A stretch of DNA of 64,000 nt from Candidatus Kuenenia stuttgartensis (lineage in GTDB: Bacteria; Planctomycetota; Planctomycetia; Planctomycetales; Planctomycetaceae). Made by a program: the position numbers and the translations under genes. Location: NCBI GenBank assembly GCA_945904015.1, contig CAMDPK010000016.1, positions 1 to 64,000 on the forward strand, read 5' to 3'. Of this stretch, positions 1-64,000 are shown in pieces. Below the pieces are notes generated by a model, which saw only the letters and a list, made by a program, of their open reading frames with translations, did not search any database and was not told where the DNA came from. The stretch's first letter is position 1. Each line of letters starts with the position of its first letter.

Positions 1-1902
1 AAAAAGCTGGGTGCCGGCGGCATGGGAACGGTCTATCTGGGGACTCATCAAGAGACCGGCAAGCAGGCGGCCGTGAAGGTGCTGCCGGCTTCGTTGGCTC
101 GTGAGGATGGTTTCGTCGAACGCTTCAAACGTGAAATCGCGTCGATGGAGCAACTCAAGAGTCCGCACATCGTCGAGTTCTACGAGAGTGGCAACGACGG
201 AGACATCTACTACTACTCGATGGAGTACGTCGATGGCGAGACCCTGACTTCGCGGTTGAAGCGCGACAAGCGAATGCCATGGCCGGAAGTCATTGATGCC
301 TGTTTGCAAATCTGCCGAGCACTCAAAGCGGCTCACAATTCCGGTATCATTCACCGCGACTTGAAACCTTCGAACTTGATGATGGCCAGCGACGGCTCGG
401 TCAAGCTAACTGACTTCGGAGTCGCTCAGGTCTTCGCCTCGCAGAAGTTGACCGTGACGGGCGGCATCGTCGGCACGGCCGAATACATGTCTCCCGAACA
501 AGCCAAAGGACAGCGAGCGACCAAGAAGAGCGACCTGTACTCGCTAGGTGCGGTCATGTACGTGATGCTGACCGGACGGCCGCCGTTCAGCGGCAAGTCA
601 TCGCTGGACGTGATCCACAAACACCAGTTCGGAGTGTTCGATCGCCCTGGCCTGTATGCCACTGACATGCCTCGGCAGTTGGAAGAGATCGTCTGCAAGT
701 TGCTGGAGAAAGACCCGGACAACCGCTACCCCGATTCCTACGTTTTGTCGCTGCGTCTGGCAGAAGTTCAGAAGCGCTTCGCCTGGCAAAACTCGCAGAA
801 GCCAGCAGAGGCAGCGGCCTCTGGTGCCGCCACACCCTCCACAGCCAGCATCGGCGATTCCACCGAGGCCGGCGGTCAAGCGCGAGTCGATGAAGATCTT
901 CCGCTTGCGCCGACAGTCCTGATCCCGGATGCGCTGGGCCAGAATGTTCCGCTGGGTGCGACGCTTCCGACGCCGGCTGTGCCCATCGCATCCTCTCATT
1001 GGCCCGCACTGGGAGCCACGATGACCTCGTCCGCGTCGCAGCGCGTAGCGACCGATTCCGATGCCACGCGGCATTTGGCCGCGCCCAGCCAAGGCCCCGG
1101 CACGATCATGCGCAACCTGATGCGCAAAGCGCTCTCCGAACAGCAAGCCGCCGGAGCCATTGGACGTGCGTTGGACAAATTCTGGGTGCAAGTCGTTTCG
1201 TTGGTCCTGCTGATCGCTGTCTGTGTCTGGCTGTTTCGCAATCGCGACCTTACGGCCGAGGAATATTTGAAGTTGGCCGCGGTGATCGCCGACGGATCCG
1301 ATGCGACCGCATCCCAAATCGGAGAAGCCAAACTGCACCTCGAAAGAGCGCTGAAGCAAGGCTCAAAATGGGAGAAGGACGTCGATGCGGTGCGAGATCG
1401 ACTGAGAATTCACGAGCTTCGAATTGAACTGCGACGCGGTCGAGACAAGCTGGATGCCGCTACAACTCCAGAACCGAATCGCATTCTGAAGCTGGCTCAG
1501 AGGTGCTCGGACAACCACGACTACGCGCAAGCCGAGCGAAAGCTGCGAGCACTGATCGCCATGACGGAAGGCCATCAGGAATTCAAAGACATTCATTCAA
1601 AGGCGACCCAACTGTTGAACGTGCTGCTGGATGATCGAACGCAACGGGGCACCTCGAATTGGTTGCCGACTGCGCTCCGTCGAGCGGACAAGCTGATCGC
1701 GGAAGGGAAACGTGACGACGCTCTCACGCTATGGAAGGCCATCGTCGAACTCTATGCCGATGATCTCGGTGCCGCCGAACTGGTCGCGCAAGCTCGACGG
1801 AATCTGATGGAATTCTCTGAGGCGCCTGCCGCCGTAAAGACAACGACTGACGAACCTTCTCGTGTCGATCCCGATTCTCCAGCAAAGGGCCAGCCTCAAT
1901 GA
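1..1902 (+). CDS. Serine/threonine protein kinase with transmembrane segment, 5' end cut off by the window
   Basis: Hanks-type Ser/Thr protein kinase. The reading frame is open from base 1 and enters in the glycine-rich loop ([11 protein letters not shown], visible codons 4-14), so the true start lies upstream. HRDLKPSN (about codon 118) is the catalytic loop, DFG (about codon 138) the metal-binding loop, and SPEQ replaces APE. After the kinase domain comes a Pro/Ala-rich linker, one hydrophobic segment (about codons 396-413) and a helical, TPR-like C-terminal region of about 200 residues. The layout suggests a cytoplasmic kinase anchored in the membrane with an extracytoplasmic sensor part, which is common in planctomycetes. 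Its stop overlaps the apt start by 4 bases (ATGA), so the two are probably translationally coupled. Substrate unknown. Confidence 0.95.
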
Positions 1903-2432
1903 ACGACATGGAACTCAGACGATGTATTCGCAGCATCCCGAATTTCCCCAAGCCGGGGATCATGTTTCGCGACATCACCACGCTGCTGGCTGAGCCGGTG
2001 GCGTTTCGCGAAGTGATCGATCGCTTTGCGACGTACTTCCTCGACCGAGGGGTGACGGCCATCGTCGCGGCGGAAGCCCGCGGGTTTATCTTCGCGGCTC
2101 CGCTGGCGCTGCAACTGAATGCCAAGTTTGTGCCGGTTCGCAAACCAGGCAAGTTGCCGTTTGAAACTCAGGCGTTCTCGTACGAACTCGAATATGGCAG
2201 CGACACGCTGCACATGCACGTCGATGCGCTCACTTCGAGCGACCGAGTGCTCATCGTCGATGACTTGCTCGCCACAGGCGGCACGATGCTCGCCTGCGTC
2301 AACTTGGTCGAGCAACTTCAAGCCACGATTGCCGGCTGCGCGTTCGTCATCGAACTCGACTTCCTCAAAGGCCGCGAGAAGCTCAGCCGCTACGACGTCC
2401 TCAGCTTGGTCCGCTACGCCGACGAGACGTGA
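1899..2432 (+). CDS. apt: Adenine phosphoribosyltransferase
   Basis: Cytoplasmic purine salvage enzyme that converts adenine and PRPP to AMP and pyrophosphate. The 177-residue length is normal for the family. The N-terminal [15 protein letters not shown] motif is typical of Apt, and the PRPP-binding loop [13 protein letters not shown] lies near residues 113-125. The ATG overlaps the stop of the upstream kinase gene (ATGA), so it is probably read from the same transcript. A palindromic element starts four bases after the stop. The call is secure from the motifs. Confidence 0.97.
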
Positions 2433-2435
2433 GCC

Positions 2436-2509
2436 TCGTGGGGCAGGTTTTTAACCTGCCCGTCCAGCGCGTTGGCAAATGACGGGCAGGTTAAAAACCT
2501 GCCCCACGA
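2436..2509. repeat. Palindromic element, family A
   Basis: Perfect inverted repeat with 28-base arms (2436-2463 and 2482-2509) around GTGGGGCAGGTTTTTAACC. It fills the space between apt and the stop of the convergent MFS gene. There is no U-run beyond the stem, so it is not a textbook intrinsic terminator, though it could still fold in RNA from either strand. The same core recurs at 9212, 43417, 43880 (variant) and 56279. Confidence 0.95.
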
Positions 2510-2510
2510 G

Positions 2511-3773
2511 CTACTTCGCCTTCGGCAACAACACACACAGCACACTCGACACGACAACGGCCGCCGCGAACGCGACGAAGACAATGTCGAATGACTGCCG
2601 ACGGTCGCAAAAGTCGATCAACGCGGCCGCGATGGCCCCACCGATTCCCCAACTCAGACCCATCGTGATCGAACTGGCGACACGCTGCGTCTCTGGGAAC
2701 AACTGCTGTCCGTAGCTGATGAAGACCGGCTGCGCCATCCCCAATAACAACCCGGTGGCCAACGATGCTGCCGACAACCAGAGTCCCTGCAAACTCGGCA
2801 TCGCCAACAAACAGGGCACTGACAGCAGTGGCACGAACCACAACACGAGTCGCTCCAATCGCGGCCGCACGATAATCGCGCACAGCAAACCTCCCAGGCC
2901 AATCCCGCCCAGGAACGCGGACTGCATCCAGCCGATCTCCGTCTCGGAGCACTTCAGCGACTTCAGCCAGTAGGCCAGTGCAATGGGCACTCCGGACGCC
3001 GCGATGACTCGCGATGCACCGGCCAACAACAGCAACAGCATTAGCGACCGACGAGACGCCGATCCGAAACGCAAGCGAGGGCGATCGGTCGGTGGACTCG
3101 TTTCGAGACAACTCGTTTCGGAATGTTTGCCTTCGCTCGCGATTGGGATGAGTTTCTTTGAGCCGACGGTCGGTGTCACGGGCCGATATGCGAGCCGCAT
3201 CACGATCATCAGTGCCAACCCAATCGCGATCCCGCCTGTCAGCGCACGCAGGCCGTAATGATCCACGATCCAACCGCTGCACGGTGGCCCGACCGACTGA
3301 CCGAGGAATCCGCCCATCGCGAAAATCGAAACCGCGCGGCTGCGAGCGTTCGGCCAGCAGTTTCCCGACAGAGTCGCCCCTTCCGGATGAAACGCCGCGA
3401 TCCCCATTCCGGCCATCGTCAGCAAGAATCCCAGAGCCAAAAAATGGTCGAACAGCCCCAAGCAACCGAGGCAGACGCAACACGTCGCTGGCCCCAGCCA
3501 CACCAGCCAGCGGCTGGCGGCTCGATCGCCGATCATCGCAAAGCCGAGTTGGCTGAACGACGAGGCCAGTCCCCACACACACAACATCCAAAACGTCGGC
3601 ACCTGGTAGTGCTCTTTGAGCGTCGGCCACAGCGGAGTCACCTGCGAAGCGACGGTATCAACGACGAAGTGCATTCCAGACAACACGAACAGCGCGAACG
3701 TCCCACCTTGGACACTGCGTGCGAAGGCAGGCGTTTCATCAGGAGCACGAATGGTCGTGTCGAGCGAACTCAC
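2511..3773 (-). CDS. Major facilitator superfamily transporter
   Basis: Polytopic inner-membrane transporter, about 420 residues with roughly 12 hydrophobic segments. The GGFLGQSVGPP stretch and the HFVVDT-type first helix resemble the fosmidomycin-resistance (Fsr-like) group of MFS exporters; substrate unknown. The frame stays open upstream, but that part is only the opposite frame of leuA. I chose the GTG at 3773, which keeps the whole first helix; ATG at 3674 would cut into it. The start lies 8 bases after the leuA stop on the same strand, so both are likely one transcript. An export role linked to branched-chain amino acids would be a guess from position only. Confidence 0.85.
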   Translation of the reverse strand: MSSLDTTIRAPDETPAFARSVQGGTFALFVLSGMHFVVDTVASQVTPLWPTLKEHYQVPTFWMLCVWGLASSFSQLGFAMIGDRAASRWLVWLGPATCCVCLGCLGLFDHFLALGFLLTMAGMGIAAFHPEGATLSGNCWPNARSRAVSIFAMGGFLGQSVGPPCSGWIVDHYGLRALTGGIAIGLALMIVMRLAYRPVTPTVGSKKLIPIASEGKHSETSCLETSPPTDRPRLRFGSASRRSLMLLLLLAGASRVIAASGVPIALAYWLKSLKCSETEIGWMQSAFLGGIGLGGLLCAIIVRPRLERLVLWFVPLLSVPCLLAMPSLQGLWLSAASLATGLLLGMAQPVFISYGQQLFPETQRVASSITMGLSWGIGGAIAAALIDFCDRRQSFDIVFVAFAAAVVVSSVLCVLLPKAK

Positions 3774-3781
3774 AATGCGGC

Positions 3782-5377
3782 TCAGTCGTGTTGCGCGAGG
3801 ACTCGCTTGGTCGGCTGCTTGTCGGATATCGCTCGGTTGAGCGCTTTCAAGTACGCCTCGGCGCTGGCTTGGATGATGTCGGTGCTGATCCCTTTGCCGT
3901 GGTACGCCTTGTCGTTGACGAGAATCTCGACGAACGACTCGCCTTGAGCATCCTCGCCGCCGGTGACGCTGCGGACCTGGAAATTTCGCAGCGTGCCGGA
4001 GACTCCGGTGATCCGCTTCATCGCCAGGAAGATCGCATCGAGCGGCCCGTCGCCAGTTGCCGCGTCGCGCTTCGGCTGCGGATCGCCTTCGCATTGCAAC
4101 TCGACGGTCGCCGTGGGAATCGTGTTGGCACCGGCAAAGGTCTGCACGCTGATCAGCTTCCAACGATCCGTCGCGTCGCTCTTCTCGCCGATGTGGCTCT
4201 CGATGAGCGCGATGATGTCCGAGTCATACACGTCCTTCTTTTTGTCGCAGAGCGTGATGAACTCTTGAAAGACCTTCTCGAACACGTCGGTCTCCAATTC
4301 GAAGCCCAACGATTTGACTCGATCTCGGAAGGCGTGCCGGCCGCTGTGCTTTCCCAAGACCAAATTCGAGCCGACGTAGCCAACATCATCCGGCCGCATG
4401 ATCTCGTAAGTCGCTCGGTTCTGGAGCATCCCGTGTTGATGGATGCCCGCCTCATGAGCGAACGCGTTCTGGCCGACGATCGCTTTGTTGCGTTGCACCG
4501 TCATGCCGGTGATGCGGCTGACCAAGCGGCTGATCGGGAACAGCTTCGGCGTGTTGATGTTCGTCCTCACGCCGTAGAAGTCGCCGCGCGTTTTGATCGC
4601 CATCACGATTTCTTCGAGCGCCGCGTTGCCGGCCCGCTCGCCCAAACCGTTGATCGTGCATTCGACTTGCCGAGCACCCGCCTCGACACCGGCCAAGCTG
4701 TTCGCAACCGCCAGGCCGAGATCGTTGTGACAGTGCGTGCTAATGACCGCTTTGCCGATGTTCGACACGTTCGCCTTGAGATACTCGATGCAGCGTTTGA
4801 AGTGCTCTGGCGTCGCGTAGCCGACCGTGTCAGGGATGTTGACGGTCGTGGCCCCGGCGTCGATCGCCTTCTCGACCACTTGGCACAGGAAGTCGAGTTC
4901 CGTGCGAGCCGCGTCCTCCGGCGAGAACTCCAAGTTCGGTGTCGTGATGTCCGGTCGCGAGCACATCAGGTCGCGCGTGTACTTCACCATCTCGACCGTA
5001 GACTTCAGGATCTGGTCCTCGGCCATCTTCAACTTGAACTCGCGATGGATCGGACTGGTCGCCAAGAAGACGTGAATGCGGCACTTCTCCGCTTCTTTGA
5101 GCGCCTCCCACGCGCGGTCGATGTCCTCTTTGCGGCAGCGAGCCAAGCCGCAGATGACCGTGCGGTTGCCGAACTCGCGAGCGATCGTCCGCACCGCCTC
5201 GAAGTCATCGGGCGACGCGATCGGGAAGCCCGCCTCAATGACGTCCACGCCGAGTTCGACGAGCGCCTTCGCGATTTCCAGCTTCTCGGCCGAGTTCATG
5301 CTGCAGCCGGGGGACTGCTCGCCGTCGCGCAAGGTGGTGTCGAAGATCGTGATCGTGTCAGGCTGAGTGGCAGACAT
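3782..5377 (-). CDS. leuA: 2-isopropylmalate synthase
   Basis: First committed enzyme of leucine synthesis: condenses acetyl-CoA with 2-oxoisovalerate. The 531-residue length is normal for full-length LeuA. FDTTLRDGEQSPG (residues 12-24) and HCHNDLG (about 215-221, with the metal-binding His pair) mark the TIM-barrel catalytic domain; NGLGERAGN follows. The C-terminal third (about 390-525) matches the LeuA regulatory domain where leucine feedback-inhibits. The ATG has a GGGAG ribosome-binding site 7 bases upstream. The 240-base 5' leader carries a leucine-rich leader peptide and a terminator, so transcription is probably controlled by attenuation. The MFS gene follows 8 bases downstream. Confidence 0.97.
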   Translation of the reverse strand: MSATQPDTITIFDTTLRDGEQSPGCSMNSAEKLEIAKALVELGVDVIEAGFPIASPDDFEAVRTIAREFGNRTVICGLARCRKEDIDRAWEALKEAEKCRIHVFLATSPIHREFKLKMAEDQILKSTVEMVKYTRDLMCSRPDITTPNLEFSPEDAARTELDFLCQVVEKAIDAGATTVNIPDTVGYATPEHFKRCIEYLKANVSNIGKAVISTHCHNDLGLAVANSLAGVEAGARQVECTINGLGERAGNAALEEIVMAIKTRGDFYGVRTNINTPKLFPISRLVSRITGMTVQRNKAIVGQNAFAHEAGIHQHGMLQNRATYEIMRPDDVGYVGSNLVLGKHSGRHAFRDRVKSLGFELETDVFEKVFQEFITLCDKKKDVYDSDIIALIESHIGEKSDATDRWKLISVQTFAGANTIPTATVELQCEGDPQPKRDAATGDGPLDAIFLAMKRITGVSGTLRNFQVRSVTGGEDAQGESFVEILVNDKAYHGKGISTDIIQASAEAYLKALNRAISDKQPTKRVLAQHD

Positions 5378-5392
5378 TTGGAAACTCCCATG

Positions 5393-5458
5393 TTCCTAGC
5401 CCGACGCGCTAGCGAGGGTTGTTCCTCGCCACCCCTCGCTAGCGCGTCGGGCTAGGAA
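5393..5458. repeat. Palindromic element, family C, in leuA leader
   Basis: Perfect 26-base arms (5393-5418 and 5433-5458) built on TAGCCCGACGCGCTAGCGAGGG, with a 14-base loop. It lies between the attenuator terminator and the leuA ribosome-binding site, so it would be part of the full-length leuA mRNA leader. A related element with the GCGCTAGCG core sits inside the coding sequence at 8642. Confidence 0.9.
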
Positions 5459-5486
5459 TGCCGCGCTGGCGAGGGATTCAACAAAC

Positions 5487-5521
5487 AAAAAAACCCTGAG
5501 CCTCCATTGGAGGCTCAGGGT
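5487..5521 (-). terminator. Intrinsic terminator upstream of leuA (attenuator segments 3:4)
   Basis: On the minus strand a perfect 13-bp stem (arms 5509-5521 and 5493-5505) with a 3-base loop is followed at once by a run of seven T. This is a textbook Rho-independent terminator. It lies 110 bases upstream of the leuA ATG on the leuA strand, and downstream of a short leucine-rich reading frame, so it can end transcription before leuA. It is the only stem followed by a clear U-run that I found in the window. Confidence 0.93.
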
Positions 5522-5562
5522 GTATTCGCACGGTCAAAAGCGACAACGACACCAAAGCCCCC
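5509..5562 (-). promoter_or_regulatory. Antiterminator hairpin of the leuA attenuator (segments 2:3)
   Basis: In the minus-strand RNA, GGGGGCUUUGGUGU (5562-5549, just after the leader-peptide stop) can pair with ACACCCUGAGCCUCC (5523-5509). This gives about 14 pairs, counting two G-U, with one U-U mismatch and one bulge. The second segment is the ascending arm of the terminator, so the two structures exclude each other. The leader codons at 5587-5577 (CCUUAGCCUUC) can in turn pair with the first segment, giving the classical 1:2 / 2:3 / 3:4 scheme. Pairing was worked out by eye; no energies were computed. Confidence 0.8.
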
Positions 5563-5565
5563 GCG

Positions 5566-5613
5566 TCAACGCAGGAGAAGGCTAAGGGCCAGCAGTCGCA
5601 AAGAAGATCGCAT
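5566..5613 (-). CDS. leuL: Leucine-rich leader peptide of the leuA attenuator
   Basis: A 15-codon reading frame encoding MRSSLRLLALSLLLR, then TGA. Seven of its 15 codons are leucine (TTG, CTG, CTG, CTT, CTT, CTC, CTG). An AGGA ribosome-binding site lies about 7 bases before the ATG and a sigma70-like promoter lies about 28 bases upstream. The expected role is sensing charged tRNA-Leu: a ribosome stalled at the Leu codons would free segment 2 to form the antiterminator, while one that reaches the stop codon would mask segment 2 and allow the terminator. The product itself is probably not functional. Placement directly before leuA on the same strand supports this strongly. Confidence 0.88.
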   Translation of the reverse strand: MRSSLRLLALSLLLR

Positions 5614-5640
5614 GACGGTTCCTATCGGAAAGTGGGCGGC

Positions 5641-5670
5641 AATCTATCCAGCGAGATTCCGCACGGTCAA
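5641..5670 (-). promoter_or_regulatory. Predicted promoter of leuL-leuA
   Basis: On the minus strand TTGACC (5670-5665) and TAGATT (5646-5641) are separated by 18 bases, a reasonable sigma70-type match (5/6 and 4/6). Start of transcription near 5634 would give a leader RNA of about 148 bases to the end of the terminator, a size typical of amino-acid attenuators. Confidence 0.6.
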
Positions 5671-5734
5671 GTGGCAAGCAAGAGAAGTTTTGACGGAAGC
5701 AGTGAAACGAGAAGGAGTCACTAAATCCCTAGCC

Positions 5735-6025
5735 TCAACGCAACAACTTGAGAACAAACCACACCAGCGCGAGACCAACGATCCACACAAGACAGCCAAA
5801 CCTAGCTCGCGGGTCCAACCACAACATTCGTCGCCAGTGTCGGTCACACCAGCAGCCACTGTACGGAATCGGCCCAGGGAAGTGCTGAGTATGGCCTGGT
5901 TGACCACAGACTTCGCAGAAGCCGCAATAACCACGCGGATAGCCGAGCGATTCAAACACTGCGGGATTCGTCTCCCACTTGTCACAGTAGCAACCGCGCT
6001 TTTGGGCTTCCTCGGTCAGGGACAT
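5735..6025 (-). CDS. Cysteine-rich small protein with C-terminal membrane segment
   Basis: Hypothetical protein of about 96 residues (100 if the TTG at 6037 is used). The first 65 residues hold Cys pairs and His (CYCDKW, GYCGFCEVCGQPGH, CWCDRHW), a pattern that suggests zinc binding. The last 20 residues (FGCLVWIVGLALVWFVLKLL) form one hydrophobic helix. It lies closely downstream of a small lipoprotein gene on the same strand. Codon choice and the organised Cys pattern argue that it is real, while the opposite-strand frame here has low-complexity, unconvincing content. Function unknown. Confidence 0.65.
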   Translation of the reverse strand: MSLTEEAQKRGCYCDKWETNPAVFESLGYPRGYCGFCEVCGQPGHTQHFPGPIPYSGCWCDRHWRRMLWLDPRARFGCLVWIVGLALVWFVLKLLR

Positions 6026-6048
6026 TGCATCCGCCAATTCAAAAACCG

Positions 6049-6297
6049 CTATTGCCCGGCTTCGTCATCCACGCCCGCTCGCAACTTCTCGCGTTCGAGC
6101 TTGTACTCTTCGAGAGCCTGAACCTGATTGCTCAGCTTGAATTCGGGGCCGGCCGGGTAGTACTGGACGTCGTCCTTCAGATAGTACGGGGACGGGAGCG
6201 TTTGCCCGCCGACGGTGGTTTGGCAGCCGGTTGCGGCCAGCATCAAGGGACACAGCAAAGCCATCGCCACGCTCGCCGAGATTCCGTTCCACCGCAT
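6049..6297 (-). CDS. Small lipoprotein of unknown function
   Basis: An 82-residue protein with a lipoprotein signal peptide: positive start (MRWNG), hydrophobic stretch and lipobox LAATGC, giving Cys25 as the likely lipidated residue. The mature part carries LPSPYYLKDDVQYYPAGPEFKLS and a charged helical tail (about residues 60-80, heptad-like). I recognise this as a type of short lipoprotein seen in planctomycetes but know no function. It lies just upstream of the Cys-rich protein gene, so the two may be cotranscribed. Confidence 0.8.
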   Translation of the reverse strand: MRWNGISASVAMALLCPLMLAATGCQTTVGGQTLPSPYYLKDDVQYYPAGPEFKLSNQVQALEEYKLEREKLRAGVDDEAGQ

Positions 6298-6506
6298 GAT
6301 TCGAGCCTCTCACCAAGTCCATTTGGTCCGATACACACCTTCCTTCATCGGCCGTTACGACCGGAATCTTTGGAAAAGTTTGCCAAGATTCGCAGGGGGA
6401 CGAGGTTTGAGGCGGCAAAAAGTGCCGTTGTGAGTCCCGGTGGCGACCGATAGCGTGACCCGCGCTTGAACAGAGACGTTTCGCGGAGGATGAAAACGAG
6501 GACTTG

Positions 6507-6743
6507 ATGACCACACAAACTCGGACCAAAGTGATCCACGAAGCAGGCTATGCGGCCGAAGTGGAAGTCGAAGTCATCGATTCAGACGACGGTTGGGCAC
6601 CGTACCTCTCGTTGTCCGATGCTCGGAAGCTGGATGCCGTTCGGTTTGCACTTCGGAACGGGGATCTCAAACAGGCCACTCGATTGGGACGTGTCTTTGA
6701 GCTTACTCCGGTGGAAGCGGACTCACATCGCCCTGGTCGATGA
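6507..6743 (+). CDS. Conserved hypothetical small protein
   Basis: A 78-residue soluble protein with an acidic, beta-rich first half (AAEVEVEVIDSDDGWAPYLS) and a helical second half (LSDARKLDAVRFALRNGDLKQA). A GAGGA ribosome-binding site precedes the ATG at 6507; a TTG one codon earlier is possible. The protein looks like a small regulator or an antitoxin-like protein, but no family can be named. Its last 41 bases overlap tail-to-tail with the end of the large minus-strand membrane protein gene. Confidence 0.7.
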   Translation: MTTQTRTKVIHEAGYAAEVEVEVIDSDDGWAPYLSLSDARKLDAVRFALRNGDLKQATRLGRVFELTPVEADSHRPGR

Positions 6744-9700
6744 CTTCTTTGGTCCGTTCGTTCTTGACGTAGTGCTGCAAGACTTGGCCGCGATAGGTGC
6801 GCAGTGGGCGGACGAGTCGGCGTTCGAGGAGTTGCTTGCGAGCTGACCACTCGGCTGCAGGGACGACTCCTTCGGCGGACAAAGCATCCAACGTCGAGAA
6901 GGACGTATCGGCGGCGGCAATGCTCCGTTCGATATCGTTGAGCACGACTCGCGAGGATGACGACCGGAACTCACCGCGAGCACTCCAACGGGACAGCAGC
7001 ATTTGCAGCAGAGCGTTGAGATGATCGAACCGCTCGGCCTTGTCCGCGATCGCGGCTGGAGTCGTGTTCACGAATTGCAGCGCGTCGGCGACGTTGCGAA
7101 TCGAGCGATCGGCCGGTGTCGAGAAGTAGATCGCTGCGAGACGATGCCGAAACTCGGTGTCCGGGTCACGATTCGAACATCGATCCGACAGCTCGACGAC
7201 CTCTTGATGCAGGAACGGCGTGACGAGTGGATCGAACGGTGACTCGAAGCGGCGCAGCCTGTCGAGGTCCGCTTCGGCGAGCCGCGAGTTTTTGGCAAGT
7301 TCCCCGATCGTGCGGAAGTACCGCAGCCGGCGGTCGTCATCGGGGTGTAGCCCGGATTCGGTTTTCGAGTGACTGACTTGTTGAATCATCGCGCGCGTTG
7401 AGCCGGTCATGTGGTCTTTGACTTGCTTGCGGTAGGCCCAGAACTCGTCCTGATGCCGCCGGATGATCGCTCGCGACAATTCCCATTCGCTCAGCCGAGC
7501 TGCGACGTCGGCGTTCTGCGCCTCGTCGCCACCCCAAGCCAGCAGGAAGCGGCTGTGTTTGGCCAACTCGGTTTGCACTTGTTGCAGCTTGTTCTCCCAA
7601 CGCATGACTTCGGTCGGCAGACGGAATGGCCACGTCGAACGGGACGCGAAGTTCACGACGCCCCCGGGCTGGCTCGCGACCTGCTGAATCGACTCGGCAT
7701 TCAGCAGCGTCAATCGCAGCGGAGCACACCAATCCCAACCGGCCGAGGCCAGCAATTGGCGAACGTGCGGACGCTGCCAACGCTCGACGAATCCTTCGCG
7801 AGCGAACCCGCGTTCGCTCTGCGTACCGAGGAACAGCAATTCACCCGGAGCGATTTCAATGGCCGCGACCTCGCGAAACACGGCCGACATGGTTTGAGCC
7901 AACACTCGAATCGAGCGCGGGCCGAGGTCAATGTGCTGGAACCGGATCGCGAAGAGACCCTCCTCGTTGAGGCACTTGGCGGCCGCTTGCAGCGACTCGA
8001 CCGTGAATGTGTTGGCCGCCTGCGGCAACGACGGCTGATCGGCCGAAGCGATGATGACATCGAATTTCTCACCCATTGTGCGGATGGCCAGAGCCGGATC
8101 GCAGACGCGAGTCTCCAGCCTGTCGTCATTCATCGGAGAGCTGTTCTCGCCGCCTGGCGAAAGCGTTCGGCACATCGCGTTGACTCCGCGATCCGCCTCG
8201 ATGCAGACGATCCGTTGCACGGGAAACACGGCTGTCGCCGCCACCGGTTCTCCGGCACGCAGACCGAGCAACAAGACGCTCTGCGGTCGCTCGTGTGTCA
8301 CCAGCGGCAGCACGATCGGCAGCACATCCGGAACATAGCGCGGCGCGAAGCTCGCATTCGTGGCCAGCGTCCCTTTCGGAATGCCGTTTTCACGCAGCAA
8401 GAATCGCGAACCGGCGAACTTCCAGGCGGTCAGCGTCCCACGATCTCCCTCAACGACGACCGCCGCGCGGCCTTCATCCAGCACGGGAAGTTGTTCCCAA
8501 GGAGTCGCCGCTCGCGAGGCGACGAAGACTCCCGAATCGAACAACACCTTCGCCGCCAACGCCGGCTGATACCGCACCCAAGCCGGCGCGGTCAGCGTGA
8601 AGAGCAGCATCGCCGCAGCGACAGCAGTCCCCAGCGACTTGAGCCGGAACGCGCTAGCGTCCGGTTCCTTTGCGACCATCGAACCGGACGCTAGCGCGTT
8701 CCGGCTGATAAACCCCATCCTCCGCAGACCGTCCGCCACCAAGACCAACAGCAGACTGGTCGCGACCAGCGCGAGATTCCACACGCTGATCGACGGCAGC
8801 AGCCACATCGCCAAAGTCGCGGAACCAATCACAGCAGCGACACCCGCGACGGAGCCACGTCGGCCGATCAATGCTCCACAACTCAGAGCGACTGGCCCCA
8901 GCACGACTCCGGCCAACATCAATCGCAGCGACTGCAACAACCAGACTTGCGAGATCATCGAGTTTTCCCACAACGCCAAACGGACTCCAAGCGGAAACGT
9001 CGCGAGACACATCCACATCCAGCACGACAGGCCGATCCCACAGACGATCACGTCGCGCCGTCGATCACCACTCGACAGCCACCCGCCGATCGCGATTCCC
9101 GCCACGAGCACCGACCACTCGAACGTCATCAGGGCGAACGAGTCGGGAATTAATTGCCGGCACATCCGCTGCCCGATCACCCACACGACGCCGACCGAGA
9201 TCAGCGCGGCGACGTGGAGCAGGTTTTCAACCTGCCCGTACGACGATGAGCTTGCTTGGACGGGCAGGTTGGAAACCTGCCCCACGTTTCGCGACCAGCG
9301 CACGAGCAGTGTCACGAACGCAATCAGCCCGCTCGCCGACGCAAGCAAGCCGCAGCCGTCCGGGCCGATGAGCGTCGCTAGTAGGACTCCACCAACGGCG
9401 GTCGTCAGAGCCAATGAAATTCCGAACGAGGCGCGTCGTTCCGGAGAACTCAGTTGCAGCGAGCAGAGCATCGGCACGCCCAAAGTCACAACGGCCAGCA
9501 GCGTCAGCCCGACACATTGTCCGACCACGGACGTGGAAAGATCGAAACCCGATGCTCCGATCAGACTCCATGAAACGCCAAATAAACTCGGCAAAACGTT
9601 CGGCCACGCCGAGAGCACGAACAGCCGAATCGCCTGAGGCCACAATCCGTCTCGCCACTGAACCGGCATCACGACATTCGCGACGACGGACAAGAGCAAC

Positions 9701-9828
9701 GTCACGGCCAACGCCGTTTGAGCCGGCAGCGACGTCCCGGCGTTGAGCCAAAACTGACAGACGGCGGAAACCAGTGCGAGTCCGCTCACGCCACCGACGA
9801 TTCCGTTCCACCAACGCGAGTTCTGCAT
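6703..9828 (-). CDS. Large membrane protein with spermidine-synthase-like methyltransferase-fold domain
   Basis: A protein of about 1041 residues in three parts. Residues 1-400 carry around a dozen hydrophobic segments, like the MFS-type domain in fused transporter/spermidine-synthase proteins. Residues about 480-700 resemble a spermidine synthase fold (SVLLLGLRAGE, then RIVCIEADRG as the nucleotide-binding acidic strand, then FDVIIASADQP). The remainder is helical and charged. The canonical decarboxy-SAM and putrescine residues are not obvious, so polyamine synthesis is unproven. The start at 9828 has AAGGA 5 bases upstream; ATG at 9834 is too close to it. Two palindromic elements (8642-8706 and 9212-9287) are read in frame within the membrane domain. 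Confidence 0.8.
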   Translation of the reverse strand: MQNSRWWNGIVGGVSGLALVSAVCQFWLNAGTSLPAQTALAVTLLLSVVANVVMPVQWRDGLWPQAIRLFVLSAWPNVLPSLFGVSWSLIGASGFDLSTSVVGQCVGLTLLAVVTLGVPMLCSLQLSSPERRASFGISLALTTAVGGVLLATLIGPDGCGLLASASGLIAFVTLLVRWSRNVGQVSNLPVQASSSSYGQVENLLHVAALISVGVVWVIGQRMCRQLIPDSFALMTFEWSVLVAGIAIGGWLSSGDRRRDVIVCGIGLSCWMWMCLATFPLGVRLALWENSMISQVWLLQSLRLMLAGVVLGPVALSCGALIGRRGSVAGVAAVIGSATLAMWLLPSISVWNLALVATSLLLVLVADGLRRMGFISRNALASGSMVAKEPDASAFRLKSLGTAVAAAMLLFTLTAPAWVRYQPALAAKVLFDSGVFVASRAATPWEQLPVLDEGRAAVVVEGDRGTLTAWKFAGSRFLLRENGIPKGTLATNASFAPRYVPDVLPIVLPLVTHERPQSVLLLGLRAGEPVAATAVFPVQRIVCIEADRGVNAMCRTLSPGGENSSPMNDDRLETRVCDPALAIRTMGEKFDVIIASADQPSLPQAANTFTVESLQAAAKCLNEEGLFAIRFQHIDLGPRSIRVLAQTMSAVFREVAAIEIAPGELLFLGTQSERGFAREGFVERWQRPHVRQLLASAGWDWCAPLRLTLLNAESIQQVASQPGGVVNFASRSTWPFRLPTEVMRWENKLQQVQTELAKHSRFLLAWGGDEAQNADVAARLSEWELSRAIIRRHQDEFWAYRKQVKDHMTGSTRAMIQQVSHSKTESGLHPDDDRRLRYFRTIGELAKNSRLAEADLDRLRRFESPFDPLVTPFLHQEVVELSDRCSNRDPDTEFRHRLAAIYFSTPADRSIRNVADALQFVNTTPAAIADKAERFDHLNALLQMLLSRWSARGEFRSSSSRVVLNDIERSIAAADTSFSTLDALSAEGVVPAAEWSARKQLLERRLVRPLRTYRGQVLQHYVKNERTKEVIDQGDVSPLPPE
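8642..8706. repeat. Palindromic element, family C, inside a coding sequence
   Basis: Arms of 26 bases (8642-8667 and 8681-8706) pair perfectly, built on AGCCGGAACGCGCTAGCGTC. It is translated in frame in the spermidine-synthase-like gene as about 22 residues including SRNALASGS and EPDASAFRL. It shares the GCGCTAGCG core with the element at 5393. Confidence 0.9.
9212..9287. repeat. Palindromic element, family A, inside a coding sequence
   Basis: Arms 9212-9239 and 9260-9287 pair with two mismatches; the core is AGGTTTTCAACCTGCCCGT. It is read in frame on the minus strand as VGQVSNLPVQ ... YGQVENLLHV, in the membrane part of the large protein. The same peptide frame recurs in glpD and gltX. 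Confidence 0.9.
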
Positions 9829-9848
9829 GGGCATCCTTGCCGTTGACT

Positions 9849-9910
9849 GTAGCTTGACTCTCCGAGTCGAGCCTCCTTCGCAAATGGCTCGACTCGGAGA
9901 GTCAAGCTAC
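9849..9910. repeat. Palindromic element, family D
   Basis: Perfect 25-base arms (9849-9873 and 9886-9910), GTAGCTTGACTCTCCGAGTC core, 12-base loop. It occupies the divergent space between the large membrane protein gene and xylA. The rest of the 240-base gap shows no feature I can name. Confidence 0.92.
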
Positions 9911-10067
9911 GAATTTCGCGGGCTTGTACCGCATCCCCAAAGCGGCCGACAAGCCGATTCTTGGCGAACGGATCGACGCCCGTTACCCTGCCGAACCGCG
10001 CGGCGGCCGGTCGTGGCCGCTCGGCGTACGAGTTCCGATTCCCTTTCACACCTCAGCAGAGCATCGC

Positions 10068-11390
10068 ATGGCCGCCAGCAGCTATTTCCCGAAGGTTCCC
10101 GCCAAGATTCCCTTCGACCCGAAGGCCAAAAAGGGAGCCTTGGCGTTCAAGCATTACCAAGCGGACAAGGTCGTCGAAGGCCGCTCGATGCGCGACTGGC
10201 TGCGGTTCGCCGTCTGCTACTGGCACACGTTTCGAGGCACCGGCTCGGACCCCTTCGGCCCCGGCACGATGCAGCGTCCGTGGGACGATGGCAGCGACTC
10301 GTTGAACAACGCTTTGAAGCGAGTCGATGTCGCGTTCGAGTTCATCTCGAAGCTCGGTGCGCCGTACTACTGTTTCCATGACCGCGATGTCGCCCCGGAA
10401 GGAGCGAACCTCGCCAAGTCGAACAAGAACCTCGACGCGGTCGCCGCGAAGCTCAAAGAGGCTCAAGCCAAGACCGGCATCAAGCTGCTGTGGGGCACGG
10501 CGAACTTGTTCTCGAATCCTCGCTTCATGCACGGAGCAGCGACAAGCTGCAACGCCGACGTCTTCGCGTACGCGGCGGCTCAGGTGAAGAAAGCCATCGA
10601 AGTCACGAACGAACTCGGCGGTGAGAACTACGTCTTCTGGGGTGGCCGCGAAGGCTACATGAATCTCTTCAACACCGACATGAAACGCGAGCTGGATCAT
10701 CTCGCCAAGTTCATGCACATGGCTCACGATCACGCCAAGAAGATCGGCTTCAAAGGTCAGTTCCTGTTTGAGCCGAAGCCGAAGGAACCAACGAAGCATC
10801 AATACGATTACGACGCCGCCGCGTGCTTGAACTTCATTCGCGCGAATGACCTCGAAGGGATCGTGAAGCTGAACATCGAGACGAACCACGCGACGCTCGC
10901 CGGCCACACGATGATGCATGAGTTGGAGTACGCCTCGATCCAAGGGGCGCTCGGCAGCATCGACGCGAACACCGGCGACTTGCTGCTCGGCTGGGACACC
11001 GACCAGTTCCCGACCGACATCTATCTCACGACGCAGTGCATGCTGGTCATCATGAAGCAGGGCGGTATCGCACCCGGCGGCGTCAACTTCGACGCAAAGG
11101 TCCGCCGCGAATCGTTCGACCCACTCGATCTGTTTTACGCCCACATCGGCGGCATGGATGCGTTCGCTCGCGGCCTGAAGATCGCCGCCGCGATCCGCAA
11201 AGAGGGCCTCTTGTCCGACCTCGTCAAGCAGCGCTACAGCAGCTACGACACCGGCATCGGCCAGCAGATCGAACAGGGCAAAGTCGGCTTCGCCGAGTTG
11301 GAAAAATACATGCTCACCAAGGGCAACTCCGACCCGAACGAGTCCGGCCGTCAGGAAATGATCGAGAACATCATCAACGAGTACCTGTAG
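10068..11390 (+). CDS. xylA: Xylose isomerase
   Basis: Interconverts D-xylose and D-xylulose (also glucose and fructose) in the cytoplasm. From ATG 10068 the protein is 440 residues, the usual length of class II XylA; the frame is open 48 codons further upstream, but that stretch lacks family similarity and covers a palindrome. FHDRD with His104 and Asp107 is the catalytic pair. VFWGGREGY, the [16 protein letters not shown] metal/substrate region and GWDTDQFP are all present. The TAG stop is the TAG of the GTAGG that begins a palindromic element. No xylulokinase gene is in the window; an acetylxylan-esterase-like gene lies 3 kb downstream. Confidence 0.97.
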
Positions 11391-11468
11391 GTCAGGCTTT
11401 CCAGCCTGACCCGAACGGCATGTTGGTCGCCGTTCGAAATTCGAGTCAGCCTGGAAAGGCTGACCTAC
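11387..11468. repeat. Palindromic element, family E, supplying the xylA stop codon
   Basis: Perfect 24-base arms, GTAGGTCAGGCTTTCCAGCC (11387-11410) and its complement (11445-11468). The xylA stop TAG (11388-11390) is part of the left arm. The right arm ends 14 bases before the hisI start. Confidence 0.92.
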
Positions 11469-11481
11469 TCTGGAGCCTCCT

Positions 11482-11862
11482 GTGTCCGGTCCTGATTTTT
11501 CCAAAGCGGAATTGATCCCAGTCATCGCTCAAGACATCGCGACGGGCGACGTGCTGATGCTGGCCTACATGAACCAAGCGGCCTACCAGGAAACTCTGCA
11601 AACCGGCCGAGTCTGCTACTGGAGCCGCAGCCGCCAGAAGCTCTGGCGCAAAGGTGAAGAGAGCGGCAACGTTCAAGAGCTGAAGGAAATCTACTACGAC
11701 TGCGACGCCGACACGCTGCTCGTGAAGGTAAATCAAATCGGCGGAGCGGCCTGCCACGAAGGCTACAAAAGCTGCTTCTTCCGCCGCATCGACCCGGCGA
11801 CCGGAAGTGTCACCGTCATTGGCGATCGCGTCTTCGATCCGAAAGCGGTTTATAAAAAGTGA
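11482..11862 (+). CDS. hisI: Phosphoribosyl-AMP cyclohydrolase
   Basis: Third step of histidine synthesis: opens the adenine ring of PR-AMP. The 126 residues match the single-domain enzyme; no HisE domain is fused. KGEESGNVQ, the [11 protein letters not shown] zinc/magnesium-binding strand and [11 protein letters not shown] carry the expected Cys and Asp ligands. The GTG start at 11482 has a GGAG ribosome-binding site 6 bases upstream. hisG follows after a 125-base gap that holds a palindrome. Confidence 0.95.
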
Positions 11863-11881
11863 CGCGACTATCATTCATTTG

Positions 11882-11963
11882 ACCGCTAATTGACGCTAAT
11901 CCTCGCTAATGAGAGTTGCGAGCAATCTGTCTTAATTAGCGAAGATTAGCGCGGATTAGTGGT
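11882..11963. repeat. Palindromic element with CGCTAAT units, family J
   Basis: The left arm (11882-11910) has three GCTAAT units about 10 bases apart, and the right arm (11935-11963) is its imperfect complement (ATTAGCG units). It fills the gap between hisI and hisG. Confidence 0.85.
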
Positions 11964-11987
11964 TTGTCTCCGGTTGAGAAACTCAAA

Positions 11988-12866
11988 ATGCCAGACAATG
12001 TTTTGAAGCTCGGCATTCCTGCCGGCAGCCTGCAAGAGGCGACCGCCGCGCTGTTTCAGCGCGCTGGGTACAACATCAAGTTTCAGTCGCGCAGTTACTA
12101 CCCGACGATCGACGATCCGGAAATCGAGTGCATGTTGATCCGCGCTCAAGAGATGGCGCGGTACGTCGAAGAGGGAGTCCTCGATGCGGGCATCACTGGT
12201 TTCGACTGGATTCAGGAGACGAACGCCGACGTCACCGAAATCTGCGAGCTGATGTTTTCCAAAGTCAGCCGCAACCCGGTGCGCTGGGTGCTGTGCGTGC
12301 CGAATGACTCGCCAGTGAAGACGGTCAAAGACTTGCAAGGCAAGCGAATCGCGACCGAAGTGGTTGGTCTGACGACTCGGTATCTCGCGAAGCACGGCGT
12401 CACCGCGAAGGTCGAATTCAGTTGGGGCGCGACCGAGGTCAAGCCGCCGAAGCTGGCCGACGCGATTGTCGAAGTCACCGAAACCGGCAGTTCACTGCGA
12501 GCCAACAACCTGCGGATCGTCGAAGAGCTGTTGCAGAGCACGACGCGGTTCATCGCCAACAAGGTCGCCGCGGCCGACCCGTGGAAGCGAAACAAGATCG
12601 ACAACATCGCGCTGATGCTCGCCGGCTGTCTGAACGCCGAGGGCAAAGTTGGCCTGATGATGAACGTCCGCCGGGCCGACCTCGAAAAGGTGCTCAAGCA
12701 ACTCCCCGCGCTGCAAATGCCGACGGTCTCATCGCTGTCCGATCCCGATTGGGTGGACGTCAACACGATCGTCGACGAGTCCCTGGTCCGCACGATCATC
12801 CCGGCTTTGAAGTCCGCCGGTGCTCGCGGCATCGTCGAGTACGGCATCAACAAGATCATCGACTGA
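11988..12866 (+). CDS. hisG: ATP phosphoribosyltransferase, long form
   Basis: First step of histidine synthesis: joins ATP and PRPP. From ATG 11988 the protein has 292 residues, the long HisG type that carries its own C-terminal regulatory domain, so HisZ is not needed. The start reads [31 protein letters not shown] is the PRPP-binding loop. The C-terminal 75 residues fit the ACT-like histidine-binding domain. A TTG eight codons upstream is possible but lies next to a palindrome. No strong ribosome-binding site is seen. Together with hisI it forms a partial his cluster. Confidence 0.95.
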
Positions 12867-12870
12867 GTTC

Positions 12871-12934
12871 GGAGGATGGGCACTCTTGCCCGTCCCCTTC
12901 CCTTCAAGGCGACGGGCAGGAGTGCCCATCCTCC
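12871..12934. repeat. Palindromic element, family B
   Basis: Arms 12871-12894 and 12911-12934 (GGAGGATGGGCACTCTTGCC type) pair with one mismatch. It starts four bases after the hisG stop and ends two bases before the next ATG, so it fills the whole gap. Confidence 0.92.
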
Positions 12935-12936
12935 GC

Positions 12937-13557
12937 ATGAGCGTCACTGTCTTGAAACTTGGCGGCAGTCTGCTCGATCTCGGCGATCTGCCGGTTCGGT
13001 TGCGGGCAATGCTCAAGACGCTCGGCAACGACCGGCCGCTGCTCGTGTGCGGCGGTGGTGACGCAACCGACGTTGTGCGGCGCTGGCATGCGACGCACGC
13101 ACTCGATGAAGAGCAGTCACATTGGCTGGCGATGGAATCTATCCGGCTCAATCAACGCCTGTTGTTGACGCTCTTGCCGGAATTGGAACTCGTGTCGAAC
13201 CGGGTCGCCGCCGAGTCGGTTTGGACTCGCGGCCGAGTGCCGCTGCTCGACCTGATGGCGTTCGTCAGCATTGAAGAATCGCAGGCTGAATGCGGTGCCG
13301 AGTCGCTGCCGCACACCTGGGACGTCACCAGCGATTCGCTCGCTGCTTGGGTTTCGATCCGTTGGCCAGCGAGTCGGCTTGTGTTGCTGAAATCGGCGGA
13401 ATTGCCGACCAGAGAGAACTGCTGGAGTCTTCAGGACGCCGCCAATGCCGGACTCGTCGATCGGCATTTTCCGGCACTTCGACCGAATTTGCCTTCGACG
13501 TTCTGGTGTGCCTTGAGAAGCGACAGCGAGTTGGAATTCCATCCGCTCCCTCAGTGA
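12937..13557 (+). CDS. Amino acid kinase family protein
   Basis: A 206-residue protein that starts with the amino-acid-kinase signature TVLKLGGSLLD and has the PLLVCGGGDATD second loop, as in aspartate, glutamate and uridylate kinases. It is shorter than those enzymes (240-450 residues). Planctomycetes carry tetrahydromethanopterin genes that include a kinase of this fold, so a role there is possible but only a guess. The frame is open 39 codons upstream through the palindrome; ATG 12937 is the first start that leaves the conserved N-terminus intact. It ends tail-to-tail with the next minus-strand gene, 21 bases apart. Confidence 0.75.
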   Translation: MSVTVLKLGGSLLDLGDLPVRLRAMLKTLGNDRPLLVCGGGDATDVVRRWHATHALDEEQSHWLAMESIRLNQRLLLTLLPELELVSNRVAAESVWTRGRVPLLDLMAFVSIEESQAECGAESLPHTWDVTSDSLAAWVSIRWPASRLVLLKSAELPTRENCWSLQDAANAGLVDRHFPALRPNLPSTFWCALRSDSELEFHPLPQ

Positions 13558-13578
13558 CACGAGATTGCGCGTCAAGAA

Positions 13579-14361
13579 TCAGTCTTTTGTCGGAGCGGAA
13601 AGTTTGGGGCGATCGGGGCAGGGGTGTTGGAACGGGAGTTGGCCGCCGCGCCAGGTGCCTTTGGCATCGTGCTTGAATTCCGCGTACTTCTTCGCGAGTT
13701 CAACGACCGCGTCGTCGCTCTTGTCGACATGCAGCGACAGCCAGTCTCCTTCGACCCCTTTCTTTGCGACTCGAATTCCGGCGGCCAGCCGACCGCGGTG
13801 ATCGCCACCCGCGCAGTCTGCGGCGACGAGCGCCGCCATCAAGCGATCCGCGAGACTCCCCTCGGTGTCTTCGTACGCTCGCGACATGGAAACGACGACC
13901 TCTCGTCCGGTCAACGTGTTGCCTTGGCAGGAATAAAAGCGGCCCGTCATCGCTCCCCAGTAACGGCTCCCGATGGGAGCCTCGGTCGGATTGTGGACGG
14001 CGGCTCGGCCTTGCATGTCGATGATCGCCAACTGCCGCAGGCCGGGGTCTTTGTCGTCTTTGAGCAGTTCGAAGATGACCGCCTCCGGACGCTTCCCTTG
14101 TTGCAGCAGATCGAGAGCCGGCTCACCCCACTTCGGAACGTGATGATGCTGAGTGCAAAACGCACCGACGTCGGCTCGGACATACGGCACGACCTTGCCC
14201 ACCGCCGGATATTTGCTGGCGACCGCCGCTCCGCAGACGTGATTCTCTGGATCAACCGCGACAATCGAAAACGTCGCCGTGATCTCCGGCGGAGCGGCAT
14301 CCAACGAATGGCTGAGCCATGACGCCAACGAAACAAAAGTCACCAGCCAGATTCGATTCAT
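13579..14361 (-). CDS. Exported DUF1028 family protein (Ntn-hydrolase-like)
   Basis: A 260-residue protein with a signal peptide (MNRIWLVTFVSLASWLSHSLDA). The mature part opens with ATFSIVAVDPENHVCGAAVAS, the DUF1028 signature, followed by VGAFCTQHHHVPKWGEPALDLL. DUF1028 proteins have an N-terminal-nucleophile hydrolase-like fold; their substrate is not firmly known. The ATG at 14361 has a perfect AGGAGG ribosome-binding site; the frame is open 17 codons further upstream but a start there would bury the signal peptide. It is divergently arranged with the esterase gene. Confidence 0.85.
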   Translation of the reverse strand: MNRIWLVTFVSLASWLSHSLDAAPPEITATFSIVAVDPENHVCGAAVASKYPAVGKVVPYVRADVGAFCTQHHHVPKWGEPALDLLQQGKRPEAVIFELLKDDKDPGLRQLAIIDMQGRAAVHNPTEAPIGSRYWGAMTGRFYSCQGNTLTGREVVVSMSRAYEDTEGSLADRLMAALVAADCAGGDHRGRLAAGIRVAKKGVEGDWLSLHVDKSDDAVVELAKKYAEFKHDAKGTWRGGQLPFQHPCPDRPKLSAPTKD

Positions 14362-14466
14362 CGTGGGCCTCCTGAGTTGCTGCGCGAGACGTGTTTCGCA
14401 CAAGATCATCAATGCAAAAGCCTGTGTTGGTCAACGCTGCCGCCAAAACCTCTGGAGACTGATGCC

Positions 14467-15813
14467 ATGCTGCGATCAAAGTGGATGCGAGTGACGAGTC
14501 GTTTGTTGGCGCTGCTGCTCCTGTTGGCTTCTGCCGCGCGTCTGCCTGCGGCCGACCCGGTCTACCAGTTGAAAGTAGTGACGGATCGGAAGGACGCGAT
14601 CTACGAGGCCGGCAGCGAGGCAAAGTTCCTCATCACGGTCAGCAAAGGTGACGAGGTCATCCCGAACGCGGCCGTGAAATTTGTCGTGGATGATTTCCTC
14701 AAAAGCGGCGAAGCGGCAGGATTGCCGGCCGGGAGCGTGACAACCACCGATCAACCGGGCATCGTCGCAGTGACCGGAAAGCAACCGGGCTTTCTGAAGT
14801 GTCAGGTGTCGTTCGACGCACCGGACGGCAAGAAGTTGCAGGCCGCTGCCGGAGCGGGATTCTCGCCGACGAAGATTGGGCTGAGCCTGCCGGTGCCCGA
14901 TGACTTCGATGCTTTCTGGACCGAGTTAAAGAAGTTACTCGCCGCTGTGCCGCTCGAACCACAGCTCACTCGCGCGGATCAGCCGGGCATGAAGGACGAC
15001 CTCGAATGCTTTGACGTGCAGGTCAAATGTCTCGGCGATGCGCCAGTTTCGGGCTACTTCGCTCGGCCGACGAATGCCAAGCCGAAGAGTCTGCCGGCGA
15101 TTCTGTGGGTTCACGGCGCGGGCGTGCGCAGTTCCGCAGCCGGCAACGCCATTCAAGGAGCGAAGCACGGGATGCTGTCGCTGGACATCAACGCTCACGG
15201 AATTCCCAACGGCAAGCCGGCCGAGTTCTACACGGAACTCACGAACGGCCGGTTGAAGGACTATCGCGCCACCGGCCGTGAAAGCCGCGAGACCAGTTAC
15301 TTCCGTGGCATGTTCCTGCGACTGGTTCGTGCGATCGACTTCCTAACAACGCAACCCGAATGGGACGGCAAGGTCGTCGCGGTGGTCGGTCACAGCCAAG
15401 GCGGAGGTCAAGCTCTTGTGGCGGGCGGCCTCGACCCACGAGTCACCATCATCGCGTCGGGTGTGCCGGCCATCTGCGATCACTCCGGCCGAGCAGCCGG
15501 TCGGATCAACGGCTGGCCGAAGCTCGTGCCGGACGGCTCCGACGGCAAACCCGATCCGCGCATCCTCGAAGCGTCGCGCTACGTCGATGCCGTGAACTTC
15601 GCGAGCCGCTACCAAGCCGAAGCGATCCTGAGCGTTGGCTTCATCGACGCGACTTGCCCACCGTCAAGCTGTTACGCAGCCTTCAATGCGCTGCGCGGTC
15701 CGAAAGAAATGCTCGACGAACCGCTGATGAACCACGCCGCCCCGCCACACATTCAGGAAGCGTTCCTCGCGCGCGTTCTGGATCACGTCAAACGTCATTC
15801 GGCAAAGCCTTAA
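14467..15813 (+). CDS. Exported acetylxylan-esterase-like alpha/beta hydrolase
   Basis: A 448-residue protein with a signal peptide (about residues 1-30). Residues 31-120 form an Ig-like beta domain, and the rest is an alpha/beta hydrolase of the AXE1/cephalosporin-C-deacetylase type: LPVPDDFDAFWTELK, the nucleophile elbow GHSQGGGQ (Ser310), an Asp in GFIDATCPP and a His near NHAAPP. It probably removes acetyl groups from polysaccharides or sugars outside the cytoplasm. ATG 14467 was chosen because it starts the signal peptide. Proximity to xylA fits xylan use but the genes are not in one operon. Confidence 0.85.
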   Translation: MLRSKWMRVTSRLLALLLLLASAARLPAADPVYQLKVVTDRKDAIYEAGSEAKFLITVSKGDEVIPNAAVKFVVDDFLKSGEAAGLPAGSVTTTDQPGIVAVTGKQPGFLKCQVSFDAPDGKKLQAAAGAGFSPTKIGLSLPVPDDFDAFWTELKKLLAAVPLEPQLTRADQPGMKDDLECFDVQVKCLGDAPVSGYFARPTNAKPKSLPAILWVHGAGVRSSAAGNAIQGAKHGMLSLDINAHGIPNGKPAEFYTELTNGRLKDYRATGRESRETSYFRGMFLRLVRAIDFLTTQPEWDGKVVAVVGHSQGGGQALVAGGLDPRVTIIASGVPAICDHSGRAAGRINGWPKLVPDGSDGKPDPRILEASRYVDAVNFASRYQAEAILSVGFIDATCPPSSCYAAFNALRGPKEMLDEPLMNHAAPPHIQEAFLARVLDHVKRHSAKP

Positions 15814-15859
15814 CGATGTTGCGCATTTTGTCTCGACGAGAATACAGCGAGTCTGCGGT

Positions 15860-16288
15860 TCAAGTTTCAGACTTGGCCTCAGTATTTGCTTTGGCAACGT
15901 CATGACGGTCGGGATAGATCGTTATTCGGAGTGCCCCGCCTACCGCCGCGATGCGACCAAGAAGTTCACTCGACATCGCTTGATTAAACGCCCACGGTTC
16001 ATCACCGCAATCGTACCCGATGTTGAACTCGCGTCGCGTGCATCGCGACCAAACATCCCGTATTGGCGCGGCGAGCGATTCGATGGACTTGATCATGGCA
16101 GCGATATTTGGGTCCGGCTCATCAAAGCTCTCTTCGGTCTCGAATGTCGCGTACCAAAGGGCGTCGTCGCCACGGCCCACATGCAGTGGGAAGACGCCCA
16201 GCGCTTCAAGTGCGGATGCGAGTTTCGTGAGATCTTCGGCAGACGTGAGGTCCAGATCCGTGTTGAGGTAATCAATCTTCCCATCCAT
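15860..16288 (-). CDS. Conserved hypothetical protein
   Basis: A 142-residue acidic soluble protein (DGKIDYLNTDLDLTSAEDL at the start, FNIGYDCGDEPWAFNQ near the end). I recognise it as a widespread family of short hypothetical proteins in planctomycetes and other bacteria but know no function. No signal or membrane segment. The ATG at 16288 is preceded by a TTG in frame. The gene ends 46 bases from the convergent esterase gene. Confidence 0.75.
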   Translation of the reverse strand: MDGKIDYLNTDLDLTSAEDLTKLASALEALGVFPLHVGRGDDALWYATFETEESFDEPDPNIAAMIKSIESLAAPIRDVWSRCTRREFNIGYDCGDEPWAFNQAMSSELLGRIAAVGGALRITIYPDRHDVAKANTEAKSET

Positions 16289-16333
16289 CAACGCCTCGCA
16301 TTCTCGTCGAGCCGCTTTCCCAATTCAAAACAC

Positions 16334-17647
16334 TCACACCTTCACCGGCAATTCATAACCTTTGCGGCGAGGGCGGTCGAGGAGTTGGTTGGCTTCGTCA
16401 TCGCCGAGGAATTTTTCGGCAGCGGGATCCCAATTCAGATTGCGGCCGAGTTGTCGGCCGATGTTGCCGAGATGGAAAATCGTCGCGGTGCGGTGGCCGC
16501 ACTCGACGTCGGCGACGGGGAGTTGGCCCGACTCGATGCTGTCGAACCAGTTGTTGATGTGGGCGACGGTGTACGACGGGCCGTCGGGGAGTTGCACGTT
16601 CTCGATCAGTTCCTTCGGATTGGAATGCACGCTGCCTCGGCGAATTTCGACTTTCCCTTTTTCGCCGATGAAGATCGCTCCGCTGATCGAGCCGGTGCTC
16701 AGTTCCATGCGAGTGCCGTTGGCGTACTCGAACGCGAGCGACGGGCGGCGGCAGAGTTGCCAGCCACGCTCGCGCGATTCGGGCTCGGCGTAGCGCGGCG
16801 GGTCGAGCGGCGGGCCATCGACCAGCACTTTCACCGGCCCGGTCGCGTCCATGCCGAGCGCCCATTGCACTTGATCGAACGCATGGCCGCCCCAGTTCCC
16901 CATGTTGCCGGTGCTGAAGTCGCGGCTCTCCATCCAGCCGGGCTTCCCTTCGCACTCGAACAGATTCGGGTGGTACGGCCGCAGCGGCGACGGCCCGCAC
17001 CACATGTCCCAATCGAGTTCCGCGGGAATCGGTTCCGCCGGCAGATCGACGATCCACGGGCTGTTGAGATTCGGCCCGATGACCTGTTGGACGTGCCCGA
17101 TGCCGCCGCCGCGAATGAATGCGCAGCCGTCGCGATTCGGGATCGTCGAACGCTGCTGACTGCCGACCTGCACGATGCGGCGATACTTGCGAGCCGCCTC
17201 GACCATGCGCCGGCCTTCGACCACGCACAGCGTCAGCGGTTTCTCGACATACACATGCTTGCCCGCCTGACACGCCGCAATCGCGATCAGCGCGTGCCAA
17301 TGCTCCGGCGTCGCGATCATCACGGCATCCACGTCCTTGCGGTCGAGCACTCGCCGATAGTCCTGCACCACGTCTTTCTCGGTGATGTTGACCTTGCGAG
17401 CCGCCAGTTCCGCTCGCGTCCGATGCACGTCGCACGCCGCCACGATCTGAGTCCGCGGAGGCAACCCAGGGTCAATGTAGCTCTGCCCACGCCGCCCGCA
17501 GCCAATCAACGCGACGCCGACGCGATTATTGGCTCCCGGCCGATCGCCCTGAGCCAGTGCGCTGCGCGAGATGAAGCACGGGGCGACAGCAGTCATACCG
17601 GCGAGGCTGTGCTGCAAGAACGTGCGACGAGTTAATCCGAGTGACAC
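16334..17647 (-). CDS. Tat-exported Gfo/Idh/MocA family oxidoreductase
   Basis: NAD(P)-dependent oxidoreductase family, 437 residues. The N-terminus is a twin-arginine signal (RRTFLQHSLAGMTAVAP). The Rossmann fold starts at NRVGVALIGCGRRGQSYID; the EKPLTL motif carries the conserved Lys of the family. The C-terminal part fits the family's alpha/beta substrate domain (GGHAFDQVQWALG). Substrate is probably a sugar or sugar derivative, as for the many exported paralogs in planctomycetes. A second member lies at 35964. Confidence 0.93.
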   Translation of the reverse strand: MSLGLTRRTFLQHSLAGMTAVAPCFISRSALAQGDRPGANNRVGVALIGCGRRGQSYIDPGLPPRTQIVAACDVHRTRAELAARKVNITEKDVVQDYRRVLDRKDVDAVMIATPEHWHALIAIAACQAGKHVYVEKPLTLCVVEGRRMVEAARKYRRIVQVGSQQRSTIPNRDGCAFIRGGGIGHVQQVIGPNLNSPWIVDLPAEPIPAELDWDMWCGPSPLRPYHPNLFECEGKPGWMESRDFSTGNMGNWGGHAFDQVQWALGMDATGPVKVLVDGPPLDPPRYAEPESRERGWQLCRRPSLAFEYANGTRMELSTGSISGAIFIGEKGKVEIRRGSVHSNPKELIENVQLPDGPSYTVAHINNWFDSIESGQLPVADVECGHRTATIFHLGNIGRQLGRNLNWDPAAEKFLGDDEANQLLDRPRRKGYELPVKV

Positions 17648-17670
17648 TGGATGCTCCTCAATCAGAACCG

Positions 17671-18162
17671 TTAGGCCAAGGTATTAACCATGCTTTGAAA
17701 ATCAGTTTGAATCTTGGTCTCGCTCGCCCCTCTTCCCGAAAGCTGACCCACCATGAATTCATAAAGCTTTCCCCAAGTTGCGGAGAGTTGATGCTCCGTT
17801 GCCCCCTTGTCCCGCCAAGTGAAGTGAAACCTGTCGCCGAGATTTCTGATGCGTAATTCGTCGAAACTCGGCGGCAATGGGAACTTCAGCCACATGCCAA
17901 AGTCATCGCCACGCTGCCAAGAAAATAAATTCAGGAAGTTCAGTCCTTGTTCCCCCGATTCGGGTGGTCCGTTTCGGTCGCGCCAAAGACCACCGGTTTG
18001 CCAAGCAGCATGAATGCGGATCACAGCGACAAATTCACCCGACTCCGAAGCCGCACGTCGGTCAGACTCCCCGACCCACGACGTCAGATCCAAGGACTTG
18101 CCGCTTTGGGTGTCGCGCATTCTCGCAAAAAGTAAATCGTCTTCGATCCAGTCAGACTGCAT
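17671..18162 (-). CDS. Hypothetical protein
   Basis: About 163 residues from ATG 18162, soluble and rich in Trp and charged residues. No signal peptide, membrane helix or motif that I recognise. AGGG lies about 8 bases upstream of the chosen ATG; a TTG seven codons earlier is possible. The composition (e.g. FSWQRGDDFGMWLKFPLPPSFDELR) is protein-like, and the opposite strand shows no better frame, so I take it as real. No function is proposed. Confidence 0.6.
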   Translation of the reverse strand: MQSDWIEDDLLFARMRDTQSGKSLDLTSWVGESDRRAASESGEFVAVIRIHAAWQTGGLWRDRNGPPESGEQGLNFLNLFSWQRGDDFGMWLKFPLPPSFDELRIRNLGDRFHFTWRDKGATEHQLSATWGKLYEFMVGQLSGRGASETKIQTDFQSMVNTLA

Positions 18163-18237
18163 TTGTGATGCCCTAAAAACCAAAACGCGAAAGGACCAAT
18201 CTCCTCGATTGATTCGTCGTCACCACACATCTCTCGG

Positions 18238-19197
18238 CTACTTCTCCACAAACCAAACATTGCGATAGCGGACTTCGCTGTTGTGGTCTTGCAGGTTGAT
18301 CGGGCCAGGTTCGGGGCCTTCGGGCAGGGGCGAGGAGGTGGTGGCGTGCGGCAGTTCCACGTTGTCGTGGACGACGACTCCGTTGTGCCGCACGGTCATG
18401 CGACCGTTCTTCGTTTTCTGGCCGTTGGCGAATTGAGCGGCCGTGAAATCGACGTCGTAGGTTTGCCACGACAGCGGCGGGAAGGACATGTTGAGGTCCG
18501 GCTCCTTGATCGACGGGATGCCGCCGCACTCGTGGTTGTGCGGCTTCAGCCCGAACGAATCGAGCATCTGCACTTCATAGCGGCTTTGCAGATAACACCC
18601 GCTGTTGCCGCGGCTCGGCACGAGCGGGCCATACGGAATCTGAAACTCGATATGGAGCGTGCCGCTCTGATGCTTGAACTTGCTGGTCGCCCCTTGCATC
18701 AGGAGTTCGTCCTTCGTCACGCGGCCGTTCTCGAATTGGTCGGCGCTCTTGCCATCGAACAGTACGACCGCGCCCTTCGGCGGTTTTGCTCCGAGCGTGG
18801 AACTCTTGCGCACGATCCGCTTCAGTTCACCGATGACTTTCCCGTCCGTCGTGAGCACCATCGCACCGTCTTTGATCGTTGCGGTCTGTTCATCCGCCTT
18901 GAACGTGGTGACGCCAGCGGCGGTTTCTCCCTCACGCGGAGCCGATTCGTTTTTGTTCCAACCGTCACCGGCCAGTCCGCCGTTTCGCCACACCGCGTGA
19001 AACTTTCCCTTGCCGAGCGCGATTACTTGCACGCCGAGTTTCTGCTTGCTGTCCGTTCGAGTGACTTCGCCAACGTACTCACCCTGGACGAGAAAGTCGG
19101 GTTCATCGACCGCAGGCTCCTTTGACTCGGCGAAGCGAACGGACGAGCCCGTGAGGGCGATCAGCAGGGTCACACCAAATAAGCCGCGAGCAAACAT
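18238..19197 (-). CDS. Exported DUF1080 (3-keto-disaccharide hydrolase-like) protein
   Basis: A 319-residue protein with a signal peptide (MFARGLFGVTLLIALTGSSV). After an N-terminal region of about 120 residues comes the DUF1080 beta-sandwich: GAVVLFDGKSADQFEN, LHIEFQIPYGP, GNSGCYLQSRYEVQMLDSFG, then INLQDHNSEVRYRNVWF at the end. The fold is concanavalin-like, and some members hydrolyse 3-keto-glycosides. The paired presence of Gfo/Idh/MocA enzymes, which can make 3-keto sugars, fits that role. No carbohydrate-specific residue can be assigned by eye. Confidence 0.9.
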   Translation of the reverse strand: MFARGLFGVTLLIALTGSSVRFAESKEPAVDEPDFLVQGEYVGEVTRTDSKQKLGVQVIALGKGKFHAVWRNGGLAGDGWNKNESAPREGETAAGVTTFKADEQTATIKDGAMVLTTDGKVIGELKRIVRKSSTLGAKPPKGAVVLFDGKSADQFENGRVTKDELLMQGATSKFKHQSGTLHIEFQIPYGPLVPSRGNSGCYLQSRYEVQMLDSFGLKPHNHECGGIPSIKEPDLNMSFPPLSWQTYDVDFTAAQFANGQKTKNGRMTVRHNGVVVHDNVELPHATTSSPLPEGPEPGPINLQDHNSEVRYRNVWFVEK

Positions 19198-19255
19198 GAG
19201 AAGTCCTCAACGGGATGAGAGGATGCACCCGATCCGCCTGAATTGGCGTGCCAGG

Positions 19256-21154
19256 TTATGGATTGGAGAGCGACTTCGCCGCTGGCAGCACTCCCATCCG
19301 CAGGCTCGTCGGATGTGCTGCGGATCGGAAGATTCGGTGAGTCGCCTTCTTGAAGTCTTCGGGCTTCGCGAAGTAGATGTTGTCGACGAACGTCTGCGGA
19401 TTACGATCGACCAGCGGGAACCAGGTGCTTTGGATTTGCACCATCAGGCGATGTCCCTTCTGGAAGCGATGCAGCACGTCGAGCAGTTCAAACCGGACAC
19501 GCGTCGGCTCGCCCGGTTTGAACGGTTCCGGCTTGGCGTAGTCGTTGCGGAATCGGCCGCGAATGACTTCGCTGCGGATCAGCATTTGGTAGCCGGCCAG
19601 CGGCGTGGCTTCGGGAGCATCCGGGCGCACGTCGATCAGCTTCACGACCCAGTCGGCGTCGGTGCCGGTGGTCGAGACCCACAGGTCGGCTTCGATCGGG
19701 CCGGCGACGACGGTGTCTTCGGTGAAGACGTCAGTCTGATACGTCAACACGTCGGGCCGGCGCGAAGCGAAGCGTTGGTCATCGACCATGTACTCGATGG
19801 TCATTTTCGGTGTGATGATCTCGCAGTACGGGACGGGCTTGTTTGGGTCGCTGACGAATTCATCGAAGCTCGCGTCGGTCGCGGCTTTGTCGGGCGGTGC
19901 GAACTGCAAGCTGCCTCCCTCACGCACGAAGAGCTGTTTGGTTTCCGTCTTCTTCGGCGGCCAATGGTCGAAGGTCCGCCAGGCGTTCGAGCCGGTCTCG
20001 AAGACAGTCGCTTCCGCCGGCGCGGGGAAGTCTTTGTCCTTGAGATACTTCTCGAAGAACGGCAGCTCGATGTGCTCACGATAGAATGCACTCGTCTTCG
20101 AGCCGAACGTCACGTTGCCGAGTTTGTCGCCATCGACGCTGGCCCAGCCGCCGTGATGCCACGGGCCGACGACCAGCACATTGTTGACCTTCGGGTTCTG
20201 CTTTTCGACCGAGTGATACGTCTTGAACGAGCCGTAGAGATCCTCGGCGTCGTACCAGCCGGTGACGGTCATCACCGCCGGGGCGACGTTTTTCAGATGC
20301 GGGATCAGAGCACGCTTCTGCCAGAACTCGTCGCGGTTCGGATGCAGCATCATGTCCTTCCAGAACGGGATCGTCCCCTTGAGATACAGCTTGTCGATGT
20401 TCTCGACCGAGCCGGCTTCCAGAAACATTTTGTAGCCATCGGGCGTCGGGTAGACGTAAGGCTTCGCCGGTTCCGTGGTCGGTTTCGGACGTTCGCGATC
20501 ATTGCCGGTCAACCACTTAAACGCATGAGCCAGAAAGAACGACCCGTGGTGCAAAAAATCGTCGAAGTACCAATCGCCAACAGGAGCCTGCGGCGAGACC
20601 GCTTTCAGCGCCGGATGGGCGTCAATCATTCCGGCCGCCGCGTAAAAGCCGGGATACGAGATGCCCGCCATGCCGACTCGGCCGTTGTGCTGCGGGATGT
20701 TCTTCAACAGCCATTCGATCGTGTCGAACGTGTCCGAGCTTTCGTCGACGTCGGTTGGTTTCGATTTGTTTGGGATGTGCGGAGTGACTTGCGTGAACTC
20801 TCCCTCGGATGCGAATCGCCCGCGCACGTCCTGATTGACGAAGATGTATCCCGCCTTCACGAAGTGCTCGCTGGGGCCAACTCGCGCCGGATATTTGTCT
20901 TCGCCATACGGCCCGACGGCGTACGGCGTTCGCTTCATCATGATCGGGTACGTCTTGGTCGTGTCACGCGGCACGAAGACCGACGTGAACAGCTTCACGC
21001 CGTCGCGCATTGGAATCATGTGCTCGGACTTGAGGTAGTGCAGCCGAAGGTAGCTCTCAGGCTGCTGCAACTCTTGAGCGATGGCGCGCGGTGTGACTTC
21101 CGCAGCGAACATCCACAACGACAAAACCAACGCAGCGCGAACGAAGTCTCTCAT
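19256..21154 (-). CDS. Exported CocE/NonD family (S15-like) hydrolase
   Basis: A 632-residue protein with a signal peptide (about residues 1-26). It has the layout of X-prolyl dipeptidyl aminopeptidase/cocaine esterase family hydrolases: MRDGVKLFTSVFVP at the start of the catalytic domain, nucleophile GISYPGF, a likely His in GPWHHGGW, and a C-terminal jelly-roll domain (from about residue 430). It cleaves an acyl or peptide bond of unknown substrate outside the cytoplasm. The cupin gene lies 51 bases upstream on the same strand, so they may be cotranscribed. Confidence 0.9.
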   Translation of the reverse strand: MRDFVRAALVLSLWMFAAEVTPRAIAQELQQPESYLRLHYLKSEHMIPMRDGVKLFTSVFVPRDTTKTYPIMMKRTPYAVGPYGEDKYPARVGPSEHFVKAGYIFVNQDVRGRFASEGEFTQVTPHIPNKSKPTDVDESSDTFDTIEWLLKNIPQHNGRVGMAGISYPGFYAAAGMIDAHPALKAVSPQAPVGDWYFDDFLHHGSFFLAHAFKWLTGNDRERPKPTTEPAKPYVYPTPDGYKMFLEAGSVENIDKLYLKGTIPFWKDMMLHPNRDEFWQKRALIPHLKNVAPAVMTVTGWYDAEDLYGSFKTYHSVEKQNPKVNNVLVVGPWHHGGWASVDGDKLGNVTFGSKTSAFYREHIELPFFEKYLKDKDFPAPAEATVFETGSNAWRTFDHWPPKKTETKQLFVREGGSLQFAPPDKAATDASFDEFVSDPNKPVPYCEIITPKMTIEYMVDDQRFASRRPDVLTYQTDVFTEDTVVAGPIEADLWVSTTGTDADWVVKLIDVRPDAPEATPLAGYQMLIRSEVIRGRFRNDYAKPEPFKPGEPTRVRFELLDVLHRFQKGHRLMVQIQSTWFPLVDRNPQTFVDNIYFAKPEDFKKATHRIFRSAAHPTSLRMGVLPAAKSLSNP

Positions 21155-21205
21155 GGATGATGTTCCTTCTTGAGTGTTCGATGATCCGCGACGAAGGCAG
21201 GATCG

Positions 21206-21565
21206 TCAGCCGATGTAGTCGATGCGGAAGCTCTTGTTGGTGATGAACAGAACCGTGACGTCGCCATCGGCGCTGGCACCGTGCTCCATCGCTTCCCCTT
21301 CGGGGAACCAGACGAAAGTACCGGGGCCAAACGAACCCTTGTGAGTCACCAGCGTCCCTTCGAGCACGTACATGCCGTGACCGCACGGGTGCGTGTGCAG
21401 CGGATTGATGATCCCGGCCGGATACCGCACCAACCGAATCTCGGCACCGGTCTCCGGATCGGTATGGAGATTTTTGCGGAACAACGCTCGTCCGATCTTC
21501 TCGTTGAACCGTTCTTCCCACGGCTGTTCCGCCGTGTTGATCGCGAAAAAAGTGTCGTGCGACAT
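21206..21565 (-). CDS. Single-domain cupin protein
   Basis: A 119-residue small beta-barrel protein. The cupin metal site is seen in INPLHTHPCGHGMYVLEGTL (His residues of motif 1) and the second motif around PEGEAMEHGASADGD. Such proteins bind metal and act as small enzymes or sensors. It lies 13 bases downstream of the CxxCH protein gene and upstream of the CocE-like hydrolase gene, all on the minus strand, so a three-gene transcript is likely. Specific function unknown. Confidence 0.85.
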   Translation of the reverse strand: MSHDTFFAINTAEQPWEERFNEKIGRALFRKNLHTDPETGAEIRLVRYPAGIINPLHTHPCGHGMYVLEGTLVTHKGSFGPGTFVWFPEGEAMEHGASADGDVTVLFITNKSFRIDYIG

Positions 21566-21578
21566 TGATTGATCCTCG

Positions 21579-22622
21579 TCACTTCGTTTCAGGGGAAGTT
21601 TTCGGGAGCGCCAAAGCGAGCGCGGTCGTGGACCAGCCGGCTGCGGCGATCGAGATGAATTGGTCCTTGCCGTGCGGGTAGCCGGACTCGAAGTACGTTT
21701 GGATCGGCTTGCTGCGAGTGGTCACATGCCATGAGCCGTCCTCTTGCTGAACCGAGATCAGATAGCTCAGCCCTTTTCGGTAAGCGGCGTCAGTGGTGGC
21801 CAGGCCTCCGGCTTGATGCAGCGCGACCAAGACGGAACCGGTGGCGTACGAGTCGCTCGGCATGTCTGGAAGCTGAGCCCATCCGCCATCGTCCCGTTGC
21901 GTCTGCGACAACTCCGTGGCCGCGCGGCGGACGTCGTCGTCCGGAGCACCGACCAGTTGCAGTGCTCGCAGGCGGAAGACGCGGTCTTCAGTGTCCTCGG
22001 ACTGAGTCTTGAGCAACCACTTGCGGACCTGCTCGATCCGGCGGTCGATCCGTTCTTTTTGGTCCGAAGTGCCGAAGACTTTCAGCCCGCGCAGTGCCAC
22101 AAAGCTGCTGGTGAACAAGCTCTGTTCAGTGGGTGGCCGGCGCGACTGCGGCCGCCAATGTTCGCTGTCGCTTTGCCATTGCAGAAAGTATTCGGCCACG
22201 GCGGCGGTGGTCTCGTCGGGCTTCCAGCCGCCGTTGTCGAGCGTCCACAGAGCGTAGCCGGCCGTGTCAGTCTGCCCTCCCTGGCCTTTGCCTTCGAGGT
22301 ATTTCTGTTTGTTTTTGCCGAGGAAGTCGGCGGTGAATTTGAGCTGTGTCTGCAAGTGCTCAGCGTCGATCGCAAAGCCGCGCGACTGCGCCGTCACTAA
22401 CGCCAGGATCGGCAGCCCTTGGTTGTGGCAGGTGAAGCACTGCTTGCGTTGTTCCATTGAGCCTTTGGCTCCCTTTTCCAAAAGCGGCAGCGACTTGGTG
22501 ACCGCAGCTTTGATCGCCTCTGTGCTGGGATCATCTTCTGCTCGGACGATCGTGTTGATTGCCACCAACGTCAAAACAAACAGGCCGGCCATGCCGAACC
22601 AATCCCGCAAAAGTGTTTTCAT
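21579..22622 (-). CDS. Exported CxxCH protein with terpenoid-cyclase-like repeats
   Basis: A 347-residue protein with a signal peptide/anchor (MAGLFVLTLVAINTIVRA). A single heme c motif CFTCH lies at about residues 62-66. The rest resembles the alpha/alpha barrel of prenyltransferase/squalene-cyclase-type domains, with repeats such as ALWTLDNGGWKPDE, DDGGWAQLPDMPSDSYATG and EDGSWHVTTRS. The DxDD catalytic motif of cyclases is not visible, so it is more likely a heme-bearing structural or binding protein of that fold. First gene of the likely transcript with the cupin and CocE-like genes. Confidence 0.8.
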   Translation of the reverse strand: MKTLLRDWFGMAGLFVLTLVAINTIVRAEDDPSTEAIKAAVTKSLPLLEKGAKGSMEQRKQCFTCHNQGLPILALVTAQSRGFAIDAEHLQTQLKFTADFLGKNKQKYLEGKGQGGQTDTAGYALWTLDNGGWKPDETTAAVAEYFLQWQSDSEHWRPQSRRPPTEQSLFTSSFVALRGLKVFGTSDQKERIDRRIEQVRKWLLKTQSEDTEDRVFRLRALQLVGAPDDDVRRAATELSQTQRDDGGWAQLPDMPSDSYATGSVLVALHQAGGLATTDAAYRKGLSYLISVQQEDGSWHVTTRSKPIQTYFESGYPHGKDQFISIAAAGWSTTALALALPKTSPETK

Positions 22623-22763
22623 CGAGCGGACTCCGATTTCATCGCCGACTTTGGTCCAGGTTTGGTTGAAGTCGACGCAGTGTAAACGTCACGGCTTTCT
22701 TCAACAGCCGACAGGCAGCGATTCCACTTGGCCAGAGAATATTCGGTTCGGGATTTTTCTCGC

Positions 22764-22791
22764 TTGACTGATCCGCCGCAAATTGTATTAT
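22764..22791 (+). promoter_or_regulatory. Predicted promoter of the GntR-ABC operon
   Basis: TTGACT (22764-22769) and TATTAT (22786-22791) separated by 16 bases, matching sigma70 consensus at 5 of 6 positions each. The -10 box lies inside the palindromic operator, so repressor binding would block it. Confidence 0.7.
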
Positions 22792-22804
22792 TGAGTTAAT
22801 ACAA
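22783..22804. promoter_or_regulatory. Palindromic operator for the GntR-type regulator
   Basis: Perfect inverted repeat TTGTATTA - 6 bases - TAATACAA. It covers the -10 box and lies 43 bases before the regulator's start codon. YtrA-type GntR proteins bind such AT-rich palindromes and repress their own ABC transporter operon. Confidence 0.75.
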
Positions 22805-22846
22805 GATGGCGAGCTGAATCAGGCTCGTTCGCACCGAGACAATGCC

Positions 22847-23242
22847 GTGCAGATTCACATTTCTCCCAACGATGGCGTGGCGATCTATCAGCAGATCGTG
22901 AACCAGATCAAATATCTGGTGGCTTCCGGTCGGCTGTCGGCGGGCGAGGAATTGCCGCCGATCCGTGGGCTGGCCGAGCAACTGCTCATCAATCCGAACA
23001 CGGTGGCGCGGGCGTATCGCGAACTGGAGATGGCCGGCATCGTCGAGAAGCGCCGCACGGCGGGAACCTACGTTTCCGATCAAGGCTCGCCGCTGGCTCG
23101 GCGCGAGCGGCTCAAAATTTTGACGGACCGCATCGACCAGTTGCTAGCCGAGGCGCAGCATCTGGCGATCCCCCAGGAGGACGTCGTCAAGCTCGTTCAG
23201 CAGCGCCACGCGGCCATGCAAATCACTCGCAACGAGGAATAA
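22847..23242 (+). CDS. GntR family transcriptional regulator, YtrA subfamily
   Basis: A 131-residue DNA-binding protein. The N-terminal winged helix (GVAIYQQIVNQIKYLVASG, then LPPIRGLAEQLLINPNTVARAYRELEM split across the recognition helix) is typical of GntR. There is no large effector domain, only a short helical tail for dimer formation, which defines the YtrA group. Start is GTG at 22847. The next gene starts two bases after its stop and encodes an ABC ATPase. It is likely an autorepressor of this three-gene operon through the palindrome at 22783. The inducing signal is unknown; cell-envelope stress is common in this group. Confidence 0.92.
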   Translation: MQIHISPNDGVAIYQQIVNQIKYLVASGRLSAGEELPPIRGLAEQLLINPNTVARAYRELEMAGIVEKRRTAGTYVSDQGSPLARRERLKILTDRIDQLLAEAQHLAIPQEDVVKLVQQRHAAMQITRNEE

Positions 23243-23244
23243 TC

Positions 23245-24147
23245 ATGCACGAACCATTTCCCTCTTCCGCGCCGCCGATCGTCGAAATTCATCGCGTCAC
23301 GCGGCAGTTCGGCAACAAGACGGCTCTCGATGACATCTCGCTGACTGTGCCGCGCGGCGGTGTGTTCGGTTTGATTGGCGGCAACGGAGCCGGCAAGACG
23401 ACGCTCATCAAACACGTCTTGGGAATGCTCAAGGCTCAATCGGGCAGCGTGCGAGTCTTCGGACTCGACCCGGTTGAGAATCCAGTCGGCACGTTGGGCC
23501 GCATCGGCTATCTGTCGGAAGAGCGTGACCTGCCCAACTGGATGCGCGTCGGCGAATTGATGCGGTACACGCAGGCGTTCTTCCCGAATTGGGACGAAAA
23601 ATATGCCGAGGAACTGCGCGAAGCGTTCGATCTCGACGGCAACGCGCGGATCAAGAATTTGTCGCGCGGCCAGCGAGCGCGAGCGGGACTACTGGTCGCG
23701 CTGGCTCATCGTCCGGAACTGCTCGTCTTGGATGAACCGTCCTCGGGGCTTGATCCGGTAGTGCGACGAGACATCCTGGGAGCGATCATTCGCACGATTG
23801 CCGACGAAGGGCGAACGGTTTTGTTCTCATCGCATCTGCTGGACGAGGTCGAGCGAGTCGCCGACCGGGTCGCAATCATCCACCAAGGGCGAATCCTACT
23901 CACAGCTCCGATGGACGAAATCAAAGACACGCATCGGCGAGTGACACTGCGGTTTGGTCAGACGCTCGATCGCCCGCCGTCGCTGGTGGGGACGCTCTCG
24001 TTCGAGGGACAGGGAGCCGAGTGGACGTACATTTGCAGTGGCGAAAGCGGTCAATTGCGACGTGCGGCCGAAGCGATCGGAGCCACGGTCGTCGGTGACG
24101 ACGCGCTGACGCTGGACGAGATCTTCGTGTCGCGGATTCTCAGCTAA
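23245..24147 (+). CDS. ABC transporter ATP-binding protein
   Basis: A 300-residue ATPase subunit. Walker A GGNGAGKTTL (about residue 47), signature LSRGQRARAGL, Walker B LLVLDEPSSGLDP and the switch His in LFSSHLLDEVE are all present. The C-terminal 80 residues form the extra domain seen in antibiotic/bacitracin-type exporters. It sits two bases after the GntR gene and works with the permease downstream. Probable role: export or envelope stress defence. Confidence 0.95.
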   Translation: MHEPFPSSAPPIVEIHRVTRQFGNKTALDDISLTVPRGGVFGLIGGNGAGKTTLIKHVLGMLKAQSGSVRVFGLDPVENPVGTLGRIGYLSEERDLPNWMRVGELMRYTQAFFPNWDEKYAEELREAFDLDGNARIKNLSRGQRARAGLLVALAHRPELLVLDEPSSGLDPVVRRDILGAIIRTIADEGRTVLFSSHLLDEVERVADRVAIIHQGRILLTAPMDEIKDTHRRVTLRFGQTLDRPPSLVGTLSFEGQGAEWTYICSGESGQLRRAAEAIGATVVGDDALTLDEIFVSRILS

Positions 24148-24153
24148 ACGGAC

Positions 24154-24319
24154 CCTGGAGTGCTGCGGCTCGACGCAGCCCTCCATTCGATTGGAATGAA
24201 GACGTTGGAGCTCAAGAAAGAGGCGATTCATCCAGAGATGTTCGTGCCGATCGTTTCTGAACCTTGTGTATCGCGATTTCAAATGGATGGAGGGCTGCGT
24301 CAAGCCGCAGCACTCCAGG
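24154..24319. repeat. Long-armed palindromic element inside the ABC operon, family K
   Basis: Arms of 33 bases (24154-24186 and 24287-24319) pair with one mismatch; the core is CTGGAGTGCTGCGGCT. The 100-base loop has no convincing reading frame. It fills the 182-base gap between the ATPase and permease genes. No U-run follows, so it may adjust rather than stop transcription of the permease. Confidence 0.9.
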
Positions 24320-24329
24320 AGTAATCATC

Positions 24330-25907
24330 ATGCGATCCATTCCGGTGACGATGACTTGGGAGATGCTGACTCGCGGACGCTGGAGTCTGCTGGCCTTCGC
24401 GCTGGCGGCGAATGCGTTGCCAGTGCTGCTCCTCACCGCGCTGCGCCACGAAGCGGGGTTCGATCCCGACGATCCCAGCATGTTGGTGATGCAGGTCACG
24501 ATGATCCAAATTCAAATGTTTATTTTCGGATGCGCGGCGTTTGACGCGCAGGGTCGGCCATCGCGGTTGTACGCGATGCCGATTCCGACATCGTCGCTCG
24601 TGGCTTGGCAGATGTTGCCGTCGATGGTGCTGGTCGGGTTGGAGGCCCTGGCGAGCACCGCGTGCTTGAATGCGGCGTTCGATCTGAACTGGCCGCTGTG
24701 GGGGCCGGCGCTGTTCGCGGCTGTCGGAGTGGCGGCCATCCAGGCGGTGATGTGGTCGATGGAGAAATCGGCGTGGCTGCCCGTGTCCGTGGGGATTGTC
24801 GCAGCGATGCTTGGACTCTGGTTCAAATCTCGGATTGGGCCAATGTTCTCAATGCCGACGCATTCGTGGGTCGAACTCACACCGGGAGAGGTCTTCACGT
24901 TGCTGACGTTCGCGGGACTCTCGTACTACGCGGCCGTCGTGGGAGTTGCTCGGCGTCGCTGCGGCGAGCCGTTGCCGTCACTGGGGATTATCACTTGGAT
25001 CGAACGGGTCTGTGATCCGCCGCCGGACGTCGGTGCTCCGTTCACGACTCCCGAGCAGGCGTACTTCTGGTTCGAGTGGCGGAAAAAGGGTTGGGTCATG
25101 CCATTCACGGTCGTGTTTGGAATGGTGGTCGGGCTGGGGATCTGGGTTCTTTTCATCCGCGAGTTGAAGGACTTGTTCGAGGGCTTCGTCGCCGGTGGTG
25201 CGATGTTGACGCTGATGGGGTTCATGGGTTTCGTCTTGGGAATCGTCGGTCCCAATGATCAGACTTTCGAGATGGGGCACTTCCTCGCGACACGTCCGCT
25301 GACGAACACCGAGATGTCACGCACGCTGCTGAAAGTCTTGGGCAAGAGCGTGCTCATCGCGTGGACCATCTGGGCCGTGCCGTTTGTGATTCTCACGGCC
25401 ATTCTTTTCGCGAAGGGTGCCATCCCGTCCGTTGAGCTTCTGAACGATTGGGGCTGGTGGTATTTCCCGATGACGTTGCTGGGATGTTGGACGCTCACAT
25501 CCGTCCTGGCTTCGATATCGATGACGGGGCGATCCAAGCTGCTGGCTCAATTGATCTGCGGTGTGCTCGCAGCCTTCTTCGGATTGGGGCTGTTCTGCAA
25601 CTACGCACTGCCTGTTGAGTCGCGGCCGACCTTCAATCGTGGAGTTGGCATCGTCGTTGGAGTGGTGATTGCGCTGGGAACGGTCTGGGCGTTTGTGTCG
25701 GCGCGGCGTCAAGCACTGATCGGATCGCCGACAGTCGCGAGCGCGTTCAGCGTGTGGGCGGTACTCGGTGGATTGATTGTGCACGATTGGGTGCAGCATC
25801 CCGCTCGGCCGCTGATGCCGGGCGTGTTGGTCGCCTGCCTGGCGACGCTGGTCGTGGCACCGCTGGCGACGGCACCACTCGCGCTGGCGTGGAATCGCAA
25901 TCGGTAA
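24330..25907 (+). CDS. ABC transporter permease
   Basis: A 525-residue integral membrane protein with about 12 hydrophobic segments and no ATPase motif. It starts at ATG 24330 (MRSIPVTMTWEMLTRGRWS); earlier in-frame codons lie in the palindrome. Position after the GntR regulator and ABC ATPase marks it as the partner permease. A soluble loop with CDPPPDV separates two membrane halves. Sequence does not tell the substrate. Confidence 0.88.
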   Translation: MRSIPVTMTWEMLTRGRWSLLAFALAANALPVLLLTALRHEAGFDPDDPSMLVMQVTMIQIQMFIFGCAAFDAQGRPSRLYAMPIPTSSLVAWQMLPSMVLVGLEALASTACLNAAFDLNWPLWGPALFAAVGVAAIQAVMWSMEKSAWLPVSVGIVAAMLGLWFKSRIGPMFSMPTHSWVELTPGEVFTLLTFAGLSYYAAVVGVARRRCGEPLPSLGIITWIERVCDPPPDVGAPFTTPEQAYFWFEWRKKGWVMPFTVVFGMVVGLGIWVLFIRELKDLFEGFVAGGAMLTLMGFMGFVLGIVGPNDQTFEMGHFLATRPLTNTEMSRTLLKVLGKSVLIAWTIWAVPFVILTAILFAKGAIPSVELLNDWGWWYFPMTLLGCWTLTSVLASISMTGRSKLLAQLICGVLAAFFGLGLFCNYALPVESRPTFNRGVGIVVGVVIALGTVWAFVSARRQALIGSPTVASAFSVWAVLGGLIVHDWVQHPARPLMPGVLVACLATLVVAPLATAPLALAWNRNR

Positions 25908-25963
25908 CGCGACGAATCCTGCGGAGTTCTTCTGAACGGACGCGGAAGGTTCTTCGAGGCGAT

Positions 25964-26914
25964 TTAGGAGAATGCGCGGCGCAGCAAGTCCAAGCTCTTC
26001 GGGATCGCAGTGGCCGGTGCTTCTTTGCCTTCCATCTCCAGCGAAATGTAGCCGCGATAATTGGCTCGGCGGAGGATGTCGGCGACACGGGCGTAGTCGA
26101 TGTCGAGCGCGTACCACTCGCCGCCGCCGAAGTACGTTTTGGCTTGCACGAGCACTGCGTGCGGCGCGAGCCTCTCCATTTGCTCGTACATGTTTTCGAG
26201 GAAGTTGCCGGTGTCGAGCGTTGCCTTGAGCCACGGCGACTTGAGCGTGTTGAGCACTCGAAGCACGCCGGTCGCTTCGCGGCCGAGGCCCCAATGGTTT
26301 TCGAGACCCATGACGACGCCGCACGCTTCCGCTTTGGGCAGTAACTTCTCGAAGCTGGCGTTGACCCAATCAAAACCTTGGTCGTCGGTGAATCCGGGAA
26401 GACGCGGCTCGATCCCTTTGTTGGCCATCAGTTCGTCGAAGTTCTTGCTGGTCCCCCAGCGGCCGGTGTTGACGCGGATCGTCGGAATGCCGAGTTCGTA
26501 GGCCATCTCCAGACAGCGTTCGGTGTGCTCGATGTTTTTCTGCCGCTTGTCATCATCCGGCGTCACGAAACCTTGGTGCGTCGAAAAGCCCATCAGGTCC
26601 AAGCCGAGCGAGAAGGCTCGCTGCTTGATTCGCCGCAGCAATGACTTGTCGACTGATCCGGCGCCGGCCTTTGCGGCCTCTTCCATGTGGACGTGCAGAA
26701 TCTCGACGCCGTCGAAGCCCATGTCGGCGGCTTGTTCGAGACACTTCTCGATCGGCACCGGGTCGCCGTGAAAATGCCAGAAGGAATACGTTGAGACGCC
26801 GATCCGATTCCGAACTCGCGACGGCGGCGGCTCCGCGCTCGTCGAAGTCGCCAGCACGCTCAGTCCCGCTGTCGCGGCCAAAGTTGTCAAAAGTTCGCGA
26901 CGAGTCTGTGTCAT
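25964..26914 (-). CDS. Tat-exported sugar phosphate isomerase/epimerase family protein
   Basis: A 316-residue TIM-barrel protein of the AP-endonuclease-2-like (xylose-isomerase-like) superfamily. The N-terminus is a Tat-type signal (TRRELLTTLAATAGLSVLA). Typical features are RNRIGVSTYSFW, GFDGVEILHVH, VMGLENHWG (metal ligand Glu) and ATLDTGNFLE. It probably isomerises or epimerises a sugar derivative outside the cytoplasm; the exact substrate is unknown. A 184-base gap upstream shows no other feature. Confidence 0.92.
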   Translation of the reverse strand: MTQTRRELLTTLAATAGLSVLATSTSAEPPPSRVRNRIGVSTYSFWHFHGDPVPIEKCLEQAADMGFDGVEILHVHMEEAAKAGAGSVDKSLLRRIKQRAFSLGLDLMGFSTHQGFVTPDDDKRQKNIEHTERCLEMAYELGIPTIRVNTGRWGTSKNFDELMANKGIEPRLPGFTDDQGFDWVNASFEKLLPKAEACGVVMGLENHWGLGREATGVLRVLNTLKSPWLKATLDTGNFLENMYEQMERLAPHAVLVQAKTYFGGGEWYALDIDYARVADILRRANYRGYISLEMEGKEAPATAIPKSLDLLRRAFS

Positions 26915-27098
26915 GAGTTCGCCCCTTCATGAAATTGGAAGGCCGCCAATCTAACCGCTTTCGCGTGGCAAAACAGAGTCATCCGAAAGTGGCACTTCCC
27001 CACGTCGATCGCTGTTTGCCTGCGGAGTGGAATCTGTTATTCCGCAGCCCCCGCAAATCGAGGTCAATGGCACCGGGGTGTTTCCAGGGAAAGCTGCG

Positions 27099-27758
27099 AT
27101 GAGCCGTTCAATCGAGTTCCAATCGTCATCGCGATTCGTCGCCGAGGAAGTGGCGAATCAATGGACTCACGGCATCGGCTTCGCTGTCAGCGTGCCGGCC
27201 GGTTGGTGGCTTGTCCGTTCCGCGATCGACAAGCATAACGATTCGTTGACTCTGGGCTGTGCGGTCTACGCGGTGACGTTGTCTCTGCTGTACGCCGCCT
27301 CGACATTGTCGCACAGCGTGCATCGCGGAATCTGGCGGCATCGGTTTCGGACGCTCGATCAGATCTGCATCTTCCTGCTGATCGCGGGGAATTTCACTCC
27401 GTTCGCAATGACGTTTCTCACGGAAGGCTGGCGCGGGGCGGTGTTGCCGGCGATGTGGGTGTTCGCCGTGACGGGGATCGTGGCAAAGCTGTTCGTCACG
27501 AAGCTGCACGCGGTGGCACCATCGTTTTATCTGCTGATGGGCTGGGTGCCGATTCTGCTGCTGCCAGAATTCTTTCGGCATCTGGGAAACGACGGAGTTG
27601 CCTGGATCGTGGCCGGGGGAGTCGCATACTCGGCCGGCATCTGGTTCCTCGTCAATGACGAACGACGCTTTCATCACGCCGTTTGGCATCTCTTCACGAT
27701 ACTCGGCAGCGCGTGCCATTACGTGCTGGCTCTAAATTACATCGTGCCGCGCGGCTGA
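27099..27758 (+). CDS. Hemolysin III family (PAQR-like) membrane protein
   Basis: A 219-residue protein with seven hydrophobic segments, of the YqfA/hemolysin III family. ANQWTHGIGFAVS carries the conserved His of helix 1; YAASTLSHSVHRG the Ser-His motif; FHHAVWHLFTILGSACHY the last His-rich motif. Members are related to PAQR receptors and may be zinc-dependent membrane amidases; hemolytic activity is not implied. ATG 27099 follows AGGGAAAG. The frame opens 24 codons earlier without family similarity. Confidence 0.93.
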   Translation: MSRSIEFQSSSRFVAEEVANQWTHGIGFAVSVPAGWWLVRSAIDKHNDSLTLGCAVYAVTLSLLYAASTLSHSVHRGIWRHRFRTLDQICIFLLIAGNFTPFAMTFLTEGWRGAVLPAMWVFAVTGIVAKLFVTKLHAVAPSFYLLMGWVPILLLPEFFRHLGNDGVAWIVAGGVAYSAGIWFLVNDERRFHHAVWHLFTILGSACHYVLALNYIVPRG

Positions 27759-27764
27759 GCTGTT

Positions 27765-27824
27765 CGTAGCCCGACCCCTTTTGGGTCGGGTGATTCTCGA
27801 ATTCGGCGAATCCATCAGGCTACG
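27765..27824. repeat. Nested palindromic element
   Basis: Outer arms CGTAGCC (27765-27771) and GGCTACG (27818-27824) enclose a small hairpin CCCGACCC/GGGTCGGG (27770-27790) and a second palindrome around GAATTC (27792-27812). It lies between two convergent genes. Confidence 0.75.
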
Positions 27825-27858
27825 GAATTTAGGGAACGGAGCCGTGTTCCGGACGCGG

Positions 27859-28557
27859 TCACCAGCGGCCGCGAGTGCTTGCCTGCAACGTCTGAAAATT
27901 CTGGAAGCCGAGCAGGGCGAACATGATGATCTGGAAGCGATTCCCGTCACCGTGCTGAGCGAACTCGAACGCGCGCCAACTGACAATTCCGGCGCAGACC
28001 AAGATCGAGAGTTTGAGCGCCAGTTCCCACGAGTCGAATGCTCGGAATCTCCCGATGACGAGGTGCGCAATGCGACCTCCGTCCAGCGGCCAGACCGGAA
28101 TCAGATTCAGCAGGCTCCACGACCAATTGGCCCAGAGGAGCACCTCGAGCAGGGTCAGCACATAGTCGTGAGCGGTCACGATCTGCATCGGAAACTGACG
28201 CACCAGAAGCGTCAACACACCCCACAACAGAAACCCCGCCGCCGGCCCGGCCGCAGCGATGATGATGTTGCCCATCCGCGATGGGTTCACGTTGCAGGTC
28301 GCATAGCCGCCGAAGAATTGCAGCACGATCTCGGAGCGGCCGCCGTAATGACGGGTCGCGAAGGCATGTCCCAGTTCGTGAATCAGAATCGAAATGAAGA
28401 CGGCGAGGACTCCGACCAGCTTGAGATCGAGCCGATCCGACACATTCCAAATCACGATGGCTGACGTCAGCCAAAACATCGGATGCACGCGGATGGGAAA
28501 TCCAAAACAGCGGAAACGCAGGTCGTAATCGGTCGGTGCGATTTGCTGGCCAAGCAT
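27859..28557 (-). CDS. Site-2 protease family (M50) membrane metalloprotease
   Basis: A 232-residue membrane protein. HELGHAFATRHYGG holds the zinc-binding HExxH (about residues 63-67), and NLIPVWPLDGGRI carries the third ligand Asp (LDG) near residue 150. The hydrophobic segments around both motifs fit the short rhomboid-like M50 peptidases that cut within membranes. There is no PDZ or CBS domain. Substrate unknown; often an anti-sigma factor. It diverges from dapL. Confidence 0.93.
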   Translation of the reverse strand: MLGQQIAPTDYDLRFRCFGFPIRVHPMFWLTSAIVIWNVSDRLDLKLVGVLAVFISILIHELGHAFATRHYGGRSEIVLQFFGGYATCNVNPSRMGNIIIAAAGPAAGFLLWGVLTLLVRQFPMQIVTAHDYVLTLLEVLLWANWSWSLLNLIPVWPLDGGRIAHLVIGRFRAFDSWELALKLSILVCAGIVSWRAFEFAQHGDGNRFQIIMFALLGFQNFQTLQASTRGRW

Positions 28558-28742
28558 GGTGGAATCCGAGGTCTGAGTCGAAGAACTGCGAGACTGTAGT
28601 CATCTCGCGGAGAACGGCAAAGCCGCGCGACGGACGTCGATTGTCGCGGCGAATGGGCACCTCTAAACTCGCTGCTCGTTTGAGTTGGTCCGGCTCCTGA
28701 CAGGCTGGATGTTTCGTTCCTCGCAATCACAAGCAACGCATC

Positions 28743-29975
28743 ATGGCTCGCATCAACGACAATTATTTGAAGCTCAAAGCGGGATACCTCTTCCCGGAAA
28801 TCGGTCGCCGCGTGGCGAAGTTCGCTGCGGAAAATCCCTCGGTCAACATCATTCGGCTGGGGATCGGTGATGTCACCGAACCTCTGATCCCGGCGGTTGT
28901 CGAGGCGTTTCATCGGGCCGTCGACGAGATGGCTCGGCGCGACACGTTCAAAGGCTACGGGCCGGAGCAGGGCTATGAGTTCCTGCGAACCGCAATCGCT
29001 CAGAACGACTATCAGGCTCGCGGAGCGGACGTGTCGGCGGACGAGATCTTCGTCTCGGACGGCTCGAAGTGCGACACGGGGAACATCCTCGACATCTTCG
29101 GCGACGACAACGTCATCGCCGTGACCGATCCGGTCTATCCGGTCTACGTCGACACGAACGTGATGGCGGGACACACCGGCCCGGCCGATGACGCCGGACG
29201 CTACGGCGGACTGGTCTACATCCCGATGACCGCCGCGAACGGATTCACTCCCGCGCTGCCAGATCGCAAGGTCGATCTGATTTATCTCTGCTTCCCGAAC
29301 AACCCGACGGGAACGGTCATCAGCAAAGAGGCGCTGACCAAGTGGGTCGAGTACGCAAAGGCCAACGACGCCATCATCCTCTACGACGCGGCCTACGAGT
29401 CGTACATCACCGATCCGACGGTGCCGCACTCGATCTTCGAGATTCCCGGCGCGAAGGAAGTCGCGTTGGAATTCCGCAGCTTCAGCAAGACGGCTGGTTT
29501 TACAGGGACGCGCTGTGCGTTCACGGTCGTGCCGAAGGCGCTGAAAGGGAAGACGTCTTCCGGCCAGAGCGTGGACATTCACCCGCTGTGGAATCGCCGG
29601 CAGAGCACGAAGTTCAACGGCGTGTCGTACCCGATCCAAAAGGCCGCCGCCGCGATTTATTCGCCTGAAGGCAAGCAGCAGATTCGCGACATGATCGCGT
29701 TCTACCTGACGAACGCGCGGTTGATCCGCGAGGGCTTGCAGCGAGCGAACATCGAAGTCCACGGCGGAGTGAATGCACCGTATGTGTGGCTGAAAACTCC
29801 GCGCAATCTGTCGAGCTGGGACTTCTTCGATTTGTTGCTGTCGAAGGCGCACCTCGTCGGGACACCGGGCAGCGGCTTCGGAGCGGCCGGCGAGGGCTAC
29901 TTCCGATTGTCGGCCTTCAACAGCCGGGAGAAAATCGAAGAAGCCGTCGCGCGATTCCAAAAAGTGGTAGGGTGA
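28743..29975 (+). CDS. dapL: LL-diaminopimelate aminotransferase
   Basis: PLP enzyme that converts tetrahydrodipicolinate directly to LL-diaminopimelate for lysine synthesis. The 410-residue length and the start [20 protein letters not shown] are typical of Dap[22 protein letters not shown] and [15 protein letters not shown] (PLP Lys) are present. The DapL route is used by planctomycetes, chlamydiae, plants and others, and fits the taxon. The upstream 185 bases show no attenuator. Confidence 0.96.
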
Positions 29976-30008
29976 TCGCTCAGGCTCACTCGCCGGACGA
30001 GGTGCCGT

Positions 30009-30230
30009 ATGTGGTTCTACTACGTCTTCGGAGGCTACATCGGCGGGCTGTTGGCAGCCCTGGTGCTGAGCGTTCTCGTTCTGTTGGTCGTCTGCTGGTG
30101 TTGCGGAGTGAGTCTTGATTCGCTGCTCGATTGGGGAGAACAGTCTGCGACTCTGACCTGTTTCCACTGCGGTCAGCAAACGTCCTCCAGTGGCAAGACG
30201 TGTGAGCACTGCGGCGGTGAGCTGCAATGA
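30009..30230 (+). CDS. Small membrane protein with zinc-ribbon tail
   Basis: A 73-residue protein: one or two membrane helices (about residues 4-35) and a C-terminal zinc ribbon, CFHCGQQTSSSGKTCEHCGGE, with two CxxC pairs. It is followed by a second gene of the same layout, so the pair looks like a tandem duplication. Function unknown; zinc-ribbon tails often mediate protein contacts. Confidence 0.8.
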   Translation: MWFYYVFGGYIGGLLAALVLSVLVLLVVCWCCGVSLDSLLDWGEQSATLTCFHCGQQTSSSGKTCEHCGGELQ

Positions 30231-30246
30231 AGAATGGTCATCAATG

Positions 30247-30447
30247 ATGGGAATCAGTTTCATCGGGTTGATCCTCGTTGCCGTGGTTGGCTTGGCATTG
30301 ATCTTCGGATTGGTCAAGGGATTGTCGGCAATGCTCGGCCTGTTCAAATCGGTACAAGGCGGGCACGCGACACTCGCCTGTCCGCACTGTGGCCAGCAGA
30401 CGTCTCACGCCAACGGACGGTGCGATGCCTGCGGTGTTGAGTTGTGA
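30247..30447 (+). CDS. Small membrane protein with zinc-ribbon tail, second copy
   Basis: A 66-residue protein (67 from ATG 30244) with one membrane helix (ISFIGLILVAVVGLALIFGL) and a C-terminal zinc ribbon CPHCGQQTSHANGRCDACG. It begins 14-17 bases after the first copy and shares CGQQTS and the CxxC spacing. The frame is open further upstream, overlapping the first gene, but the helix begins at this ATG. Function unknown. Confidence 0.78.
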   Translation: MGISFIGLILVAVVGLALIFGLVKGLSAMLGLFKSVQGGHATLACPHCGQQTSHANGRCDACGVEL

Positions 30448-30450
30448 TTT

Positions 30451-30515
30451 TTGTAGGATGGGCACTCTTGCCCGTCCGGTTTTCTCTGCGACGGGCAAGA
30501 GTGCCCATCCTACAA
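30451..30515. repeat. Palindromic element, family B
   Basis: Perfect 26-base arms (30451-30476 and 30490-30515), TTGTAGGATGGGCACTCTTG core, 13-base loop. It lies between the zinc-ribbon pair and the DtxR-type gene. Confidence 0.94.
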
Positions 30516-30530
30516 ACGCGAACGTGCCTC

Positions 30531-31196
30531 ATGCCCAGCTTGACCGTCGAAAACTATCTCAAAGCCATTTGGCAGATTGGTGCCACTACGGGGTCGTCGT
30601 CGGTCTCGACGGGGAAGCTCGCGCAGAGCCTGAAGGTCTCGCCCGGCACTGTCACCAGCATGCAGAAAGCATTGGCCGAGGCGGGACTGGCTTCGTATCG
30701 GCCGTATGAAGGGGTCAGTCTGACTGAGGCCGGTCGCACGCTTGCCCTGCGAATGTTGCGGCGGCATCGGTTGATCGAGTTGTTTCTCGTGCAGACGCTG
30801 GGTCTGACGTGGGATCAAGTCCACGAAGAGGCCGAGAACATGGAGCACGCCGTCAGTGATTTTCTGATCGACCGCATCGATGATTTCCTCGGCAACCCGG
30901 TGTGCGATCCGCACGGCGATCCGATCCCGACGGCGAACGGCGATCTGCGGACCAGTGGCGAGGAAAGCCGGCCGCTCAACAGTGTTCCTGTTGGCTCCAA
31001 GGTGCGATTGGTGCGGGTGCTCAATCAAGACGCCGACTTTCTGCGATACCTCACCGAATCGGATTTGTCGATCGGCGCGACCGCTCTTGTGGAGCAGGTG
31101 AACGAGGCCGCCGGACTCGTGTCGCTGCGCCGCGGAGACCGGTCGGTCGCGATGGGTCGCGCGGCCGCAGAGCAGTTGCTCGTGGTCCTGCAATGA
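30531..31196 (+). CDS. DtxR/MntR family metal-dependent transcriptional regulator
   Basis: A 221-residue repressor. The N-terminal winged helix (SLTVENYLKAIWQIG, LKVSPGTVTSMQKAL recognition helix) is followed by the metal-binding dimer domain RRHRLIELFLVQTLGLTW ... VHEEAENMEHAVSD, which holds the His and Glu ligands of the family. The C-terminal 75 residues form an SH3/FeoA-like domain. It probably senses Mn or Fe. No transporter gene adjoins it, so its targets are likely elsewhere. ATG 30531 was chosen because the frame upstream lies in the palindrome. Confidence 0.92.
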   Translation: MPSLTVENYLKAIWQIGATTGSSSVSTGKLAQSLKVSPGTVTSMQKALAEAGLASYRPYEGVSLTEAGRTLALRMLRRHRLIELFLVQTLGLTWDQVHEEAENMEHAVSDFLIDRIDDFLGNPVCDPHGDPIPTANGDLRTSGEESRPLNSVPVGSKVRLVRVLNQDADFLRYLTESDLSIGATALVEQVNEAAGLVSLRRGDRSVAMGRAAAEQLLVVLQ

Positions 31197-31335
31197 CGAG
31201 GGACTGCGAGCATTGCGATTGATTTGCTCGCCGGTATGCTGTCCCGCCAGTTCGACCGCGTCAGCCAAGCGGAACTGAACCATTCGCGTCCGACCGCGAA
31301 CTCGTGACTTGGTTGTGTTTCAGGATGTCCCCCGA

Positions 31336-32868
31336 ATGTCTGCCGACCCCTCGCTCGCCCCCGCCGATCCCGCTGTGACTGTTGACTCGATTGCGGAGAC
31401 CAATCCGCCCGCTGAAGAGTCTTCGCGCCGAGTCACGCTCAGCCCGACCGGCGCTGATGAATTCCAAGCGGTCGGCTCAATTGCTCCTGGCAAGTTGGAG
31501 GGGAATCGCGAGCGGGTACGAGATATCGATGCTGAAGCCGAACGCGAAGCGCGGCCGATGCGCGATCTCCCGATTCCGCGCCAACAAGCCTCTGTTGAAG
31601 TTCCGCTCGAACAGGATCTCGACGCCGCGATGGAAGCGGAGATCAACGCCGCGATGGGCGGCGGTGCAACCTCCACCGAAGGAGTGCTCGGAACGGTCAC
31701 GGCGGCGGTTGCCGAAGCTCCGGCCGAAGACTCGCTGCATCAAGGCAAACGTCTGAAGGGCAAGGTCGCGTTGCTGCACGGCGAGGACATGTTTCTGGAC
31801 CTGGGCTTCCGCTCGCAGGGCATCCTGCCGCTCAAGCAATACGAGGGGAAAGAAGTTCCGGCGGTCGGCACCGAGATCGACGTCATCGTTCACAAGGTCA
31901 GCCCGGAAGAGGGACTGATTCACGTTAGCCTGCCGAGCGGCCGCCAAAAGGTCTCTGGCAATTGGGATGCCGTGCAAGCGGGACTCGTCGTCGATTGCAT
32001 GGTCACGAAATCGAACAAGGGTGGCCTGGAAGTCACCGTCGGTTCGCTGCGAGGATTCCTCCCGTCAGGACAAGTCGACCTGCGGTTCATCGAGAATCTT
32101 GATTCCTTCATCGGCCAAAAGCTGACGGTCAAAATCATCGAGGCGAACAAGGCGAAGCGGAACCTGATCGTCAGCCGCCGAGCATTGCTGCTCGAAGAGC
32201 GCGCTCTGGCTGAAGAGCAAATTCTCAAAACGCTGGAGGTTGGCCAAACGCTCGATGGCACCGTGAAGTCGGTGAAGGATTACGGCGCGTTCGTGGACTT
32301 GGGCGGCATCGACGGCTTTGTTCACATCGGACAGATGAGCTGGCAACACATCAAGCATCCCAGCGAAGTGCTCGCTGAAGGTCAGGCGGTGAAGGTCAAG
32401 GTCGTCACGATCAGTGACGACAAAAAGAAGATCGGCCTGAGCATCAAACAGACGAGTCACAGCCCGTGGGACTTGGCCGCCTCGAAATACTTCCAAGGCC
32501 AAACGGTCAGCGGCAAGGTCACCCGAACGACAGACTTCGGTGCGTTCGTGGAACTCGAACCGGGCGTCGAGGGCATGGTCCACATCAGCGAGCTGGACTA
32601 CAAACGAGTCATCCGCGTCACCGACGTGGTCTCCGCCGGCCAAACGATCGAGGTCCAAGTTCAGAGCGTCGATCCCGTCAAACACCGCATCAGCCTGTCG
32701 CTCAAAGCCCTCAGAGCTAAGCCCGAACCGGCTGCGCCTCCGCCAGAAGAAGCGTCAGCCGAACCCGCCGCGCCGCCGCCGAAACGCAAGACGCCGCTCA
32801 AAGGTGGCCGCGAAAGAGAAGAGCCACGCGGCGGCGGAATGTTCGGAAATCCGTCGGACTTCAAGTAG
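31336..32868 (+). CDS. rpsA: S1 RNA-binding domain protein (ribosomal protein S1-like)
   Basis: A 510-residue protein with four S1 domains, starting at about residues 136, 208, 301 and 386. The third (DGTVKSVKDYGAFVDLGG) and fourth (GKVTRTTDFGAFVELEPG) match the consensus best. Residues 1-130 are acidic and disordered, and the tail is Pro/Lys/Arg-rich. Bacterial S1 usually has four to six domains and helps mRNAs bind the ribosome. The unusual N-terminal extension leaves open that this is an S1 paralog. ATG 31336 is nine codons inside the open frame; the earlier one is also possible. Confidence 0.85.
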   Translation: MSADPSLAPADPAVTVDSIAETNPPAEESSRRVTLSPTGADEFQAVGSIAPGKLEGNRERVRDIDAEAEREARPMRDLPIPRQQASVEVPLEQDLDAAMEAEINAAMGGGATSTEGVLGTVTAAVAEAPAEDSLHQGKRLKGKVALLHGEDMFLDLGFRSQGILPLKQYEGKEVPAVGTEIDVIVHKVSPEEGLIHVSLPSGRQKVSGNWDAVQAGLVVDCMVTKSNKGGLEVTVGSLRGFLPSGQVDLRFIENLDSFIGQKLTVKIIEANKAKRNLIVSRRALLLEERALAEEQILKTLEVGQTLDGTVKSVKDYGAFVDLGGIDGFVHIGQMSWQHIKHPSEVLAEGQAVKVKVVTISDDKKKIGLSIKQTSHSPWDLAASKYFQGQTVSGKVTRTTDFGAFVELEPGVEGMVHISELDYKRVIRVTDVVSAGQTIEVQVQSVDPVKHRISLSLKALRAKPEPAAPPPEEASAEPAAPPPKRKTPLKGGREREEPRGGGMFGNPSDFK

Positions 32869-32937
32869 TCCAGAATCCGCGATCGTTTGTCCGTCGATTT
32901 GCTTGCCAATTGATGCCCCTTCGCCCAAGGCTTCGCG

Positions 32938-33342
32938 ATGTTGCCCGAATTGAATGGTCGGGGTGTCCTGCCGGTGGGCCTTCATCCTTGTTCCGAGGCC
33001 GAACTCACCGAGCGATTCGGTCGGGGATCACCGGAACGCGAAGTTGAAATCAACGAACTGCGGCAATTCATTGACTGGTGTCGCCGAACCGGAGTCCGTC
33101 GGCTGTTGATTGACGGCAGTATTGTCACGGCGAAAGTGGACCCAATTGACGTAGACGTCCTGATCCTGCCGAAGAGAGGTGTGACCGTCGCGGAGCTGCC
33201 GCCAAAATCGGAAGACCTCGTCTGGCCCTTCTTGCAGGTACAGGTCGCTGTGGATGAAAATGACTTCGACGTGTGGGCGCGAGTGGACTTCGCCATCGAC
33301 CACAGAGGTGTCCCGAAAGGGGCGGTGGAGATCAAGCTATGA
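32938..33342 (+). CDS. Nucleotidyltransferase-fold protein (DUF6932-like)
   Basis: A 134-residue protein beginning LNGRGVLPVGLHPCSEAELTERFG, the signature I associate with the DUF6932 group. LLIDGSIVTAKVDPIDVDVLI matches the minimal nucleotidyltransferase motif (Gly-Ser, then Asp-x-Asp after 9 residues). A 69-residue gene overlaps its stop by 4 bases (ATGA). Small nucleotidyltransferases paired with a second short gene often form toxin-antitoxin-type modules, but there is no direct proof here. Confidence 0.75.
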   Translation: MLPELNGRGVLPVGLHPCSEAELTERFGRGSPEREVEINELRQFIDWCRRTGVRRLLIDGSIVTAKVDPIDVDVLILPKRGVTVAELPPKSEDLVWPFLQVQVAVDENDFDVWARVDFAIDHRGVPKGAVEIKL

Positions 33343-33548
33343 TTGAGCACCTCACTCTCGAAGGTTACGAAGCCACGAAAACCAAATTGGCACTGATGGA
33401 ACAACGGCTGGCTGATCTTGAGCCTCGTACCGATGTGTCTCCCGATCACAAAGACGCGACGCGGCAGTCGTACCTGAGAATGATCGGCCGGTATCGTGCC
33501 GAGATGAACTTGTACGAAGCGACTCAAAAAATGGCTTCGGCCACCTAA
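33339..33548 (+). CDS. Small helical partner of the nucleotidyltransferase-like protein
   Basis: A 69-residue, mostly alpha-helical and charged protein (EGYEATKTKLALMEQRLADLE, then LRMIGRYRAEMNLYEATQK). Its ATG overlaps the upstream stop (ATGA), so the two are translationally coupled. The pattern suggests a coiled-coil or partner protein. No family is recognised. Confidence 0.7.
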   Translation: MIEHLTLEGYEATKTKLALMEQRLADLEPRTDVSPDHKDATRQSYLRMIGRYRAEMNLYEATQKMASAT

Positions 33549-33590
33549 ATTCCGTTTCAGGAAGCAACGGAGTCTTCACGGAGTCATCAG

Positions 33591-34802
33591 ATGCGCGGCT
33601 GGCGGTTGTTCGTCTTGTTCGCGATTTTCGAAGTCGCGCCGCAATTGTTCGCGCAGTCGTCGGACAAGTTTCGCGACGCTCGGCATCGCATGGTCAAGGA
33701 GTGCATCGAGCGGGAAGGGGTCAAAGACCCGCGCGTGCTCGACGCGATGCGGACGGTGCCGCGGCACGAGTTCGTGAAGCCCGCCCAGTTAAAGGACGCT
33801 TATCACGACACAGCGTTGCCGATTGGCAATCAGCAGACGATCTCGCCGCCGTTCGTCGTCGCGTACATGACCGAGACGATCGAGCCGAAAGCCACCGATC
33901 GCGTGCTCGAGATCGGCACCGGCAGCGGCTACCAAGCGGCGGTGCTCAGCGGATTGGTCAAAGAGGTCTACACGATTGAGATCGTTGAGCCACTCGGCAA
34001 GGAAGCCGCTCGCAAGCTCAAGAAGCTCGAATACGACAACGTATTCTGCAAAGTTGGCGACGGATATCTCGGCTGGCCGGAGCACGCGCCGTTCGACAAG
34101 ATCATCGTCACCTGCTCGCCAGAAAACGTTCCGGTGCCGCTGGTCGAGCAACTCAAAGACGGTGGCAAGCTGCTCATCCCGCTCGGCGAACGTTACCAGC
34201 AGGCGTTTCATCTCTTCGAAAAGAAGGACGGCAAGCTCGAACAGAAGAAGTTGATCCCGACGCTGTTCGTGCCGATGACCGGCAAGTCGGAAGACCTGCG
34301 GGAGGCTCAGCCCGATCCGTTGCATCCGCGATTGCTCAACGCCAGCTTTGAGATCGACGAGAACAAAGACGGCTTGCCCGACAGTTGGCATTATCAGCGG
34401 CTGACGGAATTGATGACCGACAAACCACCCGACGGCAAAGCCTTCTTGCGGATGGAAAGCGACGATCCCGGCCGGCTGGCTCAAGCACTGCAAGGCATGG
34501 CGATCGACGGTCGCAAGATCGGTTCGGTCGCGATCGCGTTGCAGGTGAGCGTCGAGAAGATCCGCCCCGGCAGCGAGTCGTTTCAAAAGCCGATGCTGGT
34601 GATTCATTTCTACGACCAGAATCGCAAAGAAATCGAATCGCAAGTGATCGGCCCGTGGCTGCGCGACACCGACTGGGACATCGTCGGTGGGACGATCCCC
34701 GTTCCGAAAGAAGCCCGCGAAGCGATCATCCGCATCGGCCTCAATGGAGCGACCGGCCGGTTGGACATCGACGACATCAAATTCCGGCCGAAGCCGAGAT
34801 GA
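33591..34802 (+). CDS. pcm: Exported protein-L-isoaspartate O-methyltransferase with C-terminal extension
   Basis: A 403-residue protein. Residues 1-22 form a signal peptide (MRGWRLFVLFAIFEVAPQLFA). Residues 30-235 are a Pcm domain that methylates isoaspartyl residues in damaged proteins: VPRHEFV, LEIGTGSGYQAAVL (SAM site), FDKIIVTCSPENVP. Residues 245-400 form a beta-rich domain (LLNASFEIDENKDGLPDSW) like those of carbohydrate-binding modules. Export of a SAM-dependent enzyme is odd, because SAM is cytoplasmic; similar exported Pcm proteins occur in other Gram-negative bacteria. Confidence 0.88.
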   Translation: MRGWRLFVLFAIFEVAPQLFAQSSDKFRDARHRMVKECIEREGVKDPRVLDAMRTVPRHEFVKPAQLKDAYHDTALPIGNQQTISPPFVVAYMTETIEPKATDRVLEIGTGSGYQAAVLSGLVKEVYTIEIVEPLGKEAARKLKKLEYDNVFCKVGDGYLGWPEHAPFDKIIVTCSPENVPVPLVEQLKDGGKLLIPLGERYQQAFHLFEKKDGKLEQKKLIPTLFVPMTGKSEDLREAQPDPLHPRLLNASFEIDENKDGLPDSWHYQRLTELMTDKPPDGKAFLRMESDDPGRLAQALQGMAIDGRKIGSVAIALQVSVEKIRPGSESFQKPMLVIHFYDQNRKEIESQVIGPWLRDTDWDIVGGTIPVPKEAREAIIRIGLNGATGRLDIDDIKFRPKPR

Positions 34803-34838
34803 TTTTGAGATTTGAAATCTGAAATCTGAGATTTGAAA
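34803..34838. repeat. GATTTGAAATCT-type repeat
   Basis: Short direct and inverted repeats of GATTTGAAATCTGAAATC between pcm and ygfZ, AT-rich against its surroundings. It touches the start region of ygfZ. Confidence 0.7.
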
Positions 34839-34841
34839 GCA

Positions 34842-35786
34842 ATGACCAATGACCAATTCCTCTTCGACGTCTCCGACCGAGTGCAGATCGAAGTCACCGG
34901 CCGAGACCGCGTGAAGTTTCTGCACAGCTTCTGCACGAACGACATCAAGAAACTGCAACCGGGGCAGGGGTGCGAGGCGTTCGTGACGAACGTCAACGGC
35001 AAAGTCCTCGGCCACATCTTTGTCTTCGCCGAACGAGACTCGCTGTGGCTCGAATCTGTCGCCGGTTCCGCAGCGACGCTGCTGCCGCACCTCGACAAGT
35101 ACCTCATCACTGAGGACGTCCGCTTCGCGGATCGTTCGGCCGAGTTCGCAGAGTTGCTGCTTGTCGGTGCGAGCGCGACCGAGTTGCTCGAACAGTTCGG
35201 CATGTCAGTCAGCTCGCTGCCGCGATACGGACATCTTTCGCACGGGAGAGATTCTTTGTCCGTGAGGTCCGTTCGCCGAGTCGATTGGTTCGACTCGCCG
35301 ACCTGGCTGCTGTCGATGCCAGTTGCTCAGCGCGACGAGGTCCAACGGTCGCTGACGCAAGCCGGAGCACGACAGGCAGGCGATGACGAATTCCATGCGA
35401 TGCGAATTGCCGCCGGGTTTCCGATCTACGGCATCGACATCACCGAGGAGAACCTCGCACAGGAAGTCGCGCGAACCGAGCTGGCGATCTCGTTCACGAA
35501 AGGCTGCTATCTCGGCCAGGAGCCGATCGCCCGCATCGACGCGATGGGACACGTCAACCGGCAATTGTGTCGCCTCGAACTTTCGTCGGGGCCGCTGCCA
35601 TCCGCTGGCGCGACGATCCTCGACAAGCCGGCCCCGGACGGAAAACCGGTCGGCACGATCACGTCGTCCGCGTCGAAGCGAATTGGAGCTGATGACAAAC
35701 CGCTTGCGCTGGCGTACCTACGCAGTGGCTTCGCGAAGGTTGGCAGCCAAGTGATTGTGGACGGACGCGAAGCGAAGGTGTTTTGA
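34842..35786 (+). CDS. ygfZ: Folate-binding protein YgfZ/GcvT-like
   Basis: A 314-residue protein of the YgfZ (IbaG/CAF17-like) family, which uses folate and helps mature or repair iron-sulfur proteins. The signature KGCYLGQEPIARIDAMGHVNR carries the conserved Cys. The N-terminal part resembles the glycine-cleavage T-protein fold (FLFDVSDRVQIEVTGRDRVKFLHSFCTND). ATG 34842 was chosen over the TTG three codons earlier. No strong ribosome-binding site is seen because the repeat lies just upstream. Confidence 0.9.
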   Translation: MTNDQFLFDVSDRVQIEVTGRDRVKFLHSFCTNDIKKLQPGQGCEAFVTNVNGKVLGHIFVFAERDSLWLESVAGSAATLLPHLDKYLITEDVRFADRSAEFAELLLVGASATELLEQFGMSVSSLPRYGHLSHGRDSLSVRSVRRVDWFDSPTWLLSMPVAQRDEVQRSLTQAGARQAGDDEFHAMRIAAGFPIYGIDITEENLAQEVARTELAISFTKGCYLGQEPIARIDAMGHVNRQLCRLELSSGPLPSAGATILDKPAPDGKPVGTITSSASKRIGADDKPLALAYLRSGFAKVGSQVIVDGREAKVF

Positions 35787-35788
35787 TT

Positions 35789-35861
35789 TGTAGGATGGCC
35801 GCCCCCGGCCGTCTTGCGCCTTCGTTCACAAGCACGGACGGCCGGGGGCGGCCATCCTACA
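35789..35861. repeat. Palindromic element, family F (related to B)
   Basis: Perfect 25-base arms, TGTAGGATGGCCGCCCCCGG (35789-35813) and its complement (35837-35861), 23-base loop. It shares the GTAGGATGG end with family B but has a different GC-rich centre. It starts three bases after the ygfZ stop. Confidence 0.93.
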
Positions 35862-35963
35862 TTCGCCGAACGCTCGCGAGGCTGGTTCACTTGCGATAGC
35901 TTGCCCCCTCGCGCTTCGACGTGATGCGCGCCGCTCGAATCCCGCCTTGAGGAGTCTCCAGCC

Positions 35964-37277
35964 ATGACCCACTCGCCGAACCCGTTGACTTCGTCGTTCG
36001 ATCGTCGTGACTTCTTGCAGGTGAGCGCCGCACTCGGAGCCGGCTTGTGGGCGTCGGGTGTGACGAAGGTTTCCGCCGATGATGCGGAGACTCGCAAGCT
36101 CAACGTCGGCGTGATGGGCTTGAGCCGCGGGTTGGGGCACGTCAGTGCGTTGATGGAGATGGGGACCAACAAGAACGTCGAGATCGCGTATCTCTGCGAG
36201 GTCGATGCCAACCGGCTCGAACGCGGGCAGAAGATCGTCACCGACAAGATCGGCCGGACTCCACAAGGGGTGACCGACTTCCGCAAGATGCTGGAAGATC
36301 CGACGCTCGATGCAGTCTTCATCGCGACCTGCAATCACTGGCACGCGCCGGCCGCGATTCTGGCGTGCTCGGCGGGCAAGCACGTTTACGTCGAGAAGCC
36401 CGGCAGTCACAACGCGGCTGAGGGGGAGATGATCGTGGCGGCGGCTCGCAAGAATAAGCGGGTCGTACAGATGGGCAATCAACGCCGCAGTTGGCCGGTC
36501 GTGCAGGAAGCGATCGAGAAGCTCAAGGCCGGAGCGATCGGCAAAGTGATGATGGCTCGCTGCGTTTACAACGGCCTGCGCGGCCCGATCGGCAAGGGAG
36601 TCGCGCAGGCTCCGCCGCCGCATCTGGATTACGAGCTGTGGCAAGGGCCGGCTCCCGACCGGCCGTACAAGTCCAACTTGATTCCGTACAACTGGCACTG
36701 GCATTGGCATTGGGGCGGTGGCGAGATGGCCAACAATGGTATTCACGGCCTGGATGTCGCGCGTTGGGGCTTGGGTGTCGATTGCCCATCGACGGTTTCG
36801 TTCGTCGGCGGGCGATACGCTCACGATGACGATCAAGAGACGCCCGATACTGGTGTCGCGATGTTCGACTTCGGCGACAAGGCGATCTCGTGGGATGTCA
36901 GCAGTTGTCATCCGCGAAAGGGTGAGAACCTGCCGTTCGTCACGTTCTACGGCAGCGAGGGAACCCTGCAATTGGAACCGGGAATGCGAATCCTCGACTT
37001 GCAAGGCAAAGAGGTCGAGAACAAGAAGAACGAAGTCGGCAACGGCGACGTAATTCACATGGGTAATTTCCTGGACGCGATCCGCACCGGCAAGACGCCG
37101 AACTCGGAGATCGCGATCGGTCAGGCAAGCACGCTGCTGTGTCATCTCGCCAACATCGCGTACCGCACCGGCCACACGCTGCATCTCGACCCGCAGACGA
37201 AGAAGATCAAGGACGACGCGGAGGCGATGAAGCTCTGGGGCCGCGAGTACCGCAAAGGCTGGGAGCCGAAAGTGTAG
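35964..37277 (+). CDS. Tat-exported Gfo/Idh/MocA family oxidoreductase
   Basis: A 437-residue NAD(P)-dependent oxidoreductase. The signal is Tat-type ([20 protein letters not shown]). Rossmann start [16 protein letters not shown], the family motif [13 protein letters not shown] with the conserved Lys, and [15 protein letters not shown] in the substrate domain are present. It is similar in length to the member at 16334 but diverged. Likely a sugar-derivative dehydrogenase outside the cytoplasm. Confidence 0.93.
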
Positions 37278-37296
37278 CGCGGCGAAGCCGCAACGC

Positions 37297-37401
37297 AGTG
37301 CAAAGTGAAGAGTGCAAACTGCAAAGTGAAGACTGCGGACGACGCGAAAGCAGTCTGTTCGACACTTTGCACTTTGCACTCTTCACTCGGCACTTTGCAC
37401 T
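37297..37401. repeat. Palindrome of AGTGCAAAGTG units
   Basis: The left half has repeated AGTGCAAAGTGAAGAGTGCA-type units and the right half (from about 37362) their complement (CACTTTGCACTTTGCACTCT). It fills the gap between the oxidoreductase and the convergent WD40 gene. Confidence 0.85.
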
Positions 37402-37432
37402 GAATCGGTCGGCACAAAATTTGGGTTGAAAA

Positions 37433-38428
37433 CTACACCTTCGGCTTCATCGCCAGCAGACGCAACTGCTTGTCGTGATGCGCGGTCGCCAGTTGAATTC
37501 CATCCGGATGCAGCGCGAGATCGCGTACCGCGTTGCCGATGTTGAGCGTGTGGAATTCGTTCTTCTCGCCCGGCTTCCAGAAGAAGAGGTGTCCGCCTCC
37601 TCCACCGCCGACTGCGCCGATCAGGAAGTTCTCCGGATGCAGAACCGCGCCGAAGGCTTTACCGTTCAGGCCCGACTTGGCGAGATGTGCGATTGTCTCT
37701 TTGCCGGTCTCCCAATCGACCATGCAGAACGCGGGATTGCCGACGCCGGCGAACGCATTCGAGACGTTCGTGATGCCGCCGGCGACGAACTGCTTGCCGT
37801 CCTTCGCGAACTGCAACGAGTATGGCCCGCCGTAGTCGGCCATGAAGCCGGGGTCGTATTTGTGAAGCGTCGGCACTTTGAACGACCGCGATGCCTTGCC
37901 GGTCTCGACCTCCCAGTCGATGAAGTTGGCGATCAGGTCGCCGGAGATCAGATTCTTTCCGCCCGGATGAAACGCGACGTTGTAAACGTGCCGCTCGTGG
38001 CCAGTCAGCTCGCGAACGAGGCTGCCGTCTTCGACCTTCCAGAGCTTGACCTTCAAGTCGTTGCCGCAGGACGCGATGAATTGGCCGTCGGGGCTGATGT
38101 CGATCGCTCGAATCCAGCCGGCGTGAGCTTCGACGGTGCGGATCGGAGCCGGCTTCTCGGCGGCCGTCGGCCACCAGACGAGCCGGCCGTCGTGTCCGCC
38201 GGTCAGCACCGTCTCGCCTTTGTTCGCGAACGCAATCGCTCGCACCCACGAATCGTGAGCACCTTCGAAATCGGTCTTCGCTCCGCTGGCCAAGTCCCAG
38301 CGCACGACTTTCGAGTGCTGCAAGCCGACGAACACGAATCGGCCGCTCGGATCGAACCGGCACGAGACCAGCGAGGCTTCGTTAGCGAATGACTTCACGA
38401 CATGCGTTTGAACGGGATCGGCGGGCAT
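37433..38428 (-). CDS. WD40 repeat protein
   Basis: A 331-residue beta-propeller of about six or seven WD40 repeats, for example VVRWDLASG, LVWWPTAAEK, VKLWKVEDG, NFIDWEVETG and MVDWETGKE. No signal peptide, so probably cytoplasmic. ATG 38428 was chosen because the frame upstream is the opposite frame of acpS. Propellers of this type bind other proteins; the partner is unknown. It is divergent from acpS with an 81-base gap. Confidence 0.92.
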   Translation of the reverse strand: MPADPVQTHVVKSFANEASLVSCRFDPSGRFVFVGLQHSKVVRWDLASGAKTDFEGAHDSWVRAIAFANKGETVLTGGHDGRLVWWPTAAEKPAPIRTVEAHAGWIRAIDISPDGQFIASCGNDLKVKLWKVEDGSLVRELTGHERHVYNVAFHPGGKNLISGDLIANFIDWEVETGKASRSFKVPTLHKYDPGFMADYGGPYSLQFAKDGKQFVAGGITNVSNAFAGVGNPAFCMVDWETGKETIAHLAKSGLNGKAFGAVLHPENFLIGAVGGGGGGHLFFWKPGEKNEFHTLNIGNAVRDLALHPDGIQLATAHHDKQLRLLAMKPKV

Positions 38429-38509
38429 GTTTGGTCTCCGGCGGGAAGGTTGGCGGGCGTTCGTGGCACACGATAAGCTCGCGCGGTCGAGTTGGGGAGG
38501 AGCAACGTC

Positions 38510-38893
38510 GTGATCGTGGGGCTGGGAACAGACATCGTTGAAGTCGAGCGGATCGGCAAGATGATCGAGCGACATGGGGACTCGTTCGTGAACCGCATCT
38601 TCACGCCCGGCGAGGTCGCGTATTGCAGGCAACGCAAGTTCTCCGCCGAACCGTTCGCTGGCCGCTGGGCCGCCAAAGAAGCCGTGATGAAAGCGATCGG
38701 CACCGGCTTTATCCAAGGGACGCACTTCCAAGAGATCGAAGTCGTCACCGAGGAATCTGGCCGCCCGCGCGTCGTGCTGCACGGCTCAACCGCCGACCTC
38801 GCGAAAGAACTCGGCATCGGCGAGATTCTCGTCACGATGTCCCACTGCCGTGAATACGCCACCGCAACCGCGATCGGCCTGCGATCAACCTGA
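38510..38893 (+). CDS. acpS: Holo-[acyl-carrier-protein] synthase
   Basis: Transfers 4'-phosphopantetheine from CoA to acyl carrier protein. From GTG 38510 the protein has 127 residues, the usual size. IVGLGTDIVEVERI carries the Mg-binding Asp, and GRWAAKEAVMKAIGTG the second signature. The chosen GTG has AGGAG 7 bases upstream; a TTG at 38492 is in frame but has no site. Confidence 0.95.
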   Translation: MIVGLGTDIVEVERIGKMIERHGDSFVNRIFTPGEVAYCRQRKFSAEPFAGRWAAKEAVMKAIGTGFIQGTHFQEIEVVTEESGRPRVVLHGSTADLAKELGIGEILVTMSHCREYATATAIGLRST

Positions 38894-38961
38894 CCGGCCG
38901 AAAGCCGATGGCTGATCGCCGACTGCCGCAATACCGTTTTTGAAGCTCAAAGGATCATCCC

Positions 38962-40170
38962 ATGCGTCATTGGTTCAAACTGACTGCACTGATTTGCGTG
39001 GCGTTCTCGGCGACGACACTGCCGGCCGCTGAATTCGATTCCGCAAAGCTCGGCAAGATTCGCGAGCGGATGCAGGCGTTCGTCGATCAAAAGGTGATCG
39101 CCGGCGCGGTGACGGCAGTCGGCTCGAAAGACGGCCTCGCGTCGCTGGCAGCGGTCGGTCTGCACAAGATCGAGACCAAACAGCCGATGCCGAAAGACGC
39201 GCTGTTCCGTATCGCGTCGATGACCAAGCCAATCACCGCCATCGGCATCATGATCCTGCAAGAAGAAGGAAAACTCTCGGTCGATGATCCGGTCGAGAAG
39301 CATCTGCCGGAGTTTCGCGGCCAGCGGATCGTTGCCTCGCGCGAGGGAGACAGCGTCACGCTCAAGAAGCCTTCGCGAGTCATCACGCTACGCGACTTGC
39401 TCACGCACACGTCTGGGCTGCCAGGCGGATTTCCGGCGGGACTCGCGGACTTGTATCAGACTCGCCAGCGCACACTGGCGGAGGCGGTGCTGGTCAGTTC
39501 GCAGCAGCCGCTCGATTTCGAGCCGGGCAGCAAGTGGTCGTACTGCAATGCCGGCATCGACACGCTCGGCCGAGTCATCGAATTGACCTCCGCCCAGTCA
39601 TTCGAGGAGTTCCTCGCCGCGCGAATCTTTCGTCCGCTGGGAATGAACGACACCGCCTGCTTTCCGACCGAGCAACAGACTTCGCGCATCGCTGGCTTGT
39701 ACGACTCGAAGAATGGCGAACTCGTTGTCGCTAATCGGCCGATCGTCGGCCCGGCCACCGGAGCCAAACATCCGATCCCGGCCGGTGGGCTGTACTCGAC
39801 GGCGGCCGATCTGGCGAAGCTGTATCAGGCGATGCTCAATGCCGGCCGGCTCGGTGCGACAAAAATCATTTCGCCCGAAAGTGTGCTGACGATGACCAAA
39901 GTGCAGACCGGAGATTTGCAATGCGGGTTCGTTCCCGGAATGGGATTCGGTTACGGTTGGGCGGTCGTCAAAGAGCCGCAAGGAGTCACCGCGATGATCT
40001 CGCCCGGCACGTTCGGTCACGGCGGAGCCTTCGGGACACAAGCCTGGGTCGACCCGAAACAAGACCTGTTCGTGATCCTGCTGATCCAGCGAGTCGGTCT
40101 CGCCAACGCCGACGGTTCCGATCTCCGCCGAGAGATGCAACAACTCGCCGTGGATGCGATCAAACGCTGA
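38962..40170 (+). CDS. Exported serine hydrolase of the beta-lactamase (class C-like) family
   Basis: A 402-residue protein with a signal peptide (MRHWFKLTALICVAFSATTLPA). ASMTKP is the SxxK nucleophile motif, YCNAG the YxN motif, and HGGAFGTQAWVD replaces the KTG box with HGG. This is the pattern of esterases and DD-peptidase-like enzymes (PF00144), not proven beta-lactamase. Likely substrate: an ester or D-amino-acid peptide outside the cytoplasm. The heme protein gene follows after a palindrome. Confidence 0.92.
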   Translation: MRHWFKLTALICVAFSATTLPAAEFDSAKLGKIRERMQAFVDQKVIAGAVTAVGSKDGLASLAAVGLHKIETKQPMPKDALFRIASMTKPITAIGIMILQEEGKLSVDDPVEKHLPEFRGQRIVASREGDSVTLKKPSRVITLRDLLTHTSGLPGGFPAGLADLYQTRQRTLAEAVLVSSQQPLDFEPGSKWSYCNAGIDTLGRVIELTSAQSFEEFLAARIFRPLGMNDTACFPTEQQTSRIAGLYDSKNGELVVANRPIVGPATGAKHPIPAGGLYSTAADLAKLYQAMLNAGRLGATKIISPESVLTMTKVQTGDLQCGFVPGMGFGYGWAVVKEPQGVTAMISPGTFGHGGAFGTQAWVDPKQDLFVILLIQRVGLANADGSDLRREMQQLAVDAIKR

Positions 40171-40175
40171 GCAGT

Positions 40176-40229
40176 GGAGGTTGGGCACTCCTGCCCGACA
40201 CTTTGAACGGGCAAGAGTGCCCATTCTCC
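40176..40229. repeat. Palindromic element, family B
   Basis: Arms 40176-40197 and 40208-40229 (GGAGGTTGGGCACTCCTGCC type) pair with two or three mismatches, 10-base loop. It starts six bases after the serine hydrolase stop. Confidence 0.9.
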
Positions 40230-40247
40230 GATTCGAAAGGCACGTCG

Positions 40248-41876
40248 ATGCGCACTTGGTCGATTGGACTGATCTTGAGTTTGACCGCGTTCGCGACCGG
40301 CCCACTTTCCGCGCAGGACAAGTCCCCACCGCGCACGTTTCGTGGTGCCTTGGATTGCCTGAAGTGTCACAGCGGAGGTTTGCCGAAAGAACCCGATCCG
40401 CTGTTGGCGGCCGCCGGCTTTGGTGAGAACCTCACTGACGATAGTTGGGTTTTGCTCGACGAGTTGAAAACATGGATCGCCGCCGATCGGCACTTGCAGG
40501 CATTCACGGCTCTGAAGAACGAGCGCTCGAAACGGATGGGGCAACTGTTGGGGGTCGAGGAGATTCATCGCGACAAACGCTGTCTGGCCTGTCACACCGC
40601 CTTTCCGTTGTCGGCGATGGGGGATGATCCGCGGTTGATGTCCGCCGACTTGGCCAAAGACTTGAAGGTCGCTCAAGGGATCAGTTGCGAAGGCTGTCAT
40701 CTCCCTTCGGGCGATGCGGTCGGAGGCTCCGAGGCGAAAGGCTGGTTCGTACCGCACGCGAACAAAGAGACTTGGCGATTCCTGTCTGCGAAGGACAAGC
40801 TCGACAAGTTCGGCTTCACCAATGTTCGCTCGGCCTCGGCCCGAACGCGGCTGTGCCTGTCGTGTCACTTGGGGAACGTGGCCGAGGGAAAGATTGTCAC
40901 TCACGAAATGTACGCTGCCGGTCACCCGCCGCTGCCCAGTTTTGAATTGGAGACCTTCGCTCAGCAGATGCCCAAGCACTGGCGCGACTTTCACAAGAAG
41001 GCGGACGGCGTGCGCAACGAGTTTCTCAAACGAAACGTCGATGACCTCTACGGCCGCGAATCGTACAAGCTCGACAACCTGCATGAGTCCAACGTCGTGC
41101 TGGTCTCGGCGATCGTGGCGCTCAGCGAAAATCTGAAATTGGCCAGCGACCTCGCGGATGAGCGATTGGCCTCGCCGGTGTCGAAGCCGGACTGGCCGGA
41201 ACTGGCGCAATTTGAGTGCTTCGCCTGTCATCACGATTTGAAGGACCGGAGTTGGCGACAACGCCGCGCGCTGACGGGGACTCCCGGCCGGCCATTGTTG
41301 CGAGCCTGGCCGACGGTGCTCGCCAAGCTGGCGTTGAACCGACTTCACAGCGACCCGCAGGAGTTGTCTCGGCGGACGCAGCCCATTGAAAAACTGCTCA
41401 GCGATCAACCCTTCGGCCGGCGCGAGCGTTGGGCGGAAGTCGTCAAGCCGGCGACCGAGTGGCTCGACCAGCAAGCGTTGGCGTTGGAGCGCAAGCCACT
41501 CTCGCGTGATGCCGGATTGGCTTTGCTGCGAGACATTGTCGCCGTCGCGGACGGAGACTACTGGGACTACGACTCCGCACGGCAACTCGTGTGGGCGACC
41601 AATGTCCTCCGCCGCGAATTGGCCAGCGATCGCAGCCCACCGGCCGTGCGCGACTTGATCGCCACCGTCGCCACCGAGTTGGCCGACGTGGAAAAACTCT
41701 TCGCCCTCAACTTGCTCGATGGGCGCAAGGCTCAGCAGGAGATTCCGGGTTCCACCAAGACTCGCGAAGTGACCGAGGTGGATCTGACGAAGACGCTGCC
41801 ACCTATTGCCGACTACGACGCGAACGTATTCCGCGAAAAATTCCGCAAGGTGGCGACGAAGCTGGCGTTCAAGTAG
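40248..41876 (+). CDS. Exported penta-heme c-type cytochrome
   Basis: A 542-residue protein with a signal peptide (MRTWSIGLILSLTAFATGPLSA). Five CxxCH heme-binding motifs: CLKCH, CLACH, CEGCH, CLSCH and CFACH. The layout resembles cytochrome c-554-type multiheme proteins (GISCEGCHLPSG, HEMYAAGHPPLPSFELE). It probably carries electrons in the periplasm; partner unknown. ATG 40248 starts the signal peptide; the open frame upstream is the opposite frame of the hydrolase gene. Confidence 0.9.
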   Translation: MRTWSIGLILSLTAFATGPLSAQDKSPPRTFRGALDCLKCHSGGLPKEPDPLLAAAGFGENLTDDSWVLLDELKTWIAADRHLQAFTALKNERSKRMGQLLGVEEIHRDKRCLACHTAFPLSAMGDDPRLMSADLAKDLKVAQGISCEGCHLPSGDAVGGSEAKGWFVPHANKETWRFLSAKDKLDKFGFTNVRSASARTRLCLSCHLGNVAEGKIVTHEMYAAGHPPLPSFELETFAQQMPKHWRDFHKKADGVRNEFLKRNVDDLYGRESYKLDNLHESNVVLVSAIVALSENLKLASDLADERLASPVSKPDWPELAQFECFACHHDLKDRSWRQRRALTGTPGRPLLRAWPTVLAKLALNRLHSDPQELSRRTQPIEKLLSDQPFGRRERWAEVVKPATEWLDQQALALERKPLSRDAGLALLRDIVAVADGDYWDYDSARQLVWATNVLRRELASDRSPPAVRDLIATVATELADVEKLFALNLLDGRKAQQEIPGSTKTREVTEVDLTKTLPPIADYDANVFREKFRKVATKLAFK

Positions 41877-41913
41877 CGGCAGCGCATCACTCGATCGGAG
41901 TGATTTCGTTTTT

Positions 41914-42105
41914 GTCCCGCCAGGGACATTCGACAATAGCCCAGCACGTCAGTGCTGGGATGGCCGATAAGCGTGCGTCATGAGTCCCGTCAGGGACGAC
42001 AGACCTCGATCGTTTTCTGTCGTCCCTGACGGGACTTTATGATGATTGCCGCCACAGAACCCAGCACTGACGTGCTGGGCTATTTTCGATCCGTCCCTGG
42101 CGGGA
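41914..42105. repeat. Composite palindrome of three repeat modules, family G
   Basis: Order of modules: GTCCCGCCAGGGAC, CCCAGCACGTCAGTGCTGGG, GTCCCGTCAGGGACGACAGA, then the complements in reverse order up to GTCCCTGGCGGGAC. The whole is a near-palindrome of about 190 bases in which each module is itself palindromic. It fills the gap between two convergent genes. Confidence 0.9.
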
Positions 42106-42131
42106 CTCAAAGATATGCTCAGATTGAGCGG

Positions 42132-43412
42132 TCACATCCCGGCCTTCAGAGCGTCCAGGTGCCTCGCGAAGTGCTCGGCCAAGACTTCGGTGTAGGTGTC
42201 GAGGTGCGACTCCAAAACGCCGCGAACGGCTGGGCCGAATTCGGGATGCGTCAGCACCGAGCCGAACGTGCAATGCAGAATCTGACGGCCCGGAGCGGTG
42301 AAGCCTTTGCCGGACGGCACGTCGCACCACATCTCCAAGTAGTTCCGTTCGAGATCGCGAGCGTTCGCGAGTTGCTCGCCCGACGGCACGCCCGCCAACG
42401 TCGCCGAGACGTGATACGTCGCCTTGTCCGTGTCGTATCGTCCGCGAGCGAACGCGATGATCTCGCGAAAGAGCTTCTCGTCGTGCCGTGCGACGACGCG
42501 CAGCGCTTCGAGGTAACTTGTTCCGGCCGTCTTCACATGGAAGCGGCCCTTCGTCGCGCGAGCCAGCGCGGCGTACATCGACAGCTTGTCCGACCCTGAA
42601 TGCAGGCTGAGCTTGTATGGGCCGAGCAATGCGGCGATTGCCGCGTGCTCGTGCAGCGAACGGTCGAGCAACGCGAGATCCCCTTTGAAATCGACTCCCT
42701 TTTCGAAGTCGCCGACGAACCGCGGCGCGAGACTGACCAGCTTCATCCCGCGCGACAGACATTGATCCGCGATGATGTAGTGCTCTGCGAGCGTCGTCGG
42801 GTTGTCGGTTTCATCGACGCTCAGTTCGATCTCGAAGTCACGCCCGGCCGACGTCTGCACATTGCAAATGTAATCAGATAGCACGACCGCCTGATTGATC
42901 GCTCGACCGTACTTCACGGCGGCTTGCAAGCAGGCGCGTTCGGTGAAGTCGATGACCGTGCCGGTCGCGAGCGTGACTTTGCGGCCGACGTACCGCGACA
43001 CCCAGCCGACTTCGGCCTCGATTGCCGCCGCTCGTTGCCGCAGCGTCGGCTCGTCGTAGCTGTCGGCCTTCGGATCGACGGCTCCCGACGGGTCGATTGT
43101 GAAAAATGTGAACCCAACAGCCGCCGTGCGTTCGACGTCTTCGGAAGTCTTGAGGTGGTCAGCATCCGCGCCGCAGAGGCCGGTCCAGCCGGCTGACTTC
43201 ATGCCACTGACCGCATCGTCGATGACGTTCTGCGGCGTGCGCTGCGTCCGCGTCATCTCGCGAATGGATTGCTGCGGGAAGATCGCTTCGATTCCGCACG
43301 GCACGCGACGCATGGCGGCAATGTGACCGGGTGTTGCGAGTCCGATCCGGTCGCCGAATCCAAAACTGGGTTTGAGTCCGAGAGTTTGGAACTTCACAGG
43401 AACCTCCGGCAT
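42132..43412 (-). CDS. uxaE: Tagaturonate epimerase family protein
   Basis: A 426-residue protein that I match to the UxaE family, which converts D-tagaturonate and D-fructuronate in hexuronate breakdown. Telling parts are the start LGLKPSFGFGDRIGLATPGH, GWTGLCGADADHLK, and SLHSGSDKLSMY, a metal-binding His/Asp stretch. No other uronate genes adjoin it. Substrate assignment follows from the family only. A family A palindrome touches the region just upstream of the start. Confidence 0.8.
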   Translation of the reverse strand: MPEVPVKFQTLGLKPSFGFGDRIGLATPGHIAAMRRVPCGIEAIFPQQSIREMTRTQRTPQNVIDDAVSGMKSAGWTGLCGADADHLKTSEDVERTAAVGFTFFTIDPSGAVDPKADSYDEPTLRQRAAAIEAEVGWVSRYVGRKVTLATGTVIDFTERACLQAAVKYGRAINQAVVLSDYICNVQTSAGRDFEIELSVDETDNPTTLAEHYIIADQCLSRGMKLVSLAPRFVGDFEKGVDFKGDLALLDRSLHEHAAIAALLGPYKLSLHSGSDKLSMYAALARATKGRFHVKTAGTSYLEALRVVARHDEKLFREIIAFARGRYDTDKATYHVSATLAGVPSGEQLANARDLERNYLEMWCDVPSGKGFTAPGRQILHCTFGSVLTHPEFGPAVRGVLESHLDTYTEVLAEHFARHLDALKAGM

Positions 43413-43416
43413 TGAT

Positions 43417-43482
43417 CGTAGGGCAGGTTTTCAACCTGCCCGTCCCCTCAAATTCACGGGCAGGTTGAAAACCTGCCCCACG
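43417..43482. repeat. Palindromic element, family A
   Basis: Arms 43417-43443 and 43456-43482 (CGTAGGGCAGGTTTTCAACC type) pair with one mismatch. The element exactly fills the space between the gltX stop codon (43483-43485) and the uxaE start. Confidence 0.94.
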
Positions 43483-45078
43483 TTAGGCGGTCGCTCGCTT
43501 CACAGCTTGGTCGATGCGAGACAATGTTCGCTCGCGGCCGACGAGCAGCACGCACTCGTAGACGCCGGGTCCGATCGGGACGCCGGTCGTGCTGATTCGC
43601 AAGGCGTGGATCAGTGTGCCAGCGGGTTGACCTTGCTCCTCGCAGTACGACTTCAGCGCGGCCTCCAAGGTCTCGACCGTCCAATCGGACAACGCTGCGA
43701 TGCGGTCTCGATAGCCAGCGAGTAGCGCGGGGACACCGTCCTTCGCGACTCGCTTTGCGAATTCTTTTTCGTCGTAGGCAATCTCGTCTTTGAAGAAGTA
43801 CGCCACGTCGAGCACGTCGCTGAAGAGCCTGATTCGGTCGCCGAGCGCGGCGACGAGGCGAGTCACGAAATCGAGCGTTTCGTGGGGCACGTTTTCAACG
43901 TGCCCTTCTCGGCCGGACACGTTGGAAACGTGCCCCACGATCAGGCCTGCCTTCACCAGATATGGCAGGCAGCCGGTAACTTTCTCGGCGAGCGGCAACT
44001 GCGTCATCCAGTGCTGCTGGTACGAGACCATCTTGTCGGGATCGAACCCGGCCGGAGCTTTGACGACTCGGTCGAGCGTGAAGTGCTTCATGGCATCGCC
44101 GAGCGAAAAGATCTCGGTCTTGTCGTCGAGCGACCAGCCGAGCCGCAGCAGGCCGTTCAAGATCCCCGCCGGCAGGAAGCCGACTCGTTCGTAGAACTCG
44201 ACCATCACCGGATCGAGTCCCGCCTGGCCCGCGAGTCCGATCTGTGAGAAGACGGCGTCTCCCTTGTCGCACAGCTTTTTGAACGAGGCGTTGTTGCGGT
44301 ACTGAGCCAGCTTGCGCTTGCTGAGTTTCTCTTTTCCTCCCGGTGCGGCGACATACGGAATGTGCGCGAACTGCGGCAGCGTGTTGCCGAGCGCCTGATG
44401 CAGCAGCACCTGCGTCGGCGTGTTCGAGAGATGCTCCTCGGCGCGGACGACGTGCGTGATCTGCATCTGTGCGTCGTCAATGACTGTTGCGAAGTTGTAC
44501 AGCGGCGAGCCGTCGCCGCGCATGATGACCGGATCGGCCATGAGGCCCGCGTCCCATTCGACTCGGCCGCGAATGTGATCATCGATGACGACTTTCTGAT
44601 CGCGCGGGACGAGGAATCGAACAACGTGCGGCCGGCCTTCGGCGAGGAATTGCTGAATCTCGGCGTCGCTCAATTGCAGCGAACGCCGGGCACTCAAGTA
44701 TGTCCGCTTCTCCGTCTCAGCGAGCTTGCGGTCTTCGTCGATTTGCTCTTTCGTCTCGAAGCAGCGATAGGCTTTGCCTTCACGCAGCAGGCGGTCGGCG
44801 GCGGCTCGATACAGCTCGCCGCGCTGCGATTGAAAGTACGGAGCGTATGGGCCGCCGATCTCCGGTCCTTCGTCCCAGTTCAGGCCGAGCCACTTGAACG
44901 CTCGCAGGATTGGGCCGAGAGCCTCGTCGATGTTGCGCTGCTGGTCGGTGTCGTCGATCCGCAGGATGAACGTGCCGCCGTTGTGCCGCGCCCAGAGCCA
45001 ATTGAACAGAGCGGTTCGCATCCCACCGATGTGCATGTAGCCTGTCGGGCTGGGAGCAAATCGCGTTCGCACAGTCAT
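43483..45078 (-). CDS. gltX: Glutamyl-tRNA synthetase
   Basis: Class I aminoacyl-tRNA synthetase that charges tRNA-Glu, 531 residues. The HIGH box is [12 protein letters not shown], close to the start, and the KMSKS box is [11 protein letters not shown] 45078 gives the standard start [17 protein letters not shown]. In the C-terminal half a palindromic element (43880-43940) is read in frame as about 20 extra residues ([20 protein letters not shown]), probably in the anticodon-binding region. The gene is essential in most bacteria, so the insert must be tolerated. Confidence 0.95.
43880..43940. repeat. Palindromic element, family A variant, inside gltX
   Basis: Arms 43880-43905 and 43915-43940 (TCGTGGGGCACGTTTTCAAC type) pair with one mismatch. 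Compared with other family A copies, AGG in the stem is changed to ACG on both arms, so the pairing is kept. It is read in frame in gltX. Confidence 0.93.
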
Positions 45079-45180
45079 CGTCAATCCCCGTGAAGTCGTT
45101 GAAGGGCGAGGATGATAACGCTCGTCGGGCGAGCTTCGTAGTACCGCTCGGCGGTGTCACGTCGCGATCAGCCAGACGGT

Positions 45181-45654
45181 TCAACGTTGCTTTCGCGGCT
45201 TTGTAGGCGGCTGCTCTGACGCGGATGGTACGACTTCCCAGGCTTCGATCTGCCCCGGCTTGATCCGAAACAGCGGATGAGGCGATGGCCGCGTCAGCAA
45301 CTTGAACTCCTCCCACCGCGCGGGTTCGCGTCGCTGCAATTTCGCGAGGAGGTGTTGCCACTCGTAATTCATTTGGCCGCGCGTCACTTCTATCAGGTCT
45401 GCGTCCCTGTCGTTGCCGATCTTCGAGCCGTCAAAGTGGTAGCCACGTACGACCGACTCCGTGTGAACAGTTCGAAGGTATGTCGCGACCGCATTTCGTG
45501 GCGCGGCCGATGCTCGGAAGCGATCCAATTGTGGGTGGCGAGTGTAGCCGCGAGTTTCGCCATTCAGGACCGCCTGAGCCAAGAGGGCTTCGCGCCACAG
45601 CGCGACGAGGCCGCGCGAGTCCAAGTATTTCGGATGCAGTGACCAGAGTCGCAT
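45181..45654 (-). CDS. Pyrimidine-dimer DNA glycosylase family protein
   Basis: A 157-residue protein starting MRLWSLHPKYLDSRGLVALWRE, the signature of the PF03013 family that includes T4 endonuclease V (DenV). RGYTRHPQLDRFR is the second conserved stretch. T4 DenV nicks DNA at UV-induced dimers and uses its N-terminal amine; the cellular homologs are less studied. It may protect against UV. No nearby repair gene. The 102-base gap toward gltX shows nothing. Confidence 0.85.
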   Translation of the reverse strand: MRLWSLHPKYLDSRGLVALWREALLAQAVLNGETRGYTRHPQLDRFRASAAPRNAVATYLRTVHTESVVRGYHFDGSKIGNDRDADLIEVTRGQMNYEWQHLLAKLQRREPARWEEFKLLTRPSPHPLFRIKPGQIEAWEVVPSASEQPPTKPRKQR

Positions 45655-45686
45655 TTTGATTTCGAGTGTCGAACAACAGGAATCTC

Positions 45687-45740
45687 AGTCGCGGGAGTCC
45701 GCCGCGGCGGAAGCTACGTAGGCGAGTCGCTCCCGCGACT
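45687..45740. repeat. Palindromic element, family P
   Basis: Imperfect arms AGTCGCGGGAGTCCGCC and GGCGAGTCGCTCCCGCGACT around CCGCGGCGGAAGCTACGTA. It lies between the ribokinase stop and the glycosylase gene. Confidence 0.8.
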
Positions 45741-45750
45741 CGCATTCGGA

Positions 45751-46662
45751 TCAGGGACCGATCTCGTCGCGCGTCGGAATCGACGACTGAGCACCGCGTC
45801 GAGTCACAGAGATCGACGCGGCCGCGCTGGCCCAGCGAGCGGCGTCGATCAGCGGCCGGCCTTCAGCGAGCGCCGTGGCCAGCGCACCGTTGAAGACGTC
45901 TCCGGCGGCGACGGCGTCGATGGCTTCGACTCGTTTCGCGGGCAGATGTGTGACGACATCGCCGTCGAGCACACAGCAGCCTTGCTCGCCACGCGTGATG
46001 ATGACTCGCGAGCAGCCGGCCGTCTGAAGTTGCCTCCCGGCAGCTTCCGCGTCGTTGGCAATGAGCACTTCGCGGCCGGTGAGCAACGCGGCTTCGGATT
46101 CGTTCGGCGTGAAAATGTCGATCAGCCGCAGGCCGACGGCGAACAGGATCTCGCGATCGGCCGGGGCGGGATTGATGATCGTCGTCAGCCCGTTCTGCTT
46201 CGCGCGACGCAGGCCGGCCATGACGGTTTCCAGCGGCGATTCCAAGCAGGCGACGAACACGCGAGCGTTCTGCCAGACTTCGATCGGCACCGCGTGAACA
46301 TCGTCCGGACGGAGATGCAAATTCGCTCCGCTGGCGACGCTGATGAGGTTCTGACCGTTGGCATCGACCAGGATCAGAGCGACTCCCGACGGCTGATTGG
46401 GCACGAGCTTGAGGAATCGTGTGTCTAGGTTTTCTTTCCGCAATCCTGCGAGCGACTCGTGGCCGAACGAGTCGTCGCCGACGGCCGCGAGGAATGTCAC
46501 CGGCTCGCGCGAAGATCGCGCGGCGGCGACCGCTTGGTTGGCTCCCTTGCCACCGGCCGCTCGGTAGAACTCGCCGCCGAGGATCGTCTCTCCGGGCCGA
46601 GGCAGCGACGGTGAACGGATCACCAAGTCGGTGTTGATCGAGCCGAGGACGATGATGGACAT
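45751..46662 (-). CDS. rbsK: Ribokinase (PfkB family)
   Basis: A 303-residue sugar kinase that phosphorylates ribose or a related sugar with ATP. The N-terminal signature GGEFYRAAGGKGANQAVAAA matches ribokinase closely. The C-terminal PfkB motif reads AVAAGDVFNGAL, so the usual GAGD is AAGD; the catalytic Asp is kept. No rbs transporter genes adjoin it, so other sugars remain possible. Confidence 0.92.
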   Translation of the reverse strand: MSIIVLGSINTDLVIRSPSLPRPGETILGGEFYRAAGGKGANQAVAAARSSREPVTFLAAVGDDSFGHESLAGLRKENLDTRFLKLVPNQPSGVALILVDANGQNLISVASGANLHLRPDDVHAVPIEVWQNARVFVACLESPLETVMAGLRRAKQNGLTTIINPAPADREILFAVGLRLIDIFTPNESEAALLTGREVLIANDAEAAGRQLQTAGCSRVIITRGEQGCCVLDGDVVTHLPAKRVEAIDAVAAGDVFNGALATALAEGRPLIDAARWASAAASISVTRRGAQSSIPTRDEIGP

Positions 46663-46667
46663 GGTGG

Positions 46668-46763
46668 GATTTTCGATTTGTGATTGCCGATTTTCGATGG
46701 ATGAGTCAGCGAGTCAGTGGCGATCCGGTCAAAAATCGAAAATCGAAAATCATCAATCAAAAA
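46668..46763. repeat. AT-rich palindrome of AAAATCGAAAATC units
   Basis: Left part GATTTTCGATTTGTGATTG and GATTTTCGATGG; right part AAAAATCGAAAATCGAAAAT. AT-rich in a GC-rich region. The right end touches the stop codon (46764-46766) of the PpiD-like gene. Confidence 0.85.
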
Positions 46764-49700
46764 TTACTTCACTGGCCACGTCACGTTGTATTTGCGTTCG
46801 ATGGATTCCATCCATTCGCGGCGGAGCGGGTCGAAGTCGAAGGAGGCGAGTTGGTTTGCGGGCGGGCTGCCCGGCCAGGTCTTCATGAAGTCGGTGCGTT
46901 GCGGAGCGTCTTCCTCGGCGGCGATGTCCTCCCGTTCGGCGACGTGGACGACAATGAACGCTGAACGATCGAAGTTCGGAAGGGCGGCAGTCTGCCCTGG
47001 TTTCAGCTTGTCGATGCCGGTGAAGAAATCGTCTCCGAGCTTTTCGAGGCCGGCGATCTGCGAGAGTTCGAGGCGTTCGTTGCCTCCCTGGAACGCATTC
47101 ACGTTTGGAGCGGACGCGCCGGACATCGTGAAGTGCGAAATCTTCCCTTCGGGGGCGAGCACGGTCAGTGCCTGTCCGTCCTTGTCACCGGTGACGGTCT
47201 CGCCCGCCAGGACTTCGGTCAGCTTTTTGCCTTCAGCGGCTTTCACGAGGGCTTTCGCACGCTCTTCGGCTTTCGGTGCGGCCTTCGCCAGTTTCCAGGC
47301 TTTGACGACCTGATCTCGAATTCCCTCTTCGTCGAATTTGGGAACGTGCGCTTCGTCCCGTTCGATCACCCAGTATGCGAAGCGATTCTTCGTGCCCGGA
47401 TCCTCGGCGACTTCGGGAGAGAACACGCTGTCGTTGCCTCGGCCGAACACTCGCTGAATCACCGAGGCCGCTCCCTGACGATTCATCGCGTCGTCCGTCG
47501 CGTCCGTGGCCAAACTGATTTTGAAGTCCTCGGACTTGCTCAGTTCTTCCGCCGAGAGCATCGAAGTCAGGACGTACTTGAGGTCGGCCGATGACGCCAC
47601 TTGCTTCAACTCAGACAGGACGTCGTCAGGCGACTTGTACTTGGGAGCCTTTTCGAGCTCCTTCAATTCAGCATCGTAGTCTTTCGGCGAATCGCGCTTC
47701 GAGGACTTGGGGACACCCGTGTACGAACCGAGCCGACGCATCTTGACGACGGCGGCTTCGATCCGCTTTTTCATTTCATCCAGCGTGCGAGTCCGCAACA
47801 AGTCGTCGTGGATTTTGTCCTTCACTTCCTCGAACGGCTTGTACTTGAGTTCGGGCTTCTTCTCCGTTTTCTCTTCGGACTTGTCATCGGGCTTTTCGGA
47901 CTCGTCTTTCTTGTCTTTCTCTGCCGCCGGCTTGTCGTCCTTGTCATCCGCTTTCGGTTTTTCTTCGGACTTCTTTTCGTCGGCTTTGGCGTCCGCTTTG
48001 GGAGCCTCTTTCTTGTCCGACTTCTCAGCGTCGGGCTTTGGCTCGGCCTTCTTCGGCTCGTCAGGCTTCTTCGATTCCTCAGCCTTGTCGTCGCAGGCAG
48101 AGCCTTCCGAGTCGGTCTTCTTTTCGGCGTCTTTTTTCGGTTCTTCTTTTTTCGGTTCGTCGGCCGGCTTGTCGGATTTGGGCTTTTCCGACTTCTCTGG
48201 CTCGGCAGGTTTTTCAGTCTTCGGTTTGTCGGCCTTCGGCTCTTCGGACTTGTCGCCGTCCTTTTTCTCTTCCGGCATGTCGCCCGTTTGCGGCGGTTTT
48301 TTCTTGTTTAACTTTGCGGCCGACGTGATCTTCAGCACGTCGTCCTCAATCAGGTAGCCGAGATCTAACGGCTGAAGAATGATCTTCAGCGCGCTCCGCA
48401 GTTTCACTCCAGTCAGAGTTCTGGTGACCGGAGCGTCTGTCGCGATGCCTTCGTTTTCCAGCGCTTCCGCGTCGATAACAATTGGGATCTTGTGATAGTC
48501 CGCGAGGAACTTCACGACGTCGGTCAGCGGTGTGTCGGTGAAGGCCACGTCGGTTTGCTTGTCCAATTCAGCCGTGATGCGTTCCTCTTCCTTGCTGAGA
48601 TCGTCCGGCTTCTTGGCGTCGTCCCCTTCGGTGGCGTCGTCTTTCTTCTCGGTCTTGGGAGGAGTGCGGTCGATGAAGAATTCTTTGTTTTTCTCGTAGT
48701 ACTCGGCGACTTCTTCGTCGGTCGGTGGCGTGACTTTGGCTTCAATTGTTTCGTAGTCCGCTTCGAGGTACGCGAGTTTCGTTCGAGTTGGTTGGCGAAA
48801 TCCGGGATCACCCTTCGTGGTCGGGAATTTGTCGGCGTGGTCTTTGAAGAACGAACGCAGGTCTGAGTCGGTTGGGTCATCGACGCTCTTCACGAACGCT
48901 TCGACCGGGATCGTGGTGGCCTCGATCGAGTTCTTGACGTTGACCTTACGGAAGGCCGCCCAGCGCTGCTGCGGAGTGGCGACGGCTCGCGGGAAGGTCA
49001 TCTCGGCGGCCATGCGAGCGGCGATTTCCTCGCGGAGCACGTCGTAAATGAAGTGATCGCCAACGTGCAGTTCTTGTTTGACTTCGCGGAAATCCTGCGT
49101 TGAGAGCTTCTGGTCGCTGACCATCTTGATGTAGTCGCTGACCGCATCGTCATTGACGTTGATTCCCAGCCGACCGGCCTCACGGCGCAACAGGTCGCCG
49201 AAGATGACATCTTTCTCGAAGTCGTCGTTACCGAAGTTGAATTGGATTTGCTCCAAGGCCCGCTGCATCTGCATTTGGTAGAACTGCTGGCCGAACGGAC
49301 CGGCCTTGAGAAACTGCTCCGGGATGGGATGCGACTTGCGGTAGATCAAACCGACGATGCGATTGGCGGTCTCGCGGCGGCTTTTGAGATTCGAAATGTC
49401 GCGTGGTGTGAGTCCAGCTATCGAGGGTTGCGTTCCAGGATCGCGGTCGCCGAACACGATGACGATCAGGCCGAGCACCGCTCCGAAGAGCGCACCCATC
49501 GCAAGGTACTCGTTCTGCTTCCCCTTCCGAGTTCCCCAGACGAATGCGCCGCCGCCGAAAAGGATCGCCAGAAGGAACGGAATCAGCGTCGTATTGCCGG
49601 CGCGCATCGAATCATCGAAGACAAAAGTGATCATGGCCATGAGCGTCAGCGCGGCCATGATCGGCTTGAGATTACGGCGAAAGAAATCCAACGAATCCAT
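46764..49700 (-). CDS. PpiD/SurA-like membrane-anchored chaperone with inserted secretin-type domain
   Basis: A 978-residue protein. The N-terminus (DFFRRNLKPIMAALTLMAM) and two more hydrophobic segments up to about residue 95 give the anchor. A SurA/PpiD-type helical N-domain follows. At about residues 385-455 lies a block (LTDVVKFLADYHKIPIVIDAEALE, then LKIILQPLDLGYLIEDDVLKIT) like the STN/secretin short domain. Residues about 460-630 are highly charged Lys/Glu/Asp/Pro. The C-terminal part (AYWVIERDEAHVPKFDEE, then AWKLAKAAPKAEERAKAL) looks like PpiD. Probably an outer-membrane-protein folding factor. A true parvulin active site is not obvious. Confidence 0.78.
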   Translation of the reverse strand: MDSLDFFRRNLKPIMAALTLMAMITFVFDDSMRAGNTTLIPFLLAILFGGGAFVWGTRKGKQNEYLAMGALFGAVLGLIVIVFGDRDPGTQPSIAGLTPRDISNLKSRRETANRIVGLIYRKSHPIPEQFLKAGPFGQQFYQMQMQRALEQIQFNFGNDDFEKDVIFGDLLRREAGRLGINVNDDAVSDYIKMVSDQKLSTQDFREVKQELHVGDHFIYDVLREEIAARMAAEMTFPRAVATPQQRWAAFRKVNVKNSIEATTIPVEAFVKSVDDPTDSDLRSFFKDHADKFPTTKGDPGFRQPTRTKLAYLEADYETIEAKVTPPTDEEVAEYYEKNKEFFIDRTPPKTEKKDDATEGDDAKKPDDLSKEEERITAELDKQTDVAFTDTPLTDVVKFLADYHKIPIVIDAEALENEGIATDAPVTRTLTGVKLRSALKIILQPLDLGYLIEDDVLKITSAAKLNKKKPPQTGDMPEEKKDGDKSEEPKADKPKTEKPAEPEKSEKPKSDKPADEPKKEEPKKDAEKKTDSEGSACDDKAEESKKPDEPKKAEPKPDAEKSDKKEAPKADAKADEKKSEEKPKADDKDDKPAAEKDKKDESEKPDDKSEEKTEKKPELKYKPFEEVKDKIHDDLLRTRTLDEMKKRIEAAVVKMRRLGSYTGVPKSSKRDSPKDYDAELKELEKAPKYKSPDDVLSELKQVASSADLKYVLTSMLSAEELSKSEDFKISLATDATDDAMNRQGAASVIQRVFGRGNDSVFSPEVAEDPGTKNRFAYWVIERDEAHVPKFDEEGIRDQVVKAWKLAKAAPKAEERAKALVKAAEGKKLTEVLAGETVTGDKDGQALTVLAPEGKISHFTMSGASAPNVNAFQGGNERLELSQIAGLEKLGDDFFTGIDKLKPGQTAALPNFDRSAFIVVHVAEREDIAAEEDAPQRTDFMKTWPGSPPANQLASFDFDPLRREWMESIERKYNVTWPVK

Positions 49701-49897
49701 GTAGCAACACCTCTAAAAGAGCGCAGCGGTCGAAATTCTGTTTCGGCAGACTTGCTTGACAGCGCAAGAAAGGGCCGAGTACGTATTTCCGCCCTTGGGT
49801 CGGCGGAAAGCCGGCGGATTGTAGTCCCAAGGGGTTGAGCGACAAGGTTGGGGAATCCAGAGATTGAAGAACTTCATTCTCTGCAAAGGAGCTGCGT

Positions 49898-52612
49898 GTG
49901 GCCGGAAAGCGTTTGAAAGCTTTGGTGATCGTCGAGTCGCCGGCGAAAGCCAAAAAGATCAGCGGCTATCTGGGGCCGAACTACAAAGTGCTCGCCAGCG
50001 TCGGGCACATTCGTGACCTGCCAGCCGGAGCGGCGCAGGTGCCCGCCGCACTCAAAAAGGAAGCCTGGGCCAAGATCGGCGTTGACGTCGAGCACGGATT
50101 CCAACCGCTGTATGTCATCCCGCCCGAAAAGAAAAAAGTCGTTGCCGAGCTGAAGGCGGCCCTGAAAGACGCCGACGAACTCATCCTCGCGACCGACTTT
50201 GATCGCGAGGGCGAATCCATCGGCTGGCATCTGTCGGAAGTGCTCAACCCGAAGGTTCCCGTGAAGCGGATGGTCTTCGAGGAGATCACCAAAGAGGCGA
50301 TTCAAGAGGCGATCAATTCGACGCGAGACATCGACGTCAACCTCGTGTCGGCTCAGGAAACACGACGGGTGCTCGATCGGCTGTACGGCTACCGGCTCAG
50401 CCCGCTGCTCTGGAAAAAGATCGCCCCGAAGCTCTCGGCTGGCCGAGTGCAGTCGGTCGCCGTGCGGCTGATCGTGACCCGCGAACTCGAACGGATGGCG
50501 TTCCGCAGCGCGACCTATTGGGACTTGAAGGCGGAACTCGCGACCGACACGTCCGCGAAGTTCACGGCCGAACTCGCGACGGTCGGCGGACGCCGAGTCG
50601 CCAGCGGCAGGGACTTCGACGAGACGACCGGCAAGCTCAAGCTGAACGCCGACGTGCTACTGCTCGATCAACCGAACGTCGAGGCATTGCGGAACCGACT
50701 GACCGACACGAGCTGGCAAGTCAGCAATGTGAAGGACCGCAGCGAGATTCGCCGACCGTACCCGCCGTTCACGACCAGCACGTTGCAACAAGAATCGAAC
50801 CGCAAGCTCGGCTTGTCGTCCAAAGAGACGATGCAGATCGCTCAGCGGTTGTACGAGGACGGACTCATCACCTACATGCGAACCGACAGCGTCAACCTGT
50901 CGGGCGAAGCGATCGGCGCATCGCGGCGACGCATCGAAGAAAAATACGGTCAGGAATATCTCAGCCCGACGCCGCGACAGTTCACGACGAAAGCCAAGGG
51001 AGCACAAGAGGCTCACGAAGCGATCCGCCCCGCCGGCAAGATGATGCCGACCGCCGACGAGCACAATCTTTCCGGCCAATCGGCTCGGCTTTACACGCTG
51101 ATCTGGATGCGGACGATGGCCACGCAAATGGCCGACGCGCGGCTGACGTTCATCACCGCGACAATCGCCGCCGCCGATGCGGAGTTCCGCGCGACCGGAC
51201 GGCACGTCGACTTCCCCGGCTTCTTCCGAGCCTACGTCGAAGGAGTCGATGATCCCGAAGCCGCGCTCGACGACCAAGAAGCCGCGCTGCCGCCGCTGCG
51301 CGAATCGCAACCGCTGTCGCTGGGGCAACTCGACTCGCTGAAACACGAAACGAAACCCCCCGCGCGATTCACGGAAGCGACGCTCGTGCGCCAACTCGAA
51401 TCGGACGGCATCGGACGGCCTTCGACCTACTCCAGCATCATCAGCACGATTCAGGATCGCGGCTACGTCCGCAAGGTCAGCAATCAACTGATCCCGACCT
51501 TCACCGCGATCGCGGTCACGCGGTTGCTCGAACAGAACTTCCCAAACCTGGTCGACATCAAGTTCACCGCTCAGATGGAGGAGCAGCTCGACGAGGTTGC
51601 GGCCGGCACGTCAGAGCGGCTGCCGTACCTGCAAAAGTTTTATTGCGGCGGCGAGGGGCTCGACGAGCAAGTGAAGTCGCACGAGGAACAGATCGACCCG
51701 CGCATCGCCTGCACCATCGACTTGGCCGGCGTCGAGGCGAAAGTCCGTGTCGGCCGTTACGGCCCGTTCCTGCAAAAAATGGGGAGCGGCCCCGAACCGG
51801 ACACCGCGTCGATCCCCGATGACATCGCCCCCGCCGACATCACCAACGAACTCGCCGAGAAGTGGCTGGAACTCAAGCGGCAAGGCCCGCAGTCGATCGG
51901 CAGTCATCCCGAACACGGGCTGCCGGTCTACTTGCTGAGCGGTCGATTCGGGCCGTACCTGCAAGTCGGCGAGATGTCTCAAGACCCCGAAGCCCCGAAG
52001 CCCAAGCGGCAGAGCATCCCGAAAAACATCGACCCCTCGACAATGTCTTTCGAGACGGCAGTCAAGCTGTTGTCTCTGCCGCGCGACCTTGGTCCGCACC
52101 CGGAGGACGGCAAACCGGTCCTCGCCAGCATCGGCCCGTATGGCCCGTATGTGAAACACGACAAATCGTTCCGCTCGATTCCGAAGACCGGCGACGTGCT
52201 GACGATCGAACTCGCCGCCGCCGTCGAACTCATCAAGCAGCCGAAGGGGACGCGAGCCGCCCCGACGGCTCTGCGCGATCTCGGCAAGCATCCCGATGAC
52301 GACTCACTGATCCAGATTTTTGAAGGCCGCTTCGGCCCTTACGTCCGACACGGAGATGTCTTCGCCTCGCTGCCGAAGGATCGCACGATTGAATCGGTGC
52401 AACTCGACGAAGCCTTGATCTGGATCGCCGAACGAGCCGCACTCGGCCCGTCGAAGAAAAAGGGGCGCGGCCGGGGCGGGTTCCGCAAGAAGGCCGCAGC
52501 TCCCAAGGGGGAGACGACCACTGCCGCTCTCAAGCCCGCCAAGAAGAAAGCGGCGAAGAAGAAGGCTGCCAAAAAGAAGCCGGCCAAGAAAAAGCCTCCA
52601 GAGTCTGAATAG
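49898..52612 (+). CDS. topA: DNA topoisomerase I
   Basis: Type IA topoisomerase, relaxes negative supercoils, 904 residues. Toprim start LVIVESPAKAKKISGYLG; TDFDREGE acidic motif; catalytic Tyr326 in ITYMRTDS. Instead of zinc fingers, the C-terminal half carries about four repeats of the topoisomerase C-terminal type (GRYGPFLQ, GRFGPYLQ, GPYGPYVK, GRFGPYVR) and ends in a Lys-rich tail (about residues 850-904) that probably grips DNA. Start is GTG at 49898; 197 bases upstream are free of other features. plsY begins 5 bases after the stop. Confidence 0.97.
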   Translation: MAGKRLKALVIVESPAKAKKISGYLGPNYKVLASVGHIRDLPAGAAQVPAALKKEAWAKIGVDVEHGFQPLYVIPPEKKKVVAELKAALKDADELILATDFDREGESIGWHLSEVLNPKVPVKRMVFEEITKEAIQEAINSTRDIDVNLVSAQETRRVLDRLYGYRLSPLLWKKIAPKLSAGRVQSVAVRLIVTRELERMAFRSATYWDLKAELATDTSAKFTAELATVGGRRVASGRDFDETTGKLKLNADVLLLDQPNVEALRNRLTDTSWQVSNVKDRSEIRRPYPPFTTSTLQQESNRKLGLSSKETMQIAQRLYEDGLITYMRTDSVNLSGEAIGASRRRIEEKYGQEYLSPTPRQFTTKAKGAQEAHEAIRPAGKMMPTADEHNLSGQSARLYTLIWMRTMATQMADARLTFITATIAAADAEFRATGRHVDFPGFFRAYVEGVDDPEAALDDQEAALPPLRESQPLSLGQLDSLKHETKPPARFTEATLVRQLESDGIGRPSTYSSIISTIQDRGYVRKVSNQLIPTFTAIAVTRLLEQNFPNLVDIKFTAQMEEQLDEVAAGTSERLPYLQKFYCGGEGLDEQVKSHEEQIDPRIACTIDLAGVEAKVRVGRYGPFLQKMGSGPEPDTASIPDDIAPADITNELAEKWLELKRQGPQSIGSHPEHGLPVYLLSGRFGPYLQVGEMSQDPEAPKPKRQSIPKNIDPSTMSFETAVKLLSLPRDLGPHPEDGKPVLASIGPYGPYVKHDKSFRSIPKTGDVLTIELAAAVELIKQPKGTRAAPTALRDLGKHPDDDSLIQIFEGRFGPYVRHGDVFASLPKDRTIESVQLDEALIWIAERAALGPSKKKGRGRGGFRKKAAAPKGETTTAALKPAKKKAAKKKAAKKKPAKKKPPESE

Positions 52613-52617
52613 CTGCG

Positions 52618-53268
52618 ATGACACCGTTGCTGATTCTTGTTGGCGCGTATCTCGCCGGCTCGCTGCCGTTCGGACTGATTGTCGCGCGACTCGCCAAAGG
52701 GATCGACATCCGCGAGCACGGCAGCAAGAACATCGGAGCCACGAACGTCACGCGCGTTCTCGGATGGAAATGGGGCGCGTTGTGCTTCGTACTCGACGTG
52801 CTCAAGGGGGCGTTGCCGGTTCTGCTCCCGAACGTGATGCTCGCGGCTGACGATTCGAATCGGATTCACTGGCAAGTCGCCGCCGGTTTGCTGGCGATCC
52901 TGGGTCACATGTTTCCGGTCTGGCTCGGCTTTCACGGCGGCAAAGGGGTCGCGACGGCTTTGGGAGTCGCAGCCACGCTTTGTCACGTCACGACCGGTGA
53001 TTTGCCGATCGCGTTGGCCTTCGCCGCATTCGTGCTGGTCTTCAGTGTGTCGCGCATCGTTTCGATCAGCTCGATCACTGCCTCCGCGACGTTCGCCATT
53101 TCACAGATGTTTTTTCTTTGGCCGGAACCATTCCGCGCGGAAACTTGGAGCATCGCCAGCTTCAGCCTCGCGGTCCCGACGCTCATCATCGTCAAGCACC
53201 GCAGCAACATCGTGCGACTGCTGCGCGGCGAGGAACCTCGGTTTGGCCGCAAGCCGCCGAAGTCGTAG
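52618..53268 (+). CDS. plsY: Glycerol-3-phosphate acyltransferase PlsY
   Basis: Membrane enzyme that uses acyl-phosphate to acylate glycerol 3-phosphate, first step of phospholipid synthesis. 216 residues with about six membrane segments. GSLPFGLIVARLAKGIDIR and HGSKNIGATNVTRVLG are the PlsY signatures; HGGKGVATALG is the third conserved loop. It lies 5 bases after topA, so likely cotranscribed. The TAG stop is the TAG of the GTAGGATGG that begins a palindromic element. Confidence 0.95.
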   Translation: MTPLLILVGAYLAGSLPFGLIVARLAKGIDIREHGSKNIGATNVTRVLGWKWGALCFVLDVLKGALPVLLPNVMLAADDSNRIHWQVAAGLLAILGHMFPVWLGFHGGKGVATALGVAATLCHVTTGDLPIALAFAAFVLVFSVSRIVSISSITASATFAISQMFFLWPEPFRAETWSIASFSLAVPTLIIVKHRSNIVRLLRGEEPRFGRKPPKS

Positions 53269-53314
53269 GATGGGCACTCTTGCCCGTCCGGTCGGGCAGG
53301 AGTGCCCAACCTCC
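53265..53314. repeat. Palindromic element, family B, supplying the plsY stop codon
   Basis: Arms 53265-53286 and 53293-53314 (GTAGGATGGGCACTCTTGCC type) pair with two mismatches, short loop. The plsY TAG is within the first arm. The right end lies four bases before the stop of the convergent BON gene. Confidence 0.93.
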
Positions 53315-53318
53315 AGCC

Positions 53319-53573
53319 TCAGCAGACTTCGATCTCGTTGGTCAGTGACAACTCGCTGGCCGCATCGAGCGCAGCATGAGTCGCAAGCTGCTTGTTGTAG
53401 TACGTCGAAGTATGCCCGGAGAGGATGACCTCGCCCTCGGACACTTCGACGTGCAGGCTGCGAATCGTGCCGCCGGTGCGAAGCCGGACGTAGCGCTCGA
53501 CGGTGTCGGCGAGTTCACGCGCCGAGAAATCGGCGAGTCCTCGTGATTGATCGACCAGAGCTTGGGGCGTCAT
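53319..53573 (-). CDS. BON domain protein
   Basis: An 84-residue protein with the BON fold: ARELADTVERYVRLR, then IRSLHVEVSEGEVILSGHTSTYYNKQLATHAAL, which is the typical beta-alpha-beta with the conserved Gly. BON domains bind membranes or lipids. ATG 53573 has an AAGGAGG ribosome-binding site. No signal peptide, so it is probably cytoplasmic or peripheral. The 245-base upstream gap shared with the divergent M42 gene shows no named feature. Confidence 0.85.
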   Translation of the reverse strand: MTPQALVDQSRGLADFSARELADTVERYVRLRTGGTIRSLHVEVSEGEVILSGHTSTYYNKQLATHAALDAASELSLTNEIEVC

Positions 53574-53818
53574 AATTTTCCTCCTTGAGCTGCGCCGAAG
53601 CACAACAATCCGTTCTCAGCGAGACGAACTTGACGGTCACTCCGACCGCTTCCAAGATGCCGCCGCGTCGCGGCTGATCTGTGCATCCAGGGTTGCCTCG
53701 CTCTTTGCCCCCCGCATTCCGCGGGAGATCCAAAGCGGGCGAAAGTGTACCGAGGCCGCAGCGACCGTCAAATTTATTTCTCGAAATGCCGCCTCGCGGC
53801 CGCAAAGGACACACCGGA

Positions 53819-54877
53819 ATGGAAGCCGCTTCGCTGAGTTTTCTTGAACGACTGCTCAATACCCCCAGCCCGTCCGGGTACGAGCGGCCGATTCAAGACG
53901 TCGTCCGTGAATTCGTGACGCCGTTTGCAGCCGAGGTGCAAACCGACTGGCACGGCAACGTGATCGCGGCCGTCAATCCGAGCGGCTCGCCGAGAATCAT
54001 GCTGGCCGGCCACTGCGATCAGATCGGCCTGCTGATCGTAAACATCGACAAGGATGGTTTTCTCAGGACGGCCGCAATCGGCGGCTGGGATGTGCAGCAA
54101 CTGGTCGGCCAGCACATGCTCGTGTGGACGAAGGCCGGGCCAGTCAAAGGAGTGATTGCTCGCAAGGCGATTCATTTGCAAACGCCCGAAGACCGCAAAC
54201 AGGTGCCGGAGATCAAAGACCTGTGGATCGACATCGGCGTGAAGAGCGCGGACGAAGCGAAAGAACTCGTCGCGGTTGGCGACCCGGTCACGTTTGAACT
54301 CGGCATGAGAACGCTGCGAAACAACCTCGCGGCGGCTCCCGGCATGGACAACAAAGTCGGCGTCTGGGTCGTCATGCGAGCCTTGCAACTCATCGCGGAA
54401 GGCAGCTCGCAAGCGGCCGTCGTGTCGGTCTCAACGGTTCAAGAAGAGATCGGCCTGCGCGGCGCTCAGACCAGCGCGTACTCGGTCAACCCGGTTCTGG
54501 GAATTGCGGTCGATGTGACGCACGCGACCGACTGCCCGACGATCGACGAGAACCAGCACGGCAAGATCAAGCTCGGCGGCGGCCCGGTGCTGTATCGCGG
54601 CCCGAACGTCAACCCGGTCGTCTTCGATCGCCTGACGTCGCTCGCCAAAGAGCACGACATCCCGTTCCAAATCGGTGGCCTCGCGAAAGCTGCCGGCAAC
54701 GACTCGAACGTCATGCAAATCAGCCGAGGCGGCGTCGCCACGGGCCTCGTCACAATCCCCAATCGCTATATGCACAGCCCGGTCGAAATGATTTCCTTGG
54801 ACGACCTCGACAACGCCGCGAAGCTGATCGCTCACTTCTGCCTGTCGCTGACGCCGAGCTGCGACTTCACGCCCTGA
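53819..54877 (+). CDS. M42 family metallopeptidase
   Basis: A 352-residue dinuclear zinc aminopeptidase (deblocking aminopeptidase/cellulase M-like). MLAGHCDQIGLLI carries the first His-x-Asp ligand, PGMDNKVGVWV the bridging Asp, TVQEEIGLRGA the Glu pair and VDVTHATDC a further Asp. Members remove N-terminal residues from peptides in large cytoplasmic rings. ATG 53819 was chosen since upstream codons are Pro/Arg-rich and lack similarity. Confidence 0.93.
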   Translation: MEAASLSFLERLLNTPSPSGYERPIQDVVREFVTPFAAEVQTDWHGNVIAAVNPSGSPRIMLAGHCDQIGLLIVNIDKDGFLRTAAIGGWDVQQLVGQHMLVWTKAGPVKGVIARKAIHLQTPEDRKQVPEIKDLWIDIGVKSADEAKELVAVGDPVTFELGMRTLRNNLAAAPGMDNKVGVWVVMRALQLIAEGSSQAAVVSVSTVQEEIGLRGAQTSAYSVNPVLGIAVDVTHATDCPTIDENQHGKIKLGGGPVLYRGPNVNPVVFDRLTSLAKEHDIPFQIGGLAKAAGNDSNVMQISRGGVATGLVTIPNRYMHSPVEMISLDDLDNAAKLIAHFCLSLTPSCDFTP

Positions 54878-54926
54878 ACTGCGGTTTTCGTCCAACGATC
54901 AAAATCGGTCGCACGTTTCCCAGCGG

Positions 54927-55841
54927 CTACTGCTGAACGGCCACAACACGAAAGCCGATGTGGTCGTAGCGCCGCTCCGGTTCGAACCGCAATCGAAAGG
55001 CCGTCCGACAAGGCCAACCATCGTCGGCCCAGCAACCACCTCGCCGTGCTCGCGAGATGTCTCCATGCTCACTTTTCGTGGCTGAAGACTTTGCCGAATA
55101 CAAGTCCGGGTCTGTGCCGCCTGGCAGTTTTTTGTGGTACCAGTCCCGGCACCACTCGTAGATGTTGCCGTGCATGTCGTGCAATCCCCAGGCGTTCGCC
55201 GGGTAACTGCCGACGGTTGCCGCCCGATTGAGCGATGGCCCTTCCTCAGCTCCGTTGTACGGTTTCCCCTTGAAGTTCACCTGCTGACGACTCAGCTTGT
55301 CTCCGAACGAAGTCGCTGTCGTCGTTCCAGCCCGGCAGGCGTATTCCCACTGCGCTTCGGTGGGCAGACGGAACTCCCAATTCTCTGGAAGGTCGCCGGA
55401 TTGGCGGCCGAGTTCGGTGAGTTTTCGGCAGAATGCTTCCGTCTCAGCAAAGTTGACATTACCAACCGGGAAGTCATCGCCCGCAGGCAACTCCTCCGTG
55501 AGTTCGCCCGGCAGTTGACCGATGACCCGTTTCCACTGTCCCTGTGTTGCTTCGAATTTGCCCATCCAAAAGCCTTTGGTCAGGGTCACCTCGACCTGAT
55601 CTTCCCCCGGTCGCCGTTCTGGTTCGCCGGGTGGGCTACCCATGAGGAACCGCCCCGGCGGGCACCAGCTGAGCGTGATGCCAGCGACCTCTCGTTCGTC
55701 TCCTGCCTTCGAGCCCTTGAAGTTAGAGGGAACAACCACCTTGGCCGGTTCATCCACGAGCATCACCGACTCGCCGTGTTGGCAGCCGAGCACATTGATT
55801 GCAAGCAGGAAGACTGAGCAAACTCGTCTCGCGAAAGACAT
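54927..55841 (-). CDS. Lipoprotein with SUMF1/formylglycine-generating-enzyme-like domain
   Basis: A 304-residue protein. Lipoprotein signal SFARRVCSVFLLAINVLGC gives a lipid-modified Cys at about residue 20. The FGE-sulfatase domain is clear: FMGSPPGEPERRPGEDQ, RLPTEAQWEYACRAGTT, WGLHDMHGNIYEWCRDWY, RGGCWADDGWPCRTAFR and IGFRVV. The paired Cys of true formylglycine-generating enzymes is not evident, so it may be a binding or other SUMF1-fold protein. The gene is followed by a 50-base gap to the convergent M42 gene. Confidence 0.88.
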   Translation of the reverse strand: MSFARRVCSVFLLAINVLGCQHGESVMLVDEPAKVVVPSNFKGSKAGDEREVAGITLSWCPPGRFLMGSPPGEPERRPGEDQVEVTLTKGFWMGKFEATQGQWKRVIGQLPGELTEELPAGDDFPVGNVNFAETEAFCRKLTELGRQSGDLPENWEFRLPTEAQWEYACRAGTTTATSFGDKLSRQQVNFKGKPYNGAEEGPSLNRAATVGSYPANAWGLHDMHGNIYEWCRDWYHKKLPGGTDPDLYSAKSSATKSEHGDISRARRGGCWADDGWPCRTAFRLRFEPERRYDHIGFRVVAVQQ

Positions 55842-56015
55842 GACAATACCCCCGCAATCGATCAATTGAGTGACTCTAACTCAATCGAGGTGGACTTTCG
55901 TCAGTGACTGACCTCCATCAATTCGCTTCGATTATTCCTCTGAGCTTCTCTGCGGAATCCGAATTGTGCATCGGGAGTGTAAACGAAATCGTGCCCGGTG
56001 ACGGCCGATCTCGGC

Positions 56016-57668
56016 CTAGTCCAAATCTGGGTTGGCACGATCTGGAATGGACTCAACCGCCCCGTTGATGTTGATGCCGTAGACTTGGCGAAGTCGAGTG
56101 GCCGATGTCGTGACTTCGGAGTCCACTTGGTCGGGGCGGATCACTCCTTCGCTGGCCAAAAGCATGGCCAGTTCTCGCAAGCGCGGTTGGTCAAGACGTG
56201 GGTCGAAGATCAGCAGCAAGCGGCGTTCAACGAGGTCACTCAGCGTGCGGACCCACTCGTGACGGATGATGTCGCGAACGTGGGGCAGGTTTTCAACCTG
56301 CCCGGATGAGTTCGTCCGCAGTTCTTCCGAACCAGATTGGTCTTGGTTGGGCAGGTTGAAAACCTGCCCCACGAAGCGGTCACGCGAACTCGCGAGGCGA
56401 GGCATTTGAAGCCGTGACAGCACTCGATCCGCGACCTCTTCGCCGAGTGCTCGGCAGGTGGTCAGCTTGCCGCCGATGAGCGTCAGGATTGGGATCGGGC
56501 CGTGCGTGTTCTCTTCGATCCAGTGACCTCGCGGGATCGAGCTTGGCGAGTCGGCTCGGCCGAAGGGCAGGGGGCGGATGCCGGAGTAGCTCATCACGAC
56601 GTCCTCGCGAGTCAGCTTCGCCGAATGCACGACTTCGTTGACCAAGTCGATCAGGTAGTCGATCTCGCGCGGTTCGGCGACGGCGGTTTCCGGCCGAGCG
56701 TCGAACGGCTCGTCCGTTGTGCCGACGAGCGTTTGATCTTCGCCGAGCGGCAGCACGAAGACCATGCGTCCGTCGCTCGCTTCAGCGTAGAGGCCACCGT
56801 CACCGAGTGCCGCTCGTAGTTCGCGATTCGCGGTGACGAAGTGACTCCCCTTCGTGCCGCCGAAGAGTTTGGGAGAACCGACTCGCCAATCAGCCAGCGT
56901 CGCATCGCCCCAAGCTCCGGTCGCGTTGATGATGACATCGGGCTGAAGCGTGATCTGCGCATTGCGATTTAGCCGGTCGATCAAACTAACCTCGCGGCCG
57001 TGGAATTCGGCGAGCGTGTGCGTGTGGACGTCGAAGGTCAGCTTCTGTTCTTGCGCGAGTTGTCTCGCATCGTCGAGCAGTGCGATGGTGAACCGTTCGG
57101 GGGAGAGAATCTGGGCGTCGAAGTATTCGCAGGCGAAGGGGTAACGGGGGTCAATCGTTGATCGGCCCTCACCCGGCCTTCGGCCACCCTCTCCCGGGGG
57201 GAGAGGGGACGAGTTCGCGAGTCGGTCGTACATCCAGAGGCCGAGGCGGATGAGCCATAGGCCGCGCTCGCGAGCGTTTGGAAAACAGCGCAGCCAGAAT
57301 CGGCCGAGGCATGAACGATCCCAGCCGAGGAATGTCAGCACGCTCCAGATTAGACCGCCGAAGCGGCGGCGCACTGGAATTCGCAGCCGCAACGGTCGGA
57401 CAAATTGTGGAGCGGTCTTCAGCAGGATCGATCGCTCACGCAGCGATTCGCGAACGAGGGCGAAGTCGCCTCGTTCGAGGTATCGCAGCCCGCCGTGAAT
57501 CAGCCGCGAGGATCGTGAGGTCGCTCCGAACGCGATGTCGTTCGCATCGACGACGACGACCGAGACGCCGTTGAGTGTCAGCTCGCGCGCGACGGCCGCG
57601 CCGTTGATGCCGGCTCCGACGACGAGCACCAGTGGCCGATCGGCAATTTGTTCCGAGTCCGTTCGCAT
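56016..57668 (-). CDS. glpD: Glycerol-3-phosphate dehydrogenase (FAD)
   Basis: Oxidises glycerol 3-phosphate to dihydroxyacetone phosphate and feeds electrons to quinone. 550 residues from ATG 57668. FAD site VLVVGAGINGAAVARELT; substrate stretch GATSRSSRLIHGGLRYLE is typical. Two repeat elements are read in frame: one as LPPGEGGRRPGEGR (57166-57208) near residue 160, one as VGQVFNLP ... GQVENLPHV (56279-56373) near residue 440-460. Apart from these, the order of motifs is normal, so the enzyme is likely active. TTG 57686 is possible. Confidence 0.93.
   Translation of the reverse strand: MRTDSEQIADRPLVLVVGAGINGAAVARELTLNGVSVVVVDANDIAFGATSRSSRLIHGGLRYLERGDFALVRESLRERSILLKTAPQFVRPLRLRIPVRRRFGGLIWSVLTFLGWDRSCLGRFWLRCFPNARERGLWLIRLGLWMYDRLANSSPLPPGEGGRRPGEGRSTIDPRYPFACEYFDAQILSPERFTIALLDDARQLAQEQKLTFDVHTHTLAEFHGREVSLIDRLNRNAQITLQPDVIINATGAWGDATLADWRVGSPKLFGGTKGSHFVTANRELRAALGDGGLYAEASDGRMVFVLPLGEDQTLVGTTDEPFDARPETAVAEPREIDYLIDLVNEVVHSAKLTREDVVMSYSGIRPLPFGRADSPSSIPRGHWIEENTHGPIPILTLIGGKLTTCRALGEEVADRVLSRLQMPRLASSRDRFVGQVFNLPNQDQSGSEELRTNSSGQVENLPHVRDIIRHEWVRTLSDLVERRLLLIFDPRLDQPRLRELAMLLASEGVIRPDQVDSEVTTSATRLRQVYGININGAVESIPDRANPDLD
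56279..56373. repeat. Palindromic element, family A, inside glpD
   Basis: Arms 56279-56303 and about 56349-56373 (CGTGGGGCAGGTTTTCAACC type) pair perfectly over 25 bases; the loop is longer than in other copies (about 45 bases). In frame on the minus strand as VGQVFNLPNQ ... [10 protein letters not shown]. Confidence 0.92.
57166..57208. repeat. CCCTCACCCGGCC / CTCTCCC repeat inside glpD
   Basis: A 43-base element with hairpin GGCCTTCGGCC and CTCTCCCGGGGGGAGAG. Read on the minus strand as LPPGEGGRRPGEGR in glpD. I know this sequence type as a common short intergenic repeat of GC-rich bacteria; here it lies in a coding region. Confidence 0.85.
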
Positions 57669-57721
57669 GGCGGCAGAGCATGACAAATGGGCGTCCGCTC
57701 GGTCTACTGCTCACCGAGACT

Positions 57722-57811
57722 AACCCGAAGCGTCAGCGAGGGCGGGCGCTCCAAGAATCTTCGTTTTTTCGGGTGCCTCTGAAGCGTTCGCCCTCTCTGA
57801 CGCTTCGGGTT
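57722..57811. repeat. Palindromic element, family H
   Basis: Arms 57722-57744 and 57789-57811 (AACCCGAAGCGTCAGCGAGG type) pair with one mismatch; 44-base loop. It fills most of the divergent gap between glpD and the histidine kinase gene, where both promoters should lie. Confidence 0.9.
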
Positions 57812-57826
57812 GGTTTGGGGTCATTC

Positions 57827-59236
57827 ATGCGCTGGCCGATTCAGCGACAACTGCTTGTCCCGATGCTGCTGGTGATTGTGCTGGCCAGCACGCTTTCCAG
57901 CGGCGTGAGCGCGTGGGTCGGCAGTCGCTGGGCGCGGCGTGAGGAATCCGACCGGTTGTCGCGCGTCGTGGCGACGTTGGCGGATGCGAACTTTCCGTTG
58001 CAGGAATCGGTCTTGCAGAAGCTCGCGGGGTTGTCGGGGGCCGAGTTCGTCGTGTGGGATGCTCAGCAGCAAGCTCAGGCGGCGACGTTGCCGTTGGATG
58101 CGGATGTGCGCGATCGACTCAAAGCGGTTCCCGAAACCGGGCCGTTGTCCGACTTGTCGAGCAATCCGCTCGTCGAGATTCAGGGACGCAGTTTTCTGAC
58201 CGCGAAGGTGCCGTTGCGTCGAACGGCCACGCGACCTCTCTCGCTGTTGGTGCTGTACCCGGAAGATCGTTGGTGGACGGCGACTCGCGGAGCAGTCCTG
58301 CCTCCGCTGATCGCTGGTGGCGTGACCGCATTAGCGGCGCTCATGCTGACGGCGTGGTGGGCGCGGCGATTCACTCGGCCAATTGCGCAGTTGAGCCAGC
58401 AGAGCGAGAGCATCGCGAGCGGTGATTTCCAGCCGATGCCGCTGCCGACTCGCGATGACGAGTTGCGCGACCTGACACTGTCGATCAATCGCATGGTCGA
58501 ACAACTGACGCGCTACGAACAGCAAGTCCGCCGCAACGAGCGGCTCAAGACGCTCGGCCAACTCGGAGCCGGGTTAGCTCATCAACTTCGCAACTGGCTG
58601 ACGGGCGCACGCCTGGCGTTGCAAGTCCACGCGCGCGAGTGTCCGCTCGGCGAGCACGCTGAATCGACCGAGATGGCGCTGCGGCAGCTCGGTTTGATGG
58701 AGTCGTACTTGCAGCGCTTCTTGACACTCGGCGCGGGTCGCGACGAGGCGGTGCGTCCGCACGACTCGCGCGAAATGCCGTTGATCGACTTGATTGACAA
58801 TGTGTTGTCGCTCGTCCGACCGCGAGGCCGGCATGTTGGCGTCGACTTGCAATGGACTCCCCCCACGCAGCCGATCGTCATTCACGGCGACCGCGAAGAG
58901 CTACAGGAATTGCTCGTCAACTTGCTGCTCAATGGTATCGATGCGGCGGCGCAGTTCCCGTCGAGCAGTCACGGTGTCTGGGTTCGAGTCGAATTGCACA
59001 GTGCGGTTCCAAACAGCGCGGACCCAAACCGTGTGCGGTTGCGAGTGGTCGATTCCGGTCGTGGCCCCGCTGATGCGATTGCCGGTCAAATCTTCGAGCC
59101 TTTCGTCACCGACAAGCCAGAAGGAACCGGCTTGGGCTTGGCGGTCGCGAAGCAGATTGCCGAATCACACGGTGGTTCGATCAGTTGGTCGCGCGACGGC
59201 AAGGCGACGTGTTTTGAGTTGGATCTCCCATCCTGA
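57827..59236 (+). CDS. Sensor histidine kinase
   Basis: A 469-residue membrane kinase. Two hydrophobic segments (about residues 8-30 and 163-185) flank an extracytoplasmic sensor region; a HAMP domain follows (RRFTRPIAQLSQQSESIASGD). The phospho-acceptor is His252 in GLAHQLRNWLTG. The ATP domain has LLNGIDAA (N box), DSGRGPADA (G1) and EGTGLGLAVAKQIAESHGG (G2). No response regulator gene is next to it. ATG 57827 starts the first membrane helix; earlier codons lie in a palindrome. Confidence 0.93.
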   Translation: MRWPIQRQLLVPMLLVIVLASTLSSGVSAWVGSRWARREESDRLSRVVATLADANFPLQESVLQKLAGLSGAEFVVWDAQQQAQAATLPLDADVRDRLKAVPETGPLSDLSSNPLVEIQGRSFLTAKVPLRRTATRPLSLLVLYPEDRWWTATRGAVLPPLIAGGVTALAALMLTAWWARRFTRPIAQLSQQSESIASGDFQPMPLPTRDDELRDLTLSINRMVEQLTRYEQQVRRNERLKTLGQLGAGLAHQLRNWLTGARLALQVHARECPLGEHAESTEMALRQLGLMESYLQRFLTLGAGRDEAVRPHDSREMPLIDLIDNVLSLVRPRGRHVGVDLQWTPPTQPIVIHGDREELQELLVNLLLNGIDAAAQFPSSSHGVWVRVELHSAVPNSADPNRVRLRVVDSGRGPADAIAGQIFEPFVTDKPEGTGLGLAVAKQIAESHGGSISWSRDGKATCFELDLPS

Positions 59237-59254
59237 ATTGAATCCCTCTGCGAC

Positions 59255-59303
59255 AATCTGCACCATCTGCGTTTCAAAAATCCAAACGCAGATGCGGCAG
59301 ATT
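59255..59303. repeat. Palindromic element, family Q
   Basis: Arms AATCTGCACCATCTGCGTTT (59255-59274) and its near complement (59284-59303) with two mismatches. It lies in the 163-base gap between the kinase and the DUF1553 gene. Confidence 0.85.
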
Positions 59304-59399
59304 TTCAAAGAGGAGACTTACCGCGGCTTGCTGGTCGAGACTAAATTGGCTCCGCCCACCTGGATTCGTTCCCGTAACTCGCCCGCCGAGAGAACTTTG

Positions 59400-61925
59400 A
59401 TGCTATTCGACCGAGATCTGATCCCCGCTTGGAATCTCCGCGTTCAACTGCTGGCTCTGGCCTCAGTCTTGTTCGCGACGACAGCCTTCGCCGAGGGACC
59501 GCTGAAAGTCCTGCCCGATGCGGTCACGCTGTCCGACCCGTTTGCACGACGGCAGTTGTTGGTCGAGTCGAGCGGGCAGGATGCGACTCGCTCGGCAAAG
59601 TTCGTCAGTTCGCAGCCGAGCGTCGTGACCGTCGATGAGTCGGGTTACGTCCTGCCGGTCGCCGACGGGACCGCCGAGATCGGCATTGCCCTCGACGGAC
59701 AAACCTCGAAAGTGCCGGTCACGGTCAAAGGGATGTCGAACGCTCGCGCGGTGGACTTCTCGACCGAGATTGTGCCGCTGCTGAGCCGCTTCGGCTGCAA
59801 CGCCGGCGGCTGTCACGGCAAGCAAGGTGGCCAGAACGGATTTCAGATGTCGCTGTTCGGTTTCGACACCGAGTTCGATTACTCGGCGCTCGTGAAGGAA
59901 GCTCGCGGGCGGCGTGTCAATGTGTCGAACGCGAGCGGCAGTTTGTTGCTTCGCAAGTCGATCGGCGCTGCGCCGCACGGCGGCGGCCGTCGCATCGAAG
60001 TTGGCAGTGAGCCGTATCAGTTGCTGTTGAGCTGGATTGAATCGAGCGCTCCGGCCTCGTCGCCGGAAGTGCCGCGCGTCGTCAAGCTGCATGTGTCACC
60101 GAAAGAGCGTGTGTTGAATGTAGGACGGGCACTCCTGCCCGACTCTGTCGACTCAAGGCCGGAAGACAGGACGGGCAAGAGTGCCCATCCTACGAACTCG
60201 CAGCAGCAACTTGCGGTCGTCGCCGAGTACAGCGACGGATCGCAGCGTGACGTGACTCGACAAGCCGATTTCTCCAGCAACCTCGATGTCGTCGCATCGG
60301 TCTCGCCGGACGGACTTGTGAAGACCACCGGTCAAACGGGTGAGGCGGCGATCATGACTCGATACATGGGCCAAGTCGCGGTGTTTCTCGCACTAGTGCC
60401 GCATGGCGAGCCGCTCAAGGAGATCGCCAACTTCACCCCGAAGTGCGAGATCGACCGGCTGGTGGTCGAGAAGTGGAAGAAGCTGGGACTCAAGCCCTCG
60501 CCGCTGGTCGATGACGCGACGTTTCTGCGTCGAGTGACGCTCGATCTGTGCGGACGCTTGCCAACCTCGGATGAGGTGCGAGCCTTTTTGAATGACGCGA
60601 CTCCGACGAAGCGCGAGGCGGCTGTCGATCGGTTGCTGGAATCGCCCGACTATCCGGCGTTCTTCGCGTTGCGCTGGGGTTCGATCCTGCGAAACTCGAA
60701 TCTCGCCGGAGCCGACCGGGCGTCGTATGCGTTCAACAATTGGATCAAGGACCAAGTCGCTCGCAATGTGCCGTATGACGAGTTCGCTCGTGGCGTGATC
60801 GCGGCGTCGGGCGAGTGGCAGGACGCTCCACCGATCAATCGCTACTGGCAGATGCGCGATGACCTGTTGCATCAATCGACGGCCGACACGGCTCAGGTGT
60901 TTCTCGGTCTGCGGTTGCAATGCGCGAAGTGTCATCACCACCCGTACGAGCGGTACTCGCAAGAGGACTACTATGGTTTGTCCGGCTTCTTCACGCGGCT
61001 GGGCCAGAAATCGTTCGGTGAACCGCCGCCGTATTTCAATGCTCCGACCGTGACTCGCGGCGATCAGAACCCGCTGACGAAGCAGTCGCCGAAGCCGAAG
61101 TTTCTCGACGGCGACTACGCCGAGTTCTCCTCCGAACAAGACCCGCGGCACGCGCTGGTCGATTGGATGGCGAAGCCGGAGAACCCGTACTTCGCACGCA
61201 CTCTGGTCAACCGGCTGTGGGGACACTTCTTTGGCCGAGGCATCGTCCACGAAGTCGATGACCTGCGCGAGACGAACCCGCCGTCGAATCCCGAACTGCT
61301 GAAGTTCCTCGCCGACGATTTTCTGTCGCCGGCTCACAAGTTCGACATCAAGCACGCGATTCGGCAGATGGTCACGAGTCAGGTCTATCAGTTGTCGTCG
61401 CAACCGACGCCGGACAACGAACACGACCGGCAGAACTACGCCCGCTTTTACGCTCGCCGCTTGATCGCCGAGGTGTTCCTGGATTCGGTCAACCAGGCGA
61501 CCGGCGTCCGCGATCGCTTCAACGGCGTCGGAACGTCCGCGCGAGCAATCGACCTGCCGCATGAGAACTTCGGTTCGTACTTCCTCGACGCCTTCGACCG
61601 TCCGAAGCGAGTCACCGCTTGCGAGTGCGAACGCTCACCCGGCGCGACGTTGGCCCAAGTGCTGCTGCTTTCGAACTCTGATGAGATCGAGAACAAGCTC
61701 TCCAGCGGCGACGGCAAGATCGGCAAGTTCTTCGCCGAAAAAGAACACCGGCCGCTGAAGGATTTGATCGAAGAGTTGTACCTCGGCTCGCTGTCGCGTC
61801 TGCCGAGCAGTGACGAACTCAACACGGCGACGAAGTATCTCGACGGCGAGTCGGACAAACGCCAAGCCGCAGAGGATTTGCTCTGGACGCTGCTGAACTC
61901 GAAGGAGTTCATGTTCAATCACTGA
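59400..61925 (+). CDS. Exported DUF1549/DUF1553 protein with Ig-like and cytochrome-like motifs
   Basis: A protein of about 841 residues, typical of planctomycetes. Signal peptide (LRVQLLALASVLFATTAFA). Residues 35-115 form a bacterial Ig-like (BIG2) domain. CNAGGCHGKQGGQNGF is the variant heme-like motif of this family and CAKCHHHPYERY a second CxxCH. DUF1549 follows (RRVTLDLCGRLPTSDEVRAF) and DUF1553 (FARTLVNRLWGHFFGRG) to the end. Function unproven; often linked with polysaccharide use. A family B palindrome (60120-60193) is read in frame. The start at ATG 59400 is a choice; the frame is open upstream. Confidence 0.93.
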   Translation: MLFDRDLIPAWNLRVQLLALASVLFATTAFAEGPLKVLPDAVTLSDPFARRQLLVESSGQDATRSAKFVSSQPSVVTVDESGYVLPVADGTAEIGIALDGQTSKVPVTVKGMSNARAVDFSTEIVPLLSRFGCNAGGCHGKQGGQNGFQMSLFGFDTEFDYSALVKEARGRRVNVSNASGSLLLRKSIGAAPHGGGRRIEVGSEPYQLLLSWIESSAPASSPEVPRVVKLHVSPKERVLNVGRALLPDSVDSRPEDRTGKSAHPTNSQQQLAVVAEYSDGSQRDVTRQADFSSNLDVVASVSPDGLVKTTGQTGEAAIMTRYMGQVAVFLALVPHGEPLKEIANFTPKCEIDRLVVEKWKKLGLKPSPLVDDATFLRRVTLDLCGRLPTSDEVRAFLNDATPTKREAAVDRLLESPDYPAFFALRWGSILRNSNLAGADRASYAFNNWIKDQVARNVPYDEFARGVIAASGEWQDAPPINRYWQMRDDLLHQSTADTAQVFLGLRLQCAKCHHHPYERYSQEDYYGLSGFFTRLGQKSFGEPPPYFNAPTVTRGDQNPLTKQSPKPKFLDGDYAEFSSEQDPRHALVDWMAKPENPYFARTLVNRLWGHFFGRGIVHEVDDLRETNPPSNPELLKFLADDFLSPAHKFDIKHAIRQMVTSQVYQLSSQPTPDNEHDRQNYARFYARRLIAEVFLDSVNQATGVRDRFNGVGTSARAIDLPHENFGSYFLDAFDRPKRVTACECERSPGATLAQVLLLSNSDEIENKLSSGDGKIGKFFAEKEHRPLKDLIEELYLGSLSRLPSSDELNTATKYLDGESDKRQAAEDLLWTLLNSKEFMFNH
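60120..60193. repeat. Palindromic element, family B, inside the DUF1553 gene
   Basis: Arms 60120-60141 and 60172-60193 (GTAGGACGGGCACTCCTGCC type) pair with two or three mismatches. Read in frame as VGRALLPD ... RTGKSAHPTN between the N-terminal region and the second Ig-like part. Here GTAGGA is in a frame that avoids the TAG. Confidence 0.92.
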
Positions 61926-61934
61926 GCGGCAAAA

Positions 61935-61990
61935 CGTAGTCGAGGCGCTCCGTGACTCGAAAATCCCGGTCACGGAATGACCGGGCTACG
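61935..61990. repeat. Palindromic element, family O
   Basis: Outer ends CGTAG and CTACG, with inner CCGTGACTCG / GTCACGG and CCCGGTCA / TGACCGGG matches. It fills the gap between the DUF1553 stop and the rpoN stop and touches the latter. Confidence 0.8.
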
Positions 61991-63487
61991 TCAGTACACC
62001 CGTCGCTGCCGTGACGACGGAATGTTGAGCTTCTTGCGGTACTTCGTGACCGTGCGACGGGCGAGGTTGTAGCCGAGTTTCTTCATTTCCTCGACGAGCG
62101 CGTCGTCGCTGAGCGGGTCGTCTTTGTCTTCCTTGTCGATGACCTCTTGCAGCTTGATGCGGACGACGGCCCACGCGACATCGTCTTCACCGTCGTCGGT
62201 TTTCGTGCCGCCGCCGAAGAAGCGTTTCAGCGGAAATAGGCCGCGCGGGGTTTGAATCCATTTGTCATCGACGGCTCGCGAGACGGTCGTGACATGCACG
62301 CCGACGACGTCCGCGATCTGCTGCATTTTCAGCGGAGCGATGAACTCCGGACCTTTGTCGAGGAACTCTGTCTGCCGATCGACGATGGCTTGAGCGACTC
62401 GCTTGAGTGTGTTGTGACGCTGCTCGATGGATTCGATCAGCCACTTGGCCGATTCGATTTTCCGTTTGACGAATTCTTTGGTCGTCGCGTCGCAGCCGTT
62501 GCGGAGCATGTCGATGTATTTGCGGCTGATCCGCAGTTGCGGCAGCGTTTCTCTCGAAAGCCGCACGGCGTACTTGCCGTGGTCGTCCTGTTCGAGGAAC
62601 ACGTCGGGAGTCACGGTCTGCACCGGGACATGTTTGTAGCGGCGGCCGGGATGCGGATCGAGCCGCTCGCGCATCTCTTCGCGGGCCATCTTGATTGTGT
62701 CGATCGAATAGCCCGTCTTGCGTTCGATGACCGGCAGGCGGTTTTCGGCCAAGTCCTCGAAGTGCGAGGTGATGATCGTGATGACGACGTCGCGCAACGG
62801 CATGTCGTCGGTGACTTGCAGCAGCAGACTCTCTTTGACATCGCGGGCCGCGACGCCGGGTGGATCGAGCTTTTGAATGAGCTGCAAGACCTTCAGCGCG
62901 TCGTCATTGTTGATCTGATGGCCGAAGACTTGTGCCAGTTCCGGCAGCGAACTTTGCAGACGGCCATCCGCGTCGAGATTGTAGATCAGGTAATCGCCGA
63001 ATTCTCGCCACTCCGGCGAGAGGTCGTAGAAATGAAATTGTTCGAGCACATGCTCGATCAGAGTCGGCTCGTCTTCCTGGATGCTGGCCATCTGATCGAG
63101 ATGGCGTTCGCCGTCTTCGGAGATGCGGCCGGAGGACTGCCGCGACTCGGAGTTGAAGCTGTCGTCGTTCCAGTTCTCGTGCATTTCGAGGAGACGCTCG
63201 AAGTCCGCCTCGTTGTTGCCGTTCTCTTCGACTTTTAGCTCGCGAGCCTCAACCGGGGTCTCGGTCGCTTCTTCCTTGGCCTTGGCGATCTCGATGTTGC
63301 GTTCGGTGTCGGACTCGCCGTCCAAGTCGGCGTCGGCCAACAACGTTGGGTTTTCGCTCATTTCCTGGTCGATGCGCTCCTGCAACTCCATGATCGGAAG
63401 TTGCAGAATCTCCATCGACTGGATCATCCGCGGTGCCAGCTTCATCTGCTGGCTCATCCGCATCTGTTGTGAGAAGTTCATGTGCAT
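61991..63487 (-). CDS. rpoN: RNA polymerase sigma-54 factor
   Basis: Sigma-54 directs RNA polymerase to -24/-12 promoters and needs AAA+ activators. 498 residues. Region I is Gln-rich ([20 protein letters not shown]); region II is acidic; the core-binding domain has [18 protein letters not shown]; the DNA-binding part has [19 protein letters not shown]; the RpoN box near the end reads [23 protein letters not shown] 63487, or 63481. It starts 17 bases after recR, so both may share a transcript. Confidence 0.96.
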
Positions 63488-63504
63488 GACGGAGACGATC
63501 TCTT

Positions 63505-64000
63505 TCAGAAACTCTGCCGGCCGCGCATGGCATCGGCGAGCATTTCTTTGTTGGCGAACTCTAGCACGCTCCCGGTGGCGATCCCGCGAGCGAGCCGCGT
63601 GATCTTCACGGAATCGTTCGCTAGGACGTTGCTAATAAACAACGCGGTGCCATCACCCTCAAGAGTCGGATTAGTGGCCATGACCAACTCGGTCACGCCG
63701 TCGCGGCGGATGCGGCGGACGAGCGCGTCGATCGTGAGCTGCTCCGGCCCGATCCCCTCCAGCGGCGAGAGGCGGCCTTGCAGGACGTGGTAGCAGCCAT
63801 CGAAGGCGTGCGAACCTTCGATGACCAACACGTCGCGCGGTTGCTCGACGATGCAGAGCACTTGATGATCGCGACGCGTGTCGCGGCAGATGTTGCACAG
63901 TTCGTTCTCGGTCAGATTGAAGCACTCGCGGCAGGGGCGGACGCGCGTCTTGACCGCTCGGATCGAATCGGCCAATTCAAACGCTTCGCCTTCGTCGGTC
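63505..64000 (-). CDS. recR: Recombination protein RecR, 5' end outside the window
   Basis: RecR helps RecO/RecA load at DNA gaps. About 165 residues are visible; the frame runs out of the window, so the N-terminal 30-40 residues are missing. The zinc finger [18 protein letters not shown] is near the visible start, followed by the Toprim domain ([30 protein letters not shown]) and the C-terminal Walker-B-like [17 protein letters not shown]. It is followed by rpoN on the same strand. Confidence 0.95.

Follow-up and report, generated by a model that had tools for sequence, protein, structure and literature searches.

We identified upstream of leuA in a planctomycete genome an element that is very probably a ribosome-mediated transcription attenuator sensing charged tRNA-Leu, as judged from its anatomy, its conservation, the covariation of its stems, its codon bias and the match between leader residue and pathway in related elements. 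Ribosome-mediated attenuation is best known from E. coli. In the proposed mechanism, for which we infer that the leader is translated, that the element responds to leucine and that termination occurs in vivo, RNA polymerase would transcribe a Leu-rich leader with a ribosome trailing behind it. When Leu-tRNA is scarce, the ribosome would stall at the Leu codons and leave segment 2 of the leader free, which would pair with segment 3 as an antiterminator and allow transcription to continue into leuA. When Leu-tRNA is plentiful, the ribosome would reach the stop codon and cover segment 2, and segments 3 and 4 would then pair, stopping transcription at the T run.

The element lies on the minus strand of the window, by which we mean the whole 64-kb stretch of DNA that was analysed. 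The regulated gene, leuA (3782-5377, with its ATG at 5377), encodes a 2-isopropylmalate synthase of 531 aa, identified by family profiles (NCBIfam NF002086, 753 bits against a cut-off of 532; TIGR00973, 705 against 598.7) and containing the Pfam domains HMGL-like and LeuA_dimer. On re-reading the sequence, we recovered every part of the original prediction: a promoter TTGACC-18-TAGATT (5641-5670, with TTGACC at 5670-5665, an 18-nt spacer and TAGATT at 5646-5641), a Shine-Dalgarno-like AGGA (5620-5623) situated 6 nt ahead of the leader ATG, a leader frame of 15 codons with 7 Leu (MRSSLRLLALSLLLR and a stop; 5566-5613, ATG at 5613 to TGA at 5566), and an intrinsic terminator (5487-5521) with a 13-bp stem at 5521-5493 and T7 at 5493-5487. 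Segment 2, the 5' arm of the antiterminator, corresponds to 5549-5562, and segment 3, both the 3' arm of the antiterminator and the 5' arm of the terminator, to 5509-5523, both supported by covariation and duplex energies; a candidate segment 1 within the Leu codons (5577-5587) could pair with segment 2 (-12.4 kcal/mol). The whole leader RNA folds with z = -5.1 relative to shuffled sequences. When both strands of the 64 kb were scanned for leaders rich in any one of 15 amino acids and accompanied by a strong terminator, the Leu leader and terminator of leuA were the sole match. A palindromic REP-like element (5392-5460; CTAGCCCGACGCGC...GCGCGTCGGGCTAG, with GCGCGTCGGGCTAG arms) stands between the terminator and leuA and is probably outside the attenuator proper; diverged copies are found at the corresponding position in several genus-level relatives, and in other genera it is degenerate or replaced.

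Taken alone, the promoter sequence occurs in the window no more often than expected by chance (2 matches against 3.7). Most of the family carries a related form (TTGAC, 16-18 nt and a TA-rich hexamer), which is kept in 44 of 51 loci, against about 7.7 of 51 at control positions, and the promoter sits at distance -57 in six genus-level relatives, with a seventh at -58. The AGGA site shows no clear conservation beyond the window's genus. Downstream of leuA, an MFS transporter gene with a GTG start (2511-3773, minus strand; Pfam MFS_1) begins 8 nt past the leuA stop, and is probably co-transcribed with leuA in the window's genus. The proposal that tRNA-Leu controls both genes is supported for leuA by the conserved leader and its covariation, whereas for the MFS gene it is plausible in the window's genus only, as homologues adjoining leuA are confined to genus-level relatives; we accordingly rejected this gene as a family-wide member of the leuA unit.

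We traced leuA, together with the sequence ahead of it, through 59 related and 392 phylum-wide genomes, and read 111 upstream regions. The window's genome and many of its relatives are fragmented assemblies or MAGs, the nearest named relatives being MAGs labelled Planctomyces sp., Planctomycetota or Planctomycetaceae bacterium, with Schlesneria more distant. Under a fixed rule (a terminator and an open frame of 10-30 codons, starting 60-150 nt upstream, with a Leu content of at least 26% and no fewer than 5 Leu), leader and terminator were present ahead of leuA in 51 of 56 loci in the genus and family, in 20 of 31 loci representing nine further families within the class, and in 5 of 24 outside the class, against 0 of 111 in the reverse-strand control. 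With a more permissive measure, 6 or more Leu in 12 codons, the counts were 48/56, 23/31 and 9/24 in these three groups on the forward strand and 0, 1 and 0 on the reverse. The spacing from open frame to terminator is near constant within the family, mostly 86-102 nt. The rule-based scan of the 111 regions found no recognisable leader at several loci, and at most loci outside the class; absence at single loci may reflect the search rule, a contig edge or true loss. At one locus (L012, genome G026), the leader and terminator lie about 580 nt upstream of leuA, and the intervening several hundred bases seem to contain another open frame.

The fixed rule was also positive at 19 of 27 planctomycete loci in a named GTDB genome set, which may overlap with the earlier genomes, and at 1 of 30 leuA loci from other phyla (Proteobacteria, Chloroflexi, Gemmatimonadota and others). 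This single non-planctomycete match, L220 from Gemmatimonadales, has MLLSLLLTVLIGEQGVRGVPRAA and then a terminator upstream of leuA, and may be chance. A covariance model built from the leuA leaders matched 57 of 61 family genomes, with the top matches mostly upstream of leuA. Three of its matches (L126, L133 and L137) were set aside, judged by their encoded peptides, as apparent terminators beside tRNA genes.

The attenuator reading had been made to depend on a Leu-rich short frame and compensating stem changes ahead of leuA in other planctomycetes, and both were found, the frame at the frequencies given above and the changes in both alternative helices. Across 32 aligned leaders, 96% of terminator (3:4) cells are paired and 6 of 10 pairs show both-sided changes (96-97% over this and an earlier, smaller alignment, the latter with both-sided changes at 9 of 11 pairs); for the antiterminator (2:3) the corresponding figures are 83% and 8 of 12 pairs. 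For both helices the covariation score was reached by 0 of 500 shuffles, which ignore kinship, and the percentage paired and the score dropped when partner columns were slid by one to three. Antiterminator covariation was marginal by some measures with 22 sequences and clear with 32, and the 2:3 duplex gave a mean z of -2.16 against shuffled intervening sequence (76 loci). Computed alternative folds agreed with the expectation that antiterminator (-20.0 kcal/mol) and terminator (-27.7 kcal/mol) are mutually exclusive. The terminator was the thermodynamically preferred structure in all full-length folds, ahead of the antiterminator, indicating that read-through would depend on kinetics, as in known attenuators.

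The pairing of leader codons with segment 2 that had been proposed as a protector has little comparative support. This 1:2 pairing barely beats shuffles (mean z -0.43 in the genus and -0.64 in the family; -0.2 to -0.6 across groups), and was not chosen in the ribosome-free fold of the window leader before segment 4, in which 2:3 is partly formed, making basal termination without translation uncertain. Such a protector is typical of trp-type attenuators, and not of all. The leader stop codon falls within segment 2 in 33 of 60 loci having a good 2:3 duplex (for example GGUCUUAGG, pairing with CCUGAGACC), so masking by the terminating ribosome is a likelier switch than 1:2 pairing; in the window's genus the stop codon ends 3 nt ahead of segment 2. 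With assumed ribosome edges, the window leader folded with a ribosome stalled on Leu12-14 gave a 2:3 hairpin of -21.7 to -24.5 kcal/mol before segment 4 emerges, against a weak remnant of -10.2 kcal/mol once the ribosome is placed at the stop codon. These folds support, for the window, a switch set by ribosome position, in which the antiterminator is probably blocked by the terminating ribosome itself.

The leaders are enriched in rare Leu codons, with CTA and CTT making up 21% and 22% of leader Leu codons against 0% and 3% in sampled leuA genes of the same organisms, which is the pattern that would be expected of a sensor. The enteric leuL leader also uses rare Leu codons. The planctomycete element further shares with enteric leuL (Rfam RF00512, Leu_leader) a Leu-rich leader, an antiterminator and an intrinsic terminator before leuA, but differs from it in that the stop codon is usually inside segment 2, in that conservation of the 1:2 arm is weakly supported, and, in the window, in that an MFS gene and not leuBCD follows leuA. 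RF00512 had no match over 5380-5700 at the gathering score or up to E = 10, the leuA leaders of relatives were without Rfam matches at the gathering score, and a high-E-value search of the window leader returned scattered unrelated matches only, some of them on the palindrome. T-box leaders respond to tRNA charging and regulate amino-acid genes through termination, binding tRNA directly with no leader frame; charged-tRNA sensing and termination would be common to the two systems, a leader frame is present only in the planctomycete element, and the T-box covariance model had no match in the window. As a separate observation, the window contains two matches to Acido-Lenti-1 RNA (RF01687), at 41913-41959 (minus strand) and 42060-42107 (plus strand), on opposite strands about 100 nt apart.

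Leucine codons upstream of leuA are also known from actinobacteria, in the LEU element, a pseudoknot in which they pair with the leuA Shine-Dalgarno and which is not regarded as classical attenuation (Seliverstov 2005, PMC1262725). The earlier appeal to actinobacterial leucine leaders therefore calls for caution; the experiments cited in that paper did not support classical attenuation there (PMC1262725). The reported behaviour of the Streptomyces coelicolor leuA leader, unlike that of a classical attenuator (PMC1262725), would favour control of leuA by a ligand- or protein-binding RNA, whether a riboswitch or a LEU-like element, with leader translation incidental. We consider this very unlikely for the planctomycete element, whose leader has no Rfam match and lacks a conserved unpaired core in the stretch from segment 2 to segment 3, and in which conservation falls on the reading frame, the residue identity and the rare codons and not on an aptamer; its covarying terminator and antiterminator likewise differ from the LEU pseudoknot as published. 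Further systems for comparison are the classical attenuators predicted for trp, trpS and leuS in Actinobacteria (PMC1262725), which have regulatory codons, antiterminator and terminator in common with the planctomycete element, though genes and phylum differ. A Leu-rich attenuator peptide for branched-chain synthesis is described from Staphylococcus aureus (PMC5794164), at an unrelated locus of a firmicute whose branched-chain genes are also under CodY.

As the original prediction had supposed, text searches turned up no earlier account of planctomycete attenuators for leucine or isoleucine, subscription literature being mostly outside their scope. The main texts of a terminator survey of 302 genomes (PMC2965389) and of a study of leader genes that included planctomycetes (PMC4833913) do not mention leuA. 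The planctomycete leuA element belongs to known leader-peptide attenuation, with the stop-codon position as a recurring variation.

We additionally identified weaker matches of the covariance model upstream of two other first-step enzymes, citramalate synthase (cimA; TIGR00977, 680 bits where the cut-off is 450) and DAHP synthase (identified by NF006421). The window's own genome has an Ile element (L119, G000:C77:3128-3213) ahead of a cimA gene at 3271-4878, and Ile-rich cimA leaders occur in relatives (L257-L286), examples being MRPVIIVISIITTSSE and MGGVGIIVGIIIVPNPGSARL, with CCTCAGG...CCTGAGG terminators after them. Of 29 cimA loci, 18 (compared with 1 in the reverse-strand control) have 5 or more Ile in 12 codons ahead of the gene, and every one of these 18 has a terminator; the cimA antiterminator, around UGAGG/CCUCA, gave z = -2.06 (28 loci). 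The Ile codons ATT and ATC are used 98:48 in these leaders, compared with 156:454 in genes. Aromatic leaders, such as GGWWFYFYGFP and KYWFGFWF, precede DAHP synthase in some members of the family and in further families, with a Phe/Tyr/Trp-rich leader in 7 of 18 located loci; none was found before the DAHP synthase of the window's genus. Loci in other genera with a Phe/Tyr/Trp-rich leader and a terminator ahead of DAHP synthase are L127 (downstream gene putative), L128, L136, L138, L140, L141, L144, L229, L247, L248 and L253.

That the leader residue switches with the pathway while the design stays constant is strong evidence that charged tRNA is sensed, and is our strongest argument. The pairs Leu-leuA, Ile-cimA and aromatic-DAHP synthase appear, from sequence comparison, to form a group of sister attenuators within the phylum. 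We lean towards the view that Planctomycetota have an ancestral set of three ribosome-coupled attenuators with a shared variant of the switch: the leader stop lies within or beside the antiterminator, the terminating ribosome acts as antagonist and a protector hairpin is unneeded.

The same switch in residues, to Ile before cimA and to aromatic residues before DAHP synthase, speaks against the notion that the hairpin is the terminator of a small RNA or of a gene lying upstream and that the Leu frame is chance or a degraded signal-peptide-like frame. Leu-rich N-termini are common, and the promoter match is by itself unremarkable; leader, antiterminator and terminator nevertheless occur together before leuA in many families and not once among the 111 reverse-strand regions, leaving this account even less credible than a binding RNA. 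Equally slight is the chance that leader translation acts on leuA translation or on Rho termination instead of the intrinsic terminator, since, although leader genes can work via Rho or reinitiation (PMC4833913), the intrinsic terminator is the best-conserved part and covaries, and about 190 nt separate the leader stop from the leuA ATG, a distance beyond the short-range reinitiation described in that study.

Thus, planctomycetes appear, on the genomic evidence, to control amino-acid synthesis through ribosome-coupled attenuation. Planctomycetes are a little-studied phylum with unusual cell organisation and poorly characterised gene regulation. The leaders would serve as readable tRNA-charging sensors for Leu, Ile and the aromatic amino acids, the Ile leaders support the annotation of cimA as the entry to isoleucine, and the covariance model of the leuA leader could become a new RNA family. 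Ribosome-mediated attenuation needs translation closely coupled to transcription, and the wide conservation of leader-peptide attenuators therefore predicts close transcription-translation coupling in planctomycetes.
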